The translations under genes were made by a program, and so were the position numbers. From Martelella endophytica (GTDB lineage: Bacteria; Pseudomonadota; Alphaproteobacteria; Rhizobiales; Rhizobiaceae), in the NCBI RefSeq assembly GCF_000960975.1, contig NZ_CP010803.1, forward strand, positions 248,001 through 312,000: 64,000 bases of DNA, written 5' to 3'. The first letter of the stretch is position 1, and each line of letters opens with the position of its first letter. Of the stretch, positions 1-64,000 are shown piece after piece. The notes beneath the pieces were generated by a model. The model had not been told where the DNA came from. It saw only the letters and a list, made by a program, of their open reading frames with translations, and made no database searches.

Positions 1-1361
1 CCAACCACACGCTGCTGCCGGAAGCGCTGGAAACCTGGCCGGTTCCGCTGTTCGAGCGGCTGTTCCCGCGCCACATGCAGCTGATCTATGCCGTCAATGC
101 CAAGATCCTGCTGCACGCCCGCAAGGAGGCCGGCGCCAGCGACGAGGCGATCCGCCAGATCTCGCTGATCGACGAGGGCGGCGAACGGCGCGTGCGCATG
201 GGCAATATCGCCTTCCTCGGCTCGCACTCGATCAACGGCGTCTCGGCGTTGCATACCGAGCTGATGAAGGACACGGTGTTCTACAATCTTCACCGCCTTC
301 ATCCCGACCGCATCAACAACAAGACCAACGGCATTACGCCGCGCCGCTGGCTGAAGGAATGCAATCCGAAACTCACCGCGCTGATCCGTGAAACGATCGG
401 CGATGACTTCCTCGACGATGCCGAGAAGCTGCAGGCGCTCAACGACGTCGCCGAGGATTCAAGCTTCCAGGAGCGTTTCGAGGCCGTCAAGCGCGAGAAC
501 AAGGTCCGCCTTTCCAACCTCGTCGGCGAGCGGCTCGGAACCCGGATCGATCCGAACGCGATGTTCGACATCCAGATCAAGCGCATCCACGAATACAAGC
601 GCCAACTCCTCAACATCATCGAGGCTGTCGCGCTCTACGACCAGATCCGCTCGCATCCGGAAATGGACTGGGTACCGCGCGTCAAATTCTTCGCCGGCAA
701 GGCGGCGCCGAGCTATCACAACGCCAAGCTGATCATCAAGCTTGCCAATGACGTCGCCCGCGTGATCAACAACGACCCGTCGGTGCGCGGTCTTCTGAAG
801 ATCATCTTCGTGCCGAACTACAATGTCTCGACCGCCGAGGTGATGATCCCGGCCGCCGACCTGTCGGAGCAGATTTCGACGGCCGGCATGGAGGCATCCG
901 GCACCGGCAACATGAAGTTCGCGATCAACGGCGCGCTGACCATCGGCACGCTTGACGGCGCCAATGTCGAGATGCGCGACTGGGTCGGTGCGGAAAACAT
1001 CGTGATCTTCGGCCTGACCGCCGACGAGGTCGATGAAGCGCGTGCCAAGGGCCACAATCCGCGCGAGATCATCGAGGGTTCGAAGGAGCTGTCGCAGGCG
1101 CTCTCGGCGATCTCCTCCGGCGTGTTCTCGCATGACGATCCCGGCCGCTATACCGAGCTTGTCGGCGGGCTTTACGACCACGACTGGTTCATGGTCGCAG
1201 CCGACTTCGACGCCTATGCCGCCGCGCAACGTGAGGTGGATGCGATCTGGAACGATAAACCCGCCTGGAACGTTAAAGCCATTAGAAACACAGCCCGCAT
1301 GGGATGGTTCTCGTCCGACAGGGCCATCAGGGAGTACGCGCGGGATATCTGGAGAGTTTAA
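1..1361 (+). CDS. glgP: Glycogen phosphorylase, 5'-truncated by window edge
   Basis: C-terminal part of glycogen/alpha-glucan phosphorylase, which releases glucose-1-phosphate from glycogen using inorganic phosphate and a PLP cofactor. The frame is open from the first base, and the residues before the first ATG (position 75) read NHTLLPEALETWPV, typical of the family, so the gene begins outside the window. The PLP-binding region is visible as SGTGNMKF followed by NGALTIGTLDGANVE, and the RIHEYKRQLLN motif lies earlier. The C-terminus looks complete. The TAA stop (1359-1361) directly abuts the glgB start codon, so the two are almost certainly co-transcribed. Product, PLP site and operon position are all consistent; only the N-terminus is unseen. 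Confidence 0.97.
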   Translation, partial: NHTLLPEALETWPVPLFERLFPRHMQLIYAVNAKILLHARKEAGASDEAIRQISLIDEGGERRVRMGNIAFLGSHSINGVSALHTELMKDTVFYNLHRLHPDRINNKTNGITPRRWLKECNPKLTALIRETIGDDFLDDAEKLQALNDVAEDSSFQERFEAVKRENKVRLSNLVGERLGTRIDPNAMFDIQIKRIHEYKRQLLNIIEAVALYDQIRSHPEMDWVPRVKFFAGKAAPSYHNAKLIIKLANDVARVINNDPSVRGLLKIIFVPNYNVSTAEVMIPAADLSEQISTAGMEASGTGNMKFAINGALTIGTLDGANVEMRDWVGAENIVIFGLTADEVDEARAKGHNPREIIEGSKELSQALSAISSGVFSHDDPGRYTELVGGLYDHDWFMVAADFDAYAAAQREVDAIWNDKPAWNVKAIRNTARMGWFSSDRAIREYARDIWRV

Positions 1362-3575
1362 ATGAAAAAGCCGGAAACGGTCGACCCGGACAGGAGCCCG
1401 GACGACGCCCCGGCCAGGGGGGATATCGAAGCCATCCTGAACGCGACGCATGGCGACGCGTTCTCGGTCCTTGGAATCCAGAACATCGGCGGCGCCCATG
1501 CCGCGCGGTGCTTCATCCCGGGCGCGGAAACCGCCGAGGCGTTCGACCTCGAAGGTCAATCCCTCGGCAAGCTGCGCATGGTCGACGAGGCCGGGTTCTT
1601 CTCCGGCATCGTGAATGTCGAGGGCTTCGTTCCCGTCCGCTATCGCGCCACCCGCGGCAGTGATGAATGGTGGGTGACGGATCCCTACAGCTTCTGGCCG
1701 GTGCTCGGTCCGATGGACGATTATTTCGTCCGCGAGGGCTCTCATTTGCGGCTGTTCGACAAGCTCGGCGCCCATCCGATGACGCATCAGGAGGTGGAAG
1801 GATTTCACTTCGCCGTCTGGGCGCCGAACGCCCGCCGGGTGTCCGTCGTCGGCAGCTTCAACGGCTGGGACGGCCGCCGCCACATGATGCGGTTGCGCCG
1901 CGATTCCGGTGTCTGGGAAATCTTCGCCCCCGGCGTCGAGGCCGGACAGCCCTACAAGTTCGAGATCATCGGCGCGGACGGCAAGCTGCTGCCGCTGAAG
2001 GCCGACCCCTTTGCCCGCCGCAGCGAGCTTCGCCCGCAGACGGCATCCATCACGGCGCCCGAACTCGAGCAGGAATGGGATGACGAGGCCCATATCGAGG
2101 CTTGGGCATCGACCGACAAGCGCCGCAAGCCGATGGCGATCTATGAGGTCCATGCCGGATCATGGCAGCGCGCCGACGACGGTTCATTCCTATCGTGGGA
2201 TGAACTCGCCGACCGGCTGATCCCCTATTGCGTCGATATGGGTTTTACCCATATCGAGCTGCTACCGATTTCCGAATATCCCTACGACCCTTCCTGGGGC
2301 TACCAGACCACAGGTCTTTATGCGCCGACTGCCCGTTTCGGCGAGCCGGAGGGTTTTGCCCGTTTCGTCAATGGCTGCCACAAGGTCGGCATTGGCGTCA
2401 TCCTCGACTGGGTGCCGGCCCACTTCCCGACCGACGAACACGGGCTGAGAAACTTCGACGGCACGGCGCTTTACGAGCATGCCGATCCGCGCCAGGGCTT
2501 CCATCCCGACTGGAATACGGCGATCTACAATTTCGGCCGCACCGAGGTTGCCTCCTTCCTGCTGAACAACGCCATCTACTGGGGCGAGAAATTCCATGTC
2601 GACGGCCTGCGCGTCGATGCGGTCGCCTCGATGCTCTACCTCGACTATTCCCGCAAGCACGGCGAATGGGTGCCGAACGAGTACGGTGGCAATGCCAACC
2701 TCGCGGCGGTGCGATTCATCCAGGAAACCAACAAGGCCGTCTACGCGCAACAGTCGCAGATGATGACGATCGCCGAAGAGTCGACTTCGTGGCCGAAGGT
2801 TTCCCAACCGGTGCATGAGGGCGGCCTCGGCTTCGGCTTCAAGTGGAACATGGGCTTCATGCATGACACGCTGAGTTATTTCTCGCGCGAGCCAATCTTC
2901 CGCAAGCACCACCACCAGGAAATCACCTTCGGCATGCTCTATGCCTTTTCGGAAAACTATGTGCTGCCGCTCTCCCATGATGAGGTGGTGCACGGCAAGG
3001 GTTCGCTGATTGCCAAGATGGCCGGCGACGACTGGCAGAAATTCGCCAATCTTCGCGCCTATTACGCCTTCATGTGGGCCTATCCGGGCAAGAAGCTCCT
3101 GTTCATGGGCCAGGAATTCGCCCAGTGGAGCGAATGGAGCGAGGCCCGCGGACTCGACTGGAACCTGCTCCAGTACCACACCCACGAGGGCGTTCGCCGG
3201 CTGGTGCGCGACCTCAACTTCGCCTACAGGGCGAAACCCGCCCTTCATGCGCGCGATTGCGAGCCGGAAGGTTTCGAGTGGATCATCGTCGACGATCAGG
3301 ACAACTCTGTCTTTGCCTGGCAGCGCAAGGCTCCGGGCGAAAAGCCGGTTGTCGTCGTCTGCAATTTCACGCCGGTCCCGCGCGAGGGCTACCACGTACC
3401 CCTGCCGAAGGCGGGCGTCTGGCGCGAAATCCTGAATACCGACGCGGAGATCTACGGCGGCAGCGGCAAGGGCAATGGCGGGCGCGTGCGCGCCGACGTC
3501 CACGGCCATGGCGGGATTTCCGCCGCGCTGATCCTGCCACCGCTGGCAACCATCATGCTCGAACCGGAAGACTGA
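1362..3575 (+). CDS. glgB: 1,4-alpha-glucan branching enzyme GlgB
   Basis: Forms alpha-1,6 branches in glycogen. The 737-residue length is normal for a bacterial two-N-domain GlgB (N1, CBM48, GH13 barrel, C-terminal all-beta domain). Visible GH13 signatures are [13 protein letters not shown] (nucleophile Asp), [11 protein letters not shown] (acid/base Glu) and [12 protein letters not shown] (transition-state Asp); the CBM48 region has [20 protein letters not shown]. The start codon follows the glgP stop without a gap, suggesting translational coupling. It is the second visible gene of the glycogen operon. Confidence 0.97.
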
Positions 3576-3588
3576 GAGGGAGGGAAGG

Positions 3589-4851
3589 ATGAATAGCAGA
3601 GTTGGACATCCCCTGGCGCGCGACGCCATGGCCTATGTGCTTGCGGGCGGGCGTGGCAGCCGCCTCAAGGAACTGACCGATACCCGCGCCAAGCCCGCCG
3701 TCTATTTCGGCGGCAAGACGCGCATCATCGACTTCGCGCTGTCGAACGCGCTCAATTCCGGCATCCGCCGTATTGGCGTGGCGACACAGTACAAGGCGCA
3801 TTCGCTGATCCGCCACCTGCATCAGGGATGGAACTTCTTTCGGCCGGAGCGAAACGAAAGCTTCGACGTGCTGCCCGCATCGCAGCGCGTTTCGGAAACA
3901 CAGTGGTATGAGGGCACGGCCGACGCCGTCTACCAGAACATCGACATCATCGAGTCCTATGCGCCGGAATACATGATCATCCTGGCCGGCGATCATATCT
4001 ACAAGATGGACTACGAGCAGATGCTGCAGCAGCACGTCAACGAGGGGGCCGACATCACCATCGGCTGCCTCGAAGTGCCTGTGGAGGAGGCCAAGGGCTT
4101 CGGCGTCATGCATGTCGATGCCAGTGACAGGATCGTCGATTTCGTCGAGAAGCCGGCCAATCCGCCGGGCATTCCCGGCAATGAAAGCATGTCGCTCGCC
4201 TCGATGGGCATCTATGTCTTCAAGACGAAATTCCTGTTCGACTGCCTGATCCGCGACGCCGCCGATCCGACTTCCAGCCGCGACTTCGGCAAGGATATCG
4301 TTCCCTACATTGTCAAGAACGGCAAGGCCGTCGCCCACCGCTTCTCCAAGAGCTGTGTCAGGGCGTCGAACGAGGAAGAGTCCTACTGGCGCGATGTCGG
4401 CACGATCGATGCCTACTGGCAGGCCAATATCGACCTCACCGCCGTCGTTCCCGACCTCGACATCTATGACAAGTCCTGGCCGATCTGGTCCTATTCGGAA
4501 GTCACACCGCCGGCGAAGTTCGTGCATGACGATGAAAACCGTCGTGGCTCGGCGATCTCCTCGGTGGTTTCCGGCGATTGCATCATTTCCGGCTCGCAGC
4601 TCTACAAGAGCCTGCTCTTTACCGGCGTGCGCGCCAATTCCTATTCCCGCCTCGAAGGCGCCGTGATCCTGCCGCAGGTTTACATCGGCCGCCACGCGCG
4701 GCTTCGAAACGTGATCATTGACCACGGCGTGCGCATTCCCGAAGGCCTCGTCGTCGGCGAGGATCCCGAACACGACGCAAGGCGTTTCCGCCGTTCGGAA
4801 GGCGGCATCTGCCTCATCACACAGGCCATGATAGACAAACTGGATAACTGA
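3589..4851 (+). CDS. glgC: Glucose-1-phosphate adenylyltransferase GlgC
   Basis: Makes ADP-glucose, the activated precursor of glycogen, from ATP and glucose-1-phosphate; usually the allosterically controlled step. The protein has 420 residues. The N-terminal nucleotidyltransferase signature [20 protein letters not shown] is present, followed by [14 protein letters not shown] and the substrate-site region [10 protein letters not shown]. The C-terminal third looks like the left-handed beta-helix of the family ([25 protein letters not shown]). A strong purine-rich ribosome binding site (gagggaagg) precedes the ATG. It lies 13 bp after glgB and 3 bp before glgA. Confidence 0.97.
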
Positions 4852-4854
4852 CAC

Positions 4855-7927
<3,073 letters not shown>

Positions 7928-7934
7928 GAAGCGT

Positions 7935-9962
7935 ATGACCAGCAGTCGAGACAAAACGCCCGGTGTGAGGGTTTCAGACCGGGGCGTCGAATTTTCCGTG
8001 TATTCGGAAAACGCCTCCGGCATGGAGCTCTGCCTGTTCGACACGGCCGGCACGGAAACCGCGCGCCTGCCGATGGCGCATGAGCGCGGATCGCTGTTCT
8101 CGCTCTTCGTCGACGGACTGAAGCCGGGCCAGCGCTACGGTTACCGCGCCTATGGTCCGTGGGAGCCGATGCGCGGGCAATGGTTCGACCCCGCCAAGCT
8201 TCTCGTCGACCCCTATGCGCGGGAAATCGACCGGCCTTATGTCTTCGACGACAAGCTTCTGGAATTCGGCGTCGACACCGCCGACATCGTGCCGAGGGCG
8301 ATCGTCGTTGCCGATGCGCCCACCGCGCCCGGCCATATTCCCTTTCCCGATGGCGGCCTGATCTACGAGGCGAACATCAAGGCGTTGACGATGCTCAACC
8401 CGCACGTTCCCGAGAGCGTTCGCGGCACCGTCGCGGCGCTCGGCCATCCCGCCGTCATCGAACATCTTCAGACGCTCGGCGTCGATGCGATCGAGCTGAT
8501 GCCGGTCACCGCCTGGATCGACGAGCGCCACCTGAAGCCGCTCGGGCTCACCAATTCCTGGGGGTACAACCCGGTCACTTTCATGGCGCTCGACCCGCGG
8601 CTCTGCCCCGGTGGCTTTGCCGAACTGCGCGGCGCGGTCGAGGCCCTGCACGCGGCCGGCATTGGGGTGATCCTCGATCTCGTCTTCAACCACACCGGCG
8701 AAAGCGACCAGTTCGGCGGCGTGCTCAGCCTGCGCGGCCTCGACAGTCGCACCTATTATCGCCATGCGGCGGACGACCCATCGGTGCTGATCAATGACAC
8801 CGGCTGCGGCAACACGGTCGCCTGCGATCATCCGGTCGTCCGCGAGCTGATCCTCGACAGCCTGCGCACCTTCGTCACCCAGGCCGGCATTGATGGCTTC
8901 CGCTTCGATCTGGCACCGATCCTCGGCCGCACAGCGCAAGGCTTCGACACTCATGCCGAAACGCTGTCAGCGATCCTCACCGACCCGGTGCTGAAGGACC
9001 GCACGATGATTGCGGAGCCTTGGGACATCGGTCCGGGCGGCTATCAGCTCGGCCATTTCCCAGCGCCCTTCCTCGAGTGGAACGACCGGGCGCGCGATGA
9101 CCTGCGCCGTTTCTGGCGCGGCGACGAATATCTGACCGGCCGGCTTGCCGACGCGCTTTCCGGCTCGTCGCACATCTTCTCGGTGCGCGATGCGCATGTG
9201 ACGCGCTCGGTGAACTTCATTGCCGCCCATGACGGCTTCTCGCTTACCGACATCACCGCCTACGTGCACAAGCACAACGGCCCGAACGGCGAGAACAACC
9301 GCGACGGCCACGACGAGAACTATTCCTGGAACAACGGTATTGAGGGTGAGACGGACAATCCCGTCGTTCTGGAGCGGCGCAAGCAGGATGCGAAGGCACT
9401 GCTTGCCTCGCTCTTTGCCAGCCGCGGCGCGATCATGCTGAAGGCCGGCGACGAAGGCGGGCACAGCCAGAAGGGCAACAACAACGCCTATTGCCAGGAC
9501 AACGAGACCACCTGGCTCGACTGGAAGATGCTGGATTACGAGCTGATCGAGTATACCGCCATGCTCTCGGAAATGCGCAAGCGTTTCTCGGTATTTTCGG
9601 AGACCGAGTTCTTCGCCACCGGCGAGGTCGAATGGCTGAGGCCGGACGGCCAGGCGATGGCTGTCGCCGACTGGGAAGCTCCGCGATGCGACTGCCTCAG
9701 CGTCGTGCTTGACACCGAAGACCGGACCGCCGGCTACCGGACCCGGCTTGCGGTGCTGATCAACCGTTCGCACGAGGATGCGATCTTCACCCTGCCGGAG
9801 CGCGACGATCACGGCTGGCACATGGTTGTCGGCGAAAAGCAGGGCGCGGTCGACATCGCCCTTGCACCGAGATCGGTATCGTTTTATGCGGAGAAGCTTT
9901 CTGAAAACGGCTCGTGGACGGGCCTCGGGGCCGATGCGGCGGCACTCCACAGGGGAAACTGA
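7935..9962 (+). CDS. glgX: Glycogen debranching enzyme GlgX
   Basis: GH13 isoamylase-type enzyme that hydrolyses alpha-1,6 branches of phosphorylase limit dextrin. An N-terminal CBM48-like domain (GVEFSVYSENASGMELCLFD) is followed by the GH13 barrel with DGFRFDLAPILGR (nucleophile Asp), MIAEPWDIGPGGYQLG (acid/base Glu) and NFIAAHDGFSLTD. I chose the ATG at 7935, giving 675 residues, because it lies 7 bp after the pgm stop behind a weak gagaag site. The frame is open upstream to 7857, but that would overlap pgm by 70 bp and adds residues unlike the family. It is the last dedicated glycogen gene of the operon. Confidence 0.95.
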   Translation: MTSSRDKTPGVRVSDRGVEFSVYSENASGMELCLFDTAGTETARLPMAHERGSLFSLFVDGLKPGQRYGYRAYGPWEPMRGQWFDPAKLLVDPYAREIDRPYVFDDKLLEFGVDTADIVPRAIVVADAPTAPGHIPFPDGGLIYEANIKALTMLNPHVPESVRGTVAALGHPAVIEHLQTLGVDAIELMPVTAWIDERHLKPLGLTNSWGYNPVTFMALDPRLCPGGFAELRGAVEALHAAGIGVILDLVFNHTGESDQFGGVLSLRGLDSRTYYRHAADDPSVLINDTGCGNTVACDHPVVRELILDSLRTFVTQAGIDGFRFDLAPILGRTAQGFDTHAETLSAILTDPVLKDRTMIAEPWDIGPGGYQLGHFPAPFLEWNDRARDDLRRFWRGDEYLTGRLADALSGSSHIFSVRDAHVTRSVNFIAAHDGFSLTDITAYVHKHNGPNGENNRDGHDENYSWNNGIEGETDNPVVLERRKQDAKALLASLFASRGAIMLKAGDEGGHSQKGNNNAYCQDNETTWLDWKMLDYELIEYTAMLSEMRKRFSVFSETEFFATGEVEWLRPDGQAMAVADWEAPRCDCLSVVLDTEDRTAGYRTRLAVLINRSHEDAIFTLPERDDHGWHMVVGEKQGAVDIALAPRSVSFYAEKLSENGSWTGLGADAAALHRGN

Positions 9963-9971
9963 AAGACAGCC

Positions 9972-10460
9972 ATGCCCATCGAGATTTCGCTTTCCGACGT
10001 GAAGGGGTTCGTCGGCCATGAGGTCGGTGTGTCGCGCTGGTTCACCGTCGACCAGTCGATGATCGACACCTTCGCCAATGCAACCCTGGATCACCAGTTC
10101 ATCCACACCGACCCGGAGCGCGCCCGCGCCGAAACGCCGTTCGGCGGCACCATCGCCCACGGTTTCCTGACGCTCTCGCTGCTGTCGGCGATGAACTTCG
10201 ATTGCGTGCCGAAGGTCCGCGAACAGACCATGGGCATCAATTTCGGCTTCGACAAGGTGCGCTTCATGACGCCGGTGAAGAGCGGCGCGCAGGTGCGCGG
10301 CCATTTTGTGCTGAAGGACGCCCGCTTCCGGGGCGCCGAACTGCTCGCCATCAACTATGCCGTCAGCGTCGAGATCGAGGGCGAGCGCAAGCCGGCCCTC
10401 ACCGCCGACTGGATCACGCTCATCCAGTTCGACGCCGCCGACCGCCCGGAAACGGTGTAG
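9972..10460 (+). CDS. MaoC-like hotdog-fold dehydratase (NodN-like)
   Basis: A 162-residue single-hotdog protein of the MaoC / (R)-specific enoyl-CoA hydratase family. The hydratase signature is clear: DQSMIDTFANATLDHQFIHTDPERA with catalytic-type Asp and His, then PFGGTIAHGFLTLSLL. Family members hydrate trans-2-enoyl-CoA to (R)-3-hydroxyacyl-CoA, supplying polyhydroxyalkanoate or acting in other acyl-CoA pathways; the nodulation protein NodN belongs here. It lies 9 bp after glgX on the same strand, so it may share the glycogen transcript. A PHA link would make metabolic sense but is inference. Confidence 0.88.
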   Translation: MPIEISLSDVKGFVGHEVGVSRWFTVDQSMIDTFANATLDHQFIHTDPERARAETPFGGTIAHGFLTLSLLSAMNFDCVPKVREQTMGINFGFDKVRFMTPVKSGAQVRGHFVLKDARFRGAELLAINYAVSVEIEGERKPALTADWITLIQFDAADRPETV

Positions 10461-10462
10461 CC

Positions 10463-11518
10463 ATGGTCGCCAACGTTGCAATCCGTGCGGCCTTCGAACG
10501 GCAGGCGCGGGCCTGCGACGACCTCGGCTCTCCCTTCACCGCCCGTCTCTGCCGGCTTGCCGCCGACCAACTCTCGGGACCCGGCGAAATCGCCTCGCTT
10601 GTCGAAGCCTGGCCGGAAACCCGCGTCGTGGCGGATGCGCTGGCGCTGCGTTTCTGCGGCGCATTGCATGCGTTGAAACGGCAGGGTTATGCGCCGCTTG
10701 CCGCCGTCTACCCGCCGCAACAGGCCGATGACGGAAGCCTGTGGCAGGCTGTCGAACAGGCGCTTTCGCAACATCATGGCTTCATCGCCACCCGCATGGA
10801 ATCCGCGCCGCAGACGAACGAAGTGCGCCGCTCCGCAGCACTTTTTCCCGCCTTTGCCGCTATCGCCGCACGCTTCCCAGGCAAGCCGCTGATCCTGTCC
10901 GAGGTCGGCGCCTCAGCCGGGCTCAATCTGTTGTGGGACCGTTTCGGCTACCGGTTCGATGGCACGGACTATCTCCCGGCTTCGGGAGAAGCACCGTTCA
11001 CGACCGCGCCCGACTGGTCTGGCCCGCTGCCGCCGCATGCCGCAATCACCGTAAAAGAGCGTGCAGGCTGCGACCTCAATCCGCTTAGCGCCCAAAGTCC
11101 CGAAGATTGTGAACGCCTGCTGTCCTATATCTGGGCCGATCAGGCGGACCGGCTGGAAAGGACCGAAAAGGCCCTTCAGCTCGCCCGCGAAACCGACATC
11201 ACCGTCGAGAAGGCCGACGCCGTTTCGTGGCTTGATGAGCGGCTTGCAGCACCGCGCAGTGGCGCCGTTCATGTCGTCTATCACACCATCGCCTGGCAAT
11301 ATCTGCCGGACCACGCTCAGCGGGAGGGCCTGCGGCTGATCGCCGAGGCCGGCGCGCGCGCCGGCGAAGACGCACCGCTCTGCCATCTCGCCATGGAAGC
11401 CGATAACGCCGGCCGGGGTGCGGGATTGACGCTCACGGTTTGGCCGGACGGCGAGACCCACGCCCTCGGGCGCGCCGATTTTCACGGTCGCTGGGTCGAG
11501 TGGCAGGGGCTGGCATAG
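10463..11518 (+). CDS. DUF2332 family protein
   Basis: A 351-residue soluble protein starting with the ATG two bases after the maoC-like stop. I recognise the DUF2332 architecture: FERQARACDDLGSPFTARLC near the N-terminus, a central SEVGASAGLNLLWDRFGYRF motif resembling a glycine-rich nucleotide or SAM-type loop, and a C-terminal VVYHTIAWQYLP. No biochemical role is established that I can name. The tight spacing suggests co-transcription with the upstream hydratase. It is convergent with the sox operon, leaving only 24 bp between stops. Confidence 0.8.
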   Translation: MVANVAIRAAFERQARACDDLGSPFTARLCRLAADQLSGPGEIASLVEAWPETRVVADALALRFCGALHALKRQGYAPLAAVYPPQQADDGSLWQAVEQALSQHHGFIATRMESAPQTNEVRRSAALFPAFAAIAARFPGKPLILSEVGASAGLNLLWDRFGYRFDGTDYLPASGEAPFTTAPDWSGPLPPHAAITVKERAGCDLNPLSAQSPEDCERLLSYIWADQADRLERTEKALQLARETDITVEKADAVSWLDERLAAPRSGAVHVVYHTIAWQYLPDHAQREGLRLIAEAGARAGEDAPLCHLAMEADNAGRGAGLTLTVWPDGETHALGRADFHGRWVEWQGLA

Positions 11519-11542
11519 ACCAGTGCTCTCAGGCGATGAGTG

Positions 11543-12085
11543 TCAGAACGCCGCGTCCTTCGCACCCTGATCAAGCAGGGCAAAGACGTAAGGGGCGAAC
11601 GAGCGCCAGCATTCCACGCGAAAGGTGTTTTCGTCCTTGCGGTAGAGCACGATCTCGGCCTTGCCCAGCACGGTGCGGGTGACCTTGCCGACGGGGAATT
11701 TTTCCAGTCGCAGGTCGAGCGGGCTGCCCGCATTGAGCGTTGCCACCGCGCCCGGGCCATCGACCATGATCGCGACATTGCGATGGGAGATATCGACCGC
11801 GGAATAGGGCGCGGCTGCGGGGCCGAGAGCCTCGCCGAGATCGCCGCCGACCTCGTCGATCACCAGCCATTCGTCCGGGCCGAGCCAGAAGGCATAACGG
11901 CCATCGCCACGCGTCGCCGTCAGCGGCACGGTCGGCAGGCTGATGTCGAGCATGCCCGAAAGGCCTGCAACAGCCGCCTCGCCAGCCCGCAGAGAGAGCC
12001 GGCTCGCCGGGCCGGCCACGACCAGCCGGGCAAGCCCGGAACCGCCATAGACACCTTCGAGTGGCAGAGCGCGTTGTTCAGCCAT
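11543..12085 (-). CDS. soxG: Sarcosine oxidase gamma subunit
   Basis: Small subunit of heterotetrameric sarcosine oxidase, which demethylates sarcosine to glycine with transfer of the methylene group to tetrahydrofolate and production of hydrogen peroxide. I use the start at 12085 (MAEQRALPLEG, 180 residues), which overlaps the end of soxA by 8 bp in the usual coupled arrangement. An upstream in-frame extension to 12163 would run deep into soxA. The region AFWLGPDEWLVI followed by VDISHRNVAIMVDGPGA is typical of SoxG, which is distantly related to the GcvT folate domain. It is the last gene of the operon. Confidence 0.92.
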   Translation of the reverse strand: MAEQRALPLEGVYGGSGLARLVVAGPASRLSLRAGEAAVAGLSGMLDISLPTVPLTATRGDGRYAFWLGPDEWLVIDEVGGDLGEALGPAAAPYSAVDISHRNVAIMVDGPGAVATLNAGSPLDLRLEKFPVGKVTRTVLGKAEIVLYRKDENTFRVECWRSFAPYVFALLDQGAKDAAF

Positions 12086-15035
12086 GGATGCGGGCTCCTT
12101 CCTTGTCATAGAATATCGGATCGACCACCTCGACGGCGATCGAGCGACCGGGCATCGGGACATAGAGCGTCGTGCCCTTCAGCTGATGGCCATCCTTGAC
12201 GACCGCCATGGCGATCCCGCTTTGCAGGTTCTCCGACCAGTAGGCCGAGGTGACGTGGCCGAGCATCGGCACCGGCTTTGCCGCATTCGCATCGGCAACG
12301 ATCTGCGCGCCCTCCTCCAGCACCAGCCGAGGATTGTTCTTGACCGTCAGCCCGACGAGCTGCTTGCGGCCGCCGGCCACAAGGTCCGGGCGTTTCAGGC
12401 CGCGTATACCGACGAAATCGGCCTTCTTCTTCGACACCGCCCAGCCCATGCCAAGATCATAAGGGGTCACTGTGCCGTCAGTGTCCTGACCGACGACGAT
12501 ATACCCCTTCTCGGCGCGCAGCACATGCATGGTCTCGGTACCATAGGCACAGCCGCCAAGGCCCTGCGCCCGTTCGAAGATCGTCTCCCAGACGGCGGCG
12601 CCGTAATCGGCCGGCACATTGATCTCGAAGCCGAGTTCGCCCGTGAACGAGACCCGGAACAACCGCGCCGGGACGCCGCAGACCATGCATTCGGCGAGGC
12701 TCATATGCGGGAAGGCCTCGTTTGCAATATCGACGCCCTCGACAAACGGGGCGACGATCTCGCGCGCCTTCGGCCCCTGCACCGCAATCACCGCCCACTG
12801 CTCCGTGGTTGAGGTCAGCCAGACATTCAGATGCGGGAACTCGGTTTGCAGATAGTCTTCCATCAGATTCAGAACACGCGGCGCACCGCCGGTCGTCGTC
12901 GTCACATGGAAGCGGTCGTCGGCCAGCCTGCCGACGACACCGTCGTCATAGACATAGCCGTCCTCGCGCAGCATCAGGCCATAGCGGCACTTGCCGGGCT
13001 TCAGCGTCGACCAGGCGTTGGAATACATCAGGTTCATGAAGGCTTCGGCATCCGGGCCGACGACCTCGATCTTGCCGAGCGTCGAGGCATCGAACACCCC
13101 GGCCGCCTGCCGCGCCGTCCGGCATTCGCGGTTGACGGCATCCTCCTTGGTCTCGCCTGCGCGGGGAAAATACCAGGCACGCTTCCAGTTTCCGACATCC
13201 TCGAAGGCGGCGCCCTGCCTTTCCGCCCAATCATACATCGGCGTCTTGCGCGCCGGATCGAAGAGCTCGTCCCGCGAATGGCCGACCAGCGTGCCGAAGC
13301 TCACCGGCGTGAAAGGCTGGCGGAAGGTCGTGAGGCCCACTTCGGGGATCGGTCGGTCGAGCACTTCCGCCGCAATCGCTAGACCGTGCATGTTGGAAAG
13401 CTTGCCCTGATCGGAGGCCATGCCATTGGTGGTGAAGCGCTTGATGTGCTCGATCGAGGCCATGCCCTCATGCACGGCCTGACGGATATCCTTGGCGCAG
13501 ACATCGTGCTGATAGTCGATGAAGGCCTTGGCGTGGCTTGCGGCGGTCTCGTCTTCGCCGAGCATGCCGCCGGTCCAGGCAAACTGGTTCTCGGCCGCAA
13601 TCTCGGCAAAGCCGCCGCCTTCGGCAGCCGCCTCCGCCACCAGCGCCGCAATCGCGTCCGTGCCGTTGCAGGCGCCGACCGAGACTGCGTTCTGGACATG
13701 GGTGCCGGGCACGAAGCGTTCATGCTCGGCATCGAACACCAGCTTGCCGCGCGACTGCGAGAACAGGTGCACCGACGGCGTCCAGCCGGCCGAGGTGATC
13801 AGCGCGTCGATCGCGTAATCCCGCGTCCTGCCGCCATCCTTCGCCTTCACCCGCATGGACCTGACCCTGAGCCGCCCCCTGGTGCCGGTGACGGTGTGGT
13901 GAGTGAGAAGCTTGATGTCGAGCGCTTTCGCCATTTCGGCAAGGCCGGGGCCCGGCTCGGCACGGCTGTCGACGATCGCCACCACTTTCACGCCGGCCCG
14001 CTTCAGGTCGAACGCCGCCTCATAGGCGGAATCATGGGCGCAGTAGACGCCGACCCGCTCACCGACGGCAACGCCATAGTGATTGAGATAGAGCCGCGCG
14101 GCCGAGGCCAGCATGATACCCGGCCGGTCATTGGCCGGAAACACCATCGGCCGCTCGATGGCGCCGGTCGCAAGCACCACCTTTTCGGCGCGTACCTGCC
14201 AGAGCCGCTCGCGCGGCCCATCGGCCTTGGCACTCGGCAGATGATCGGTCAGCCGTTCGGCAAGCCCGAGGAAATTGTGATTGTAGTAGCCGAACGCTGT
14301 CGTGCGCGGCAGATAGCGGACATTCGGCATGCTTTCGAGCACGTTCAGCGTATCGATCGCCCACTGATAGCCCGGTTGGCCATCGATCGTGGTCTCGCTT
14401 TCATATTGCAGCGCCCCGCCCGGCTCAGGCTTCTCGTCGCAGAGGATGACGTCCTTGCCGGTACGTGCAGCCGACAGCGCGGCCGTCAGCCCGGCCAGAC
14501 CGGCGCCGACCACCAGCACGTCGCAGTGGATATAGCGGCAGGCATAATGATCCGGATCCTCTTCCTTCGGCGCTTCCCCGAGGCCCGCCGCTCGGCGGAT
14601 CGCCGGCTCATAGAGCTTGTGCCAGGCCGCACGCGGCCACATGAAGGTCTTGTAGTAGAAGCCGGCGATCAGGAACGGCGACAGGAAATCGTTGACCGCG
14701 CCAACATCGAAGGAGAGCGATGGCCAGCGGTTCTGCGAGCCCGCCTTCATGCCGTCGAACACCTCCTGCACCGGGCCGCGCACATTCGGCTGCCGCCTTG
14801 CGCTGTCGCGGGCGATATCGAATAGCGCGTTAGGCTCTTCCGAGCCCGCCGTCAGGAAGCCGCGCGGGCGGTGATACTTGTAGGAACGGCCGACAAGATG
14901 GATGCCGTTGGCGAGCAGTGCCGAAGCCAGCGTGTCGCCCTCGAGCGCAGTATAGGTCTTGCCGTCGAAGGAGAAACGGACGGTCTTTGCCGGCGTCAGC
15001 CGCCCCTTGCCGGCAATGCGGAACGCGCCGCTCAT
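12078..15035 (-). CDS. soxA: Sarcosine oxidase alpha subunit
   Basis: The 985-residue large subunit carries the noncovalent cofactors and the folate site. Domains in order: an N-terminal ferredoxin-like segment (FSFDGKTYTALEGDTLASALLANG), a Rossmann NAD/FAD domain (VLVVGAGLAGLTAALSAARTG, about residues 170-190), a second dinucleotide-binding region, and a C-terminal GcvT-like tetrahydrofolate domain from about residue 600 onward. The start at 15035 overlaps the end of soxD by 4 bp. The length and domain order match known SoxA proteins. Confidence 0.96.
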   Translation of the reverse strand: MSGAFRIAGKGRLTPAKTVRFSFDGKTYTALEGDTLASALLANGIHLVGRSYKYHRPRGFLTAGSEEPNALFDIARDSARRQPNVRGPVQEVFDGMKAGSQNRWPSLSFDVGAVNDFLSPFLIAGFYYKTFMWPRAAWHKLYEPAIRRAAGLGEAPKEEDPDHYACRYIHCDVLVVGAGLAGLTAALSAARTGKDVILCDEKPEPGGALQYESETTIDGQPGYQWAIDTLNVLESMPNVRYLPRTTAFGYYNHNFLGLAERLTDHLPSAKADGPRERLWQVRAEKVVLATGAIERPMVFPANDRPGIMLASAARLYLNHYGVAVGERVGVYCAHDSAYEAAFDLKRAGVKVVAIVDSRAEPGPGLAEMAKALDIKLLTHHTVTGTRGRLRVRSMRVKAKDGGRTRDYAIDALITSAGWTPSVHLFSQSRGKLVFDAEHERFVPGTHVQNAVSVGACNGTDAIAALVAEAAAEGGGFAEIAAENQFAWTGGMLGEDETAASHAKAFIDYQHDVCAKDIRQAVHEGMASIEHIKRFTTNGMASDQGKLSNMHGLAIAAEVLDRPIPEVGLTTFRQPFTPVSFGTLVGHSRDELFDPARKTPMYDWAERQGAAFEDVGNWKRAWYFPRAGETKEDAVNRECRTARQAAGVFDASTLGKIEVVGPDAEAFMNLMYSNAWSTLKPGKCRYGLMLREDGYVYDDGVVGRLADDRFHVTTTTGGAPRVLNLMEDYLQTEFPHLNVWLTSTTEQWAVIAVQGPKAREIVAPFVEGVDIANEAFPHMSLAECMVCGVPARLFRVSFTGELGFEINVPADYGAAVWETIFERAQGLGGCAYGTETMHVLRAEKGYIVVGQDTDGTVTPYDLGMGWAVSKKKADFVGIRGLKRPDLVAGGRKQLVGLTVKNNPRLVLEEGAQIVADANAAKPVPMLGHVTSAYWSENLQSGIAMAVVKDGHQLKGTTLYVPMPGRSIAVEVVDPIFYDKEGARIHG

Positions 15036-15328
15036 CGGCCTTCTCCCTGAAGTTCGGCAGGCTTCGGCTCGCCGGCCCTGTATGTCGCGACAAAACGATC
15101 GGTCACCGTATCGCGGGCGGCGTTGAAGAACCGGCCGCAGCCGCGGATATGGCGCCAGCGCTCGAAATGCAGGCCCTTCGGATTGCTGCGCATGAAGAAA
15201 TAGTTGGCGAAATCCTCGTCGGAGATCTCGGCGATATTCTCCGGCCGGGCGATATGGGCCTCGCCGGCGGCGGCGAATTCCAGTTCGCTCCGCGCCTCAC
15301 CACAATAGGGACAATGAATGAGCAGCAT
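15032..15328 (-). CDS. soxD: Sarcosine oxidase delta subunit
   Basis: A 98-residue zinc-binding subunit of heterotetrameric sarcosine oxidase. It opens with LIHCPYCGEARSELEF, giving the CPYC zinc ligands, and has the conserved YFFMRSNPKGLHFERWRHIRGCGRFF segment (cited here as its two halves YFFMRSNPKG and RWRHIRGCGRFF), which supplies further His/Cys ligands. It overlaps soxA by 4 bp. Its start lies only 4 bp downstream of the stop of the alpha/beta hydrolase gene on the same strand. Confidence 0.95.
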   Translation of the reverse strand: MLLIHCPYCGEARSELEFAAAGEAHIARPENIAEISDEDFANYFFMRSNPKGLHFERWRHIRGCGRFFNAARDTVTDRFVATYRAGEPKPAELQGEGR

Positions 15329-15332
15329 GGTT

Positions 15333-16169
15333 TCAGTTTCCCTTCAGTCCGGGCAGGGCGCCGGGTATCGCATTGAGAGCATCGAGAACAGCGCGCGGAG
15401 CCTCGAGTTGCGGCATGTGGCCGACGCCGGGGATCGGATGCAGGCCCACCCCGATCTTGCCCGCCAGCACGTGACCGCGCTTGATCGGGATCCACGGATC
15501 CTGCTCGCCCCACAGCACCGCGACCGGGCAATCGATCCGCCCGAGCCTGTCGGCGAATTCGTCGGTGAAACGGTCGTCGGCCTGGGCAAACTGCCGGTAG
15601 AAACTGACATGCCCTTCCGGCGTGAGCCACGGGGAAACCAGTTCGCGCAGGTCGTGAGCATCGATGTCGCTGACAAGGGCACCCTTGATGTAGGCTCCCA
15701 CAATCGCGGCATGGATATGCGGCGGAAGCGGAGTGAAGGCATCCACATGGCGACCGACATGATCGAAGAAATCCGATCCCCACGGGCTCAGCGCCACGAC
15801 ATTCATCAAGATGAGCTCGTGATAGGCGACATCATGAAGCAGATGCGCGCGAAGCGTCACCGCGCCACCGAAATCATGGGCGAAGACGGTGGGTTCGTCG
15901 ATCTGCCAGAATTCCAGCATTTCCCTGAACACCTGTCCCTGAACGTCAAGCCCGGTAGCCTGCTCCGGGTTCTTGTCGGAGCGTCCGAAGCCGGGCATGT
16001 CATACCAGTAGACGGTGTAGGCCCTTGAAAGCGGCAGAACGAGGCAATGCCAGGAATAGGACGACCACGGCCAGCCATGGGCGAGCACGAGCGGCGGTCC
16101 CTCGCCCGCACGGCCCCAGGCCACCGTTCCGGCGCTGGTCTCTGCCCTTTCGCTGACGTTCCAGAGCAT
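15333..16169 (-). CDS. Alpha/beta hydrolase with Asp nucleophile, inside sox operon
   Basis: A 278-residue alpha/beta-hydrolase starting at MLWNVSERAE. The oxyanion motif HGWPW is at residues 31-35. The nucleophile elbow reads AHDFGG with Asp at about residue 99, not Ser. GEQDPW follows near residue 224 and the catalytic His is in GVGHMPQ near residue 250. An Asp nucleophile with HGxP is the pattern of epoxide hydrolases and haloalkane or haloacetate dehalogenases, so it should attack an epoxide or C-halogen bond rather than an ester; the substrate is unknown. The gene lies 11 bp downstream of soxB and 4 bp upstream of soxD, so it is embedded in the sarcosine oxidase operon. A longer upstream frame would overlap soxB and is rejected. 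Confidence 0.9.
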   Translation of the reverse strand: MLWNVSERAETSAGTVAWGRAGEGPPLVLAHGWPWSSYSWHCLVLPLSRAYTVYWYDMPGFGRSDKNPEQATGLDVQGQVFREMLEFWQIDEPTVFAHDFGGAVTLRAHLLHDVAYHELILMNVVALSPWGSDFFDHVGRHVDAFTPLPPHIHAAIVGAYIKGALVSDIDAHDLRELVSPWLTPEGHVSFYRQFAQADDRFTDEFADRLGRIDCPVAVLWGEQDPWIPIKRGHVLAGKIGVGLHPIPGVGHMPQLEAPRAVLDALNAIPGALPGLKGN

Positions 16170-16180
16170 CCGTCCTCCCC

Positions 16181-17434
16181 TCAGTGCGCGACGGCCGCGG
16201 CGGCGGCTTCGTCGATCAGGCGACCGGTGCGATAACGATCGAGCGTGAGGCCCGCCGCGAGCTTGTGCGGCTCGCCTTTGGCGATCAGGTGCGCGAACAG
16301 ATGGGCCGAACCCGGTGTTGCCTTGAAGCCGCCCGTGCCCCAGCCGCAATTGACGTAGAGGCCCGGCACCGGCGTGACGCTCTGGATCGGCGAGCGGTCC
16401 GGCGTGTTGTCGGTGATGCCGCCCCACTGGCGCATCATCTTCACCCGGCGGAAGATCGGAAACAGTTCGCAGATGGCATCGAGCGTGTGGGTGATGATCT
16501 GCAGTCCACCGGTCTGGGAATAGGAATTGTACTGGTCGGTGCCAGCCCCGATCACCAGTTCGCCCTTGTCTGATTGCGAGATATAGGCGTGGACCGAGTT
16601 CGACATGACGACGCAGGGAAAGATCGGCTTCAGCGGCTCCGACACCAGCGCCTGCAGCGGCTGGCTTTCGAGCGGCAGGCGGACGTCCGCCATCGCCATC
16701 ACCACCGAATTATGACCGGAGGCGGAAACGCCGATCTTCTTCGCGCCGATGAAGCCCTTCGACGTCTCGACACCCGTGACCGCGCCATCCGGCCCGCGGC
16801 GGATCGCCTTGACCTCGCAGTTCTGGATGATGTGGACGCCGCGGTCGGACGCCGCGCGGCCATAGCCCCAGACCACCGCATCATGGCGGGCCGTGCCGCC
16901 CCGTCGCTGCAGGGCCGCACCGTTGATCGGATAGCGGGCGCTGGCCGAAATATCGAGGGGCGGACAGTAGTCCTTCGCCTCAACGGGCGTCAGCCAATCA
17001 TTGTCGATGCCATAGAGCCGGTTTGCATGGACATGCCGCTTGAACGACTGGCGGTCATGTTCGTTGTGCGACAGCATCATCACGCCCCGTGGCGAATACA
17101 TGACATTGTAATTGAGGTCGAGCGACAGGCCTTCCCAGAGCTTCAGCGAGTGCTCGTAGATGTCCATGCTCTCGTCGTAGAGATAGTTGGAGCGCACGAT
17201 GGTGGTGTTGCGGCCGGTGTTGCCGCCGCCGATCCAGCCTTTCTCGAGCACGGCGATGTTGGTGATGCCGTGCTCTTTGGCCAGATAATAGGCCGCACCG
17301 ATGCCATGACCGCCGCCACCGATGATGATGACGTCATATTCGCTCTTCGGCTCAGGCGAGGTCCAGTGCTTCTCCCACCCCTTGTGGTGTCGCATCGCCT
17401 CCCGCGCCAGGGCGAAAACGGAATATCTGCGCAT
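16181..17434 (-). CDS. soxB: Sarcosine oxidase beta subunit
   Basis: The 417-residue catalytic subunit oxidises sarcosine at a noncovalent FAD and passes electrons to a covalently bound FMN. The Rossmann motif VIIIGGGGHGIGAAYYLAKE is near residue 35. GGTARHDAVVWGYGRAA contains the His expected to bind FMN covalently. NCGWGTGGFKATPGS near the C-terminus is family-typical. I chose the start at 17434 (MRRYSVFALAREAMRHHKGW) because this is the conserved SoxB N-terminus; upstream in-frame codons look non-homologous. It is the first gene of the minus-strand operon soxB-hydrolase-soxD-soxA-soxG. Confidence 0.96.
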   Translation of the reverse strand: MRRYSVFALAREAMRHHKGWEKHWTSPEPKSEYDVIIIGGGGHGIGAAYYLAKEHGITNIAVLEKGWIGGGNTGRNTTIVRSNYLYDESMDIYEHSLKLWEGLSLDLNYNVMYSPRGVMMLSHNEHDRQSFKRHVHANRLYGIDNDWLTPVEAKDYCPPLDISASARYPINGAALQRRGGTARHDAVVWGYGRAASDRGVHIIQNCEVKAIRRGPDGAVTGVETSKGFIGAKKIGVSASGHNSVVMAMADVRLPLESQPLQALVSEPLKPIFPCVVMSNSVHAYISQSDKGELVIGAGTDQYNSYSQTGGLQIITHTLDAICELFPIFRRVKMMRQWGGITDNTPDRSPIQSVTPVPGLYVNCGWGTGGFKATPGSAHLFAHLIAKGEPHKLAAGLTLDRYRTGRLIDEAAAAAVAH

Positions 17435-17739
17435 CTTCAGGCTCCATCGGTTCCGCAGCCGGCCAAGGCCGCCGCCCCTATACCAATCGCAAATCGAAAT
17501 GGGGTGCAACGTCCTTTTTGCGACGCTTTTGCGACCCGCCTTCGACATCGCCTGATCGCCCTGGTGGACAGGCCGGCGAAAATAATCGCGGCGCGGCGGC
17601 GCAATGGCTTCGCTTTGGACTGGACTCACGCGCTCCAATCTGCTATCCGCGACGCCAGTAATGGGCGAGGCTGCCCGAACGATACACCGATGACGCCTGC
17701 CGGGCAGGCCGCCACACGAAAGATAGGAACGGGATACAC
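17435..17739. other. Intergenic region between divergent soxB and rpsU
   Basis: About 300 bp without a supported gene. It must hold the promoters of the minus-strand sox operon and of rpsU. I see no convincing -35/-10 pair, no clear palindrome and no RNA gene. A short GGA-containing site (taggaacggg) lies upstream of the rpsU GTG start. Confidence 0.5.
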
Positions 17740-17952
17740 GTGCAAGTACTTGTCCGCGACAACAATGTTGACCAGGCTCTCCGCGCTCTCAAGAAGAAGA
17801 TGCAGCGCGAAGGTATTTTCCGCGAAATGAAGATGCGCGACTTCTACGAAAAGCCCTCGCAGAAGCGTGCGCGCGAAAAGGCCGAAGCCATCCGTCGCGT
17901 TCGCAAGCTGGCGCGCAAGCGCGCGATCCGTGAAGGTCTCGTTTCGCGCTGA
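17740..17952 (+). CDS. rpsU: 30S ribosomal protein S21
   Basis: A 70-residue basic protein of the small ribosomal subunit that takes part in initiation on some mRNAs. [20 protein letters not shown] and the Arg/Lys-rich C-terminus ([16 protein letters not shown]) are unmistakable. The start codon is GTG; no ATG is available in frame nearby and the conserved MQVLV N-terminus fixes it. It is monocistronic, followed after about 35 bp by a stem-loop with a T-run. Confidence 0.97.
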
Positions 17953-17986
17953 TTGTCGTTTTTTCGGCACAATGAAGCGTTCTTCT

Positions 17987-18013
17987 GGCGGGAGCTCATG
18001 CCCCCGCCTTTTT
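17987..18013 (+). terminator. Rho-independent terminator after rpsU
   Basis: A GGCGGG / CCCGCC stem with a roughly ten-base loop is followed by five Ts, 34 bp after the rpsU stop. Confidence 0.7.
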
Positions 18014-18127
18014 CTTTGGTAGTTGTTTACCTTGGTCGTGTAGCGATCGTCGCAGCGCACGCCGGAACAATCCGGCCGCTGTCGGCTTATCGGGTGACGG
18101 AACAGATTCACGCTTGAGAGGATGAAG

Positions 18128-18991
18128 ATGACACGCAACATCGCTGGCAATGGAAGAACCGGAACCGGACACGCGCTCCGCGCCATCCTGACCGCCGGTG
18201 CGATGGGCCTGCTCGCCTCCTGCTCGACCACCGACATGATGAACCAGAACGTCGTCTCGATCGACGCTTCGCAAGGGTCGGAACAGAACATCTCTTCGCT
18301 GTCACAGGTGATTGCCGCCAATCCGAACGATCCGGGCGCCTACAATGTGCGCGGCGCCGCCTATGGGCGCGCCGGTGACGACCGCCGGGCGATGGACGAC
18401 TTCAACCGCGCCCTGCAGCTCGATCCGAACTACTATCAGGCCTATGCCAACCGTGCCCTGATCGAGCGCAGCCTCGGCCGCCAGATGGAAGCGCTGAACG
18501 ACTATAACCGGGCGCTGCAGATCAATCCGGATTACGACATCGCCTATATCGGCCGCGGCAATCTCTATCGCGAGGCCGGCCAGCAGAACGATGCGCTGAG
18601 CGACTATACCCGCGCGATCAATCTGAACACCACCGATCCGCGCGCCTATCACAATCGCGGCCTGATCTATCAGCAGCGCGGCCAGCAGGAACAGGCAATT
18701 GCCGATTTCTCCTCCGCGATCTCGCTCGCACCCAAGGCGCCCTACCCCTACAATGGCCGCGGCGTCTCGTATCTGGCGCTCAACGACGACCAGAACGCGA
18801 AGGCCGACTTCACCAAGGCTCTGGCGCTCGACCAGCAGAACGCCGAGAGCTGGGCCAATATGGGTCTGATCTTCGAGCGCGAGGGCGATTTCCAGAAGGC
18901 CGCGTCCTACTACCAGAAGGCCAAGGCGCTGAACCCCAGCTATCAGCCCGCCATCCAGGGCCTGCAGCGCGTCGCCGGCGGAGCGGCATAA
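18128..18991 (+). CDS. TPR-repeat lipoprotein (NlpI-like)
   Basis: Secreted lipoprotein of tetratricopeptide repeats. I prefer the ATG at 18128 over 18122 because the gagagg ribosome binding site abuts the first ATG but is 6 bp from the second. The lipobox LLASC (Cys about residue 31) follows a hydrophobic stretch. From about residue 65 to the end there are roughly six degenerate 34-residue TPRs, e.g. AYNVRGAAYGRAGDDRRAMD, each with the DFNRALQLDPN-type helix B. Such proteins scaffold envelope protein complexes; no specific partner is encoded next to it. Monocistronic with its own terminator. Confidence 0.88.
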   Translation: MTRNIAGNGRTGTGHALRAILTAGAMGLLASCSTTDMMNQNVVSIDASQGSEQNISSLSQVIAANPNDPGAYNVRGAAYGRAGDDRRAMDDFNRALQLDPNYYQAYANRALIERSLGRQMEALNDYNRALQINPDYDIAYIGRGNLYREAGQQNDALSDYTRAINLNTTDPRAYHNRGLIYQQRGQQEQAIADFSSAISLAPKAPYPYNGRGVSYLALNDDQNAKADFTKALALDQQNAESWANMGLIFEREGDFQKAASYYQKAKALNPSYQPAIQGLQRVAGGAA

Positions 18992-19037
18992 GCGGCACAC
19001 TACCCAACTTTTTGAACGCGGCTTGTCCGTGACTGAT

Positions 19038-19062
19038 AAGGGCGCCTTGTGGGCGCCCTTTT
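19038..19062 (+). terminator. Rho-independent terminator after TPR lipoprotein gene
   Basis: A perfect 9-bp stem AAGGGCGCC / GGCGCCCTT with loop TTGTG runs into a short T tract, 46 bp after the stop codon. Confidence 0.8.
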
Positions 19063-19118
19063 GCGTTGCTCAGCATCGCCCCAAATCCGGGCACGGCGCA
19101 AGAAGCAATGACGCCGGC

Positions 19119-20627
19119 TTAGCGCTCAAGCTTCAGATTGATCGGCAGGCTGAAGGAATGCGAGTTGCCGGAATAGCTTGACGGAAATGAACCGAATGGA
19201 CCGGCCGAACGGGCGCGCTGCAACACGATGGCATCGACGGCCCCGTTGCCGGAGGATCGGGCAAGCGACAGTGAGGCGATGCCGCCGCCGCGGTTGAGCG
19301 TCATGCGCACCACGACGGTGGCGTTGAGCGGACCGTGACCGCGATAATAGCGTTCCACCGCGACGGCTCGGCGCAGGCGGCTTCCGACCTTGCCGGCATA
19401 ATTGGCCATAGCCGCCGCGCCATCGCCCGTGGAGCCCGTCCGCGCGCTCGCTGCCTTCGTCGCACCGCTGCTGGCGGTGGCGGTGGCGGCACCCCGGCGG
19501 GCATTCTGGCTCGATTGACCGCCGGAACCGGATGTCTGGCGCTGAACCGTGCGTCTCGGGGTCGGCGGCGGCTCGGCGGCCTTGCGAGCAGCGACCTGGT
19601 CTTCGGGCAGCGGTTCGTTTTCCCACGGCGACGGTTGGGGAACCGGCGGGGCGATGTCGAATTCCGGGTCATCGATGGTGGCTGTCACCGTTTCGCTCGG
19701 CGCAGACGTGGCCCGCAGCGGCGTGTCGGCAGCCGGAGGGGTTGCTTCGAGCGGCTCGGACGGCAGGGCCGCGGCGGTTTCCGGCGGCGGCGCTTCCGCA
19801 GCCTCGGGCGTCACGGCGCTCGCCGCTTCCGGCGGCAGGGCCTCCGCCGTCTCTGCGACTACGGCCGGCGGCGGCGCGGAGGGGGGAACGGCATCGGGCG
19901 ACAAGGCCTCGCTCGGCGCAACCGCCAGAACCTCCGGTTCCGGCCGCGGCAGGGCGGGCGAAACGGGCGTTTCGGCCGGAGCCGCCGGCAGTGCCTCCAT
20001 TGCCGGCGTTTCGGCGACCTCGGGTCGCGGCGCCTGCGCCTGCTCCACCGGTCGGGTGGCCTCCAGCGGCTCGGCCGTCACGGCCCTTGCCGTTTCAACC
20101 GGCACCGGCTGGGCCTCGACCTCCACGGGCGTCTCGATCACATCCTCACCCGCAGCCAAGGCATCGGCGTCGCCGTTTCCAAGCGAAACCACATTGACGA
20201 CGACGCCACCTTCTTCCTGCGGCGCCTCCGGCACCGGCTTGGCGACATTCATCACCATGGCAAAGACGAGCGCGTGGAAGATCACCGAGCCGAGTGCGGC
20301 CGACGACATCACCTGGCGCTTGCGGCCCGCGGCCAGCGGCACGAGGCGCGGCAGCGTCGGTGCGATCATTTCGGCGTCGGCTTCGGAGAGTTCCGGCCCG
20401 GCAGCCACCGGTGGAGGCGCCTCGGTCTTTGGCGCGAGCGGCACAGCCTTGGCGTTTGCCTGGCTCAGTAGCTCGAAGACCACGGCATCGAAGCGATTGT
20501 CGGCTGCGGTATCGACCTCGATTTCCGGAGGCGTGACGACGGGCTCCCCGTCCGCCTCCTCGCGTGCGGGGCTATCCAGCATGCCGCCTGGCAAGCCTCT
20601 GGCAAACATAGACCTGTCGTCCATCAT
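19119..20627 (-). CDS. tonB: TonB-family energy transducer with long N-terminal extension
   Basis: Couples the inner-membrane proton-motive force to TonB-dependent outer-membrane receptors. In its 502 residues a single membrane helix lies at about 106-128 and carries the TonB-type Ser-x3-His pair (GSVIFHALVF, Ser114/His118). A long Pro/Glu/Ala-rich periplasmic spanner follows, and the C-terminal domain (about 415-502) contains YRGHGPLNATVVVRMTLN and INLKLER at the end. Unlike E. coli TonB, about 105 residues precede the membrane helix and should be cytoplasmic. It is preceded on the same strand by a small periplasmic protein gene, and the pair is divergent from hemP-hmuSTUV. Rhizobial tonB is known next to hmu genes, so a heme-uptake role is a good inference. 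ExbB/ExbD are not in this window. Confidence 0.9.
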   Translation of the reverse strand: MMDDRSMFARGLPGGMLDSPAREEADGEPVVTPPEIEVDTAADNRFDAVVFELLSQANAKAVPLAPKTEAPPPVAAGPELSEADAEMIAPTLPRLVPLAAGRKRQVMSSAALGSVIFHALVFAMVMNVAKPVPEAPQEEGGVVVNVVSLGNGDADALAAGEDVIETPVEVEAQPVPVETARAVTAEPLEATRPVEQAQAPRPEVAETPAMEALPAAPAETPVSPALPRPEPEVLAVAPSEALSPDAVPPSAPPPAVVAETAEALPPEAASAVTPEAAEAPPPETAAALPSEPLEATPPAADTPLRATSAPSETVTATIDDPEFDIAPPVPQPSPWENEPLPEDQVAARKAAEPPPTPRRTVQRQTSGSGGQSSQNARRGAATATASSGATKAASARTGSTGDGAAAMANYAGKVGSRLRRAVAVERYYRGHGPLNATVVVRMTLNRGGGIASLSLARSSGNGAVDAIVLQRARSAGPFGSFPSSYSGNSHSFSLPINLKLER

Positions 20628-20652
20628 TACCCCGAACCCAGTTTGTGGCCGT

Positions 20653-21102
20653 TCAGCCGTCGAAAGGAATGCCGGCCTTCGAATCAGTGGTCAGATTGGC
20701 CATGCAGTCGGCGCCGCCCGCTTCGCAGACCTTGATGTCGTTCAGCAGCAGTCCGCCCAGCGCATCGCAGGTCTGGCCGGGAAGCTCGAACTGGCGGACG
20801 CGCTTCTTGCCGGCCGGCAGCGTCAGGAAGTCCAGCATGGTCAGTCGATCCACCACGCCTTCGGCATTGAAGAGAGCCACTTCCGTCTGCAGGCTCTCGA
20901 TCGTCTCGGCAAGCTCGTTGTCGACAACGAAGGTCAGCTTGCAGCCGTTCTCCGTGGTCTCGAGCGAATTCAGCGAAATCGACAGGCCAGCCGGCGCCGG
21001 CGCATCCGAAGTCGTCTCGGCGTCCGTCGAGGCCGCCTCCTGAGCCATCAATGGCTGCGACAGGGCGAAAAGCGCGACGGCGGCGCTTGCGAATAGTTTC
21101 AT
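20653..21102 (-). CDS. Small secreted protein next to tonB
   Basis: A 149-residue protein with a clear signal peptide (MKLFASAAVALFALSQPLMA, cleavage probably after residue 20). The mature part has a Thr/Asp/Ala-rich linker and then a predicted beta-rich domain with four cysteines (in NGCKLTF, GQTCDAL, KVCEAGG and ADCMANL) that could form two disulfides. I do not recognise a characterised family. It lies 25 bp upstream of tonB on the same strand, and its start faces hemP across a 180-bp region containing two iron-box-like sites, so it may be an iron-regulated periplasmic accessory of the heme system (inference). Confidence 0.8.
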   Translation of the reverse strand: MKLFASAAVALFALSQPLMAQEAASTDAETTSDAPAPAGLSISLNSLETTENGCKLTFVVDNELAETIESLQTEVALFNAEGVVDRLTMLDFLTLPAGKKRVRQFELPGQTCDALGGLLLNDIKVCEAGGADCMANLTTDSKAGIPFDG

Positions 21103-21208
21103 CTCTCAAATCCCGGTTCAAATTTGGTGGTTGGCGACACGGGGCTGAGGCCCGCGCCACATTCTATCGGTCAACCGTCAAATCGTCTATTGCGTGGATA
21201 GACAAAGG

Positions 21209-21223
21209 TGATTAATGGAGTCA
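21209..21223. promoter_or_regulatory. Putative RirA (iron-responsive) box 1
   Basis: The 15-mer TGATTAATGGAGTCA fits the rhizobial IRO-box pattern TGA-N9-TCA bound by RirA, the Fe-S repressor of iron uptake genes. It lies 60 bp upstream of hemP, in the divergent tonB-side/hemP intergenic region, and 28 bp (start to start) from a second such site. Confidence 0.5.
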
Positions 21224-21236
21224 ACTTATAAAAACA

Positions 21237-21251
21237 TGATTCCAATTATCA
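21237..21251. promoter_or_regulatory. Putative RirA (iron-responsive) box 2
   Basis: TGATTCCAATTATCA again matches TGA-N9-TCA, here with AT-rich flanks, and ends 31 bp before the hemP start. Its position close to the hemP promoter makes it the more likely repressor site for hemP-hmuSTUV. Confidence 0.6.
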
Positions 21252-21282
21252 AGTTTATAGAACCAAGACAACATACGTGACG

Positions 21283-21456
21283 ATGAACGACACGAAAACG
21301 GACCGTGGCGAGGCCCGCGAGAAACAATCGGAAACCCCTGCCGTCCTCGAAAGCGACACGCTTTTCCGGGGCGCAAGCGAGATCATCATCCGCCATCAGG
21401 GGGCCGATTACCGCATGAAGATCACCCGTCAGGGCAAGCTCATCCTGAACAAATAG
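21283..21456 (+). CDS. hemP: Hemin uptake protein HemP/HmuP
   Basis: A 57-residue protein, MNDTKTDRGEAREKQ at its start and ending YRMKITRQGKLILNK. The core (LFRGASEIIIRHQGADYRMKI read as LFRGASEIIIRHQ and DYRMKITRQGKLILNK) is diagnostic of the HemP/HmuP family. In Bradyrhizobium and Sinorhizobium HmuP is needed for expression of the heme receptor gene, acting as a regulator with Irr. It is the first gene of the hmu operon, 10 bp before hmuS, and lies directly downstream of two TGA-N9-TCA boxes. Confidence 0.92.
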   Translation: MNDTKTDRGEAREKQSETPAVLESDTLFRGASEIIIRHQGADYRMKITRQGKLILNK

Positions 21457-21466
21457 GCAAGAGACG

Positions 21467-22531
21467 ATGACCGAGCAGAAGACCCCCGAAGAAATCCGCG
21501 CCTTCCGCCGCGACAACCCGAAGATGCGCGAACGCGACATCGCCCGCATCCTCGGCATCAGCGAGGCCGAGCTGGTCGCCGCCGAAGTCGGCCTCACGGC
21601 GACGCGCATCGACGCGAACCCCACCCCGCTTCTCGCCCACGCCGAAGGTTTCGGCGAGATCATGGCGCTGTCGCGCAATGAAAGCGCGGTACACGAGAAG
21701 ATCGGCATCTTCGAAAACATCAAGAGCGGCAAGAACTCGGCCATCGTGCTCGGCGAGAATATCGACCTGCGCATCTTCCCGAGCCGCTGGGCCCATGCCT
21801 TCGCCGTCACCAAGACCGACGATGAAGGCAATGAGAAGCTCAGCCTGCAATATTTCGACAAGACCGGCACCGCGGTGTTCAAGCTCCACTGGCGCCCGGC
21901 CTCCAATGTCGAGGCCTATCACCGATTCGTTTCGGAGACCCGGCTTGAGGCGCAGAGCCAGACGGTTGAAACCGAGGCCTTCACCGCCCACGACGCCGAT
22001 CATGCCCGCGATCCCGATGCCGTCGATGTCGAATTGCTGCGCGACCGCTGGAGCGCGCTCACCGACACGCACCAGTTCTTCGGCATGCTGAACGAGTTGA
22101 AGGTGCACCGCAAGACGGCGCTCTCATCGGTCGGCGATGACTATGCGGTCCGGCTCGCGGACGATGCCGTCACGGCGCTTCTGACCAAGGCCTCCGCCCT
22201 TCAGGAACTGCCGCTGATGGTGTTCGTTTCCAATCGCGGCATCGTCCAGATCCATTCCGGGCCGATTTCGAAGGTCGCCGAGATGGGGCCGTGGATCAAC
22301 ATCATGGACCCGACCTTCCACCTGCACCTGCGCCGCGACCACATTGCCGAGACCTGGCTGGTCAGAAAGCCGACCAGCGACGGCCACGTTACCTCGATCG
22401 AGGCCTTCAATGCCGAGGGCGAGATGATCATCCAGTTCTTCGGAAAGCGGCTGGAAGGCTATGCGGAGCGGCCATTGTGGCGCGAACTCGCAGAAGGCCT
22501 GCCCCGCGCCGGCGCAATGGCGGTCGCCTGA
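21467..22531 (+). CDS. hmuS: Heme-binding / heme-degrading protein HmuS
   Basis: A cytoplasmic 354-residue HemS/ChuX-family protein that accepts heme after import and, in several species, cleaves it to release iron. It shows the expected internal duplication: the N-half motif FENIKSGKNSAIVLGENIDLR and the C-half motif VFVSNRGIVQIHSGPISKV occupy equivalent positions, each followed by FNLHLR-type strands (RIFPSRWAHAF; FHLHLRRDHIAETW). The ATG follows a gcaagaga site. It is followed after 13 bp by hmuT. Confidence 0.95.
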   Translation: MTEQKTPEEIRAFRRDNPKMRERDIARILGISEAELVAAEVGLTATRIDANPTPLLAHAEGFGEIMALSRNESAVHEKIGIFENIKSGKNSAIVLGENIDLRIFPSRWAHAFAVTKTDDEGNEKLSLQYFDKTGTAVFKLHWRPASNVEAYHRFVSETRLEAQSQTVETEAFTAHDADHARDPDAVDVELLRDRWSALTDTHQFFGMLNELKVHRKTALSSVGDDYAVRLADDAVTALLTKASALQELPLMVFVSNRGIVQIHSGPISKVAEMGPWINIMDPTFHLHLRRDHIAETWLVRKPTSDGHVTSIEAFNAEGEMIIQFFGKRLEGYAERPLWRELAEGLPRAGAMAVA

Positions 22532-22544
22532 GGAGATGCCCGCC

Positions 22545-23405
22545 ATGAATGCCCTGAAGACGCTCGCCCTTCTGACCGCAGGCCTGCTTTCCGCCAACGC
22601 CGCGCTTGCGGCCGAGCCGCTTGCCGATCCCTCGCGGCTCGTCACCATCGGCGGTTCGGTGACCGAGATCGTCTATGCGCTCGGCGCCGGCGACGAGATC
22701 GTCGGCCGCGACACCACCAGCACCTTCCCGCCCGAGGCGAATGACCTGCCGGACGTCGGCTACATGCGACAATTGTCCCCGGAGGGCGTGCTCTCGGTCA
22801 GCCCGACGGCGATCATCTCGATCGAAGGCGCCGGCCCGCCGGAAACCATCGATGTGTTGAAGAAGGCCGATCTCGACTTCGCCGAAGTGCCCGAAGCCTA
22901 TAGCCGCGACGGCATCATCGAGAAGGTGAAGACCATCGGCACGCTGATCGGTCGCAAGACCGAGGCGGAGGCGCTCGCAGCCGACATCGCCGCCGATCTC
23001 GACCCGATCCTCGCGGCAAACGAGGCGCGGACAGAGAAGAAGCGCGCGATCTTCATCCTGTCGCTTCGCGGCGGCAAGGTGATGGGTTCCGGCACCGGCA
23101 CGGCGGCCAACGGCGTCATCGAGGCGGCCGGGCTCGAGAATGCCATCGGCGACTTCCCCGGCTACAAGGCGCTCTCCGACGAGGCGGTTATCGAAGCGGC
23201 GCCCGACATCATCCTCGTCATGGGCGGCGCCGCAGGCGGCCATTCGCTGAGTAATGACGACATGGCCGGTCAGCCGGCACTGGCGCTGACGCCTGCCGTC
23301 CAGAACGGCGCGATCTACCATATCGACCCGGTCGGCATGATGAATTTCGGACCGCGCTTTGCCGACAACCTGAAGACACTGACCGACGAAATCTACGGAA
23401 AGTGA
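22545..23405 (+). CDS. hmuT: Periplasmic heme-binding protein HmuT
   Basis: Solute-binding component of the heme ABC importer, class III (BtuF/TroA-like). I chose the ATG at 22545 (MNALKTLALLTAGLLSANAALA, 286 residues), 9 bp after an AGGAG site; the in-frame ATG at 22536 abuts that site. The signal peptide is followed by RLVTIGGSVTEIVYALGAGD, typical of the family. VGYMRQLSPEGVLS contains the Tyr likely to ligate heme iron. Permease and ATPase genes follow immediately. Confidence 0.94.
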   Translation: MNALKTLALLTAGLLSANAALAAEPLADPSRLVTIGGSVTEIVYALGAGDEIVGRDTTSTFPPEANDLPDVGYMRQLSPEGVLSVSPTAIISIEGAGPPETIDVLKKADLDFAEVPEAYSRDGIIEKVKTIGTLIGRKTEAEALAADIAADLDPILAANEARTEKKRAIFILSLRGGKVMGSGTGTAANGVIEAAGLENAIGDFPGYKALSDEAVIEAAPDIILVMGGAAGGHSLSNDDMAGQPALALTPAVQNGAIYHIDPVGMMNFGPRFADNLKTLTDEIYGK

Positions 23406-23412
23406 GACTGGC

Positions 23413-24507
23413 ATGGCGATGATGGACGCGCTGAGCACACGGCAAGCCCACTGGCGCGCGACCGGCGACCGATCCCGGATCGCCGTCGCGACCATCTTCG
23501 TGCTTGCCGTCGTCTCGATGGCGGTACTGCTGATCTCGGTTGCGACCGGCGCCTCGGATGCCTCGGTGTTCGATGTTGCCCGCGCCATCCTTACCGGCGG
23601 CGCCGACGACGCGCTGGCGGCACGCGACCGCATCATCATCTTCGATATCCGCCTGCCGCGCGCGGTGATGGGCTTCCTCGTCGGCGCCTCGCTTGCGGTC
23701 TGTGGCACGGCCATGCAGGGCCTGTTCCGCAATCCGCTGGCCGATCCGGGGCTTGTCGGCGTCTCCGCCGGCGCCGGCTTCGGCGCGGTGGTGATGATCG
23801 TGCTCGGCGGCACGGTGGCGGCGCCGGTCTATAACCTGCTCAGCTTCTACGCCTTGCCGGCGGCCGCCTTCCTCGGCGGCCTGGTGACCACATTGCTGCT
23901 CTATCGCATAGCCACCCGCCACGGGCAAACCTCGGTTGCCACCATGCTGCTTGCCGGCATCGCGCTTTCGGCGCTGACGGGCGCGGCCACCGGCTTTCTC
24001 GTCTATCTCGCCAACGACCAGCAGCTTCGCGACCTGACGTTCTGGTCGATGGGCTCGCTTGCCGGCGCGACCTGGACCAAGGTCTTCGCCATCCTGCCGA
24101 TCATGGCCGCAGCCTTTGCCGTATTGCCCTTCATGGCGAAGGGGCTGAACGCGATCACGCTCGGCGAAGCGACGGCCTTCCATATCGGCATTCCCGTACA
24201 GCGGCTGAAGAACGTCACCATCGTCGCGGTGGCGGCCGCGACCGGCGCGGGCGTCGCCGTTTCCGGCGGCATCGGTTTTGTCGGCATCGTCGTACCGCAC
24301 CTGCTGCGCCTCGTCATTGGCCCGGATCACCGCTTCCTGCTGCCGGCCGCAGCCCTTCTCGGCGGTGCCCTTCTGGTGCTTGCCGACATGTTCGCACGCA
24401 CGGCTGTCGCGCCGGCCGAGCTGCCGATCGGCATCATCACCGCCGTTGCCGGCGGGCCATTCTTCCTGTGGATCCTGCTGCGCAACCGCTCGCGGCTCAA
24501 CCTGTGA
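23413..24507 (+). CDS. hmuU: Heme ABC transporter permease HmuU
   Basis: A 364-residue FecCD-type permease with about nine or ten membrane helices. The first helix is near residues 20-45 (IAVATIFVLAVVSMAVLLIS). Family signatures include DIRLPRAVMGFLVGASLAV, AMQGLFRNPLADPGLVGVSAGA (here AMQGLFRNPLADPG) and the C-terminal GIGFVGIVVPHLLRLVIGPDH region that contacts the ATPase. It lies 7 bp after hmuT and 4 bp before hmuV. Confidence 0.95.
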   Translation: MAMMDALSTRQAHWRATGDRSRIAVATIFVLAVVSMAVLLISVATGASDASVFDVARAILTGGADDALAARDRIIIFDIRLPRAVMGFLVGASLAVCGTAMQGLFRNPLADPGLVGVSAGAGFGAVVMIVLGGTVAAPVYNLLSFYALPAAAFLGGLVTTLLLYRIATRHGQTSVATMLLAGIALSALTGAATGFLVYLANDQQLRDLTFWSMGSLAGATWTKVFAILPIMAAAFAVLPFMAKGLNAITLGEATAFHIGIPVQRLKNVTIVAVAAATGAGVAVSGGIGFVGIVVPHLLRLVIGPDHRFLLPAAALLGGALLVLADMFARTAVAPAELPIGIITAVAGGPFFLWILLRNRSRLNL

Positions 24508-24511
24508 CGGC

Positions 24512-25309
24512 ATGATGATCACCACCCGCGACATATCCGTCACCCTTTCGGGCCGTTCGGTGCTGCATGGCGTATCGCTTCAGGCGCCGGCCGGACGTCT
24601 CACCGCCATTTGCGGGCCGAACGGCTGCGGCAAGACCACGACGCTGAAGACGATCGCCGGCGACATCACCCCGCAATCGGGCGCCGTCACGATCAACACT
24701 CGGGAGATAGCCAGCCTGGCGCCGTGGCAGCTTGCCGAACTGCGTGGCGTGCTGCCGCAGGCCTCAAACCTCGCCTTTCCGTTCACCGTCACCGAAGTGT
24801 TGCGCATGGGGCTTTCCGGACGCGGCCACCGCGCAGCGGACAAGGATCGCGCGGTGATCGCCGCCGCGCTTGCCGCCGTCGACCTGAAAGGCTTCGAGGG
24901 CCGCTTCTATCAGGAGTTATCCGGCGGCGAACAGCAACGCGTGCAGCTCGCCCGCGTGCTCTGCCAGATCGAACGCCCCGTTGAGGACGGAACGCCGCGC
25001 TGGCTGCTGCTCGACGAGCCCGTGGCGAGCCTCGATATCCGCCACCAGCTTGCCATCATGCGGCTCGCCCGCGGCTTCGCCGAGGCCGGCGGCGGCGTCA
25101 TCGCCGTGATGCACGACCTCAACCTGACCGCACTTTATGCCGACCATGTGGTGCTGATGAAGGAGGGCAGGATCGCCGCAGCGGGCGCGCCAAGGGATGT
25201 GCTCACCGACGACAATCTCTATGCCGTCTTCCGCGCCCGCCTTTCCGTCAACCAGATACCACGGGACGACACCCCCTTCGTGCTGCCGCATTCGGCGGCC
25301 AGCGAATAG
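24512..25309 (+). CDS. hmuV: Heme ABC transporter ATP-binding protein HmuV
   Basis: ATPase of the heme importer, 265 residues from the first of two adjacent ATGs (24512 or 24515). Walker A reads GPNGCGKTT, the signature is LSGGEQQRVQLARVL, Walker B is WLLLDEPVASLD and the switch His is in AVMHDLN. HPxQ-like spacing and length match HmuV/HemV. It ends the operon and is convergent with rsmD. The frame is open upstream into hmuU but carries no homology there. Confidence 0.94.
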   Translation: MMITTRDISVTLSGRSVLHGVSLQAPAGRLTAICGPNGCGKTTTLKTIAGDITPQSGAVTINTREIASLAPWQLAELRGVLPQASNLAFPFTVTEVLRMGLSGRGHRAADKDRAVIAAALAAVDLKGFEGRFYQELSGGEQQRVQLARVLCQIERPVEDGTPRWLLLDEPVASLDIRHQLAIMRLARGFAEAGGGVIAVMHDLNLTALYADHVVLMKEGRIAAAGAPRDVLTDDNLYAVFRARLSVNQIPRDDTPFVLPHSAASE

Positions 25310-25374
25310 GCGCAGAAGGCACGGACGCTCCCGCGCTTGACGGCGCCTCGCCCACGGGTGACGGGGCGAAGGGC

Positions 25375-25932
25375 TCAGCCCCTATAGCGATAGAAATGCA
25401 TACGCGTGTCGCCGAACTCGCGGGTTTCGAGGGCTTCGTAACCGGCGGAAATCTCCGGCGTCACGTCGGCGCGTTCCTCGAGGATGGCAAGTGCGCCCGG
25501 CTTCAGCCAGCCGCCCGTGGCCGCCGCCGTGAACGCCTTTTCGCCGAGGCCCTTGCCATAGGGCGGGTCGGCGAACAGGAATTCATAGGGTTCAAGCTTG
25601 CCGGCAACACCGAGCGAGGTGGCATCGCGGCGCATGATGCGCGTGCGCCCGGCAAGGCCGAGCGTTTCGATGTTCGACCACAGCAGGCCCCGTCCCTCGA
25701 CGCTGTTTTCGACGAAGAGCACCGCCTTGACGCCGCGCGACAGGGCCTCAAGCCCCATCGCACCGGTTCCGGCAAAGAGATCCATCATCCGGGTGCCTTC
25801 CAGTGCCTCCGGATAGGCATGCATCAGGATATTGAACAGGCTCTCGCGGGTGCGGTCGGTCGTCGGCCGGATGTCGGATGACTTCGGCGTTGCAAGCGGC
25901 CGCCCGCGGAACTCACCGCCGACGATCCGCAT
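25375..25932 (-). CDS. rsmD: 16S rRNA (guanine(966)-N(2))-methyltransferase RsmD
   Basis: SAM-dependent methyltransferase acting on 16S rRNA G966 during 30S assembly. The start at 25932 gives MRIVGGEFRGRPLATPKS, the conserved RsmD N-terminus, and 185 residues. MDLFAGTGAMGLEALSRG is the SAM-binding loop and FADPPYG is the DPPY catalytic motif. The start overlaps the 3' end of the upstream pseudouridine synthase gene by 20 bp, so they are co-transcribed. The in-frame extension to 26478 only translates the antisense/out-of-frame version of that gene's low-complexity tail and is rejected. Confidence 0.95.
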   Translation of the reverse strand: MRIVGGEFRGRPLATPKSSDIRPTTDRTRESLFNILMHAYPEALEGTRMMDLFAGTGAMGLEALSRGVKAVLFVENSVEGRGLLWSNIETLGLAGRTRIMRRDATSLGVAGKLEPYEFLFADPPYGKGLGEKAFTAAATGGWLKPGALAILEERADVTPEISAGYEALETREFGDTRMHFYRYRG

Positions 25933-27415
25933 TGCCCCTCGGCCCCTTGCCCGAACCGCCACGCGGTCCACTGTCCCGAGAACCACCACCGCGCTTATCG
26001 CCGGAAGGACGGCCTTCCCGTTTCGGGCCGCCGCCCTCAAAACGCTTCTCGCCGGCCGGGCGACCTTCGCCACGCGGCCGTTTCGGCCCGTCGAAACGCT
26101 TGCCTTCGCTCGCGCCGCCTGCCTCGCGCGGCTTGCGCGGGCCACCGGCGCCACCGGGCTTGGCGAAGGACTTGCCCTTGCCGCCGGCCTTTGCGCCTGC
26201 CGGACGCGGGCTCTTGCGGACCTCGCCCTCGGCGCCCGAAGCTGACGGCTTGCGACGTTCATCACGGCGGGCGTCACGGCGCGCGTCCTCGCGGGCGCGG
26301 TCCTCGGCCTTCTTCTTCGCCTTGGGCCCCAGCGGACGGGCGCCCGGCGCCATCCAGACATTGGTGGAGCGGTTGCGGGTCTCGATATCCTTGAAGACCT
26401 TTTCCTCGGCACCCTTGCGCTTGGTGTCGAGTCGATCACGACCGCGTTCGGAGCGTTCGCCACGATCGAGCTTTTCACGGCGCGGCGTCCGCTTCGGTTC
26501 CTCGACGGGTTCCGCCTTGCTCACCGGCGCCTCGCCATCGTGATAGATCGGCGCATCGAAATTGGCACCGGATTCCTCGATCAGACGCGGGCCGAGCTGG
26601 TCGCGCAGCGTGCGGCCGCGCACTTCCATGACATTGCCCTCGGCAATCTCGCCGAGCTGGAACGGACCGTAGGAAATCCGGATCAGCCGGCCGACCTCAA
26701 GACCGAGCGCGCCGAGCACGTTCTTGATCTCGCGGTTCTTGCCTTCGCGCAGGCCCATGGTGATCCAGACGTTGGAGCCCTGCACCCGGTCGAGCGTCGC
26801 ATCGATCGCGCCGTAGAGCACGCCGTCGACGGCGATGCCGTCCTTCAGCTTGTCGAGATCGGCCTGCTCGATCTTGCCGTGGGCGCGCACGCGGTAGCGC
26901 CTCAGCCACCCGGTTGCCGGCAGTTCCAGCACCCGCGCCAGACCGCCGTCATTGGTGAGCAGCAGCAGGCCCTCGGTGTTGATGTCGAGACGGCCGATGG
27001 AGATGACGCGCGGCAGGTCCTTCGGCAGGTTGTCGAAGACGGTCGGCCGGCCTTCCGGATCGGCATTGGTGGTCACGAGCCCCGCGGGCTTGTGGTAGAT
27101 CCACAGTCTGGTGCGCTCGATGCCGCGGATTTCCTCGTCATCAACCTCGATCTTGTCGGCAAGCGTGACGTTGATGGCCGGGGTTTCGAGCAGCTTGCCA
27201 TTCACCTTGACGCGGCCATCGAGGATCATCCGCTCGGCATCGCGCCTGGAGGCGACGCCGGCGCGCGCCAGGATCTTGGAGATGCGCTCGGGCTCGCCGG
27301 GCACGGCCTCTGCCTTCGGCGCCGCCTTGCGGGGCGCTGCCTTGCCTTCCGGCTTTCCGCCCTTCGACCCGCCCGGCTTGCCGCCACGCTTTGGAAATTT
27401 GCTTTTATCGTTCAT
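25913..27415 (-). CDS. rluB: RluB-type 23S rRNA pseudouridine synthase with long basic tail
   Basis: Isomerises a uridine of 23S rRNA (position 2605 in the E. coli RluB family; specificity here is inferred). After a Lys/Gly-rich leader (1-42) comes an S4 RNA-binding domain (RISKILARAGVASRRDAERM, about 44-90), then the RsuA/RluB catalytic domain with GRLDINTEGLLLLTNDG carrying the catalytic Asp, and GKNREIKNVLGALGLEV. From about residue 290 to 500 the protein is a disordered Arg/Lys/Gly/Pro-rich tail (e.g. GGSRDSGPRGGSGKGPRG), nearly as long as the enzyme. Such tails are common in alphaproteobacterial RluB but vary widely. Confidence 0.9.
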   Translation of the reverse strand: MNDKSKFPKRGGKPGGSKGGKPEGKAAPRKAAPKAEAVPGEPERISKILARAGVASRRDAERMILDGRVKVNGKLLETPAINVTLADKIEVDDEEIRGIERTRLWIYHKPAGLVTTNADPEGRPTVFDNLPKDLPRVISIGRLDINTEGLLLLTNDGGLARVLELPATGWLRRYRVRAHGKIEQADLDKLKDGIAVDGVLYGAIDATLDRVQGSNVWITMGLREGKNREIKNVLGALGLEVGRLIRISYGPFQLGEIAEGNVMEVRGRTLRDQLGPRLIEESGANFDAPIYHDGEAPVSKAEPVEEPKRTPRREKLDRGERSERGRDRLDTKRKGAEEKVFKDIETRNRSTNVWMAPGARPLGPKAKKKAEDRAREDARRDARRDERRKPSASGAEGEVRKSPRPAGAKAGGKGKSFAKPGGAGGPRKPREAGGASEGKRFDGPKRPRGEGRPAGEKRFEGGGPKREGRPSGDKRGGGSRDSGPRGGSGKGPRGNADRRR

Positions 27416-27481
27416 TCTTCTTTGCCTGTTGGTTCCGATCCTCTAACAGGAACGGGAAAGAGCGTTAAGAGGAAACTTGTC

Positions 27482-27928
27482 GTGGTGCCCCCGGATTTCA
27501 TGGCGATCGCGCTTGAAGCGGCGGAAGCGGCCGGAAAGCGCGGCGAAGTGCCGATCGGCGCCGTGGTGGTGCGCGATGGCATCGTGCTGGCCAGCGCCGG
27601 CAACCGCACCCGCGAACTCTTCGATCCGACGGCCCATGCCGAAATCCTAGCGCTGCGCGAAGCCTGCGCCACCGAGGGCTCCGAACGGCTTCCGGGTGCA
27701 CACCTCTATGTCACGCTGGAGCCCTGTGCCATGTGCGCCGCGGCAATCGCGTTCGCCCGCATCGAACGGCTCTATTATGGCGCCGCCGATCCCAAGGGCG
27801 GCGGCGTCGATCATGGCGGCCGGTTCTTCGACCAGCCGACCTGTCATCACCGGCCCGAGGTCTATTCCGGCTTTTCCGAAACCCGTGCCGCGACCCTTCT
27901 CAGGCAATTCTTCGAAGAACGCCGCTAG
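27482..27928 (+). CDS. tadA: tRNA-specific adenosine deaminase TadA
   Basis: Deaminates the wobble adenosine to inosine in tRNA-Arg(ACG); essential in most bacteria. The zinc-deaminase motifs are HAEILAL and TLEPCAMCAAAI (PCxxC). GAADPKGGGVDHGGRFFDQP follows as in TadA. The start is uncertain: GTG at 27482 has an aagagga site 8 bp upstream and gives 148 residues, whereas the ATG at 27500 (MAIALEAAEAAGKRGEVPIG) has no site. The gene is divergent from rluB and ends in a 4-bp CTAG overlap with the convergent GNAT gene. Confidence 0.93.
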   Translation: MVPPDFMAIALEAAEAAGKRGEVPIGAVVVRDGIVLASAGNRTRELFDPTAHAEILALREACATEGSERLPGAHLYVTLEPCAMCAAAIAFARIERLYYGAADPKGGGVDHGGRFFDQPTCHHRPEVYSGFSETRAATLLRQFFEERR

Positions 27929-28404
27929 CCGGCGGCAAATCCCGCCAGGGTGTCGTCTTCCAGCCGGTAGCGGATCCACTCGCTCTGCGGCACCCCGCCA
28001 ACGGCATCATAGACGCGGATGGCGCCGACATTCCAGTCGAGCACGCTCCATTCCATCCGCCCGCAGCCGCGCTTTACCGCGATCTCCGCAACGGCCTTCA
28101 TCAGCGCCTTGCCGAGGCCGGCACCACGATGCTCGGGATCGACATAGAGATCCTCGAGATAAATGCCGTTGCGGCCCTGCCAGGTCGAAAACGTGTAGTA
28201 ATAGACCGCGAAGCCTGCCGGCTTGCCGTCAACCTCGGCGATCAGGCCACCGGTCACCGCATCGGGACCGAACATCGCCTCCGCAATCCCCTCCACGCTG
28301 GTCTCGACCTTGTCGAGCGCCTTCTCGAACTCGGCGAGATCGCAGATGAAGCGGAAGATGGTGGCGGCGTCTTCACGCACCGCCTTCCGGATTGCAAAAC
28401 CCAT
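27925..28404 (-). CDS. GNAT N-acetyltransferase (diamine/spermidine acetyltransferase-like)
   Basis: A 159-residue GCN5-family acetyltransferase. The acetyl-CoA motif A is LEDLYVDPEHRGAGLGKALM and the region FEKALDKVETSVEG plus YYTFSTWQGRNGIYLEDL strongly resembles SAT/thialysine acetyltransferases. It would acetylate a small amine such as a polyamine or thialysine; the true substrate cannot be read from sequence. Its ATG overlaps the stop of the upstream lipoprotein gene (ATGA), so the two are translationally coupled. Confidence 0.88.
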   Translation of the reverse strand: MGFAIRKAVREDAATIFRFICDLAEFEKALDKVETSVEGIAEAMFGPDAVTGGLIAEVDGKPAGFAVYYYTFSTWQGRNGIYLEDLYVDPEHRGAGLGKALMKAVAEIAVKRGCGRMEWSVLDWNVGAIRVYDAVGGVPQSEWIRYRLEDDTLAGFAAG

Positions 28405-29090
28405 CAGTTCCGGCCGGTCGCGTAGGGCGACTGGCTCTGACTCATCTCCTCAGCCGCCCTGCTGGTGCAGTTCAGGAACAGGAAGCACTTGTCGGGGTTC
28501 TTGCCCTCGGCAAGCTGCTTGCGGCGACGCTCCTTGGTCCGCTCGTCCTCGCCGAGGTCGTTCAGTGCTTCGGGGCTCGATGCTTCGCGATAGGATGCCG
28601 GCGGGTCGATCAAATATTTCCGCTGGGAGATATCGATCGTGGTCGCTTCCTTGCGTGCCTGACGGAAGGCTTCGAGCTGTTCCTTCTCCGTCATGCCCTG
28701 CGGGTTGTTACCCGTCAACAGCGGCGAACGGTAGGACGGATTGTCCTTGTTCTCCTCGGCCTCGTCGTAGAGGCGCTGGCGCTGCTCCTCGGGCGATTCG
28801 ACCCAGCCGGGGCTGCCGGCTTCGGCGACCGATTTCTGCGGCGGCGCCAGCTGACGGCCGGACACATCGCCGGTCGGCCGCACCAGTTCGGGGCGGGCTT
28901 CGTAATCGATGTCGTTCTTCTGCTCCGGGTTGACGACCAGCACGGCGGCGCCGAGATCCTCGACGAGCTGCGTTGTCGCCTTGGTGCCGGTGCCATAGGT
29001 GGGCGCGCTGACACAGGCGGAAAGCGAAGCCATGCCAGCGAGGCCGGCAAGGGCAATTGCGATCTTCATCGAACGGGGAACAAAAGTCAT
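28404..29090 (-). CDS. Predicted lipoprotein of unknown function
   Basis: I use the ATG at 29090 (MTFVPRSMKIAIALAGLAG), preceded by aagagag; an alternative ATG at 29105 has a GGAGGA directly against it. The hydrophobic leader ends in a lipobox SLSAC, so the mature protein (about 205 residues) should be lipid-anchored. The mature part is hydrophilic and rich in Glu, Pro and Arg, with a likely helical segment (SPEEQRQRLYDEAEENKDNP) and two Cys near the end (DKCFLFLNC). I do not recognise the family. It is coupled to the downstream GNAT gene. Confidence 0.78.
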   Translation of the reverse strand: MTFVPRSMKIAIALAGLAGMASLSACVSAPTYGTGTKATTQLVEDLGAAVLVVNPEQKNDIDYEARPELVRPTGDVSGRQLAPPQKSVAEAGSPGWVESPEEQRQRLYDEAEENKDNPSYRSPLLTGNNPQGMTEKEQLEAFRQARKEATTIDISQRKYLIDPPASYREASSPEALNDLGEDERTKERRRKQLAEGKNPDKCFLFLNCTSRAAEEMSQSQSPYATGRN

Positions 29091-29238
29091 GCGCTCTCTT
29101 ACCATTCCTCCGCGCCGTCTCAGCGACGCCCGGTCTCATTTTTGGCCATCAGCCATGCTTCGGCGATGAATCCGGCTAAAACGCGACATTCCTAGCGCAG
29201 AACCACCCTTTTCGCAATTCGTCAACAGAATGAAGACG

Positions 29239-29261
29239 AAAGGCCGCGGCGAACCGCGGCC
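29239..29261 (-). terminator. Terminator downstream of ileS
   Basis: Read on the minus strand: a perfect 8-bp stem GGCCGCGG / CCGCGGCC closed by a TTCG tetraloop and followed by TTT, 14 bp past the ileS stop. Confidence 0.7.
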
Positions 29262-29275
29262 GGCCTTGGTATTTC

Positions 29276-32269
29276 TCAGCCCTTCAGCGCCGCCAGTTCA
29301 CGCAGCGCCGCCGCGTCGCGGGCAGAAACCTCCGGATATTCCGGATCGGAGCCGACATCATCCGTGATCTTCCAAGAACGCGCGCACTTCTTTCCCGACG
29401 CCAGCGCCGGAACCACGGCAACATTGGCAACCTCGGGCAGACGGAACGCATCGGCTGGGCCCTCGCCCTTCTCGACGCGGATCGCCGAAGTGATGCAGAT
29501 ATCCTCGAAATCGCGGTCATCGAGGGCACCCAGCAGCGCATCGTCACTGACATAGACGACCGGAGCCGCCTCCAGCGAGGAGCCGATCCGCTTTTCGCGA
29601 CGTTCGACCTCGAGCGCGCCGGTCACCACCTTGCGAACCTCGCGGATCTTTTCCCACTTGGCGGCAAGCGCGTCATCCTTCCATGCGGACGGCACTTCGG
29701 GGAACTGCTCAAGATGTACGGACACGGCCTGCGGGTTGCGCGAGAGCCACGCTTCATCCGTGGTGAAGGGCAGCATCGGCGCCAGCCAGGTCACCAGGCA
29801 ATCGAACAGCTTGCGGATTACCACGAGGGCCGAACGGCGGCGCAGCGACGACGGCGCATCGCAGTAAAGCGCATCCTTGCGGACATCGAAGTAGAAGGCC
29901 GAAAGCTCGATATTGGCGAAATCCGTCAGCGTGCGGGCGATGCGCTTGAAATCGAACGCATCATAGCTCGACCGCACAAGCTCATCGAGCTCGGCCAGAC
30001 GATTGAGCATCAGCCGCTCGAGCTCGGGCATTTCCGCCGCGTCGATCTCCTCGCCCTCGTCATGGGCGAGCGTGCCGAGCATCCAGCGCAGCGTGTTGCG
30101 GAGCTTGCGGTAGCTGTCGACATTGGTCTTGATGATGGTGTCGCCGAGGCGCTGGTCGTCCCAGTAGTCGGTGGTCATCACCCAGAGCCGGAGAATATCG
30201 GCGCCGGACTTTTCCATCACCTGCTGCGGCGATACCACATTGCCGAGCGACTTCGACATCTTGCGGCCCTGCTCATCCATCGTGAACCCGTGGGTGATCA
30301 CGGCGTTGTAGGGCGCGCGGCCGCGCGTGGCGCAGCCTTCCAGCAGCGAAGAATGGAACCAGCCGCGATGCTGGTCGGAGCCTTCGAGATAGACATCGGC
30401 CGGCCACTTCAGGTCGGGACGATCCTCCAGCGTGAAGGTGTGGGTCGAGCCTGAGTCGAACCACACATCGAGGATGTCGGTGACCATGTCCCAGTCTTCG
30501 TTGGCACGGGAACCGAGGAAGCGCTCGCGTGCGCCTTCGGCAAACCAGGCGTCGGCGCCTTCAGCCTCGAAGGCCTCGAGGATGCGAGCGTTGACGGCTT
30601 CATCAACCAGCACATTGCCGGCCTTGTCGGCGAAGACGCAGATCGGCACGCCCCAGGCGCGCTGGCGCGACAGCACCCAGTCCGGACGGTTCTCGATCAT
30701 GCCGCGCAGCCGGTTCTTGCCGCCAGCCGGCACGAAACGGGTGTCGTCGATGGCGGACAGGGCACGCGATCGGAGCGTCGAGCCGTCGGCAAGGTCCTTG
30801 TCCATATAGACGAACCACTGCGGCGTGTTGCGGAAGATCACCGGCTTCTTCGAGCGCCAGGAATGCGGATAGTCGTGCTTGATGCGGCCGCGGGCAAACA
30901 GCATGTTGGCGGCGATCAGCGCCTTGATCACGCGGTCGTTGGCATCGCCCTTCTTGCCGTCATCATCCATGACGCGGGCCGCACCGCCCTCAGCCGACGG
31001 GCCGAAGCCCGGCGCATCATCGGTGTAATAGCCGTCGTCGCCGACAGTGAACGGGATTTTTGCCGAAATGCCGCGCGCCTCGAGCTCGCGTGCCTTCTCC
31101 ATCCACGCATCAAAGTCCTCGCGACCGTGGCCGGGCGCGGTGTGGACAAACCCCGTACCGGCATCGTCGGTAACGTGGTCGCCATCCAGTAGCGGGACGA
31201 CAAAATCGTAGCCGCCGCCAAAGCCGCGAAGCGGATGGCCGCAGATCAGGCTCTTCAGCTTTTCGGCAGGCACATCCTGCAGGCGGCGGTATTCGAGCTT
31301 GGCTTTTGAAAACGAAGCCTCAGCCAACGTATCGGCGAAGATGAGCCTTTCGCCGACCTGAGGTCCGAATTCATTCTCCGCCGCCGTCACCTCGTAAAGA
31401 CCGTATTCGACGCGCGTCGAGTAGGCGATCGCGCGGTTACCGGGGATGGTCCAGGGCGTCGTTGTCCAGATTACGACATAAGCGCTGTGCAGATCGCCGA
31501 GCGGCCCTTCCCGTCCTTCGGCATTCTGTGCATGCACGGCACGACGCAGCGCCTCGCGATCACCGAACGTCTCGTCCTGCCCGAAATGCCCGAGGACGGG
31601 AAACTTCACCCAGATCGTATCCGACTGAACCTCGTGATACTCCACTTCCGCTTCGGCCAGCGCCGTGCGCTCGACGACGGACCACATCACCGGCTTCGAG
31701 CCACGGTAAAGCTGGCCGGATTTCGCGATCTTCAGCAGTTCGCCGGCGATCCGGGCCTCGGCGTGGAAGGCCATCGTGGTGTAGGGATGCTCGAAGTCGC
31801 CCTCGATGCCGAGACGCTGGAATTCCTTGGTCTGGACATCGATCCAGCCCTGCGCGAATTCGCGGCACTGGCGGCGGAATTCGTTGATCGGCACCTCGTC
31901 CTTGTTCTGGCCCTTGGCGCGATAGGCTTCCTCGATCTTCCATTCGATCGGCAGGCCGTGGCAATCCCAGCCGGGAACATAGTTGCTGTCAAACCCACGC
32001 ATCTGGAACGAGCGGGTGATCACGTCCTTCAGGATCTTGTTCAGCGCATGACCGATATGGATGTTGCCGTTGGCATAGGGCGGGCCGTCGTGGAGCACGA
32101 ATTTCTCGCGGCCTTTGGCATCATCGCGGAGCTTCTTGTAAAGCCCCATTTCCTGCCAGCGGGCAACGGTCTCGGGCTCCTTCTGCGGGAGACCGGCACG
32201 CATCGGGAAATCGGTCTTCGGCAGATAAAGCGTCTCGGAATAGTCGATCGTGTCTTTGGTGTCGCTCAT
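29276..32269 (-). CDS. ileS: Isoleucyl-tRNA synthetase
   Basis: Charges tRNA-Ile and edits misactivated valine. The start at 32269 ([20 protein letters not shown]) gives 997 residues, usual for alphaproteobacterial IleRS; the frame stays open 255 bp further upstream but that part has no family similarity. HIGH is at residues 71-74 in [13 protein letters not shown] and KMSKS at about 670-674 in [10 protein letters not shown]. The editing domain shows [18 protein letters not shown]. At the C-terminus only one Cys (KKCARSW) remains of the zinc-knuckle cysteines found in E. coli IleRS. It stands alone: no lspA follows. Confidence 0.97.
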
Positions 32270-32655
32270 GGTTTCGCGGCTTTCTGGCGGCCCGTCGCGG
32301 GCGCGCAATCGCATATCGATGGAAATGTCGTGGCGAAGGGCGTGATAAACGCCAAAATCCCGGACCTTCCGGCGCTCTTCATTCAAGCAGCGCGGAAGGC
32401 CGGGCCAATAATTCGTATGGAGCGATACCCTGTCATCATGGGGCGTCTTTAAGCGTTTTTCGCCGCGATGAAAAGAGGTTTGGCGAATAGAGGCACGATC
32501 GATCGGGCGAAAGCGTCGCTCCATTCAGGAAAGACCAGCGCTCCAGACGAGCGATCTCTTTTGCCGGCGTGACAACAACCAACCCCTTTGACGAAGATCG
32601 AAGGCTGTGAAGCCGGCCGATGCCGGCTTCATCCAGGACGGTACAGGGAAAGACC
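32270..32655. other. Intergenic region upstream of ileS
   Basis: About 390 bp between ileS and the GH2 gene, both on the minus strand. It should contain the ileS promoter and leader. I see no T-box-like element or tRNA. The only structure I can point to is the inverted repeat at 32609-32630. Confidence 0.5.
32609..32630 (-). terminator. Possible terminator hairpin downstream of GH2 gene
   Basis: A perfect 9-bp inverted repeat GAAGCCGGC / GCCGGCTTC with a 4-base loop lies 26 bp past the GH2 stop. There is no clear T-run on the minus strand, so it may be a weak terminator, an mRNA 3'-end stabiliser or a repeat element. Confidence 0.4.
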
Positions 32656-34572
32656 TCAGTCCTCGCGGGCTTCGCCCCGCGCCGCTTCGATGCCCTTCGA
32701 ACGGGCCTTGGCGTATTCGCGCTCGGCGGCGACGCGTTCCTGCGGATGCGCGGCGGAAGGCAGTGTGATCATGCGGCGGAGCTTGTCGACGGCGATCTTT
32801 GGCGTCCGGTCGGCGAGCAGCAGGCCATTGGTCTCCTGCAGCGTGTCGGTGAGCTGGGTATAGCAATAACCCATCAGGTGCTGCGAGGCGGCAATCGCCT
32901 CGAACATCCCCTCAAGCTTCGCCTCCAGTGCCGCACCATCTGAGACCGTGGCATAGCCGTGCCATTCCACACCGGTTTCGGGTGTGAAGCTGACGCCACC
33001 GAATTCGGTGAGCATCAGCGGCCTGCCATCGGCCTTTTCGCCCTTCAGCAGGATGCGCCGACCGGCCGCGCCATAGCCCTTGATCAGTTCGGCAAGTCCC
33101 TCGCCGTCGCCGTAGCGTGCGCCCAGCTCCTCGCCATCCGGCGCATAGTCGTGCAGCGACAGGATATCGGTGTCGCCGAGTTCCCAGCCATCGTTCGAGA
33201 TCGCCGGCCGCGAAGGATCGAGCGCCTTGGTAAGGTGGTAGAGCGCATCGGCGAAATGCAGCTGGTCGGCGCGTTCCGAAATGTCCTGCACGCCCCAGCT
33301 TTCATTGAGCGGCACCCAGGCGATGATGCAGGGATGGCCCTTGTCGCGGCGAATGACTTCCGCCCATTCGCGGCTGGCGCGTTCGACCAGCGAGGCGGAG
33401 AAGGCGTAGCCGCTCGGCATTTCCTCCCAGACCATGACGCCGAGACGGTCGCACCAGTAGAGGAAGCGCGGGTCTTCCACCTTCTGATGGACGCGTACGC
33501 CGTTGAAGCCGAGCGCCTTGATATGCTCGACCTCCTCGCGCAACTCGCCGGGTTTCGTGGCGAGATGGGTATCGGGCCAGTAGTTCTGGCCGAGCACCAG
33601 GCGGAGGAATTTTGGCCGGTCGTTCAGCAGGAAATGACCATGACCGATGCCGACGGTGCGAAGGCCGAGATAGCTCGACAGCCGGTCGGGCACCGCACCC
33701 GCGAGCGTCAGTTCGGCATCGATCAGGGTCGGCTTGTCGGGCGACCACATCAGCCTGCCGCGCGTCATGCCGTGACGCAGCGCGGGGACGGCGATGTCGA
33801 ACTCCGCCTCGCTGTCATCGACCATCACGGTCACCTCGGCCAGCACCTCGTCACCGCCGAGCTTCACGGTCAGCGGCACGGGACGCTCCGGCATGGCGGA
33901 AAGGCGGACTTCGCAGCGCACCCGCGCATTGGCGATATCGGTGACAAAGGCGAGGTCGGTGATATGCAGCTTCGGCACCACGGTCAGCCACACCGGCTGC
34001 CAGATGCCGGAGGTGCGGTCGTACCAGATGTCGTGCGGCTTTTCCTGCCAGTCCTGCTTGCCGCGCGGGATGCGGACATCCGAGCACGGATCCTCGGCAC
34101 GCACCACCACGGTCTGCGCACCGGTGCCCAGAACGTCGGTGATGTCGGCAGAAAAGGGCGTGTGGCCACCTTCATGCTTTGCCACAAGCCGGCCATTGAC
34201 CCAGACGGAGGCGTAGTAATCGACCGCGCCGAAATGAATGACGAGGCGCTCGCCCTCTTTCAGTGCCGGGACCTCGAAGACGCGGCGATACCAGATGACG
34301 GGATGGAAGCCCTTGGCATTGACGCCGGAAGCCACCGATTCCGGCGGATAGGGCACGGTGATGCGCTGGTCGAAGGCGGTATCGCCCTTGTCCCAGCCGT
34401 TAGCCAGCCCGGCTCCGGCATCATCATGCGCAAACTCCCATTCGCCGTCGAGCGAAGTCCAGTTTGCGCGCGTCATATAGGGGTTCGGCGACAGGGCCGC
34501 GTCTTCCATCTCGGTCAGTCTTGTCATGTTCCTGCGGTGAAATCGCGCCGCGGGCTTTCGCCGCACGGGCAT
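32656..34572 (-). CDS. GH2 glycosidase (beta-galactosidase/glucuronidase type)
   Basis: Retaining beta-glycosidase with the GH2 order: N-terminal jelly-roll sugar-binding domain (about 30-190, WTSLDGEWEFAHD; VDYYASVWVNGRLVAKHEGG), Ig-like domain, then TIM barrel. The acid/base Glu is in VPLNESWG (about residue 424) and the nucleophile Glu in MLTEFGG (about 523). The start at 34572 has a strong GGAGGAG site; a second candidate at 34527 (MTRLTEMEDAALS) has a weaker one. No signal peptide, so it should be cytoplasmic. It is divergent from a LacI regulator 132 bp away with an operator-like palindrome between them, so it is probably induced by its sugar substrate. Galactoside, glucuronide or mannoside specificity cannot be told from these motifs. 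Confidence 0.9.
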   Translation of the reverse strand: MPVRRKPAARFHRRNMTRLTEMEDAALSPNPYMTRANWTSLDGEWEFAHDDAGAGLANGWDKGDTAFDQRITVPYPPESVASGVNAKGFHPVIWYRRVFEVPALKEGERLVIHFGAVDYYASVWVNGRLVAKHEGGHTPFSADITDVLGTGAQTVVVRAEDPCSDVRIPRGKQDWQEKPHDIWYDRTSGIWQPVWLTVVPKLHITDLAFVTDIANARVRCEVRLSAMPERPVPLTVKLGGDEVLAEVTVMVDDSEAEFDIAVPALRHGMTRGRLMWSPDKPTLIDAELTLAGAVPDRLSSYLGLRTVGIGHGHFLLNDRPKFLRLVLGQNYWPDTHLATKPGELREEVEHIKALGFNGVRVHQKVEDPRFLYWCDRLGVMVWEEMPSGYAFSASLVERASREWAEVIRRDKGHPCIIAWVPLNESWGVQDISERADQLHFADALYHLTKALDPSRPAISNDGWELGDTDILSLHDYAPDGEELGARYGDGEGLAELIKGYGAAGRRILLKGEKADGRPLMLTEFGGVSFTPETGVEWHGYATVSDGAALEAKLEGMFEAIAASQHLMGYCYTQLTDTLQETNGLLLADRTPKIAVDKLRRMITLPSAAHPQERVAAEREYAKARSKGIEAARGEARED

Positions 34573-34627
34573 TTCTCCTCCCTTGTTCAAATGGTCTTCA
34601 TCTCGGTATCGCGTTCGGCAGACGCAT

Positions 34628-34647
34628 CTGCTAAACTTGTTTATCAG
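34628..34647. promoter_or_regulatory. LacI-type operator between GH2 gene and lacI
   Basis: The 20-bp imperfect palindrome CTGCTAAACTTGTTTATCAG has 9-bp half-sites with one mismatch around a TT centre. It lies in the 132-bp divergent region, 58 bp before the regulator and 55 bp before the glycosidase, the expected place for autoregulation plus repression of the enzyme. Confidence 0.6.
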
Positions 34648-34704
34648 GGTGCTACAGGTCACCAAGGCTTGTCAAGCGGGCGTTTACCGGCCAGAAAAAA
34701 TCGG

Positions 34705-35697
34705 ATGGCAAAACGAGTCAGAATGTCAGACGTGGCCAAGGCCGCCGACGTCTCCAAAACCACGGTGTCGCTGGTGCTGAACCATGTGGCCGAAGCCCGC
34801 ATTCCGGATGCGACGCGCGCGCATGTTTTCCGCACCGCCCGCGAGCTTGGCTATGTATCGCTGCCTTCGACGCTGAACCGCGACGGCGAGCGGCAGACGC
34901 TCCATGGCCTGCTGATCAACGAGATCTCGGCCGCCTATCCGATCAACCTTCTCGACGACCTGCAGACCGCCGCCGAGGCGCGCGGGGCCGAGCTCATCCT
35001 GCAGATGACCGGCGGCAGCCCGGAGCGGGAACGCGAGGCGCTGATGCGGTTTCGCGATTTCGGCGTCAGTAGCGTGATCTACGCGATGTCCTTCCGCGCC
35101 GAGGTGACGCCGACGATCGAGCTCGACATGTTCCGCCACGTCTTCGTCAACTGCCGGCGCGAGGACGGCCGTGGAACGGCGGTTGTCACATCCGGCCATC
35201 GCGGCGGCCACGCCGCGACCCGCCACCTGCTGGAAGCCGGCGCCACCCGCATTGCTGCGATTACCGGCGATCCCTGGCAGGTGGAAACGCGCGAGCGGCA
35301 GGAAGGCTTCACGGCGGCGCTTGCCGAAGCCGGCCACGCGCCCTTCGCCGTCGAGGCGGGCGCCTGGAGTTACGGTCACGCCCGCGAGATCGCGCTTGCC
35401 TGGCTTGGTTCGGACACCCGGCCGGATGCGATCTTCTGCCATAACGATTTCATGGCCCGTGGCGCGGTATCGGCGATCCAGGCGGCAGGCCTTTCCTGCC
35501 CCGGCGACATCCTGGTGGCCGGCTACGACGATCGGGAGGTTTCGGCCTGGCCTGCACCGACGCTGACGACGGTGACCCTGCCCTTCACCGAAATGGCCGA
35601 GCGCGCGCTCGAATGCCTGAGCGCCGACGGCGAGATCGCTGAGGAGACCCACATCGTCGCGGGTGAACTGATCGTGCGCGAGAGCACCAGTCGCTAG
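34705..35697 (+). CDS. LacI-family transcriptional regulator
   Basis: A 330-residue sugar-responsive repressor. The N-terminal HTH and hinge read MSDVAKAADVSKTTVSLVLN, with a typical LacI hinge region after it. The periplasmic-binding-like effector domain follows (about 65-330), with FCHNDFMARGAVSAIQAAG and GDILVAGYDDREVSAWPAP near the C-terminus. The start is the ATG at 34705; an in-frame ATG at 34723 would still retain the HTH. Divergent from a GH2 glycosidase gene, which is its probable target. Confidence 0.93.
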   Translation: MAKRVRMSDVAKAADVSKTTVSLVLNHVAEARIPDATRAHVFRTARELGYVSLPSTLNRDGERQTLHGLLINEISAAYPINLLDDLQTAAEARGAELILQMTGGSPEREREALMRFRDFGVSSVIYAMSFRAEVTPTIELDMFRHVFVNCRREDGRGTAVVTSGHRGGHAATRHLLEAGATRIAAITGDPWQVETRERQEGFTAALAEAGHAPFAVEAGAWSYGHAREIALAWLGSDTRPDAIFCHNDFMARGAVSAIQAAGLSCPGDILVAGYDDREVSAWPAPTLTTVTLPFTEMAERALECLSADGEIAEETHIVAGELIVRESTSR

Positions 35698-35748
35698 AGC
35701 CGTTCCGCGTTTCACGGAAACGCCGCCCATCTGACTGCGAAATGCCCC

Positions 35749-36735
35749 CTAGAACGCGATCGGCTCCTGGATGAGCTCGACGCCGAACCGCTCCCGAACC
35801 CGCTCCCTGACCAGCGCCGAAAACCGCTCGACATCGGCCGCAACCGCACCGCCGTGATTGACCAGCACCAGCGCATGGCCCTCATACATGCCGACGGGAC
35901 CGAGGCGCTCGCCCTTCAGCCCGCATTGCTCGATCAGCCATCCGGCGGAAAGTTTCACGGTGCCATCGGCCTGCGGATAGCGCGGCGCGCCCTCTATCGC
36001 GTCGGCGATGGCGACCGTGACAACCGGGTTGTGGAAGAACGAGCCGGCATTGCCGAGCACCTCCCAGTCCGGCAGTTTCGAGGCCCTGAGCGCCACCACC
36101 CGGTCCATCACCGTCTTCGCATCGGCATCGGCCGGCAGGCTGTCGAGGCCGGGATAGGCGCGGTTCGCCTGCCAGGCATGCGGCAGGGCGAGCGACACCG
36201 AAAGGATGACGTAGCGCCCGGGATGGGCCTTGAAGAAGCTCTGGCGATAGGAAAAGCCGCAGGCCACGCGGTCGAAGCTGCGGGTTTCGCCGGTCTCGGT
36301 ATCGAAGGCGGTCAGTTCATGGAAATGATCGGAAAGCTGGATGCCGTAGGCACCGATATTCTGCACCGGCGCGGCACCGACGGTGCCCGGAATGCCGGCG
36401 AGGTTTTCAAGCCCCGGCAGCCCCTCGCCAACCGTCCAGGCGACGAAATCATGCCAGTTTTCGCCGGCACCGGCCGTGACGACGGTGTGAGTCGGCGATG
36501 AGGGAACGCGCGCGCGACCCGAAATCCGCATCAACCCGACGATCGCATCGAGCCGCTCCGGCAGCACCAGATTGCTGCCGCCGCCGATGATCCTGAATGG
36601 CAGGCCCCGGGCGCCACTTTCGGCGACAAGCGCCTCGATGATCCCGGCCTCCTCGATGACGACGCCGTAGCGCGCAACGGATTTAAGCCCGAGCGTGTTC
36701 AGGGCGGTCAGGTCATAGTCGGCAATGAGATCCAT
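35749..36735 (-). CDS. murB: UDP-N-acetylenolpyruvoylglucosamine reductase MurB (E. coli type)
   Basis: Reduces UDP-GlcNAc-enolpyruvate to UDP-MurNAc in peptidoglycan synthesis, using FAD and NADPH. The start at 36735 gives MDLIADYDLTALNTLGLKSV and 328 residues. FAD-domain motifs are IIGGGSNLVL and IPGTVGAAPVQNIGAYG; the catalytic-type Ser is in NAGSFFHNP and the Glu near the end in LIQEP. GFSYRQSFFK and AGWLIEQCGLKG identify the long E. coli-like MurB class. It stands alone, far from any mur/fts cluster, and may be a second MurB of the genome (inference). Confidence 0.93.
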   Translation of the reverse strand: MDLIADYDLTALNTLGLKSVARYGVVIEEAGIIEALVAESGARGLPFRIIGGGSNLVLPERLDAIVGLMRISGRARVPSSPTHTVVTAGAGENWHDFVAWTVGEGLPGLENLAGIPGTVGAAPVQNIGAYGIQLSDHFHELTAFDTETGETRSFDRVACGFSYRQSFFKAHPGRYVILSVSLALPHAWQANRAYPGLDSLPADADAKTVMDRVVALRASKLPDWEVLGNAGSFFHNPVVTVAIADAIEGAPRYPQADGTVKLSAGWLIEQCGLKGERLGPVGMYEGHALVLVNHGGAVAADVERFSALVRERVRERFGVELIQEPIAF

Positions 36736-36913
36736 TCGGGCAGGCTTTCGTCTTCGGTTCGCGATCCGCCCCTTATGACACTGCCGCCGGGCGAATGATA
36801 TAGCCTGCGTCAAGGCTGGGCGCCTAGACCCGCCAACACATGGAAGCCGCAAAAAACGCACTTTTTCGCCACAAATTGTTGACCGTCCTCCGCAAGTCCG
36901 CAACTCTGTTTTC

Positions 36914-38557
36914 ATGACGATAAAGAGCGGGACATTTGCGCGGTACATGCACCGGCTGGCGGAGATACCGCGGCTTTTCAAGCCGTCGACACTGCCGCAG
37001 GCCTGGGAGCGCGACAATGTTGAAGTTCTCGCCGCCCGCCGCCGGATTGAAATCCATCAGTCCTTCCTCACCGCACTGCCCGACTTCGGGCTCCCCGGCG
37101 CGATCCTCGACACGGAAGGGCAGAAGCTCGTCGACATTGGCGATGCCGAGACCCTGCCGGCGCTCTTCACGCTGCCGCCGGAAAATGACGAGGGTATCGC
37201 CTTTGCCGGAACGGGTCGGCGGCTGGTCATCCTGATAAACCTTCGCCGCTCCTGGCCCGGTGCACCCGAAGGCGTGGGCTGGCTGGCGCTGATGCTCGAT
37301 CGCGCCTTCATCGGCAAAACCACCGGGGCGACCCTGACCAACAGCGAATACGAACTGCTTTCCTGCCTGCTCGTCGGGCTGGAACTGAAGGAGGCGGCCG
37401 CAAGACTGGATGCGTCATACGATACCAAGCGCAAACAGCTTCAGATCATCTTCCAGAAGATGGAGGTGACGAGCCAGGCGGCGCTCACACGCACGGTCTC
37501 GATCCGCCTGATGAGTCATTTCATCGAATCCTTCGGGCGCAGACAGCATGTGCCTGCCGAAATCACCCTGCTTCGCCGCCAGTACGGGCGCGACGTGCTC
37601 ATTCACGCGGTCGCGCTTGAAAACGGAACGCAACTGCCGGTCTGGGAGTTCGGCGACCGGCGCGGCAAGCCTTGCCTGTTCTTCCACCCACTGCTTTCCC
37701 CAACCGTTCTCAGCGACGACAAGATCGGTTTGCTGCGCGAAAACGGGCTGCGTTGGCTCGTCGTGCCGCGCTTCTTCGCCCCGGGAACCGCCGAGGCCAC
37801 CGCCGATCCGTTGCGGGCGCTCGAAGACCATGCGGATGCGCTTGCGGATTACGTCGCCCACTTCGTTGGCGCGCCGGTGACCTGCGTCGCGACCAGCGCC
37901 GGCGTCTCCTGGGCGGTGTTCTTCGCCAAGCGATATCCGACGCTCGTCGAGCGGTTGGTCATCGCCGCAGCCCCCTTCCCGTCCTCGCTTGCGCCGGAAA
38001 CCGCTGGCGACAGCCTGCAGGCGGCTCTTGCCGGCGCGCTACGCCAGAGGCCGGGCGTGCTGGCAGCGCTGGTGCGCGCCTTCGCCCCCATCGCCCGCTC
38101 GCAGAAGCTCGCCTTCCGCGCCTACCGACATGCCTACCGCAATGCGCCTGCGGATCTGCGCACCATCGCCTCCTATGCCGAACACGGCCACGCGCTCGAA
38201 TGGCTGAAGCTGATTGCCGACCGGGCGTCAGCGAGCGTCGTCACCGACCTGGCAGTCAATCACCGGGACTGGCTGGCGGATGCCGCCGACCTTTCGCTCC
38301 CCATCACGCTGCTGCAGGGCGAGGAGGACACCATGTGCCCGCCCGCGATCATGCGCCATGTCGCCGCTGGCCTGCCGACAGCGCGGCTGAAGGTAGTGCC
38401 GGATGCGGGCCACCACCTGGCTGTCAGCCACTTCTCGCTTCTTGCAAACGTCCTCAAGTCTCCGGAAAACGCGATCGCGCCGAACACCCTCGATGAGACG
38501 TTCTCCACTCCGGTTCTCGCGGCGGCGCCGGAAGGCCGCCTGCCGCAATCCTCATGA
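36914..38557 (+). CDS. LuxR-type HTH fused to alpha/beta hydrolase
   Basis: A 547-residue two-part protein. Residues 1-135 form an N-terminal region of unclear fold (IHQSFLTALPDFGLPGAILD, then RLVILINLRRSW), resembling a PAS-like sensor. Residues about 140-200 are a LuxR-type HTH: LTNSEYELLSCLLVGLELKE followed by AAARLDASYDTKRKQLQII. Residues about 220-520 form an alpha/beta hydrolase with nucleophile Ser about 328 (CVATSAGVSW), acid loop LQGEEDTMCPP and His in DAGHHLAVSH. No signal peptide or membrane segment. The start is uncertain: no good ribosome binding site precedes 36914, and 36947 is an alternative. It is monocistronic and divergent from murB. The hydrolase may sense or turn over the ligand that controls DNA binding, but this is inference. 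Confidence 0.85.
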   Translation: MTIKSGTFARYMHRLAEIPRLFKPSTLPQAWERDNVEVLAARRRIEIHQSFLTALPDFGLPGAILDTEGQKLVDIGDAETLPALFTLPPENDEGIAFAGTGRRLVILINLRRSWPGAPEGVGWLALMLDRAFIGKTTGATLTNSEYELLSCLLVGLELKEAAARLDASYDTKRKQLQIIFQKMEVTSQAALTRTVSIRLMSHFIESFGRRQHVPAEITLLRRQYGRDVLIHAVALENGTQLPVWEFGDRRGKPCLFFHPLLSPTVLSDDKIGLLRENGLRWLVVPRFFAPGTAEATADPLRALEDHADALADYVAHFVGAPVTCVATSAGVSWAVFFAKRYPTLVERLVIAAAPFPSSLAPETAGDSLQAALAGALRQRPGVLAALVRAFAPIARSQKLAFRAYRHAYRNAPADLRTIASYAEHGHALEWLKLIADRASASVVTDLAVNHRDWLADAADLSLPITLLQGEEDTMCPPAIMRHVAAGLPTARLKVVPDAGHHLAVSHFSLLANVLKSPENAIAPNTLDETFSTPVLAAAPEGRLPQSS

Positions 38558-38637
38558 TACCGCCAGGGCACACCCGCCCAGCCACTTGTGCCGAATTTGC
38601 AACGGTCTCACCCCACCCCGAACCGATGCCGGATTCA

Positions 38638-38653
38638 CCCCCCATTTGGGGGG
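38638..38653 (+). terminator. Possible terminator after LuxR-hydrolase gene
   Basis: A perfect CCCCCC-ATTT-GGGGGG hairpin, 80 bp past the stop, is followed after a short GC stretch by TTATTTTT. Confidence 0.45.
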
Positions 38654-38738
38654 CGCGGCTTATTTTTGTGCTCGCTAACGTTCCGGCCAGCGCGTCCAGT
38701 CATGCGCGATTTCTATGACGCTTACGGAGTTAGGGGAT

Positions 38739-39602
38739 ATGAACAAACTGATTTTGGCCTTCCTGGCGGGAACGGCAATGATTTCACTGGCCGGCTGTGG
38801 CAGCACAAGCGGCGGTTCGGACGGCATCGATATCAGCACGACCGGCTCGACCGGCACCGGCAATACGGCGAGCGGCTCTGACGGCAACTATACTGTCGCC
38901 GGCACCATCGTTCAGGTCAGGGATGGCTCGGTGGAAGCGACCGCCACGGCCGGCGATTTCACCGAGGACGAGGACGGCAATTTCACGCTTGCCTTTACCT
39001 CCGGCCCCTATGCCGGACAGAGCGTCTCCTTCAGCGAAGGCAACGACACATCCGCGCTCGGCGACGAGACCGCGACGCTTGAAGCCTTCCTCGGCGCAGG
39101 CGACGATACCTCTTCCGGCGCTCTCTACATCACCGTCGGTGACTATGAGGGTCTGAACGGCAATTTCATCGCAGCCTATAGCGGCGACGCCGTTTCCGAT
39201 CTGCCGCAGTCCGGCACCGGCACCTATAACGGCGAATACTTCGGCAGCGCCGCCAACGATGGCGTCACCGGTCTCGTCTCCGGCAACAGCCAGATCGCCG
39301 TCGACTTTACCAGCGGCGCGGTCAACGGCACGTTCAGCGGCCTGACGATCACCGATGACGGCACCGCGATCGGCACGATGGACGATGTCGGCTTCTCCGG
39401 TTCGCTCGACAAGACATCGGGAACCTATACCGCAAGCAGCATGACGATCGGCGGCAACGCGGCCGACACCGATTCGACCCTGAGCGGGGCGCTCTATGGC
39501 GAAGGTGCGGATTCGACCGCCGGCAGCCTCGCTGTCGTCGACGACTTCGACAATCCGACCAAGGCCACGGTCGGCGTCTTCCAGGCCGACAAGGCTGACT
39601 GA
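38739..39602 (+). CDS. Putative Slam-dependent surface lipoprotein
   Basis: A 287-residue lipoprotein: MNKLILAFLAGTAMISLAGC is a signal peptide with lipobox LAGC, and the ATG at 38739 has an agggga site. After the Cys comes a Gly/Ser/Thr-rich low-complexity linker (about 25 residues), then a beta-rich, very acidic body. The C-terminal half (about 150-287) looks like the eight-stranded TbpB-type barrel of Slam substrates: GTGTYNGEYFGSAANDGVTG, VDFTSGAVNGTFSGLTI and finally LSGALYGEGADSTAGSLAV. It is followed after 5 bp by a Slam-like outer-membrane protein, which supports the assignment. The ligand is unknown; TbpB-class lipoproteins bind transferrin, hemoglobin or complement factors in pathogens, unlikely partners here. 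Confidence 0.75.
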   Translation: MNKLILAFLAGTAMISLAGCGSTSGGSDGIDISTTGSTGTGNTASGSDGNYTVAGTIVQVRDGSVEATATAGDFTEDEDGNFTLAFTSGPYAGQSVSFSEGNDTSALGDETATLEAFLGAGDDTSSGALYITVGDYEGLNGNFIAAYSGDAVSDLPQSGTGTYNGEYFGSAANDGVTGLVSGNSQIAVDFTSGAVNGTFSGLTITDDGTAIGTMDDVGFSGSLDKTSGTYTASSMTIGGNAADTDSTLSGALYGEGADSTAGSLAVVDDFDNPTKATVGVFQADKAD

Positions 39603-39607
39603 ACCCG

Positions 39608-40930
39608 ATGGCGATCGGGAATTACAAACCGCGCGCCGCTTCGGCGCGCGGCCTTCTCGGCATGGCGGCCATTCTTCTGGCCCTTGCCACCAATGCGACC
39701 GCCGCCACGACGACAAAGGTGACCGGGTTCGACGCCGTGCGCGTGCTGGTCGAATATGGCGAATACGACAATGCGCTGGCGCTTGCCGAAAGCTTCGCCA
39801 ACGACGAGAAGGGCAAGGCGCTGGCGGCAGCCTTCACCCAGGCACTGATCCTCGAACAGCAAGGACGTTTGCCAGAGGCAGCCGAAGCCTTGCGTGCGAT
39901 CCTCTCGGCCAATCCGGACGCCCGCAATGTCCGCCGCGAGCTTGCCGGCGTGCTTTTGAAGCAGGGGGCCGGCGGTGCTGCCCTGCATCATTACGAACTG
40001 CTCGCCAACAGCACGACCAATGCCCAGCAGCGCGCCGTCTACGAACGCTTCGCCGCCCGCAGCCGGACACTGAGGCCGTGGACGCTCGACGGCTACATCT
40101 CGATTGCGCCCAGCACCAATATCTCCGAGGCGCCCGATGCAGACCTCGTCTATGTCGGCGGCGTGCCGATCCAGCCGGAAACCAAACAAAGCGGGATCGG
40201 CTACGGCTATGAGCTCAACGGCTCCTATCGTTTCGATCTCGATGAGGTCTCGGCGATCACGGTCGGCGCCGGCATCGATGGCACCGCCTATCGCGACGAG
40301 AGCTTCAACACCAGTTTCCTCGACACTTTCGTCGACTATCGCCGCGATGTCGGCGACTGGACCTTTACCGGCGGGCTGACCGGTCAATATGTGATGAAGG
40401 GCGGCGATCCCTACCGCACGGCGCTGGGGCCCGCCTTTTCCGTGCGCCACAATATGGGCCGGCGCGGCGTCAGCACGCTGCGGCTTCTCTGGCGCAAGCT
40501 CGACTACCGCAATCAGGATGCGCTGGACGGCAGCGAGACCATGATCGGCCTCAGCCATCTTTACGGCATCTCGTCATCGAGCTCGATCCGCTTCGGCGGC
40601 AATCTCGGTTATGTCGACGCCGAAAACGACACCAACAGCTATATCCGCTACTCGCTGAACGCCCAGTATTTCCGGGAATGGAGCATCGGCGCGATCTCCG
40701 ACATCGCGCTGATGGTCGACGACCGGGAATATCAGGACATTACCTATCTGGCCGGCGAAAAGCGCTCCGACCAGCGCATCGTCGCTTCGCTCGGCCTGAC
40801 GCTGCGAAACCTCTCCGTCAGGGGTTTCGCGCCGCGGCTTGAATATGCCTATACCCAGAATTTCTCGAACATCGACGTCTACGACTTCTCGAAGAACACC
40901 TTCTCGACCTATCTGACCAAGAAGTTCTAG
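39608..40930 (+). CDS. Slam-like surface lipoprotein assembly modifier (type XI secretion)
   Basis: A 440-residue outer-membrane protein. After a signal peptide (LGMAAILLALATNATA, ending about residue 33) comes a helical TPR domain (about 40-155: YGEYDNALALAESFANDEKG; ILEQQGRLPEAAEALRAILS), then a C-terminal beta-barrel (about 160-440) of alternating strands such as YGYELNGSYRFDLD, WTFTGGLTGQYVM and LRLLWRKLDYRN, ending in YLTKKF with a terminal Phe as usual for Bam substrates. TPR plus DUF560-like 14-strand barrel is the architecture of Slam, which moves lipoproteins to the cell surface. The lipoprotein gene 5 bp upstream is the likely cargo. A generic TPR porin is the alternative. The stop overlaps that of the convergent MFS gene by 4 bp. 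Confidence 0.78.
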   Translation: MAIGNYKPRAASARGLLGMAAILLALATNATAATTTKVTGFDAVRVLVEYGEYDNALALAESFANDEKGKALAAAFTQALILEQQGRLPEAAEALRAILSANPDARNVRRELAGVLLKQGAGGAALHHYELLANSTTNAQQRAVYERFAARSRTLRPWTLDGYISIAPSTNISEAPDADLVYVGGVPIQPETKQSGIGYGYELNGSYRFDLDEVSAITVGAGIDGTAYRDESFNTSFLDTFVDYRRDVGDWTFTGGLTGQYVMKGGDPYRTALGPAFSVRHNMGRRGVSTLRLLWRKLDYRNQDALDGSETMIGLSHLYGISSSSSIRFGGNLGYVDAENDTNSYIRYSLNAQYFREWSIGAISDIALMVDDREYQDITYLAGEKRSDQRIVASLGLTLRNLSVRGFAPRLEYAYTQNFSNIDVYDFSKNTFSTYLTKKF

Positions 40931-42123
40931 CCTTCTTTCCGTTCTGTCGAGAAAGCAAGCAGGGCAAGAATCGGCAGTGCGAAACCGAGCCAGGAGGCGA
41001 GCGCCCAGCCGCCCTGGGCATAGGCAACGCCGCCGATCGCGGAACCGATGGCGCCGCCGGCGAAGAAGGTTGCCATATAGAGCCCGTTCAGGCGGCTGCG
41101 ATACTCGGCGCCAAGCGCGAAGATCGCCCGCTGGCCGAGCGTCAGGTTGGCGGCAACGCCGAAGTCGAGCAGGATCGCCGCCGCGACCAGAAGGCCCAGC
41201 GACGTCGCAGAGCCCAGCGGCACGATATGGGTGATCAGGAAGGCGATGGCGACTGCCAGCATGGCGAAAGCCGTGGCCGGCTTCGTCCAGCCGCGGTCGG
41301 CGATGCGACCGGCAATCGGCGAGGCGATTGCGCCGGCAACGCCGGCGAGCGCAAACAGCGCGATCCCGCCCTGCGAGAGGCCGAAGGCCGGGCCGCCGAG
41401 CAGCAGCGGCGTCACGGTCCAGAACAGCGAGAAGGCGGCGAAGAGGAAGGCATGGTAGATGGCGCGGCGCTGCAGCACCCGCGTCGTGCGGGCAAGCTTG
41501 ACCATCGACATCAGCAGTTCTCCATAATGGACATTCGACTGCGGCGCGCGCTGCGGCAATAACCGGCGCAGTACGAGCGCCAGCGCCAGCATCGCCGCCG
41601 CCGATATCCAGAAAACCGTCTGCCAGGGCGCGAACTCGGCGATGAAACTCGCCGCGGGGCGGGCCAGCATGATGCCGAGCATCAGGCCACTCATCACGTT
41701 ACCAACCGCGCGGCCGCGGCCTTCCTCAGGCGCAAGATGGGCCGCATAGGGCACCAACACCTGCACGGCGACCGAGCCGAGGCCGATCATCAGCGAGGCC
41801 GCAAGAAAGGGCAGCGCATGCGGCGAAAGCGCCGCGCCGAGGAGCCCGAGAGTCGCGATCCCCATCAGGGTCAGCACCAGGCGGCGGTTCTCATGAAGAT
41901 CGCCGAGCGGCACCAGCAGCAGCAGGCCGAGGCCGTAACCGGCCTGGGTCAGCGTGACGATGAGGCCGGAGGCGGCCGGCGAAAACCCCAGCGACTGGCC
42001 GATGGGGCCGATCAGCGGCTGGGCGTAATAAAGATTGGCGACGATCAATCCGCAGGCCGATGCCAGCAGAAAGGTGATGCCGGCCGGAAGCGACGCTTCG
42101 GCGGAAATGGAGGAGGAGGACAT
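40927..42123 (-). CDS. MFS transporter
   Basis: A 398-residue major facilitator with about 12 predicted membrane helices (first at about 15-35, FLLASACGLIVANLYYAQPL). The inter-helix motif between helices 2 and 3 is seen as VPLGDLHENRR, a variant of the MFS signature G-x-LxDRxGRR. The type resembles YgaY/YnfM-like exporters, possibly for drugs or small organics. It lies 43 bp downstream of a tetR gene on the same strand, which probably represses it. The gap contains a copy of the motif also found ahead of tetR. Confidence 0.88.
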   Translation of the reverse strand: MSSSSISAEASLPAGITFLLASACGLIVANLYYAQPLIGPIGQSLGFSPAASGLIVTLTQAGYGLGLLLLVPLGDLHENRRLVLTLMGIATLGLLGAALSPHALPFLAASLMIGLGSVAVQVLVPYAAHLAPEEGRGRAVGNVMSGLMLGIMLARPAASFIAEFAPWQTVFWISAAAMLALALVLRRLLPQRAPQSNVHYGELLMSMVKLARTTRVLQRRAIYHAFLFAAFSLFWTVTPLLLGGPAFGLSQGGIALFALAGVAGAIASPIAGRIADRGWTKPATAFAMLAVAIAFLITHIVPLGSATSLGLLVAAAILLDFGVAANLTLGQRAIFALGAEYRSRLNGLYMATFFAGGAIGSAIGGVAYAQGGWALASWLGFALPILALLAFSTERKEG

Positions 42124-42138
42124 CTGGAACCCTATATT

Positions 42139-42154
42139 GGAAATATCTGTTTTC
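42139..42154. promoter_or_regulatory. Putative TetR operator ahead of MFS gene
   Basis: GGAAATATCTGTTTTC, 15 bp upstream of the MFS start, shares GAAAAC-N4-RTTTCC (on the opposite strand) with the site upstream of tetR at 42785-42800, with identical spacing. Confidence 0.45.
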
Positions 42155-42166
42155 TTTTAAGCCGTA

Positions 42167-42772
42167 TCAGAGGGCGCGCATGGCAAGCTCCACCACGTCC
42201 GCCATCTCCTCCCTGCTGCGCCCGGTCTTGCCTGTGACGCGCATGCCGTTCACCACGCAGAGCATGAAACGCGCGGCTGCGGCAGCATCAGTACCCGGAT
42301 CGACCGAGCCATCCGCAATACCCTCCTCCAGATATCCGGCCATCAGCTTCTCCTTCCGCACCAACGCCGCCGCCACTTTCGCCGCCGCCTCATCGTCGAA
42401 AGCCGCAAGTTCGGAGGCCGAGCCAACCACAAGGCAACCACGGCGCCCCTCCTCCCCAAAAGAGCTATCGGCAAAGAACATCAAGGCATTACGCAGCTTC
42501 TGACGACCCGTACGCCCCGAGGCGGCAGCCTCCTCCAGCAACTGCGTGCGGACGGTGTGGTAGCGCTCAAGCGCAGCGATATAAACGCCACGCTTGTCCC
42601 CGAAGGCCTTGTAGATGCTACCCTGCGCAAGCTCCATGGCCTCGGCCAGATCATTGATCGAGGTTGCGTGGTAGCCGCGTTCGCTGAACACGCGGACGGC
42701 TCTGTCGAGCGCGACGTCGGCATCGAAACGGCGGGGACGGCCGGGGCCGCGGACGGGTGCTATCGTATCCAT
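42167..42772 (-). CDS. TetR-family transcriptional repressor
   Basis: A 201-residue regulator starting at MDTIAPVRGPGRPRRFDADV. The HTH is YHATSINDLAEAMELAQGSI followed by YKAFGDKRG, a typical TetR/AcrR N-terminal domain. The C-terminal ligand domain contains GCLVVGSASELAAFDDEA, reminiscent of AefR/Com-like TetR proteins. It is immediately upstream of the MFS gene on the same strand, and operator-like repeats occur ahead of both genes, suggesting local autoregulated efflux control. Confidence 0.92.
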   Translation of the reverse strand: MDTIAPVRGPGRPRRFDADVALDRAVRVFSERGYHATSINDLAEAMELAQGSIYKAFGDKRGVYIAALERYHTVRTQLLEEAAASGRTGRQKLRNALMFFADSSFGEEGRRGCLVVGSASELAAFDDEAAAKVAAALVRKEKLMAGYLEEGIADGSVDPGTDAAAAARFMLCVVNGMRVTGKTGRSREEMADVVELAMRAL

Positions 42773-42784
42773 GACGCCGATATA

Positions 42785-42800
42785 GAAAACGTTCGTTTCC
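42785..42800. promoter_or_regulatory. Putative TetR operator ahead of tetR
   Basis: GAAAACGTTCGTTTCC is a near-palindrome 12 bp upstream of the tetR start codon, matching the pattern GAAAAC-N4-RTTTCC of the second site in front of the MFS gene. Confidence 0.5.
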
Positions 42801-42920
42801 AATTCAAGGCTTTTTTTGCGCCGACATCGAGCGACTGCGCGGCAGTCGCCATCACCTACGTTTGATGACGGACACGCCTTGACTGCCGCATCAACAAACG
42901 GGACTTGCCAAAGCCTTCGG

Positions 42921-42938
42921 ATTTAGTAAAAATTTACT
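42921..42938. promoter_or_regulatory. LacI-type operator upstream of second lacI
   Basis: ATTTAGTAAAAATTTACT contains the perfect palindrome AGTAAA-AA-TTTACT, 38 bp before the regulator start. Its first 12 bases recur, on the opposite strand, upstream of the sugar-binding protein gene (44049-44066). Confidence 0.6.
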
Positions 42939-42976
42939 GTCTTCGCGTGATGTCTGCGCGGCGGCGGGAGGAGTAC

Positions 42977-44035
42977 ATGGTCACCATTCGCGAAATCGCC
43001 AAGGCTGTCGGGGTCTCCGCCGGCACGGTCTCCCGCGTGTTGAATTACGACCCGACGCTTTCGATTACCGAGGTCAAGCGCAAGGCAATCATCGAGACGG
43101 CCGAAGCGCTGAATTATGCGACACCACGCAGCCGACACCGCACCAGGAATGGCGGCATCCGACTGCAGGACCGGCGCCTCACGCTACCGCATCTGGCGAC
43201 GGTGCATTTCCTGGAAGCCGACGAGGAACTGATCGACCCCTATTACATCGGCGTCCGCCTCGGCATCGAGCGTCGCTGTCGCGCCTATGAGGCCGAGCTT
43301 GCCAAGGTCTTCCATTCCCAGCTCTTCGATGAGGCAGCGATGCTGCAGGGCATGGCCGGCGTTATCGCCATCGGCAAGCACCGCGACCATGAGGTGGAGT
43401 TTCTGGCGCAAAACAGCCAATGTCTCGTCTTCGCCGATTTCGTGCCGCAGGACGAGCGCTTCGACTGCGTTTACAGCGATCTTGGCCGCGCCACGGTCTC
43501 GATCCTCGACGGCCTGCAGGCCGCCGGCTACCGGCGCATCGCCTTCATCGGCGCGCAGGACCGCATCAACAGTCCGGGCGAGCTTTATGGCGAGGCGCGC
43601 TGCCGGGCATTCGTCAACTGGCAGAAGGCGCGCGGCCAGTTCGACCCCGACATGATCGCGCTCAGCGACGATTGCAACAATGGCCAGAACCTGCGCCTCG
43701 AGGTGGGCTTCGAGCAGGCGAGGCTGCTGCTGTCGCGCGACAAGCGCCCGGATGTCATCCTCACGGCAAACGACAACATCGCCATCGGCACAGGCCGCGC
43801 CATCCAGGAGGCGGGTCTTTCCGTGCCCGGCGACATCGCCATCGCCTCGTTCAACGACATTCCCGTCGCCCAGTTCCTGAACCCGCCGCTGTCAACGATG
43901 AACATCCCGGGAGAGGCGATCGGCGAGGCTGCGGTCGACCTTCTGGTCGAGCAGATCAACGGCCGTGAATATGCCAAGCGGGTGCGGATCCCCACAGAAA
44001 TGATCTGGCGCGACAGCTGCCGCCGCCCGGGCTGA
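42977..44035 (+). CDS. LacI-family regulator of the sugar ABC/GH2 operon
   Basis: A 352-residue repressor. The ATG at 42977 follows a GGGAGGAG site; an open extension to 42905 would include the operator palindrome and is rejected. The HTH MVTIREIAKAVGVSAGTVSR is followed by the hinge. The effector domain contains ILTANDNIAIGTGRAIQEAG and IAIASFNDIPVAQFLNPPLS. The N-terminal extension of the ligand domain (VHFLEADEELIDPYY) resembles EbgR/GalR-type regulators of beta-galactosidase genes. It is followed by the sugar transporter and a GH2 enzyme, its probable targets. Confidence 0.93.
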   Translation: MVTIREIAKAVGVSAGTVSRVLNYDPTLSITEVKRKAIIETAEALNYATPRSRHRTRNGGIRLQDRRLTLPHLATVHFLEADEELIDPYYIGVRLGIERRCRAYEAELAKVFHSQLFDEAAMLQGMAGVIAIGKHRDHEVEFLAQNSQCLVFADFVPQDERFDCVYSDLGRATVSILDGLQAAGYRRIAFIGAQDRINSPGELYGEARCRAFVNWQKARGQFDPDMIALSDDCNNGQNLRLEVGFEQARLLLSRDKRPDVILTANDNIAIGTGRAIQEAGLSVPGDIAIASFNDIPVAQFLNPPLSTMNIPGEAIGEAAVDLLVEQINGREYAKRVRIPTEMIWRDSCRRPG

Positions 44036-44048
44036 GGGCGGCGGTCAG

Positions 44049-44066
44049 GTAAACTTTTTACTAAAT
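44049..44066. promoter_or_regulatory. LacI-type operator upstream of sugar-binding protein gene
   Basis: GTAAACTTTTTACTAAAT, read on the opposite strand, starts with the same 12 bases (ATTTAGTAAAAA) as the lacI-proximal operator and contains GTAAA-N3-TTTAC. It lies 14 bp after the lacI stop and 105 bp before the binding-protein start. Confidence 0.6.
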
Positions 44067-44171
44067 TTTTTTGTTGCCATCCGTCAGGATTTGCAGTTAG
44101 CTCCCCATGTGGCTGGAGAGGACCCGCCGCATTCGAGGAATTTGGATCGACATCCATTTTGGGAGGATACC

Positions 44172-45437
44172 ATGGATAACGTGCTGAAGCGCGTCTCGGG
44201 CGTAGCCCTTGCAGGCGCCTGCGTCATGAGTGCATCGGCGGCCTTTGCCGGCGAAATCACCATCTGGTGCTGGGACCCGAACTTCAACGTCGCGATCATG
44301 AAGGAAGCGGGCGAGATCTACACGCAGTCTCATCCCGATACGACGTTCAACGTCGTCGACTTCGCCAAGCTCGACGTCGAGCAGAAGCTGCAGACGGCGC
44401 TTGCCTCCGGCACCACCAGCGCCCTGCCGGACATCGTCCTGATCGAGGATTACGGCGCGCAGAAATATCTCCAGTCCTTCCCCGGCGCCTTTGCGCCGAT
44501 GGATGACGTCGTCGATTACTCGGGGTTTGCTCCCTACAAGGTGTCGCTGATGACCCTGGACGGCAAGGTCTACGGCATGCCCTTCGATTCCGGCGTCACC
44601 GGGCTCTACTACCGCACAGACTATCTGGAAGAAGCCGGCTTCAAGCCGGAGGACATGGAAGGCATCACCTGGGACCGGTTCATCGAGATCGGCAAGCAGG
44701 TCGAGGAAAAGACCGGTCACAAGATGACCTCGATCGACCTCAATGACGGCGGCATGACCCGCATCATGATGCAGTCGGCCGGCCAGTGGTATTTCGACGA
44801 GAACGGCGACCTGAACGTCACCGATAACGCAGCCCTGAAGGCCGCGCTCGAAACCCAGGCGAAGATGGCCAATGCGGGCATCCTCTATCCCGCGACCGGC
44901 TGGTCCAACTACGTGAACGCCTTCACCTCCGGCAACACCGCATCCGTAATCACCGGCGTCTGGATCACCGGCACCATCAAGGCGCAGGAAGATCAGGCCG
45001 GCAAATGGCGCGTCGCGCCCATTCCGTCGCTCGACGGCGTCGAAGGCGCCACCCACGCCTCCAATCTTGGCGGTTCGAGCTGGTATGTGCTGTCATCCTC
45101 CGACGTGAAGGACGAGGCGATCGATTTCCTCAATGAAATCTTCGGCAAGGACGTCGATTTCTATCAGAAAATCCTGACCGAGCGTGGCGCCGTCGGCTCC
45201 CTGCTTGCCGCCCGCGAGGGTGAAGCCTACAAGGAGGCCGATCCCTTCTTCGGCGGCCAGGAAGTCTGGCAGATGTTCTCGACCTGGCTGAACGAGATCC
45301 CGCCGGTCGACTACGGCATCTTCACCAACGAGCTTGATACGGCGGTCACCTCGAACCTGCAGTCTCTGGTTCAGGGCAAGCCGATCGAAGACGTGCTGAA
45401 GGCCATCGAAGACCAGGCCAAATTCCAGATCCAGTGA
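44172..45437 (+). CDS. Sugar ABC transporter substrate-binding protein (CUT1)
   Basis: A 421-residue family-1 extracellular solute-binding protein. The ATG at 44172 follows gggagga. The signal peptide (VSGVALAGACVMSASAAFA) ends at about residue 27, giving a periplasmic mature protein. GKVYGMPFDSGVTGLYYRTD is the typical ligand-cleft region of CUT1 oligosaccharide binders. It heads an operon with two permeases, a GH2 enzyme and the ATPase, so the ligand is probably a beta-linked di- or oligosaccharide (inference). Confidence 0.94.
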   Translation: MDNVLKRVSGVALAGACVMSASAAFAGEITIWCWDPNFNVAIMKEAGEIYTQSHPDTTFNVVDFAKLDVEQKLQTALASGTTSALPDIVLIEDYGAQKYLQSFPGAFAPMDDVVDYSGFAPYKVSLMTLDGKVYGMPFDSGVTGLYYRTDYLEEAGFKPEDMEGITWDRFIEIGKQVEEKTGHKMTSIDLNDGGMTRIMMQSAGQWYFDENGDLNVTDNAALKAALETQAKMANAGILYPATGWSNYVNAFTSGNTASVITGVWITGTIKAQEDQAGKWRVAPIPSLDGVEGATHASNLGGSSWYVLSSSDVKDEAIDFLNEIFGKDVDFYQKILTERGAVGSLLAAREGEAYKEADPFFGGQEVWQMFSTWLNEIPPVDYGIFTNELDTAVTSNLQSLVQGKPIEDVLKAIEDQAKFQIQ

Positions 45438-45445
45438 TGACGACC

Positions 45446-45468
45446 GGGCGGGGTATGTCCCCGCCCGC
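45446..45468 (+). other. Intercistronic stem-loop after binding-protein gene
   Basis: A perfect 9-bp stem CGGGCGGGG / CCCCGCCCG with loop TATGT lies 8 bp past the binding-protein stop and before the permease genes, without a T-run. Such hairpins commonly stabilise the upstream message so the binding protein is made in excess. Confidence 0.65.
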
Positions 45469-45527
45469 TTCCGCCCCAATCGGATGACTGCGCGAACCTC
45501 TCGGTCGCGCTTCAAGCGGAATGCACC

Positions 45528-46424
45528 ATGGCAAAGGCAAGACCCGGCAATCTGAAGCGGTTCTACGACGTCAACGGCTGGCTGTTCGTCGCCCCGGCGC
45601 TTCTCCTGATCGCCACCTTCATGTTCTACCCGATCATCAGATCGCTCGTGCTGTCGACCTTCTCGGGTCGCGGCATGATGATGAAGTTCGTCGGCTTCGG
45701 AAACGTCGTCAGGCTCTGGAACGACCCGGTGTTCTGGCAGGCGCTCACCAACACGATGACCTTCCTCGTCATCCAGGTACCGGTGATGATCATGCTGGCA
45801 CTGATCCTCGCCAATGCGCTCAACAATCCGCGGCTGAGGTTTTCGGGCCTGTTCCGCACCGCGATCTTCCTGCCCTGCGTTTCGTCGCTGGTCGCCTATG
45901 CGATCCTGTTCAAGAGTATGTTCGCCACCAACGGCATCATCAACTCGACGCTTGCCGGCATCGGCATCATCGATACGCCGATCGAGTGGTTCACCGATCC
46001 CTTCTGGGCAAAGACGCTGGTCATCCTCGCCATCACATGGCGCTGGACCGGCTACAACATGATATTCTATCTCGCCGCTCTCCAGAACATCGACAAGTCG
46101 ATCTATGAAGCCGCCCGCATCGATGGCGTGCCGGCTTACCGCCGTTTCCTGCACATCACCATTCCGATGCTGAAACCGGTGATCCTGTTCACCACGATCA
46201 CCTCCACCATCGGCACACTGCAGCTCTTCGACGAGGTCTATAACCTGACCGAGGGCACGGGCGGCCCGGCGAATGCGACGCTGACCCTGTCGCTCTACAT
46301 CTACAACCTGACCTTCCGCTTCATGCCGAACTTCGGCTACGCGGCGACCGTCTCCTACGTCATCGTCCTGATCGTGGCGGTGCTCTCCTTCCTGCAGTTC
46401 TACGCCGCGAGGGAACGTTCATGA
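45528..46424 (+). CDS. Sugar ABC transporter permease (MalF-type)
   Basis: A 298-residue inner-membrane permease with about six helices; the first is at 21-43 (LFVAPALLLIATFMFYPIIR). The cytoplasmic EAA loop that docks the ATPase reads YEAARIDGVPAYRRFLHITI. It overlaps the next permease gene by 4 bp (ATGA), indicating translational coupling. Confidence 0.94.
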   Translation: MAKARPGNLKRFYDVNGWLFVAPALLLIATFMFYPIIRSLVLSTFSGRGMMMKFVGFGNVVRLWNDPVFWQALTNTMTFLVIQVPVMIMLALILANALNNPRLRFSGLFRTAIFLPCVSSLVAYAILFKSMFATNGIINSTLAGIGIIDTPIEWFTDPFWAKTLVILAITWRWTGYNMIFYLAALQNIDKSIYEAARIDGVPAYRRFLHITIPMLKPVILFTTITSTIGTLQLFDEVYNLTEGTGGPANATLTLSLYIYNLTFRFMPNFGYAATVSYVIVLIVAVLSFLQFYAARERS

Positions 46425-47239
46425 CCCGCTACATCCGCCTCGCCACCGGTTCGCTGCAATACATCCTGCTCGGCCTTGCCGCCTTCATCTCGGTGTTTCC
46501 GTTCATCTGGATGGTGATCAGCGCCACCAACACGACGGCCGACATCATCATCGGCAAGGTCTCGTTCGGCCATGCGCTGCTGACCAATATCCAGACCTTC
46601 ATGACCCAGGTCGACGTGCCGCTGATCATGTGGAACTCGATCAAGATCGCCGGCGTCGGCACGGTTCTGACGCTCGCCGTCACCTCGCTTGCGGGCTACG
46701 GCTTCGAGATATTCCGCTCGAAACTGCGCGACAAGGTCTATGCCGTCGTGCTGCTGACCCTGATGGTGCCGTTTGCGGCGATCATGATCCCGCTGTTCAT
46801 GATGATGGCCAAGGCCGGGCTGATCGACACCCACATCGCCATCATCCTGCCGACCATCGCCTGGGCCTTCGTGATCTTCTATTTCCGCCAGGCGACCAAG
46901 GCGTTTCCATCGGAACTGCGCGATGCCGCCAAGGTCGACGGGCTGAAGGAATGGCAGATCTTCCTCTACATCTACTTCCCGGTGATGCGTTCCACCTATG
47001 CGGCCGCCTTCGTCATCGTCTTCATGCTCTACTGGAACAACTACCTCTGGCCGCTGATCGTGCTGCAGTCGAACGAGACCAAGACGATCACGCTCGTCGT
47101 CTCCTCGCTCGCCTCGGCCTATTACCCGGATTACGGCACGGTGATGATCGGCACGATCCTGGCCACGCTCCCGACCCTCTTCATCTTCTTCGCCATGCAG
47201 CGCCAGTTCGTCGAAGGCATGCTTGGCTCGGTCAAATAG
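46421..47239 (+). CDS. Sugar ABC transporter permease (MalG-type)
   Basis: A 272-residue permease with six predicted helices, partner of the upstream MalF-type subunit. The EAA loop is LRDAAKVDGLKEWQIFLYIY. The short C-terminus (QRQFVEGMLGSVK) is typical of MalG-type subunits. It lies 9 bp before the GH2 gene. Confidence 0.94.
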   Translation: MTRYIRLATGSLQYILLGLAAFISVFPFIWMVISATNTTADIIIGKVSFGHALLTNIQTFMTQVDVPLIMWNSIKIAGVGTVLTLAVTSLAGYGFEIFRSKLRDKVYAVVLLTLMVPFAAIMIPLFMMMAKAGLIDTHIAIILPTIAWAFVIFYFRQATKAFPSELRDAAKVDGLKEWQIFLYIYFPVMRSTYAAAFVIVFMLYWNNYLWPLIVLQSNETKTITLVVSSLASAYYPDYGTVMIGTILATLPTLFIFFAMQRQFVEGMLGSVK

Positions 47240-47248
47240 GTTAATCCG

Positions 47249-49486
47249 ATGCGCGAAACAGAAAACTTCAACGCCGACTGGGTCTTCTCCGAAGGCTTCG
47301 ACACCGCCGCGACGACGACGCTTCGGGATGGCGAAAAGGTGCGCCTGCCGCACACGGCGGTGGAACTGCCCTTCAACTATTTCGACGAGACGCTCTACCA
47401 GCGCGCCTTCACCTATCAGAAGGTCTTTGCCTACGATCCCGCGTTTGACGGCCAGCGGGTCTCGCTGGTGTTCGACGCGGCGATGGCCGACAGCGTCGTC
47501 TGGCTGAACGGCATCGAGCTTATCACCCACAAGGACGGCTACACGCCTTTCGAGGTCGAGATCGGACCGCATCTGAAGGATGGCGACAACCTGCTGACGG
47601 TGAAGATCGACGGCTCGGAAAATCCGGAGATCCCGCCCTTCGGCAATGTTATCGACTACCTGACCTTCGCCGGTATCTACCGCGATGTCTGGCTGAAGGT
47701 GACGACGCCGGTCGCCATCGAAAACGTCAAGATCGAGACCCCCGATGCGCTGGCGCCGCAGAAGAGCGTCCACGCGGTCGTCCATCTCATCGGCGAACCG
47801 ACCGAAGGCACGCTCCGGGCGACGCTTTTCGACGCGGCCGGTCATAGTATCGCACACGCCGAGTCCGCCGTTTCCGGAAGCCAGGCGAGCCTCGACATGT
47901 CGGGGCTCGAGAACATCCGGCTCTGGGACATCGACGATCCGGCGCTCTACACGCTGACGGTGACGCTCGAAACAGAGGCCGGCACCGACGCCTTTCACAG
48001 CCGCTTCGGCTTCCGCACCGTTTCATTCGCGATCGATGGCTTCCGCCTGAATGGCCGGCCGCTGAAGCTGCGCGGCCTCAACCGCCACCAGAGCTGGCCG
48101 CATCTCGGCTATGCCATGGGCCGGCGTGGGCAGGAGAAGGATGCGGACATCCTGAAATTTGACCTCGCCTGCAATGTGGCGAGGACGTCCCACTATCCGC
48201 AGTCGAAATATTTCCTCGACCGCTGCGACGAGATCGGCCTTCTGGTCTTCGAGGAAATCCCCGGCTGGCAGCATATCGGCGGCGATGGCTGGAAGCAGGA
48301 ATCGATTGCAAACGTCCGCCGCATGATCACCCGCGACTGGAACCATCCCTCGATCATCATCTGGGGCGTTCGTATCAATGAATCGCCCGATGACCACGAT
48401 TTCTACGCCGAGACCAACCGGCTCGCCCGCGAACTCGACACCACCCGCCAGACCGGCGGCGTGCGCTGCATCGAGGACAGCGAGATGCTGGAAGACGTTT
48501 ACACCATGAACGACTTCATCCTTGGCGACGAGGAAATGCCGGGCCGCAACCGCGGCCGGATGTTTACCCGCGACCAGAAGCAGGTGACACGGCTTTCGAA
48601 GACCGTGCCCTACATGATCACCGAATATTGCGGCCACATGTACCCGACCAAGCGCTTCGATCAGGAACAACGCCAGCACGAGCACGTCACCCGCCACCTG
48701 CAGATGATGAACGCGATTGCCGGCGACCCGACGATTGCCGGCGGCACCGGCTGGTGCATGTTCGACTACAACACCCACCAGGACTTCGGCTCGGGCGATC
48801 GCATCTGCTATCACGGCGTCATGGACATGTACCGCGAGCCGAAGCTTGCGGCCTTCGCCTATGCCTCGCAGGGCGAGCCGGAGAACGGCGTGGTGCTGCA
48901 GCCGGTCACCTTCTGGGCCCGCGGCGAGCGCAATATCGGCGGTGTACTGCCGCTGATCGTGCTGACCAATTGCGACTATGTCGAAATCCGTGTCGGCAAC
49001 AGTCAGCCGAAGCGGGTCGAGCCGGACCGGGCGACCTATCCGCACCTGCCGCACCCACCGGCGATCCTCGACAGGCATGACGTTTCCCCGGAGGAATTCG
49101 GCGAATGGGGGGTACGCTGGTTCGATGGCGAAATCATCGGCTATGTCGGCGGCAAGGCGGTGAAGACGATGAAGCTCGCCGCCAATCCCCTGCCGACAAC
49201 GCTTCAGGTCGCGCCCGACGCCACCGACCTCAAGGCTGGCGAAAAGGATTGCGTACGCGTCATCCTGCGCGCCCTCGACCAGTGCGGCAATATCCTGTCC
49301 TTCTTCGACGATCCGGTGGCCCTCTCGCTCGAGGGCCCCGGCCGCATCGTCGGGCCGGAGCTTGCAAGCTTCAAGGGCGGCACGGCCGGTCTTTATATCG
49401 AGGCTGGCGATGAGCCCGGCACGCTGACGCTTTCCGTCCGCTGCCGCCCGTTCGACGACCAGACCGTCACATTCACGATCTCCTGA
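47249..49486 (+). CDS. GH2 beta-galactosidase-like enzyme in ABC operon
   Basis: A 745-residue cytoplasmic retaining beta-glycosidase without signal peptide. The N-terminal sugar-binding domain contains FDAAMADSVVWLNGIELITH; an Ig-like domain and the barrel (KLRGLNRHQSWPHLGYAMGR) follow. The acid/base Glu is in WGVRINESPD (about residue 378) and the nucleophile in YMITEYCGH (about 459). A C-terminal immunoglobulin-like region (about 640-745) resembles the DUF4982/GlmM-type extensions of larger GH2 enzymes. Placed between permeases and ATPase of a sugar importer, it should cleave the imported beta-galactoside or related sugar. The exact substrate is unknown. Confidence 0.92.
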   Translation: MRETENFNADWVFSEGFDTAATTTLRDGEKVRLPHTAVELPFNYFDETLYQRAFTYQKVFAYDPAFDGQRVSLVFDAAMADSVVWLNGIELITHKDGYTPFEVEIGPHLKDGDNLLTVKIDGSENPEIPPFGNVIDYLTFAGIYRDVWLKVTTPVAIENVKIETPDALAPQKSVHAVVHLIGEPTEGTLRATLFDAAGHSIAHAESAVSGSQASLDMSGLENIRLWDIDDPALYTLTVTLETEAGTDAFHSRFGFRTVSFAIDGFRLNGRPLKLRGLNRHQSWPHLGYAMGRRGQEKDADILKFDLACNVARTSHYPQSKYFLDRCDEIGLLVFEEIPGWQHIGGDGWKQESIANVRRMITRDWNHPSIIIWGVRINESPDDHDFYAETNRLARELDTTRQTGGVRCIEDSEMLEDVYTMNDFILGDEEMPGRNRGRMFTRDQKQVTRLSKTVPYMITEYCGHMYPTKRFDQEQRQHEHVTRHLQMMNAIAGDPTIAGGTGWCMFDYNTHQDFGSGDRICYHGVMDMYREPKLAAFAYASQGEPENGVVLQPVTFWARGERNIGGVLPLIVLTNCDYVEIRVGNSQPKRVEPDRATYPHLPHPPAILDRHDVSPEEFGEWGVRWFDGEIIGYVGGKAVKTMKLAANPLPTTLQVAPDATDLKAGEKDCVRVILRALDQCGNILSFFDDPVALSLEGPGRIVGPELASFKGGTAGLYIEAGDEPGTLTLSVRCRPFDDQTVTFTIS

Positions 49487-49494
49487 GGTTTGCC

Positions 49495-50577
49495 ATGGCT
49501 GATGTTTCCCTCAACGAAATCCGCAAGACCTTCGGCGCCGTCGAGGTCATCAAGGGCGTCGATCTCGACATCAAGTCGGGCGAGTTCATCGTCTTCGTCG
49601 GGCCATCCGGTTGCGGAAAGTCGACGCTTCTGAGGATGATTGCGGGGCTCGAGGACATCACCGCCGGCTCGCTTGCCATCGGCGGCAAGGACATGACCGA
49701 CGAGGACCCGGCCAAGCGCGGCATCGCCATGGTGTTCCAGACCTATGCGCTCTATCCGCACATGACGGTTCGGGAGAACATGGGCTTCGCCCTGCGTTTC
49801 GCCGGCATGAACAAGAAGGAAATCGAGACCCGGGTGATGGAAGCCGCCCGCATGCTGGAGCTCGAACCCTATCTCGATCGCAAGCCGAAGGCGCTGTCCG
49901 GCGGCCAGCGCCAGCGCGTCGCCATCGGCCGCGCCATCGTGCGCCATCCGGATGTGTTCCTGTTCGACGAACCGCTCTCCAACCTTGATGCGGAACTGCG
50001 CGTGCACATGCGCGCCGAACTATCGGCTCTCCATGACCGGCTGAAGACGACAATGATCTATGTCACCCACGACCAGGTGGAGGCGATGACGCTGGCCGAC
50101 CGGATCGTGGTGCTGCGCGGAGGCAAGGTCGAGCAGATCGGCACCCCGCTCGAACTCTTCAACACGCCGGCCAATCTTTTCGTCGCCGGCTTCATCGGCT
50201 CGCCGGCGATGAACTTCCTGCCCGCGACCGTGACCGACTACGACAATGATAGCCTGAAACTCAGCCTGCTCGGCTCGGAGGCGATGGAGGTGCCTTTCGA
50301 AGCCGCACGTCCCGACGGGGCTACGGTCACCGTCGGCGTCCGGCCGCAGCATATCCGCCTTGCCGAGGCGAACGAACCGGCGATCGACATGGCAATCAGT
50401 CTCGTCGAGGCACTTGGAACGGAAACCGTCGTCTATGGCGAGGCCGGTAACGGCGAGCGGCTGATGGCCGTGCTCGGCGGCCAGCATCAGTTGAAGACCG
50501 GAACCACCATCCGCGTCGCTTTCGATACGACCGCCGTCCACATCTTCGATGAAGCCGGCAAGCGCATCTCGCGCTGA
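49495..50577 (+). CDS. Sugar ABC transporter ATPase (MalK/UgpC type)
   Basis: A 360-residue ATPase that powers the adjacent CUT1 permeases. Walker A is VGPSGCGKST, signature LSGGQRQRVAIGRAI, Walker B VFLFDEPLSNLD and switch THDQVEAMTL. The C-terminal TOBE-type regulatory domain (about 235-360) is present. It is the last gene of the operon, 8 bp after the GH2 gene. The placement after the hydrolase confirms one catabolic unit. Confidence 0.95.
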   Translation: MADVSLNEIRKTFGAVEVIKGVDLDIKSGEFIVFVGPSGCGKSTLLRMIAGLEDITAGSLAIGGKDMTDEDPAKRGIAMVFQTYALYPHMTVRENMGFALRFAGMNKKEIETRVMEAARMLELEPYLDRKPKALSGGQRQRVAIGRAIVRHPDVFLFDEPLSNLDAELRVHMRAELSALHDRLKTTMIYVTHDQVEAMTLADRIVVLRGGKVEQIGTPLELFNTPANLFVAGFIGSPAMNFLPATVTDYDNDSLKLSLLGSEAMEVPFEAARPDGATVTVGVRPQHIRLAEANEPAIDMAISLVEALGTETVVYGEAGNGERLMAVLGGQHQLKTGTTIRVAFDTTAVHIFDEAGKRISR

Positions 50578-50678
50578 ACCACCGGCCCTTTGCCTGACCG
50601 CTTCAGATGCGCCGAGCGCCTGCAGCGCGTCGTTTATCGTCTCGTCCCTGCCCAAATCCGGCACCTGAAGCCGCCATC

Positions 50679-50696
50679 CTATACTTCCGTATAGCC
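50679..50696. promoter_or_regulatory. Palindromic operator candidate upstream of Mo-fold protein gene
   Basis: CTATACTTCCGTATAGCC contains perfect 6-bp half-sites CTATAC / GTATAG around TTCC. Its reverse complement matches the sequence at 53912-53929, downstream of the kinase gene, at 16 of 18 positions. It lies 81 bp before the first gene of the two-gene signalling unit. Confidence 0.55.
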
Positions 50697-50777
50697 ACAC
50701 CACACTTGTTTGCCGGTCTGTCATCCACGGATTTTCGTAAACAAGTGCTGGCGATTTCCGGGAAAAGGACGAGCCCC

Positions 50778-51296
50778 ATGATAAAAAGGCGCATGCTTCT
50801 TTCCGCATTGGCAGCCACCCTGCTTTTCGGCGTCGGCGATCTCAGCGCCAGCGAGCTGCGGCAACCGGACGGCCCGATCATCCTCACGGTCGAGGGTGCT
50901 ATCACCAACGTCAACACGCCCGACGGCAAGGCCGAATTCGACATGGCCATGCTCGATGCCCTGCCGCAGCGCCGTTTCAGGACGGCAACGATCTGGACCA
51001 GCGGCGTTTCGGAATTCTCCGGCCCCACCCTCACCGCTCTGCTCGCGTTTGTCGGCGCAAAGGGCAAGACGCTCAGGCTGACAGCGCTAAACGAATACGC
51101 GGTCGAGATGCCCGCGGCGGATGCGTTTGCCGATGGTCCGATCCTCGCCACCCGCAAGGATGGCCGGACGCTCTCCGTTCGCGACAACGGCCCGCTATGG
51201 CTCATATATCCGTTTGACGATGAGCCCGCCTACAAGACAGAAGTCACCTATTCGCGTAGCATATGGCAGTTGAAGTCGATCGAGGTCAAAGACTGA
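50778..51296 (+). CDS. Periplasmic molybdopterin-fold protein lacking cysteine
   Basis: A 172-residue secreted protein. The ATG at 50778 gives MIKRRMLLSALAATLLFGVG as signal peptide (cleavage near residue 27-30); longer upstream starts are unlikely. The mature domain resembles the oxidoreductase molybdopterin-binding (SUOX/YedY) fold: TATIWTSGVSEFSGPTLTAL, VEMPAADAFADGPILATRKD and GPLWLIYPFDD. No cysteine occurs anywhere, so the usual Mo-coordinating Cys is missing and catalysis is doubtful. It lies 3 bp before a hybrid histidine kinase gene, which suggests a sensory periplasmic partner (inference). Confidence 0.85.
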   Translation: MIKRRMLLSALAATLLFGVGDLSASELRQPDGPIILTVEGAITNVNTPDGKAEFDMAMLDALPQRRFRTATIWTSGVSEFSGPTLTALLAFVGAKGKTLRLTALNEYAVEMPAADAFADGPILATRKDGRTLSVRDNGPLWLIYPFDDEPAYKTEVTYSRSIWQLKSIEVKD

Positions 51297-51299
51297 GCC

Positions 51300-53891
51300 A
51301 TGCTGACGCTGCAGAACAGGAACGCCAACAGCCTTGAACGGCGCGACTGGCGCGGCGTCTACCTCATTGCAGCCCTCGCCATGCTGGCGGTCGCCATCCT
51401 GCTCTGTTTCCTCGCCTTCCAGCTCACGCGCGAACTTCACCGGCTGCAGGCGGCGTCGACGGACAATGTCCAGTGGTCGATGGCGCAGGCGCAGGTGGAA
51501 CTGCTGACCCTGCGCGAAGCGCTCGATACCGCCTCCCATGATCCCGACGGCCGAACTCTTGCCGACCTGCGGCAGCGCTTCGACATCTTCTACAGCCGTG
51601 TCGATACGCTGAAGAACGGTTCATTCTTCGACGGCGAGCCCGATGATGCCAAGGCACCCCGGCTGCTTGACGGGATCTCCGAAACTCTCGATCGGCTCAT
51701 CCCCGCCATCGACGGCAGCGATGCGGTATTGGCGGCAGCGCTGCCTGAAATGGTGGAAGCCTTCGCGGCCATCCAGCCAGCGGTGCGCGAGATCGCGCTC
51801 GAGGGTGTGCGGGTTCGCGCGGAACGCTCCGACCTCGATCGGCGCCTGTTTACCGAACTCGTCCTGCGCACCGCGCTGGTCGCAGGCATCCTTCTCATCG
51901 CCATGGTGCTGGCGCTTGTCATGTTCATCTGGCAGTTCCGGGTCGCCCGCCAGAAGACCGCGGAACTGCAGATGCAGAACCGCCTCCACGAGAGCGCCAT
52001 CAATGCCTCGCTCGACGCCATCCTCGTCTCCGACGAGAATGCGCGGGTCCTCGATTTCAGTCCCGCGGCGGAGGCGCTCTTCGGATATTCGCGCGACGAA
52101 GTTCTCGGCAAGCGCACCGATCAGCTCATCATCCCGCCGGAAGAGCGCGAGCAGTTCCGCGAACGCCGCGCCAGCTATCTGGGCAAGGAAGTCGCCGAGG
52201 ACGTGCATCTGTCGGGTCGGCTCGAAATCGACCTGATACGCGCCGACGGCACGCGCTTTCCGGCGGAGCTTTCCGTCGCGGTGATCCGCAGCGGAACCGG
52301 CCGGCTGATCGTGACTTATCTGCGCGACATATCCGACCGGTTGCGCACCCAGGAAGCCCTGACGCGGGCGCGCGACGATGCGGTCGCCACAGCCAAGGCA
52401 AAGTCCGATTTCCTGGCCGTGATGAGCCACGAGATGCGCACGCCGCTGAACGGCGTGATGGGCCTGCTCGACATGCTGAGCGAGACGCGGCTGACCCGCA
52501 AGCAGCGCGACTATGTGCGCACGGCCATCACCTCCGGCGAGATCCTGCAGCGCCATATCGACGATGTGCTGAACATCAACCGGATCGAATCCGGCGTGAC
52601 CCGGCTTAGTCCGGGCCGGTTCGAGGTCTTGCCGCTCCTCACCGAGTTGAAGAAGATGAACGAGCCGGCAGCCCTTGCCCGCCACAACACGATAACCGTC
52701 GACGCGCCGTCCGGCGTCGTCTTCGCGCAGGACCGGCACGGCTTGCGCCAGGTGCTGATCAACCTCGTCGGCAATGCGGTGAAGTTCACGGAGAACGGCC
52801 ACATCACCGTCACCGCCCGCCCGCAGGGGAGCGATGGTTCCATGGCGTTCGTGGTCGAGGATACGGGCATCGGCATTGCCGCGGAAGATGCAGCCCGGAT
52901 CTTCGAGGATTTCGTGATGCTCGACCCGTCCTACAAGCGGACAGCACCGGGATCGGGGCTTGGTCTCGCGATCTCGCGGCGGCTCGTCGAGCTCATGGGC
53001 GGCGAGATCGGCGTGGAGAGCGAGCCTGGCCGCGGCAGCCGCTTCTTCTTGCATCTGCCACCGCTGACGGCGCCCGATGAGGCCGAAAGCGAGGCGGACG
53101 TCGAGCCCCCTCCGGCCGATCCCGGGCCCAAGACGCCGCTTTCCGTCCTCATCGTGGAGGACAACGAGACCAACCGCTTCGTCGCCCGCGAGATGCTGTC
53201 GCGTTACGGCTGCCAGGTCAGCGAAGCCCGCGACGGGATCGAGGGCGTCGAAGCCGCAGAGAAGACGCGGTTCGACGTCATCTTCATGGATATCAGCATG
53301 CCCCGCCTCGACGGGCTCGGCGCAACCCGGGCCATTCGCGGCGGCGATGGTGCCTCCCGCGAGACGCCGATCATCGGCCTGACGGCGCACGCGCTTCCCG
53401 AGGAACAGAAACAGCTTATCGAAGCCGGAATGCAGGATTGCATCGTCAAGCCGCTGCGCACCGCCCGGATCGCCGAGGTGATGGCCTCGCTTTCCGAACG
53501 CCGGACCACGGACGCGCCGGCACGAAAGCCGATTCCCTCCGGCCTCGTGGACCGGCGCACGGTGACCGAGCTTCTCGAAGCGCTGCCGCCCGAAATGTTC
53601 CGCCGGCAGATCGACCGTTTCATCAGCGAACTCGGCGAATCGCGCGAACGGTTCTGCGCACGGCCGGAAGACCGGCAGGATCTGGAAGCGCTTGCGGCCT
53701 GCGCCCACAAGATGGCGGGCTCCGCAGCCGTCTTCGGCGCCGTCGCGCTCAGGGCTCACCTGCTCGAAATCGAGTCGGCCGCCAGGCATGGCGAGCGAGA
53801 CCAGCTCGACGCGCTCTGCGACAGCGTCCTGAAGACGGCCGAGCAGACCCTTGCCGCGCTGAAGACGATTGCCGACGACCCCGCCCTCTAG
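51300..53891 (+). CDS. Hybrid sensor histidine kinase (PAS-HisKA-HATPase-REC-Hpt)
   Basis: An 863-residue membrane-bound phosphorelay kinase. Helix 1 is at about 22-43 and helix 2 at about 193-218, enclosing a helical periplasmic domain of about 150 residues. PAS is at about 230-350 (SPAAEALFGYSRDEVLGKRT). HisKA has His377 (MSHEMRTPLNGVMG). The HATPase shows NLVGNAVKFTENG, EDTGIGI and GSGLGLAISRRLVE. The receiver at about 618-735 has Asp664 (FMDISMPRLDG), and the C-terminal Hpt has His803 (AHKMAGSAAVFGA). All phosphorelay residues are present. The final response regulator is not encoded here. It is probably co-transcribed with the Mo-fold protein 3 bp upstream. Confidence 0.94.
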   Translation: MLTLQNRNANSLERRDWRGVYLIAALAMLAVAILLCFLAFQLTRELHRLQAASTDNVQWSMAQAQVELLTLREALDTASHDPDGRTLADLRQRFDIFYSRVDTLKNGSFFDGEPDDAKAPRLLDGISETLDRLIPAIDGSDAVLAAALPEMVEAFAAIQPAVREIALEGVRVRAERSDLDRRLFTELVLRTALVAGILLIAMVLALVMFIWQFRVARQKTAELQMQNRLHESAINASLDAILVSDENARVLDFSPAAEALFGYSRDEVLGKRTDQLIIPPEEREQFRERRASYLGKEVAEDVHLSGRLEIDLIRADGTRFPAELSVAVIRSGTGRLIVTYLRDISDRLRTQEALTRARDDAVATAKAKSDFLAVMSHEMRTPLNGVMGLLDMLSETRLTRKQRDYVRTAITSGEILQRHIDDVLNINRIESGVTRLSPGRFEVLPLLTELKKMNEPAALARHNTITVDAPSGVVFAQDRHGLRQVLINLVGNAVKFTENGHITVTARPQGSDGSMAFVVEDTGIGIAAEDAARIFEDFVMLDPSYKRTAPGSGLGLAISRRLVELMGGEIGVESEPGRGSRFFLHLPPLTAPDEAESEADVEPPPADPGPKTPLSVLIVEDNETNRFVAREMLSRYGCQVSEARDGIEGVEAAEKTRFDVIFMDISMPRLDGLGATRAIRGGDGASRETPIIGLTAHALPEEQKQLIEAGMQDCIVKPLRTARIAEVMASLSERRTTDAPARKPIPSGLVDRRTVTELLEALPPEMFRRQIDRFISELGESRERFCARPEDRQDLEALAACAHKMAGSAAVFGAVALRAHLLEIESAARHGERDQLDALCDSVLKTAEQTLAALKTIADDPAL

Positions 53892-53911
53892 CGCGCCATC
53901 CAGTCCCAACC

Positions 53912-53929
53912 GGCTATACCGAAGCATAG
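53912..53929. promoter_or_regulatory. Second copy of the CTATAC palindrome downstream of kinase gene
   Basis: GGCTATACCGAAGCATAG matches the reverse complement of the site at 50679-50696 with two differences. It starts 20 bp past the kinase stop, in front of the unexplained 54-kb-position intergenic stretch. Confidence 0.5.
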
Positions 53930-54267
53930 TCGCGAAATCCGGATGGCACCTGCCACTGTCCGCCGGAGCGCGCAATTTCCCCGCCCGATCTCCTATTCTC
54001 ATCCTGCAACGAGAGAGAACATCCTTCTTCGGAAGGGCGACCACGGAAGGAGGGTTGCACCGAAATCAGTCAGTCTCCGGCAAGGCGCGCAAAAGCCCGT
54101 TTTGCTCGAAACGTTCAATCCCATTCGACGGGGCGCCGTAATCCCGACGAATGCGGGCGCAGGAGGCAGGACAGTCGCTCCCAAAGCGCTTGCCGCGTCT
54201 GTCCACGCCGTCCAGAACAACTCCCCCCCGTGCTCCGGACGGCACAAGAACCCACCACGCCCGCATC

Positions 54268-54301
54268 GAAGAGCCCGCCGGTTTCCACCGGTGGGCTCTT
54301 C
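54268..54301 (+). terminator. Strong terminator-like hairpin upstream of ku
   Basis: A 15-bp stem (GAAGAGCCCGCCGGT against ACCGGTGGGCTCTTC, one mismatch) with a four-base loop TTCC, followed by tgcattttc. It would end a plus-strand transcript before ku. It is nearly symmetric, so it could also act on a minus-strand transcript. Confidence 0.7.
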
Positions 54302-54310
54302 TGCATTTTC

Positions 54311-54336
54311 GGAACATTTGCCTCGGCGCCGTCGTT
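54311..54336 (+). promoter_or_regulatory. EcfG (general stress sigma) promoter of ku-ligD
   Basis: GGAAC at 54311-54315 and CGTT at 54333-54336 are separated by 17 bp, matching the alphaproteobacterial EcfG/RpoE2 consensus GGAAC-N16/17-CGTT. It sits 29 bp before the ku start codon, right after a terminator. Confidence 0.7.
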
Positions 54337-54365
54337 TTTCTTGGCGTAAAGCGTAGGAGCGGGAC

Positions 54366-55232
54366 ATGGCCTCAAGAGCAGTCTGGAAAGGGCAGATGCG
54401 GCTTTCGCTGGTGTCGATCGCCGTGGAACTCCACTCGGCGACCAAGCGGTCGGCCCATATCGGCTTCCGCCAGATCCACGAACCTTCGGGCAAACCCATC
54501 CACTATGAAAAGGTCGCCGAGGGCGTTGGGCCGGTCAAGGCGGATGACATCGTAAAGGGCTACGAGAACAATGGCGAGTATCTGCTGATCGACCCCGAGG
54601 AAATCGATGCGATCAAGCTCGAAACGAAGAAGACCTTCGAACTGGTGCAGTTCGTCGGCTCCTGCGAAATTCCGCCACTCTATTACGACAAGCCCTACTA
54701 TGTCGTGCCCGCCGACGACCTTGCCGAGGACGCCTATCGCGTGATCCGCGACGCACTGCGCAAATCCGAGAAGACGGCGATCGGCCAGATCACCTTGCGC
54801 GGCAAGGAATATCTGGCCGCCGTGCGCCCCTGCGGCGACGGGCTGCTCCTTGAAACGCTTCATTATGCCGACGAGGTCCGCAATGCCGACCCGCTGTTCT
54901 CCTCGATCGAGGACGAGGCGAGCGACGAGGAACTGCTCGAGGTCGCGACCACGCTGATCGAGCGCAAGTCGGCGCCTTTCGACGCCTCGAACTTTCATGA
55001 TCACTACCGCGAAGCCCTGCTCGAACTGGTCGAGAAGAAGCGCAAGAACCGCAAGACGCCGCGGACCACCGCCGGTGCGGACAAGAAGCGAGAGGGCACC
55101 AGCGACAATGTCGTCGACCTGATGAGTGCCCTGAAGAAGAGCGTCGAGGGCACGAAGAAGAAGCCGGCATCGAAATCGTCGGCAGTTCAGAAGAAGTCAT
55201 CCTCGCGCACCAGCAGGAAGAAGGCATCCTAG
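54366..55232 (+). CDS. ku: Ku DNA end-binding protein
   Basis: A 288-residue bacterial Ku homodimer subunit that binds double-strand ends and recruits LigD for non-homologous end joining. The N-terminus MASRAVWKGQMRLSLVSIAV and the region HYEKVAEGVGPVKADDIVKG are diagnostic. The ring-forming core runs to about residue 235. The C-terminal tail (about 236-288) is Lys/Ser-rich, as in Ku proteins that use it for DNA threading and LigD contact. Its stop is followed directly by the ligD start, and an EcfG-type promoter lies upstream, pointing to stress induction. Confidence 0.96.
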   Translation: MASRAVWKGQMRLSLVSIAVELHSATKRSAHIGFRQIHEPSGKPIHYEKVAEGVGPVKADDIVKGYENNGEYLLIDPEEIDAIKLETKKTFELVQFVGSCEIPPLYYDKPYYVVPADDLAEDAYRVIRDALRKSEKTAIGQITLRGKEYLAAVRPCGDGLLLETLHYADEVRNADPLFSSIEDEASDEELLEVATTLIERKSAPFDASNFHDHYREALLELVEKKRKNRKTPRTTAGADKKREGTSDNVVDLMSALKKSVEGTKKKPASKSSAVQKKSSSRTSRKKAS

Positions 55233-57722
55233 ATGGCTGAAGCCGACCGCCTTGCCGAATATGAACAGCGCCGCGACTTCTCGAAGACCCGTGAGCCGAA
55301 GCGCGGCGGGCCGAAAAAGGCCGGCAAGACGCTCGGTTTCGTCGTCCAGAAGCACGATGCCCGCCGCCTGCACTACGATTTCCGCCTCGAATGGGATGGC
55401 GCGCTGCTAAGCTGGGCAGTGACCCGCGGCCCGAGCGACGACCCCGGCGAAAAGCGCCTTGCCGTGCGCACCGAAGACCATCCGCTGGATTACGCCGACT
55501 TCGAGGGCACGATCCCCAAGGGGCATTATGGCGGCGGCACAGTGATGGTCTGGGACAGGGGCACATGGGAACCACTGCACGATCCGGCCGAAGGCCTGAA
55601 ATCCGGCAAGCTGCATTTCAACCTCTCCGGCGAGCGGATGCAGGGCGGCTGGGCGTTGGTGCGCATGCGCCGCCGCAGTGGCGAAAAGCGCGAAAACTGG
55701 TTGCTGATCAAGGAGCGCGACGAGACCGCAAGCGACACGCCTGACGCACTGACCGAGAAGAACCTCAGGAGCGTCAAGACGGGCCGGTCGCTGAAGGGGA
55801 TCGAATCCGACAAGCCGCCGAAGAAACCTTCGACAAGGCCCGCTAAGGCGAAAGCCGCCGAGAGCAAATCGGCGAAGAAGATGCCCGCCTTCCGGAAACC
55901 GCAGCTCGCGACGCTTTACGACACCGCGCCCGAAGGCGAGGACTGGCTGCACGAGACCAAGTTCGACGGCTACCGCTGCATCGCCGCCATTGCCGGCGGC
56001 AAGGCAAGGCTTTTCACCCGCTCCGGCAAGGACTGGACGGAGAAATATGCCGCCCTCGATGGCGCCTTCGAGGTGCTTGGCAACGAGACGCTGCTGATCG
56101 ATGGTGAGATCATGGCGGCGGATATCCCGAAGGGACAATCGGCCTTCTCCGCCCTGCAGCAGGCGCTGCACGACGACGGCGCACTGGTTTTCTACGTCTT
56201 CGACATTCTCGAACGTGGGGGCAAATCGCTGACCGAGAAGCCGCTTTCCGACCGCAAGGCGGTGCTGGAACAGGCGCTTGCGCCTCTCGATCCCGATGGC
56301 CCGGTGCGACTCAGCACCTATATCACCGGCGACGGCAGTGATATCCTGAAGCAGATCTGCAAAGCGGGAGGCGAGGGCATCATCTCGAAGCGGGCCGATG
56401 CGCCTTATAGCCACAGCCGCACGAGCACTTGGCGGAAGGTGAAATGTACGAAGCGGCAGGAATTCGTCATCGGCGGCTATTCGCCGTCGGACAAGAAGGG
56501 GCGTCCGTTCTCGTCGCTGCTGGTGGGCCAGTTCGATGAGGACGGCGGTTTTCACTATCGCGGTCGGGTTGGGACCGGCTTTTCGGAGGAAACGCTGGAA
56601 ACGCTCGCCGAAGAGTTTTCCGCGCGCGCCCGCAAGACCTCGCCCTTCGACGATGTGCCGGCCTCGATTGCCCGCAAGGCGCGCTGGGTAACACCGGAAC
56701 TGGTGGCGGAGGTCGATTTTGCCGAGTTCACGGCTGACGGCCATATCCGCCACGGCGCCTTTCTCGGCCTGCGCGACGACAAGGAGGCAAAGACGGTGGC
56801 ACCGGAGAAAAGCAAGGCAAGCGATGCGGTGAAGGTCGCCGGCATCGCCATCTCCCATCCCGACCGGCAGCTTTTCGGCAAGGCCGGGATCAGCAAAGGC
56901 GACCTCGCCGAATATTACGGACGCGCCGGCAAACGCATGCTGGAGGCGAGCGGCGAGCGGCCGTTTTCGCTGCTGCGCTATCCTTCCGGCATCGCGGATG
57001 AAGGCTTTTTCCAGAAGCACGCCGGCAAGGGCTTTCCGGACGAACTCACCGAGATCGATATCGAGGAAAAGGACGGCAGCACGGCGCAGTATCTCTATAC
57101 GAAGAAGCCTGCGGGCTTCGTCGCCGCCGCGCAGTTCGGCACGATCGAGTTCCACGGCTGGGGTTCGCGCGTCGACCGGCTCGAACGACCGGACCGGCTG
57201 ATCTTCGATCTCGATCCGGATGAGGGCCTCGGCTTTGCGGAAACGAAGAAGGCCGCCTTCGACATGCGCGACCTGCTTGAAGAACTCGGCCTCGCCGCCA
57301 CTGCCATGGTCACCGGCGGCAAGGGCATCCATGTCACCGTGCCGCTGCGGCGCACGGTGAGCTGGGACACGCTGAAGATGTTTGCAAAAACCTTTGCCCA
57401 TATCCTCGCCGAACGCGAGCCGGAGCGCTTCACCGCGACAATGTCGAAGGAAAAGCGCAAGGGAAAGATCTTCATCGACTGGCTGCGCAACGAGCGCGGC
57501 GCCACCGCGATCATGCCCTATTCCGTCCGCGCGCGAGAGGGCGCGCCGGTGGCGACACCGGTGACCTGGGAGGAGCTGAAGCCGATGAAATCCGCCGCCG
57601 CCTTCACCCTTCCCGACATGGACAAGCGGCTTGCCGCCCCCTGCCCCTATGTCAAAGCCTTCAAGGAGCCGCAATCGCTTTCGGCCAAGGTCATCGACAA
57701 ACTGGAGAAGCTCGCCGATTAG
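55233..57722 (+). CDS. ligD: Multifunctional ATP-dependent DNA ligase LigD
   Basis: An 829-residue end-joining enzyme with the order phosphoesterase - ligase - polymerase. The 3'-phosphoesterase (about 1-185) shows FVVQKHDARRLHYDFRLEWD. A Lys-rich linker (about 190-220) follows. The adenylating Lys is about residue 243 in ETKFDGYRC, with ligase motifs DGEIM and GGEGIISKRADAPY. The polymerase/primase domain (about 530-829) has FDLDPDEGLGF and VTGGKGIHVTVPL. All three catalytic centres look intact. The ATG directly follows the ku stop, so production is coupled. Confidence 0.97.
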   Translation: MAEADRLAEYEQRRDFSKTREPKRGGPKKAGKTLGFVVQKHDARRLHYDFRLEWDGALLSWAVTRGPSDDPGEKRLAVRTEDHPLDYADFEGTIPKGHYGGGTVMVWDRGTWEPLHDPAEGLKSGKLHFNLSGERMQGGWALVRMRRRSGEKRENWLLIKERDETASDTPDALTEKNLRSVKTGRSLKGIESDKPPKKPSTRPAKAKAAESKSAKKMPAFRKPQLATLYDTAPEGEDWLHETKFDGYRCIAAIAGGKARLFTRSGKDWTEKYAALDGAFEVLGNETLLIDGEIMAADIPKGQSAFSALQQALHDDGALVFYVFDILERGGKSLTEKPLSDRKAVLEQALAPLDPDGPVRLSTYITGDGSDILKQICKAGGEGIISKRADAPYSHSRTSTWRKVKCTKRQEFVIGGYSPSDKKGRPFSSLLVGQFDEDGGFHYRGRVGTGFSEETLETLAEEFSARARKTSPFDDVPASIARKARWVTPELVAEVDFAEFTADGHIRHGAFLGLRDDKEAKTVAPEKSKASDAVKVAGIAISHPDRQLFGKAGISKGDLAEYYGRAGKRMLEASGERPFSLLRYPSGIADEGFFQKHAGKGFPDELTEIDIEEKDGSTAQYLYTKKPAGFVAAAQFGTIEFHGWGSRVDRLERPDRLIFDLDPDEGLGFAETKKAAFDMRDLLEELGLAATAMVTGGKGIHVTVPLRRTVSWDTLKMFAKTFAHILAEREPERFTATMSKEKRKGKIFIDWLRNERGATAIMPYSVRAREGAPVATPVTWEELKPMKSAAAFTLPDMDKRLAAPCPYVKAFKEPQSLSAKVIDKLEKLAD

Positions 57723-57793
57723 GCCCCGCAACACCCATCAAACGCCCGCGAATGTAGGAGCATCCCCGACACGCGGAGCTCTGCCGTCAGGCA

Positions 57794-57819
57794 AAGGTCC
57801 GCCGCCGCGACGGCGGGCC
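57794..57819 (-). terminator. Possible terminator downstream of thuB
   Basis: On the minus strand a CCGCCG / CGGCGG stem with a six-base loop is followed by acctttg, a few bases past the thuB stop. The T-run is weak. Confidence 0.4.
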
Positions 57820-57823
57820 TCAG

Positions 57824-58924
57824 TCATACGGCGGCGATGGTTTCTTCCACCGGTTCCAGCCTCAGCGACCGGCAATCCATGTCCTGAGAGCGGCCGGCAA
57901 GGTCGAGCACCTGCTGAAGTTCCGCACCGCGTTCGAAGGTCGGCTCGGCCGGCTCTTCGCCACGGATCGCGGCAATGAAGCGATCGTAGATCGTCGGGAC
58001 CTTCGGGCACTCGATGTCGGTCCAGGTCTCGTTCAGCATTGCCTCGGGGCCGATGCAGCCGCGCAGCACGCTTTCATTGCGCTCGAACAGCACCTGCAGT
58101 CCGCCGAGATCGCCATAGATGCGCAGCCTCAGATCGTTGTGATGGCCGGAGGCGAAGCGAGTGGCGGAAATCGTGCCGATCGCCTCGTTGGCAAGCTTCA
58201 GATGCATGACGAAGCTGTCATTGGCATCGAGCGTGTATTCACCGATCTTGCCGCCCTCGGCCTTGCCGAACACGGCGGTGCGGCACGATACGGATTCCGG
58301 CGCGATGCCGGCGATGAAGGTGGCGAAATCGATGATGTGGATGCCGACATCGCCGAGCACGCCCTTGGAGCCGTGTTCGGTCGAAAGCCGCCACAGCCAG
58401 CCGGGCTCCGTGCGCCAGTCGCCCCAGGCCGCCTGTGTCAGCCAGCTCTGCAGATAGGAGGCCTCGAAATGGCGCACCGTGCCGATGGCACCCTCGGCCA
58501 CCAGTTCCGCGGCCTTCTGCAGGGCCGCGACATTGCGGTAGGAAAGGTTGATCATGTTGACCACGCCCGCGTCCTTCGCCTTCGCCGCCATCTCGGCCGC
58601 GAATTCATAGGACGTGCTGAGCGGCTTTTCGCAGAGCACATGCTTGCCGGCGTCAAGCAGCGGCAGGGTCGTGGCATAATGGATGCCGTCCGGCGTGACA
58701 TTGGAGGCGGCATCGAAGTCGCATTTTTCCAGCGCTTCGGTCAGCGATGTATAGCGGCCGGGAATGCCATGCTTGTCGCAGAAGGTGTTCAGCACGTCCG
58801 GCCGTGTATCGACGCCGCCGACAACCTCGACGCCCTCCATCTCCTTGAACGACTGCGCATGCACGCGGGCCATGCCGCCCGTGCCGATAATCAGCACACG
58901 AACCGGTTTCTTCGTCTTCTTCAT
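57824..58924 (-). CDS. thuB: Gfo/Idh/MocA oxidoreductase ThuB
   Basis: A 366-residue NAD(P)-dependent sugar dehydrogenase. The Rossmann motif is VLIIGTGGMARVHAQSFKEM and the catalytic EKP motif is HVLCEKPLSTS. The C-terminal substrate domain contains GVHIIDF-type GDVGIHIIDFATFI. The gene order thuE-F-G-K-A-B matches the rhizobial trehalose/maltose/sucrose utilisation locus, in which ThuA and ThuB act on trehalose and a 3-keto-trehalose route has been reported. It is last in the operon, separated from thuA by a 251-bp gap holding a repeat. Confidence 0.92.
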   Translation of the reverse strand: MKKTKKPVRVLIIGTGGMARVHAQSFKEMEGVEVVGGVDTRPDVLNTFCDKHGIPGRYTSLTEALEKCDFDAASNVTPDGIHYATTLPLLDAGKHVLCEKPLSTSYEFAAEMAAKAKDAGVVNMINLSYRNVAALQKAAELVAEGAIGTVRHFEASYLQSWLTQAAWGDWRTEPGWLWRLSTEHGSKGVLGDVGIHIIDFATFIAGIAPESVSCRTAVFGKAEGGKIGEYTLDANDSFVMHLKLANEAIGTISATRFASGHHNDLRLRIYGDLGGLQVLFERNESVLRGCIGPEAMLNETWTDIECPKVPTIYDRFIAAIRGEEPAEPTFERGAELQQVLDLAGRSQDMDCRSLRLEPVEETIAAV

Positions 58925-58993
58925 CTCATCGGTCTCCCGAATTGGGCGTAGCGCCCGGTGTTTTTCTGTCCTGGATGGCTTTCTTCACCAATC

Positions 58994-59145
58994 TCCCCCC
59001 TTGAGGGGGAGATGCCCCGACAGGGGCAGAGGGGGGGGCCCTATCGGCTGGTTCGGAGATTGCGGCTTATAGGGCTTGCGCCCTTCACCCCTCTCTGTCG
59101 CTTTCGCGACATCTCCCCCCCAAGGTGGGAGATCGGTTGGAGCAA
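58994..59145. repeat. Rhizobial-type intergenic mosaic repeat between thuA and thuB
   Basis: Two inverted arms can be seen: AATCTCCCCCCTTGAGGGGG (58990-59009, itself a hairpin) and, about 110 bp later, the ACATCTCCCCCCCAAGGTGG-type arm preceded by CTGTCGCTTTCGCGACATCT, which forms a second small hairpin (TGTCGCTTTCGCGACA). This look is typical of RIME-like mosaic elements spread between rhizobial genes. The exact boundaries are estimates. Confidence 0.65.
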
Positions 59146-59175
59146 GGGGCGGTTGCCGTAGTTCAGAAACCCGCC

Positions 59176-59961
59176 TTACCGGAACCCGGCCTCGCCGGCT
59201 TGATGCAGCGTGACGCCGCGTTCCTCGATCTTTTCCGGCGCCTTGTCGACGGGGACGTTCGGGGCAGCGGTCGAATCTGCCAGGCGGGCGGCGGGGTTGT
59301 GGGCCCAGTGCACGGCGTTGGTGATGACCTTCAGGACGTTTTCGTTGTGATAGGTCGGGTAGGTCTCGTGGCCGGGGCGGAAATAGAAGACGTTGCCGGC
59401 GCCGCGCTTGTAGGTGAGACCGGAGCGGAACACCTCGCCGCCCTGGAACCAGCTGACGAACACGGTCTCCAGCGGCTCCGGAACGCCGAAGGGCTCGCCG
59501 TACATCTCCTCGTTCTCGAGCTCGAAATAGTTGTCGATGCCGGCTGCGATCGGGTGGTTGCGGGAGGTCACCCACAGCCGTTCGCGCTCACCCGCCTCGC
59601 GCCAGGTGAGGTTGCAGGGCGCGCCCATCAGCCGCTTGAACGGCTTGGAGAAGTGGGCGGAATGCAGGAAGATCATGCCCATGCCGCCCCAGACGGCCTC
59701 GCAGACACGCTCGACAACCTTGTCGTCGACATCGCCGTGGGCGGCGTGACCCCACCAGATCAGCACATCGGTGTTGGCAAGCCGCTCGGCCGTCAGGCCG
59801 TGCTCGGCATCCTGCAGCACCGCGGTCTCGGCGCTGATGCCGGCATCCTTGTTCAGCGCGCCGGCGATGCAGGCATGCATGCCGTCCGGATAAAGCTCCG
59901 CGACCCGCTTGTTGGTTTTCTCATGCACGTTTTCACCCCAGACGAGGGTCCTTATCGTCAT
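59176..59961 (-). CDS. thuA: Trehalose utilisation protein ThuA
   Basis: A 261-residue ThuA-family protein with a class-I glutamine-amidotransferase-like fold. It starts MTIRTLVWGENVHEKTNKRV, contains LTAERLANTDVLIWWGHAAH and FLHSAHFSKPFKRLMG, and ends HQAGEAGFR. In Sinorhizobium and Agrobacterium thuA mutants fail to use trehalose normally; ThuA acts with the dehydrogenase ThuB. It lies 57 bp downstream of thuK on the same strand. Confidence 0.93.
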   Translation of the reverse strand: MTIRTLVWGENVHEKTNKRVAELYPDGMHACIAGALNKDAGISAETAVLQDAEHGLTAERLANTDVLIWWGHAAHGDVDDKVVERVCEAVWGGMGMIFLHSAHFSKPFKRLMGAPCNLTWREAGERERLWVTSRNHPIAAGIDNYFELENEEMYGEPFGVPEPLETVFVSWFQGGEVFRSGLTYKRGAGNVFYFRPGHETYPTYHNENVLKVITNAVHWAHNPAARLADSTAAPNVPVDKAPEKIEERGVTLHQAGEAGFR

Positions 59962-60018
59962 CGTTTTCTTCCTTCATGCTGGAGGCGCCGGCGAACCCGG
60001 CCCTCGATCCTTTAATGC

Positions 60019-61047
60019 TCAGGCGACCGGCGCGGTTTCCGAAAGCGGCAATCCATCCTTGTCGAAGCGATGGATGAAGCCGGGATCGGACGGCGCCAAT
60101 GACACCTCGGTGCCAATCGCCGTATCCAGCTTGCCGCCCTGGCGCACCGTCAGCGGCTCCTCAGCCCCGATATCGACAAACAGGTGGTGGTCGGAGCCGA
60201 GGTCTTCCGTGTGGATGACCTTGCCCTGCCACAACCCCTCGCCGGCGCCGACGATATCGATATGCTCCGGCCTGATGCCGAGTGTGGCGCAATCGAAACG
60301 GTCGGCAAAGGCGCCGGTGAGAAAGTTCATCTTCGGTGACCCGATGAAGCCGGCGACAAAGAGATTGGCAGGCTTTTCGTAGAGCTCGGAGGGCGTGCCC
60401 ACCTGCTCCACCCGGCCGTCGCGCAACACGCAGATCCGGTCCGCCAGCGTCATCGCCTCCACCTGGTCATGCGTCACATAGACCATGGTGACATTGTCCA
60501 TTTCATGATGCAGCCGGGCGATTTCGAGGCGGGTCGCGACACGCAGCGCCGCGTCGAGGTTCGACAGCGGTTCATCAAACAGAAAGACGCGTGGGTCGCG
60601 CACGATCGCGCGGCCGATCGCCACGCGCTGACGCTGGCCGCCGGAAAGCTGGCGCGGCAGCCGGTCGAGCAGATGCTCGATCTGCAGCATTTCGGCCGCC
60701 TTGCGCACCCGCTCATCCATCTCCGCAGACGTCGCCTTGGCAAGCTTCATGCCGAAGGACATGTTCTTGTAGACGGTCATGTGCGGATAGAGCGCGTAGG
60801 ACTGGAACACCATGGCGATGCCGCGCTTCGAGGGGATGACGTTGTTCATCCGCTGGCCATCGAACAGCAATTCGCCGCCGGAGATGCTTTCGAGCCCGCA
60901 GATCAGCCGCAGGAGCGTCGACTTGCCGCAGCCGGACGGGCCGACGAAAACCATGAATTCGCCCTTCTGGATTTCGAGGTCGATACCCTTGATGACCTCG
61001 ATGGCGCCGAAGGATTTGCGGAGTTTTTTCAGTTCAATCTGAGCCAT
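60019..61047 (-). CDS. thuK: Trehalose/maltose ABC transporter ATPase ThuK
   Basis: A 342-residue MalK/UgpC-type ATPase energising ThuF/ThuG. Walker A VGPSGCGKST, signature LSGGQRQRVAIGRAI, Walker B VFLFDEPLSNLD and THDQVEAMTL are intact. A shorter TOBE-type regulatory domain follows (about 235-342; TLGIRPEHIDIVG). It lies 12 bp downstream of thuG. Confidence 0.94.
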   Translation of the reverse strand: MAQIELKKLRKSFGAIEVIKGIDLEIQKGEFMVFVGPSGCGKSTLLRLICGLESISGGELLFDGQRMNNVIPSKRGIAMVFQSYALYPHMTVYKNMSFGMKLAKATSAEMDERVRKAAEMLQIEHLLDRLPRQLSGGQRQRVAIGRAIVRDPRVFLFDEPLSNLDAALRVATRLEIARLHHEMDNVTMVYVTHDQVEAMTLADRICVLRDGRVEQVGTPSELYEKPANLFVAGFIGSPKMNFLTGAFADRFDCATLGIRPEHIDIVGAGEGLWQGKVIHTEDLGSDHHLFVDIGAEEPLTVRQGGKLDTAIGTEVSLAPSDPGFIHRFDKDGLPLSETAPVA

Positions 61048-61059
61048 TTTTGCCTCCCG

Positions 61060-61893
61060 TCAGCCCTTGACCCCACCGGCGGTGAGGCCGGAGACGATCT
61101 TGCGCTGGAAGATGAGAACGAGCAGCACCAGCGGCACCGTGACGAGGACGGATGCGGCCATGATGGTGCCCCACGGGGTTTCGAACTGCGATGCGCCGGA
61201 CAGAAGCGCGATCGCGACCGGCACCGTGCGCTGGGTCTCGGATGCGGTGAAGGTGAGCGCGAACAGGAATTCGTTCCAGGCCGCGATGAAGGCGAGAAGT
61301 CCGGTCGTCACCAGCGCCGGCCACAGAAGCGGCAGGAACACCTGGGTGATGATGACCCACGGCGTGGCGCCATCGACGATCGCCGCCTCCTCGATTTCAA
61401 GCGGCAGATCGCGCATGAAGGTGGTCAGCACCCAGACGGTGAACGGCAGGGTGAAGATCGTGTAGGAGAGGATCATCGCCCAAGGCGTGTTGAAGATGCC
61501 GAGGAAACGGACCAGCTCGAACAGGCCGGCAAGCACCGCGATCTGCGGAAACATCGAGACCGCGAGGATGGTCATCAGCAGCAGCGCCCTGCCCCGGAAC
61601 CGGACACGGGCCAGCGCATAGGACGCGGTGACGGCGAGGAACAGCGCGCCAAGCACCGTGACCGAGGCGATGAACACCGAGTTCAGCACCGAACGCGGAA
61701 AGTTGCGCGCCGTCAGCACCGAGACATAGTTGGCGAAGTCGATGACTTCCGGCAGGTAATTGACCCGGAAGAGAGCCGTGCCGGTCTCAAGGCTCGTCAG
61801 GATGGCGTAGTAGAACGGGAACACCGCGACCACGACGATCAGGAGAACGGCGAAGTAGAAGGCGACCTTCTTGATGATATCGGTGGCTGTCAT
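61060..61893 (-). CDS. thuG: Trehalose/maltose ABC transporter permease ThuG
   Basis: A 277-residue MalG-type inner-membrane permease with six predicted helices. The EAA loop reads IEEAAIVDGATPWVIITQVF. It overlaps the upstream thuF by 4 bp and precedes thuK, consistent with coupled translation of the transporter. Confidence 0.94.
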   Translation of the reverse strand: MTATDIIKKVAFYFAVLLIVVVAVFPFYYAILTSLETGTALFRVNYLPEVIDFANYVSVLTARNFPRSVLNSVFIASVTVLGALFLAVTASYALARVRFRGRALLLMTILAVSMFPQIAVLAGLFELVRFLGIFNTPWAMILSYTIFTLPFTVWVLTTFMRDLPLEIEEAAIVDGATPWVIITQVFLPLLWPALVTTGLLAFIAAWNEFLFALTFTASETQRTVPVAIALLSGASQFETPWGTIMAASVLVTVPLVLLVLIFQRKIVSGLTAGGVKG

Positions 61894-62870
61894 CGTGCAT
61901 CCTTCCCGCCGAGATCGACACGGCCGAGCCAGATATAGAGGATGACGAATAGCGCGATGATGGTGAACAGCAGCGTCGACTGTGCCGAGCCGTAAGCGAA
62001 CTTGTTGAAGTCGATCATGTTCTCGCGGCTGATGATCGACATTGTCTTGGTCGCCGCCGAATTCGGCGTCAGCACGTAGATGAGGTCGAAGATGCGCAGC
62101 GCATCGAGCATGCGGAAGATTACCGCCACCATCAGCGCCGGGCGCACCAGCGGCAACGTCACGCGGAAGAACACCTTCACCGGATTGACGCCATCGACCT
62201 TCGCCGCCTCGTAGATGTCACGCGGGATCATCTGCAGGCCCGCAAGGCAGAGCAGCGCCATGAATGGCGTCGTTTTCCAGATATCGACGATCAGCACCGC
62301 GATCATCGCGGTATCGATATTGGCGGTCCAGGCGATCTTGTGGTCGATCAGGCCGAGCTTGAGCAGCATGTCGTTGATGATGCCGAACTGGTCGTTGAAC
62401 ATCAGGCCCCACATGCGCGCCGAGACGATGGTCGGGATCGCCCAAGGGATGAGGATCGCGGCGCGCACGATGCCGCGCCCGACGAAACGGGCATTCAGCA
62501 CCAGCGCCACCAGCAGGCCGAGCACGGTTTCGATCGACACCGAGATGATAGAAAAGCGCACGGTGTTCCACACCGCGTTCCACCAGTCGGCATCGGCGAG
62601 CGTGCCCCGCCACAGCACCCGGCCGGAGGAAAGCTCGCGGCGATAGAGATAATTGTCGAAGCCGATCCACTTGCCGCCATAGAGATTGTCGAGCGTGGTG
62701 TCGGTGAAGGAGAAGTAGATGGAGCGCAGAAGCGGCCAGGCGGCGACGCAGAACAGCATCACCAGCATCGGCACGAGAAACCAGAAGGCGGCGCGGCGGC
62801 GCTGATCCTCAAGGCTTCGCTCGCGCCCGCCGCCTGTGGCGGGGGGAAGCGCGGACGAGGTTTCGGTCAT
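61890..62870 (-). CDS. thuF: Trehalose/maltose ABC transporter permease ThuF
   Basis: A MalF-type permease of 326 residues from the ATG at 62870 (MTETSSALPPATGGGRERSL); a longer in-frame start at 62903 adds only 11 unconserved residues. Six helices follow, the first at about 30-52 (AAFWFLVPMLVMLFCVAAWP). The EAA loop is YEAAKVDGVNPVKVFFRVTL. It overlaps thuG by 4 bp and lies about 100 bp after thuE with a hairpin between them. Confidence 0.93.
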   Translation of the reverse strand: MTETSSALPPATGGGRERSLEDQRRRAAFWFLVPMLVMLFCVAAWPLLRSIYFSFTDTTLDNLYGGKWIGFDNYLYRRELSSGRVLWRGTLADADWWNAVWNTVRFSIISVSIETVLGLLVALVLNARFVGRGIVRAAILIPWAIPTIVSARMWGLMFNDQFGIINDMLLKLGLIDHKIAWTANIDTAMIAVLIVDIWKTTPFMALLCLAGLQMIPRDIYEAAKVDGVNPVKVFFRVTLPLVRPALMVAVIFRMLDALRIFDLIYVLTPNSAATKTMSIISRENMIDFNKFAYGSAQSTLLFTIIALFVILYIWLGRVDLGGKDAR

Positions 62871-62926
62871 GGCCCGTTTCCTGTCGGTTACTGCCGCCGC
62901 CATTTCCGGCGCGGCCGATGGAAGAT

Positions 62927-62950
62927 GGGACGGCGCAAGAACGCCGCCCC
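62927..62950 (-). other. Intercistronic stem-loop between thuE and thuF
   Basis: On the minus strand GGGGCGGCG pairs with CGCCGTCCC (one G-T type mismatch) around a six-base loop, 16 bp past the thuE stop. There is no T-run, so it probably protects thuE mRNA rather than terminating it. The same layout is seen after the binding-protein gene at 45446. Confidence 0.55.
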
Positions 62951-62966
62951 GACCAACAAAGGAGCG

Positions 62967-64000
62967 TTACCAGCCGCTGCCCTTCAGATCCTCAAGGTCA
63001 ATCTCGAGGATTTCAAGGTTTTCAGCGGCAGTGCCGTCGCCGGCCAGCGTATTGTGGACGGCCGACCAGAACAGCGAGGAGACCTCGTTATACTTGCCCT
63101 TTGTGGGGGCGGACGGCCGCGGAACGGCGTTCAGGAACACCTCTTTCCAGCGCGGAATGATCGGCTGCTGCTCGGCGATTTCCGGATCGTCATAAAGCGC
63201 GACGAGCGTCGGCAGGTTGGTCTGCTTCAGGGCGCGTTCCTTCTGCGCCTCGGGGCCGGCCAGATACATGGCAAGCGAGACGGCGGCCTCCTGATGCTTG
63301 CTGTATTTCGACACGGCGACATTCCAGCCGCCAAGCGTTGCTGCCGGCGATCCGCCGTCCGGGCCGGCCGGCAGGGTCGTGACGTCGAACTCGCCCTTGA
63401 TCGGGCTCGAATCGTCATTGCCGAGCGCATAGGCATAGGGCCAGTTGCGCATGAACACGGCATTGCCGGTCTGCCAGACGCCGCGGGCCTCCTCTTCCAT
63501 GTAGGCGAGCACGCCTTCCGGCGAGATCGTGTTGATCCAGGAAGCGGCTTCCTCTACCGCCGCCGCGGCCTTGGGATTGTTGATCGAGATCGTGCCGTCC
63601 GGCTCAACGATCTGGCCGCCGCCATAGGACTTCACCCATTCCAGCGCGTCGCAGGTCAGCCCCTCATAGGCGTTGCCCTGCCAGACATAACCCCACATGT
63701 CGGCATTGCCGTCGGCCCGCTCGCCGTCCTGGATTTCCTTGGCGGTCTCGGCAAGCTCCGTCCAGGTCTTCGGCGGTTCCTTGCCGTATTTGTCGAGCAG
63801 GTCCTTGCGGTAGTAGAGCGCCGGCGCGTCGGTAAAGATCGGCATCGCCACGAGCTTGCCGTCAACGGTCTGCGACTGGATGATCGAGGGGAAATAGTCG
63901 TCGATGACATCCTTGGCGGCATCGCTCAGATCGACGAAATGATCGGCAAGCTGCGGCGCCCAGATGACGTCGGTCTGGTAGAGATCGACATCGGCGTTAC
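62967..64000 (-). CDS. thuE: Trehalose/maltose-binding protein ThuE, truncated by window edge
   Basis: C-terminal 344 or so residues of a CUT1 solute-binding protein; the frame is open to the window end and reads NADVDLYQTDVIWAPQLADH there, so the N-terminus and signal peptide lie outside. GKLVAMPIFTDAPALYYRKD is the typical ligand-cleft region and WPYAYALGND a further family motif. It is first in thuEFGKAB, which supports binding of trehalose, with maltose and sucrose as known alternative ligands in rhizobia. Confidence 0.93.
   Translation of the reverse strand, partial: NADVDLYQTDVIWAPQLADHFVDLSDAAKDVIDDYFPSIIQSQTVDGKLVAMPIFTDAPALYYRKDLLDKYGKEPPKTWTELAETAKEIQDGERADGNADMWGYVWQGNAYEGLTCDALEWVKSYGGGQIVEPDGTISINNPKAAAAVEEAASWINTISPEGVLAYMEEEARGVWQTGNAVFMRNWPYAYALGNDDSSPIKGEFDVTTLPAGPDGGSPAATLGGWNVAVSKYSKHQEAAVSLAMYLAGPEAQKERALKQTNLPTLVALYDDPEIAEQQPIIPRWKEVFLNAVPRPSAPTKGKYNEVSSLFWSAVHNTLAGDGTAAENLEILEIDLEDLKGSGW

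Follow-up and report, generated by a model that had tools for sequence, protein, structure and literature searches.

A predicted Slam/cargo operon in Martelella endophytica and a candidate operator and regulator shared with a second putative lipoprotein exporter

Two adjacent genes of Martelella endophytica appear to form an operon of the type XI secretion (T11SS, Slam) pathway that encodes a cargo and its translocon and has its own control, a reading to which we assign a probability of roughly 0.8; the downstream protein would carry the upstream lipoprotein to the cell surface, and a neighboring regulator would act on a palindrome ahead of the pair. What seems to be new is the operator, regulator, and second exporter linked to this pair, since the Slam/cargo pair itself is of a known kind. 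The stretch that we analyzed (the window) comprises 64,000 nucleotides, positions 248001 to 312000 of the single 4.81-Mb contig NZ_CP010803.1; feature coordinates are those of the window.

A predicted Slam translocon and its candidate cargo

The downstream gene (39608..40930, + strand) encodes a 440-aa protein that matches PF04575 SlipAM (DUF560) with an E value of 3e-28 and 99.6 bits (cutoff, 22), from position 1 to 288 of the 288-position profile; because this match spans the full profile and the pair recurs in relatives, we consider the observation to be beyond chance. TPR_16 was also above its cutoff (37.4 versus 32.7 bits), and the Slam-specific TPR_Slam model was below (29.6 versus 35.2 bits). 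An AlphaFold2 model (22 sequences; mean pLDDT, 84.9) places seven helices at residues 40 to 154, a predicted periplasmic TPR-type domain (39725..40069, + strand), which agrees with the TPR-like helices at about 40 to 155 read from the sequence in the preliminary description. Behind the helical domain, the model shows 14 long strands within residues 158 to 439, matching the 14-strand barrel proposed there; the predicted outer membrane barrel (40079..40927, + strand) ends in Phe. Published Slams have this architecture, a TPR domain plus a 14-strand DUF560 barrel (PMC5449769). The identity that would have spoken against a Slam, an ordinary porin or TPR-family protein lacking DUF560 similarity, does not agree with a SlipAM score so far above cutoff.

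A genome-wide profile search found SlipAM once in this genome, and there were no matches across 14 control genomes. At NCBI, homologues from Martelella already bear the name "surface lipoprotein assembly modifier"; as a Slam, the protein is thus known to annotation. PDB sequence searches returned no Slam among 18 matches, nor among the best 60 of 157 matches in a further search, most of which were TPR proteins. The model resembles CymA and OmpG (14-strand and other barrels) as well as BcsC/PelB, a likeness that speaks for fold and not for family. Sequence and model together support the second protein as a Slam (T11SS outer membrane protein) that would translocate its neighbor.

That neighbor, the predicted cargo (38739..39602, + strand; 287 aa), is a putative surface lipoprotein. 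As the preliminary description had it, a frame with a lipobox is followed after 5 bp by a barrel frame whose last residue is Phe, and the LSGALYGEGADSTAGSLAV motif claimed for the lipoprotein is present. Its signal peptide (38739..38798, + strand), read from the sequence, ends in LAG|C, which we take to be a lipobox, with the Cys20 codon at 38796 to 38798; G19 and C20 are invariant in alignments of 13 and 12 members. A Ser/Gly/Thr-rich linker predicted to be disordered follows (residues 21 to 47; 38799..38879, + strand), residues 1 to 47 having a pLDDT under 50 in the model. The remainder is modeled as a β-rich handle domain (residues 49 to 149; 38883..39185, + strand) and a C-terminal TbpB-type β barrel (residues 160 to 287; 39216..39599, + strand). 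Rows P0006 and P0007 were dropped from alignment A3, and P0016, L063, L064, L077, L079, and L080 from alignment A4.

Family assignment of the cargo depends on profiles and fold. Against NF041636 slam_lipo, the window cargo reached 48.1 bits, below the cutoff of 80, and is therefore not filed in that family; six other cargo genes in six genus genomes passed this cutoff. An FHBP_C match was also under its cutoff (E = 0.016). Searched alone against PDB sequences, the cargo gave no matches; a 12-member cargo alignment gave LbpB as the best match (1.4e-13), along with TbpB, hemophilin, NHBA, and fHbp. Hemophilin and HpuA were among the fold matches of the model, and the cargo is 12 to 25% identical to the solved structures listed as fold matches. 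Family profile and fold thus bear out the earlier view of the C-terminal half as TbpB barrel-like. The count of eight strands is based on the fold match to 4ayn; the model has nine strand segments within residues 160 to 285. The one named cargo homologue is annotated "hypothetical protein," and a plasmid search with the cargo returned no matches. The handle domain diverges between paralogue groups in alignments and, with the model as a guide, is likely the ligand-facing part of the cargo; the C-terminal barrel is likely the part that Slam recognizes.

Linkage of Slam and cargo among relatives

SlipAM (E ≤ 1e-3) was found at 33 places in 29 of 151 genomes (M. endophytica plus 150 relatives) and slam_lipo in 27 of 151; at 24 of the 33 SlipAM places, the same contig has a slam_lipo match no more than about 2.5 kb away. 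Calling the genome rhizobial type, as was done at the outset, is fair because the close relatives that bear names are Martelella. Within the genus, barrel-type cargo adjoins Slam at 14 of 14 Slam genes, a count that takes in L041, whose cargo is 5′ truncated, and L042, where tblastn missed the cargo and an open frame has a slam_lipo match. Slam and cargo are jointly present in 10 genus genomes and jointly absent from 3 (G005, G008, and G009). Of the 19 Slam places outside the genus, 9 lacked a slam_lipo match in the vicinity; at several of these 9, the Slam match itself is weak.

The pairs fall into two paralogous types: group A (the window, L035, L037, L039, and L041), with Slams 72 to 77% identical to that of the window, and group B (L032 to L034, L036, L038, L040, and L042 to L044), with Slams 41 to 45% identical. 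The gap between cargo and Slam is 5 bp in the four intact group A loci measured and roughly 75 to 220 bp, depending on the start codon, in six group B loci. Six genus genomes have an extra cargo gene without Slam beside an apparent ahcY. We named genes that lie outside the window (ahcY, zapA, tkt, gap, the transposase in L037, and murB in L100/L101) by eye from their translations. Cargo and Slam distances correlate strongly across 15 hand-picked loci (Mantel r = 0.925; 0 of 10,000 shuffles as high), a set that left out L034, L038, L041, L042, L045, L049, L053, L054, and others among the fetched loci; linkage alone would be expected to yield such a correlation, and we therefore do not use it as proof of interaction. 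The original reading of the two genes as a Slam/cargo pair is supported by sequence, model, and linkage, from which translocation and surface display of the lipoprotein would follow.

Comparison with known type XI systems

According to Hooda and colleagues, every clade of Proteobacteria has Slams, and all predicted cargo proteins contain an eight-strand barrel (PMC5449769). The window pair resembles Neisseria Slam1/TbpB, Slam2/HpuA, and fHbp (PMC5449769 and PMC9090332) in having TPR plus a 14-strand DUF560 barrel and a lipoprotein made of a handle and an eight-strand barrel lobe; unlike the Neisseria systems, it has a single lobe, no histidine, and no TonB-dependent receptor nearby, and comes from a nonpathogen lineage. 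Grossman and colleagues distinguished ten T11SS clusters, the marine systems often occurring with DUF1194 genes, and the seven experimentally verified T11SSs all come from animal-associated cluster 1 (PMC12282271). Marine cluster 3 (Roseobacter type; PMC12282271) is like the window pair in being alphaproteobacterial, and some of its loci encode a barrel lipoprotein of 282 to 375 aa; cluster 3 loci mostly carry DUF1194, and barrel cargo is rare there, in contrast to the 14 of 14 Slam genes with barrel-type cargo in Martelella. The main text of PMC12282271 holds no rhizobial T11SS case; none of the terms rhizobi, Agrobacterium, Sinorhizobium, and Alphaproteobacteria occurs there or in the main text of PMC8406197.

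An iron or heme role for the cargo

Could the pair be a hemophore or iron uptake T11SS, as in Neisseria and Acinetobacter, that uses distant TonB receptors and the iron/heme-type ABC genes of the window (at 21.5 to 25.3 kb)? Hemophilin and HpuA among the fold matches of the cargo favor this, as do a HutX-like gene, BtuF/BtuC-like ABC genes, and a TonB family gene 13 to 20 kb away, with HutX, BtuF, and BtuC all below NCBIfam cutoffs. Hemophilin-type hemophores have a heme-ligating histidine, but the mature cargo has none in the four group A members checked. The earlier remark that no TonB-dependent receptor is adjacent holds genome-wide: of six PF00593 matches, the nearest starts at contig position 522,077, about 233 kb beyond the end of Slam (288,930), and the flanks of other group A loci, read for 6 to 7 kb on each side, differ from those of the window. 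With no histidine in the cargo and all six receptors beyond about 233 kb, an iron role is improbable; heme uptake was set aside on these two grounds, and since an iron receptor partner is not nearby, the function of the cargo is probably something else. Our best guess is that the displayed lobe binds a soluble or surface partner other than heme and that a small ester- or lactone-like signal gates its expression.

A LuxR-like regulator with a hydrolase-fold domain

Upstream of the pair, on the same strand, a gene (36914..38557, + strand) encodes a predicted 547-aa regulator with a helix-turn-helix (HTH) region (residues 140 to 193) and an α/β-hydrolase fold (about residues 300 to 505); homologues lie beside Slam in G002, G007, and G073. 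The preliminary description mentioned neither this gene nor the palindrome discussed below. LuxR/GerE-type regulators combine an HTH with a ligand-binding domain, and some receptors descend from α/β hydrolases. In Pfam searches, Hydrolase_4 (40.9 bits) and Abhydrolase_1 (34.5 bits) were over their cutoffs, and the GerE HTH (19.3 bits) was below its cutoff of 23.5, which is why we call the window protein only LuxR-like. GerE reached 44.7 bits in the distant homologue of L051, and Pfam gave no HTH match in the homologues of L088 and L048; hydrolase was the sole Pfam match in the G073 neighbor. In Mesorhizobium sp. J18, a protein with a Sigma70_r4-type HTH over cutoff lies beside the pair.

At the nucleophile elbow, 8 of 12 aligned regulators have Asn, 3 (including that of the window) have Ser, and 1 has Leu; all have Asp472, and nearly all have His500. 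The family thereby resembles receptors descended from hydrolases, with the nucleophile position replaced (Asn) and Asp and His kept, and we infer from these residues that the sensor domain is a hydrolase fold used as a receptor; the window regulator, with Ser, may still be an enzyme. Among the papers listed in our literature search, we found no characterized LuxR-hydrolase fusion. A plasmid search with the regulator gave four records, three of them Martelella, and an order-level search (alignment A6; E ≤ 1e-50; up to three candidates scored per genome) found it in 1 of 397 genomes, that of M. endophytica itself; with so few candidates scored, absence elsewhere carries little weight.

A palindrome at two kinds of operon

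Aligning the DNA ahead of five group A cargo genes revealed a conserved palindrome. In the window it is the 16-bp perfect palindrome CCCCCCATTTGGGGGG (38638..38653, no strand), a proposed operator that ends 85 bp before the cargo start. The pattern ACCCCCCANNTGGGGGG occurs at 7 sites in 13 genus genomes (reversed control, 0), and the 16-mer CCCCCCANNTGGGGGG at exactly 10 distinct exact sites in these genomes: two each in G000 and G007, one each in G002, G004, G005, G006, G008, and G011, and none in G001, G003, G009, G010, and G012. Four of the 10 precede group A cargo, and six precede a small lipoprotein and an ABC-type exporter. Because the palindrome is common, within the genus, to the Slam pair and this second exporter only, it points to a common regulator. 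A σ70 promoter scan found no promoter.

Allowing one mismatch gained one site (G010), and the reversed control then had six (one in G012, three in G011, and two in G002); we therefore used exact matches only, for which the reversed control had no site in 151 genomes. Outside the genus, the exact 16-mer occurs once each in 3 of 138 genomes (G105, G108, and G110), from all of which the regulator is absent at E ≤ 1e-30. We also scanned 1.02 Mb with a weight matrix; of the 72 loci covered, some overlapped and many had been chosen because of their Slam or their site. Next in rank after the exact sites and the G110 site (21.1 bits) were sites ahead of cargo in Mesorhizobium sp. J18 (17.0) and strain W31 (16.6); scores were lower ahead of cargo in G073 (12.3), at an unrelated place in L078 (12.3), and in L090 (11.9). 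With a chance site in L078 scoring the same 12.3 bits, the G073 site alone is not significant. In L051, which has a distant regulator homologue adjacent, the best site scored just 4.1 bits, and we found no operator-like site in eight group B Slam loci tested or in Phyllobacterium.

Since the window palindrome lies 80 bp behind the regulator gene and could fold into a six-pair G-C stem, it might be taken for a transcription terminator of that gene; however, a terminator scan, which requires a T run, did not list it, and within each type the spacing to the lipoprotein start hardly varies (83 to 87 nt to group A cargo; 101 to 109 nt to the small lipoprotein). By ORF calls, the palindrome moreover lies between divergent frames in G006 and G011, where no transcript should end at it. 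A terminator is thus very improbable, and these two divergent cases led us to set it aside.

Co-occurrence of regulator and operator

The number of regulator homologues (E ≤ 1e-30) equals the number of exact 16-mer sites in each of the 13 genus genomes, 5 of which have neither; such agreement was reached in 6 of 200,000 shuffles of the counts, although counts from genomes this closely related are not independent. With a looser threshold, a 113-residue regulator fragment (E = 1.5e-18) appears in M. mediterranea 175.2 (taken as G003). A regulator gene is no more than 5.5 kb away at 7 of the 10 exact sites; in the three other genomes concerned, G005, G006, and G008, it sits on another contig than the operator, an arrangement in keeping with action in trans. 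Losses were seen as well: strain W31 has its regulator split into two overlapping pieces, together with interrupted cargo and Slam genes, and in M. mediterranea IOP_24, the 5′ part of the cargo is lost, the exact operator is gone, and the regulator was not found. Outside the genus, the regulator at E ≤ 1e-30 was present in 1 of 138 genomes, G073, where it lies beside Slam.

From these sequence comparisons, one ligand-sensing regulator probably controls both exporters by binding the palindrome. Instead, the window might hold a plain Slam/cargo pair whose palindrome serves another factor or is some other DNA or RNA element, the regulator gene being a bystander. Three of the 10 sites (the separate-contig cases above) have no regulator gene nearby, the GerE match of the window protein is under cutoff, G073 has a regulator homologue but no exact 16-mer, and regulator and palindrome could have been inherited along with the two operons if these share a history. 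Set against this are the proximity of the other seven sites and the 13 matching counts; the HTH recognition region, which is nearly invariant between regulator paralogues; and G010, where the small lipoprotein persists, followed by what looks like no more than a short ABC-like frame, but regulator and exact operator are both absent. We consider a bystander possible but rather unlikely.

The second operon

The second operon encodes, in order, a small lipoprotein (about 120 to 140 aa), an ABC ATPase, an FtsX permease, an HlyD/MFP-type protein, and a TolC-type lipoprotein. In one copy (L088), Pfam placed ATPase and permease over cutoff and HlyD_3 and OEP below; the adaptor scored 48 bits with RND_mfp (cutoff, 94.9). 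The small lipoprotein had no Pfam or NCBIfam matches, occurred in 7 of 151 genomes, all within the genus, and had eight relatives in a set of 5.8 billion proteins, the three named ones being Martelella. In the annotation of a plasmid copy in Martelella sp. NC20, the ABC ATPase and the FtsX permease have names, and the other products are hypothetical proteins.

Among known systems, this locus comes closest to the Aat/CexE (dispersin) exporter of E. coli, a T1SS/Lol composite (PMC7943197): both combine a small lipoprotein with an ABC ATPase, an FtsX-type permease, an HlyD-type adaptor, and a TolC-type channel. The Aat/CexE substrate has an N-terminal glycine, whereas that of the second locus has a cysteine lipobox. 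The gene table of the NC20 locus, possibly incomplete, lists 15 annotated features, and none of them is an AatD-type N-acyltransferase. We found no published account of a regulon joining Slam and such an exporter, judging from literature listings and the beginnings of abstracts.

The ABC and Slam loci might be unrelated cargo systems that picked up one mobile promoter. Depending on the species, one or the other cassette flanks murB on the same side (compare G000 with G010 and G011; murB by Pfam in the window and by eye elsewhere), and on the NC20 plasmid, a Tn3 transposase adjoins the regulator, but regulator and operator numbers agree even where the two lie on separate contigs (G005, G006, and G008); we regard a mobile promoter as unlikely. 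For a dedicated surface lipoprotein regulon, we put the odds at about even. In it, a LuxR-like factor with a hydrolase-turned-receptor sensor would respond to a small molecule by switching on two unrelated machines, the Slam translocon and the ABC/FtsX-HlyD-TolC exporter, each displaying its own lipoprotein. The factor would act through a single 16-bp operator, which the 13 genus genomes have at these operons only; regulator, operator, and cargo would travel, swap sites, and decay together.

Proposed mechanism and significance

Under the Slam/cargo reading, the cargo would be made with its Sec/lipobox signal, lipidated at Cys20, and taken to the outer membrane by the established pathway. Slam, with its 14-strand barrel and periplasmic TPR domain, would recognize the C-terminal barrel of the cargo and put it on the surface, where the disordered linker would hold the single TbpB/fHbp-like lobe. 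The LuxR-like regulator, through its hydrolase-fold sensor, would set transcription by binding the palindrome (CCCCCCAWWTGGGGGG) 85 bp upstream; the same operator class, whose sites and co-occurrence are described above, would also control the small lipoprotein and ABC-type exporter.

The locus offers a compact Slam/cargo pair from a lineage other than those of the experimentally verified systems and without an iron receptor partner nearby. It also brings a second putative lipoprotein exporter that could be compared side by side with Slam in one cell. The shared operator is a direct handle on both: knowing the ligand of the regulator would show under which conditions these bacteria cover their surface and, probably, for what reason.

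The neighborhoods of the Slam and ABC-type cassettes change between loci, and a transposase-like gene recognized by eye (relative locus L037, 3656-4878) flanks one group-A locus, while annotated recombinase and Tn3 transposase genes (L105, 4109-7801) flank an ABC-type locus; this suggests that both cassettes are mobile. The same side of murB (window 35749-36914; L100, 5840-7090; L101, 6468-8087) holds the Slam cassette in our genome, G000, and the ABC-lipoprotein cassette in other species (G010 and G011), as if this site can host either one.

The ABC-type operon, downstream of the palindrome common to the Slam pair, encodes in order a small lipoprotein with four additional cysteines, an ABC ATPase, an FtsX permease, and HlyD-type and TolC-type proteins (L088, 6062-12642; further copies in L089, L091, L098, L099, and L100). 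It is possibly a lipoprotein exporter so far without a name.

Six Martelella genomes (G001, G002, G004, G006, G010, and G011; L081 to L086) carry, at a common site, a slam_lipo-type cargo gene without an adjoining Slam, so Slam action on its product would need to be remote; its neighbors, read by eye from translations, are presumably an ahcY-like (adenosylhomocysteinase) gene and a sugar-kinase gene. At 19119-25309 of the window, 13 to 20 kb from the Slam/cargo pair, lie a TonB-family gene, a HutX-like gene, and ABC genes resembling BtuF and BtuC.

The group-A system seems to decay as one unit: its cargo is truncated at the 5' end in M. mediterranea IOP_24 (L041/L063), and cargo, Slam, and regulator are all interrupted in strain W31 (L064), so the system is dispensable.

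In two genera, Slam/cargo and regulator are housed within surroundings that, with genes named by eye, we take to be zapA-transketolase-gap-formyl-THF cyclo-ligase (L035, 1042-9095; L051, 368-10233). This neighborhood may feed the reported co-occurrence of T11SS with one-carbon genes.
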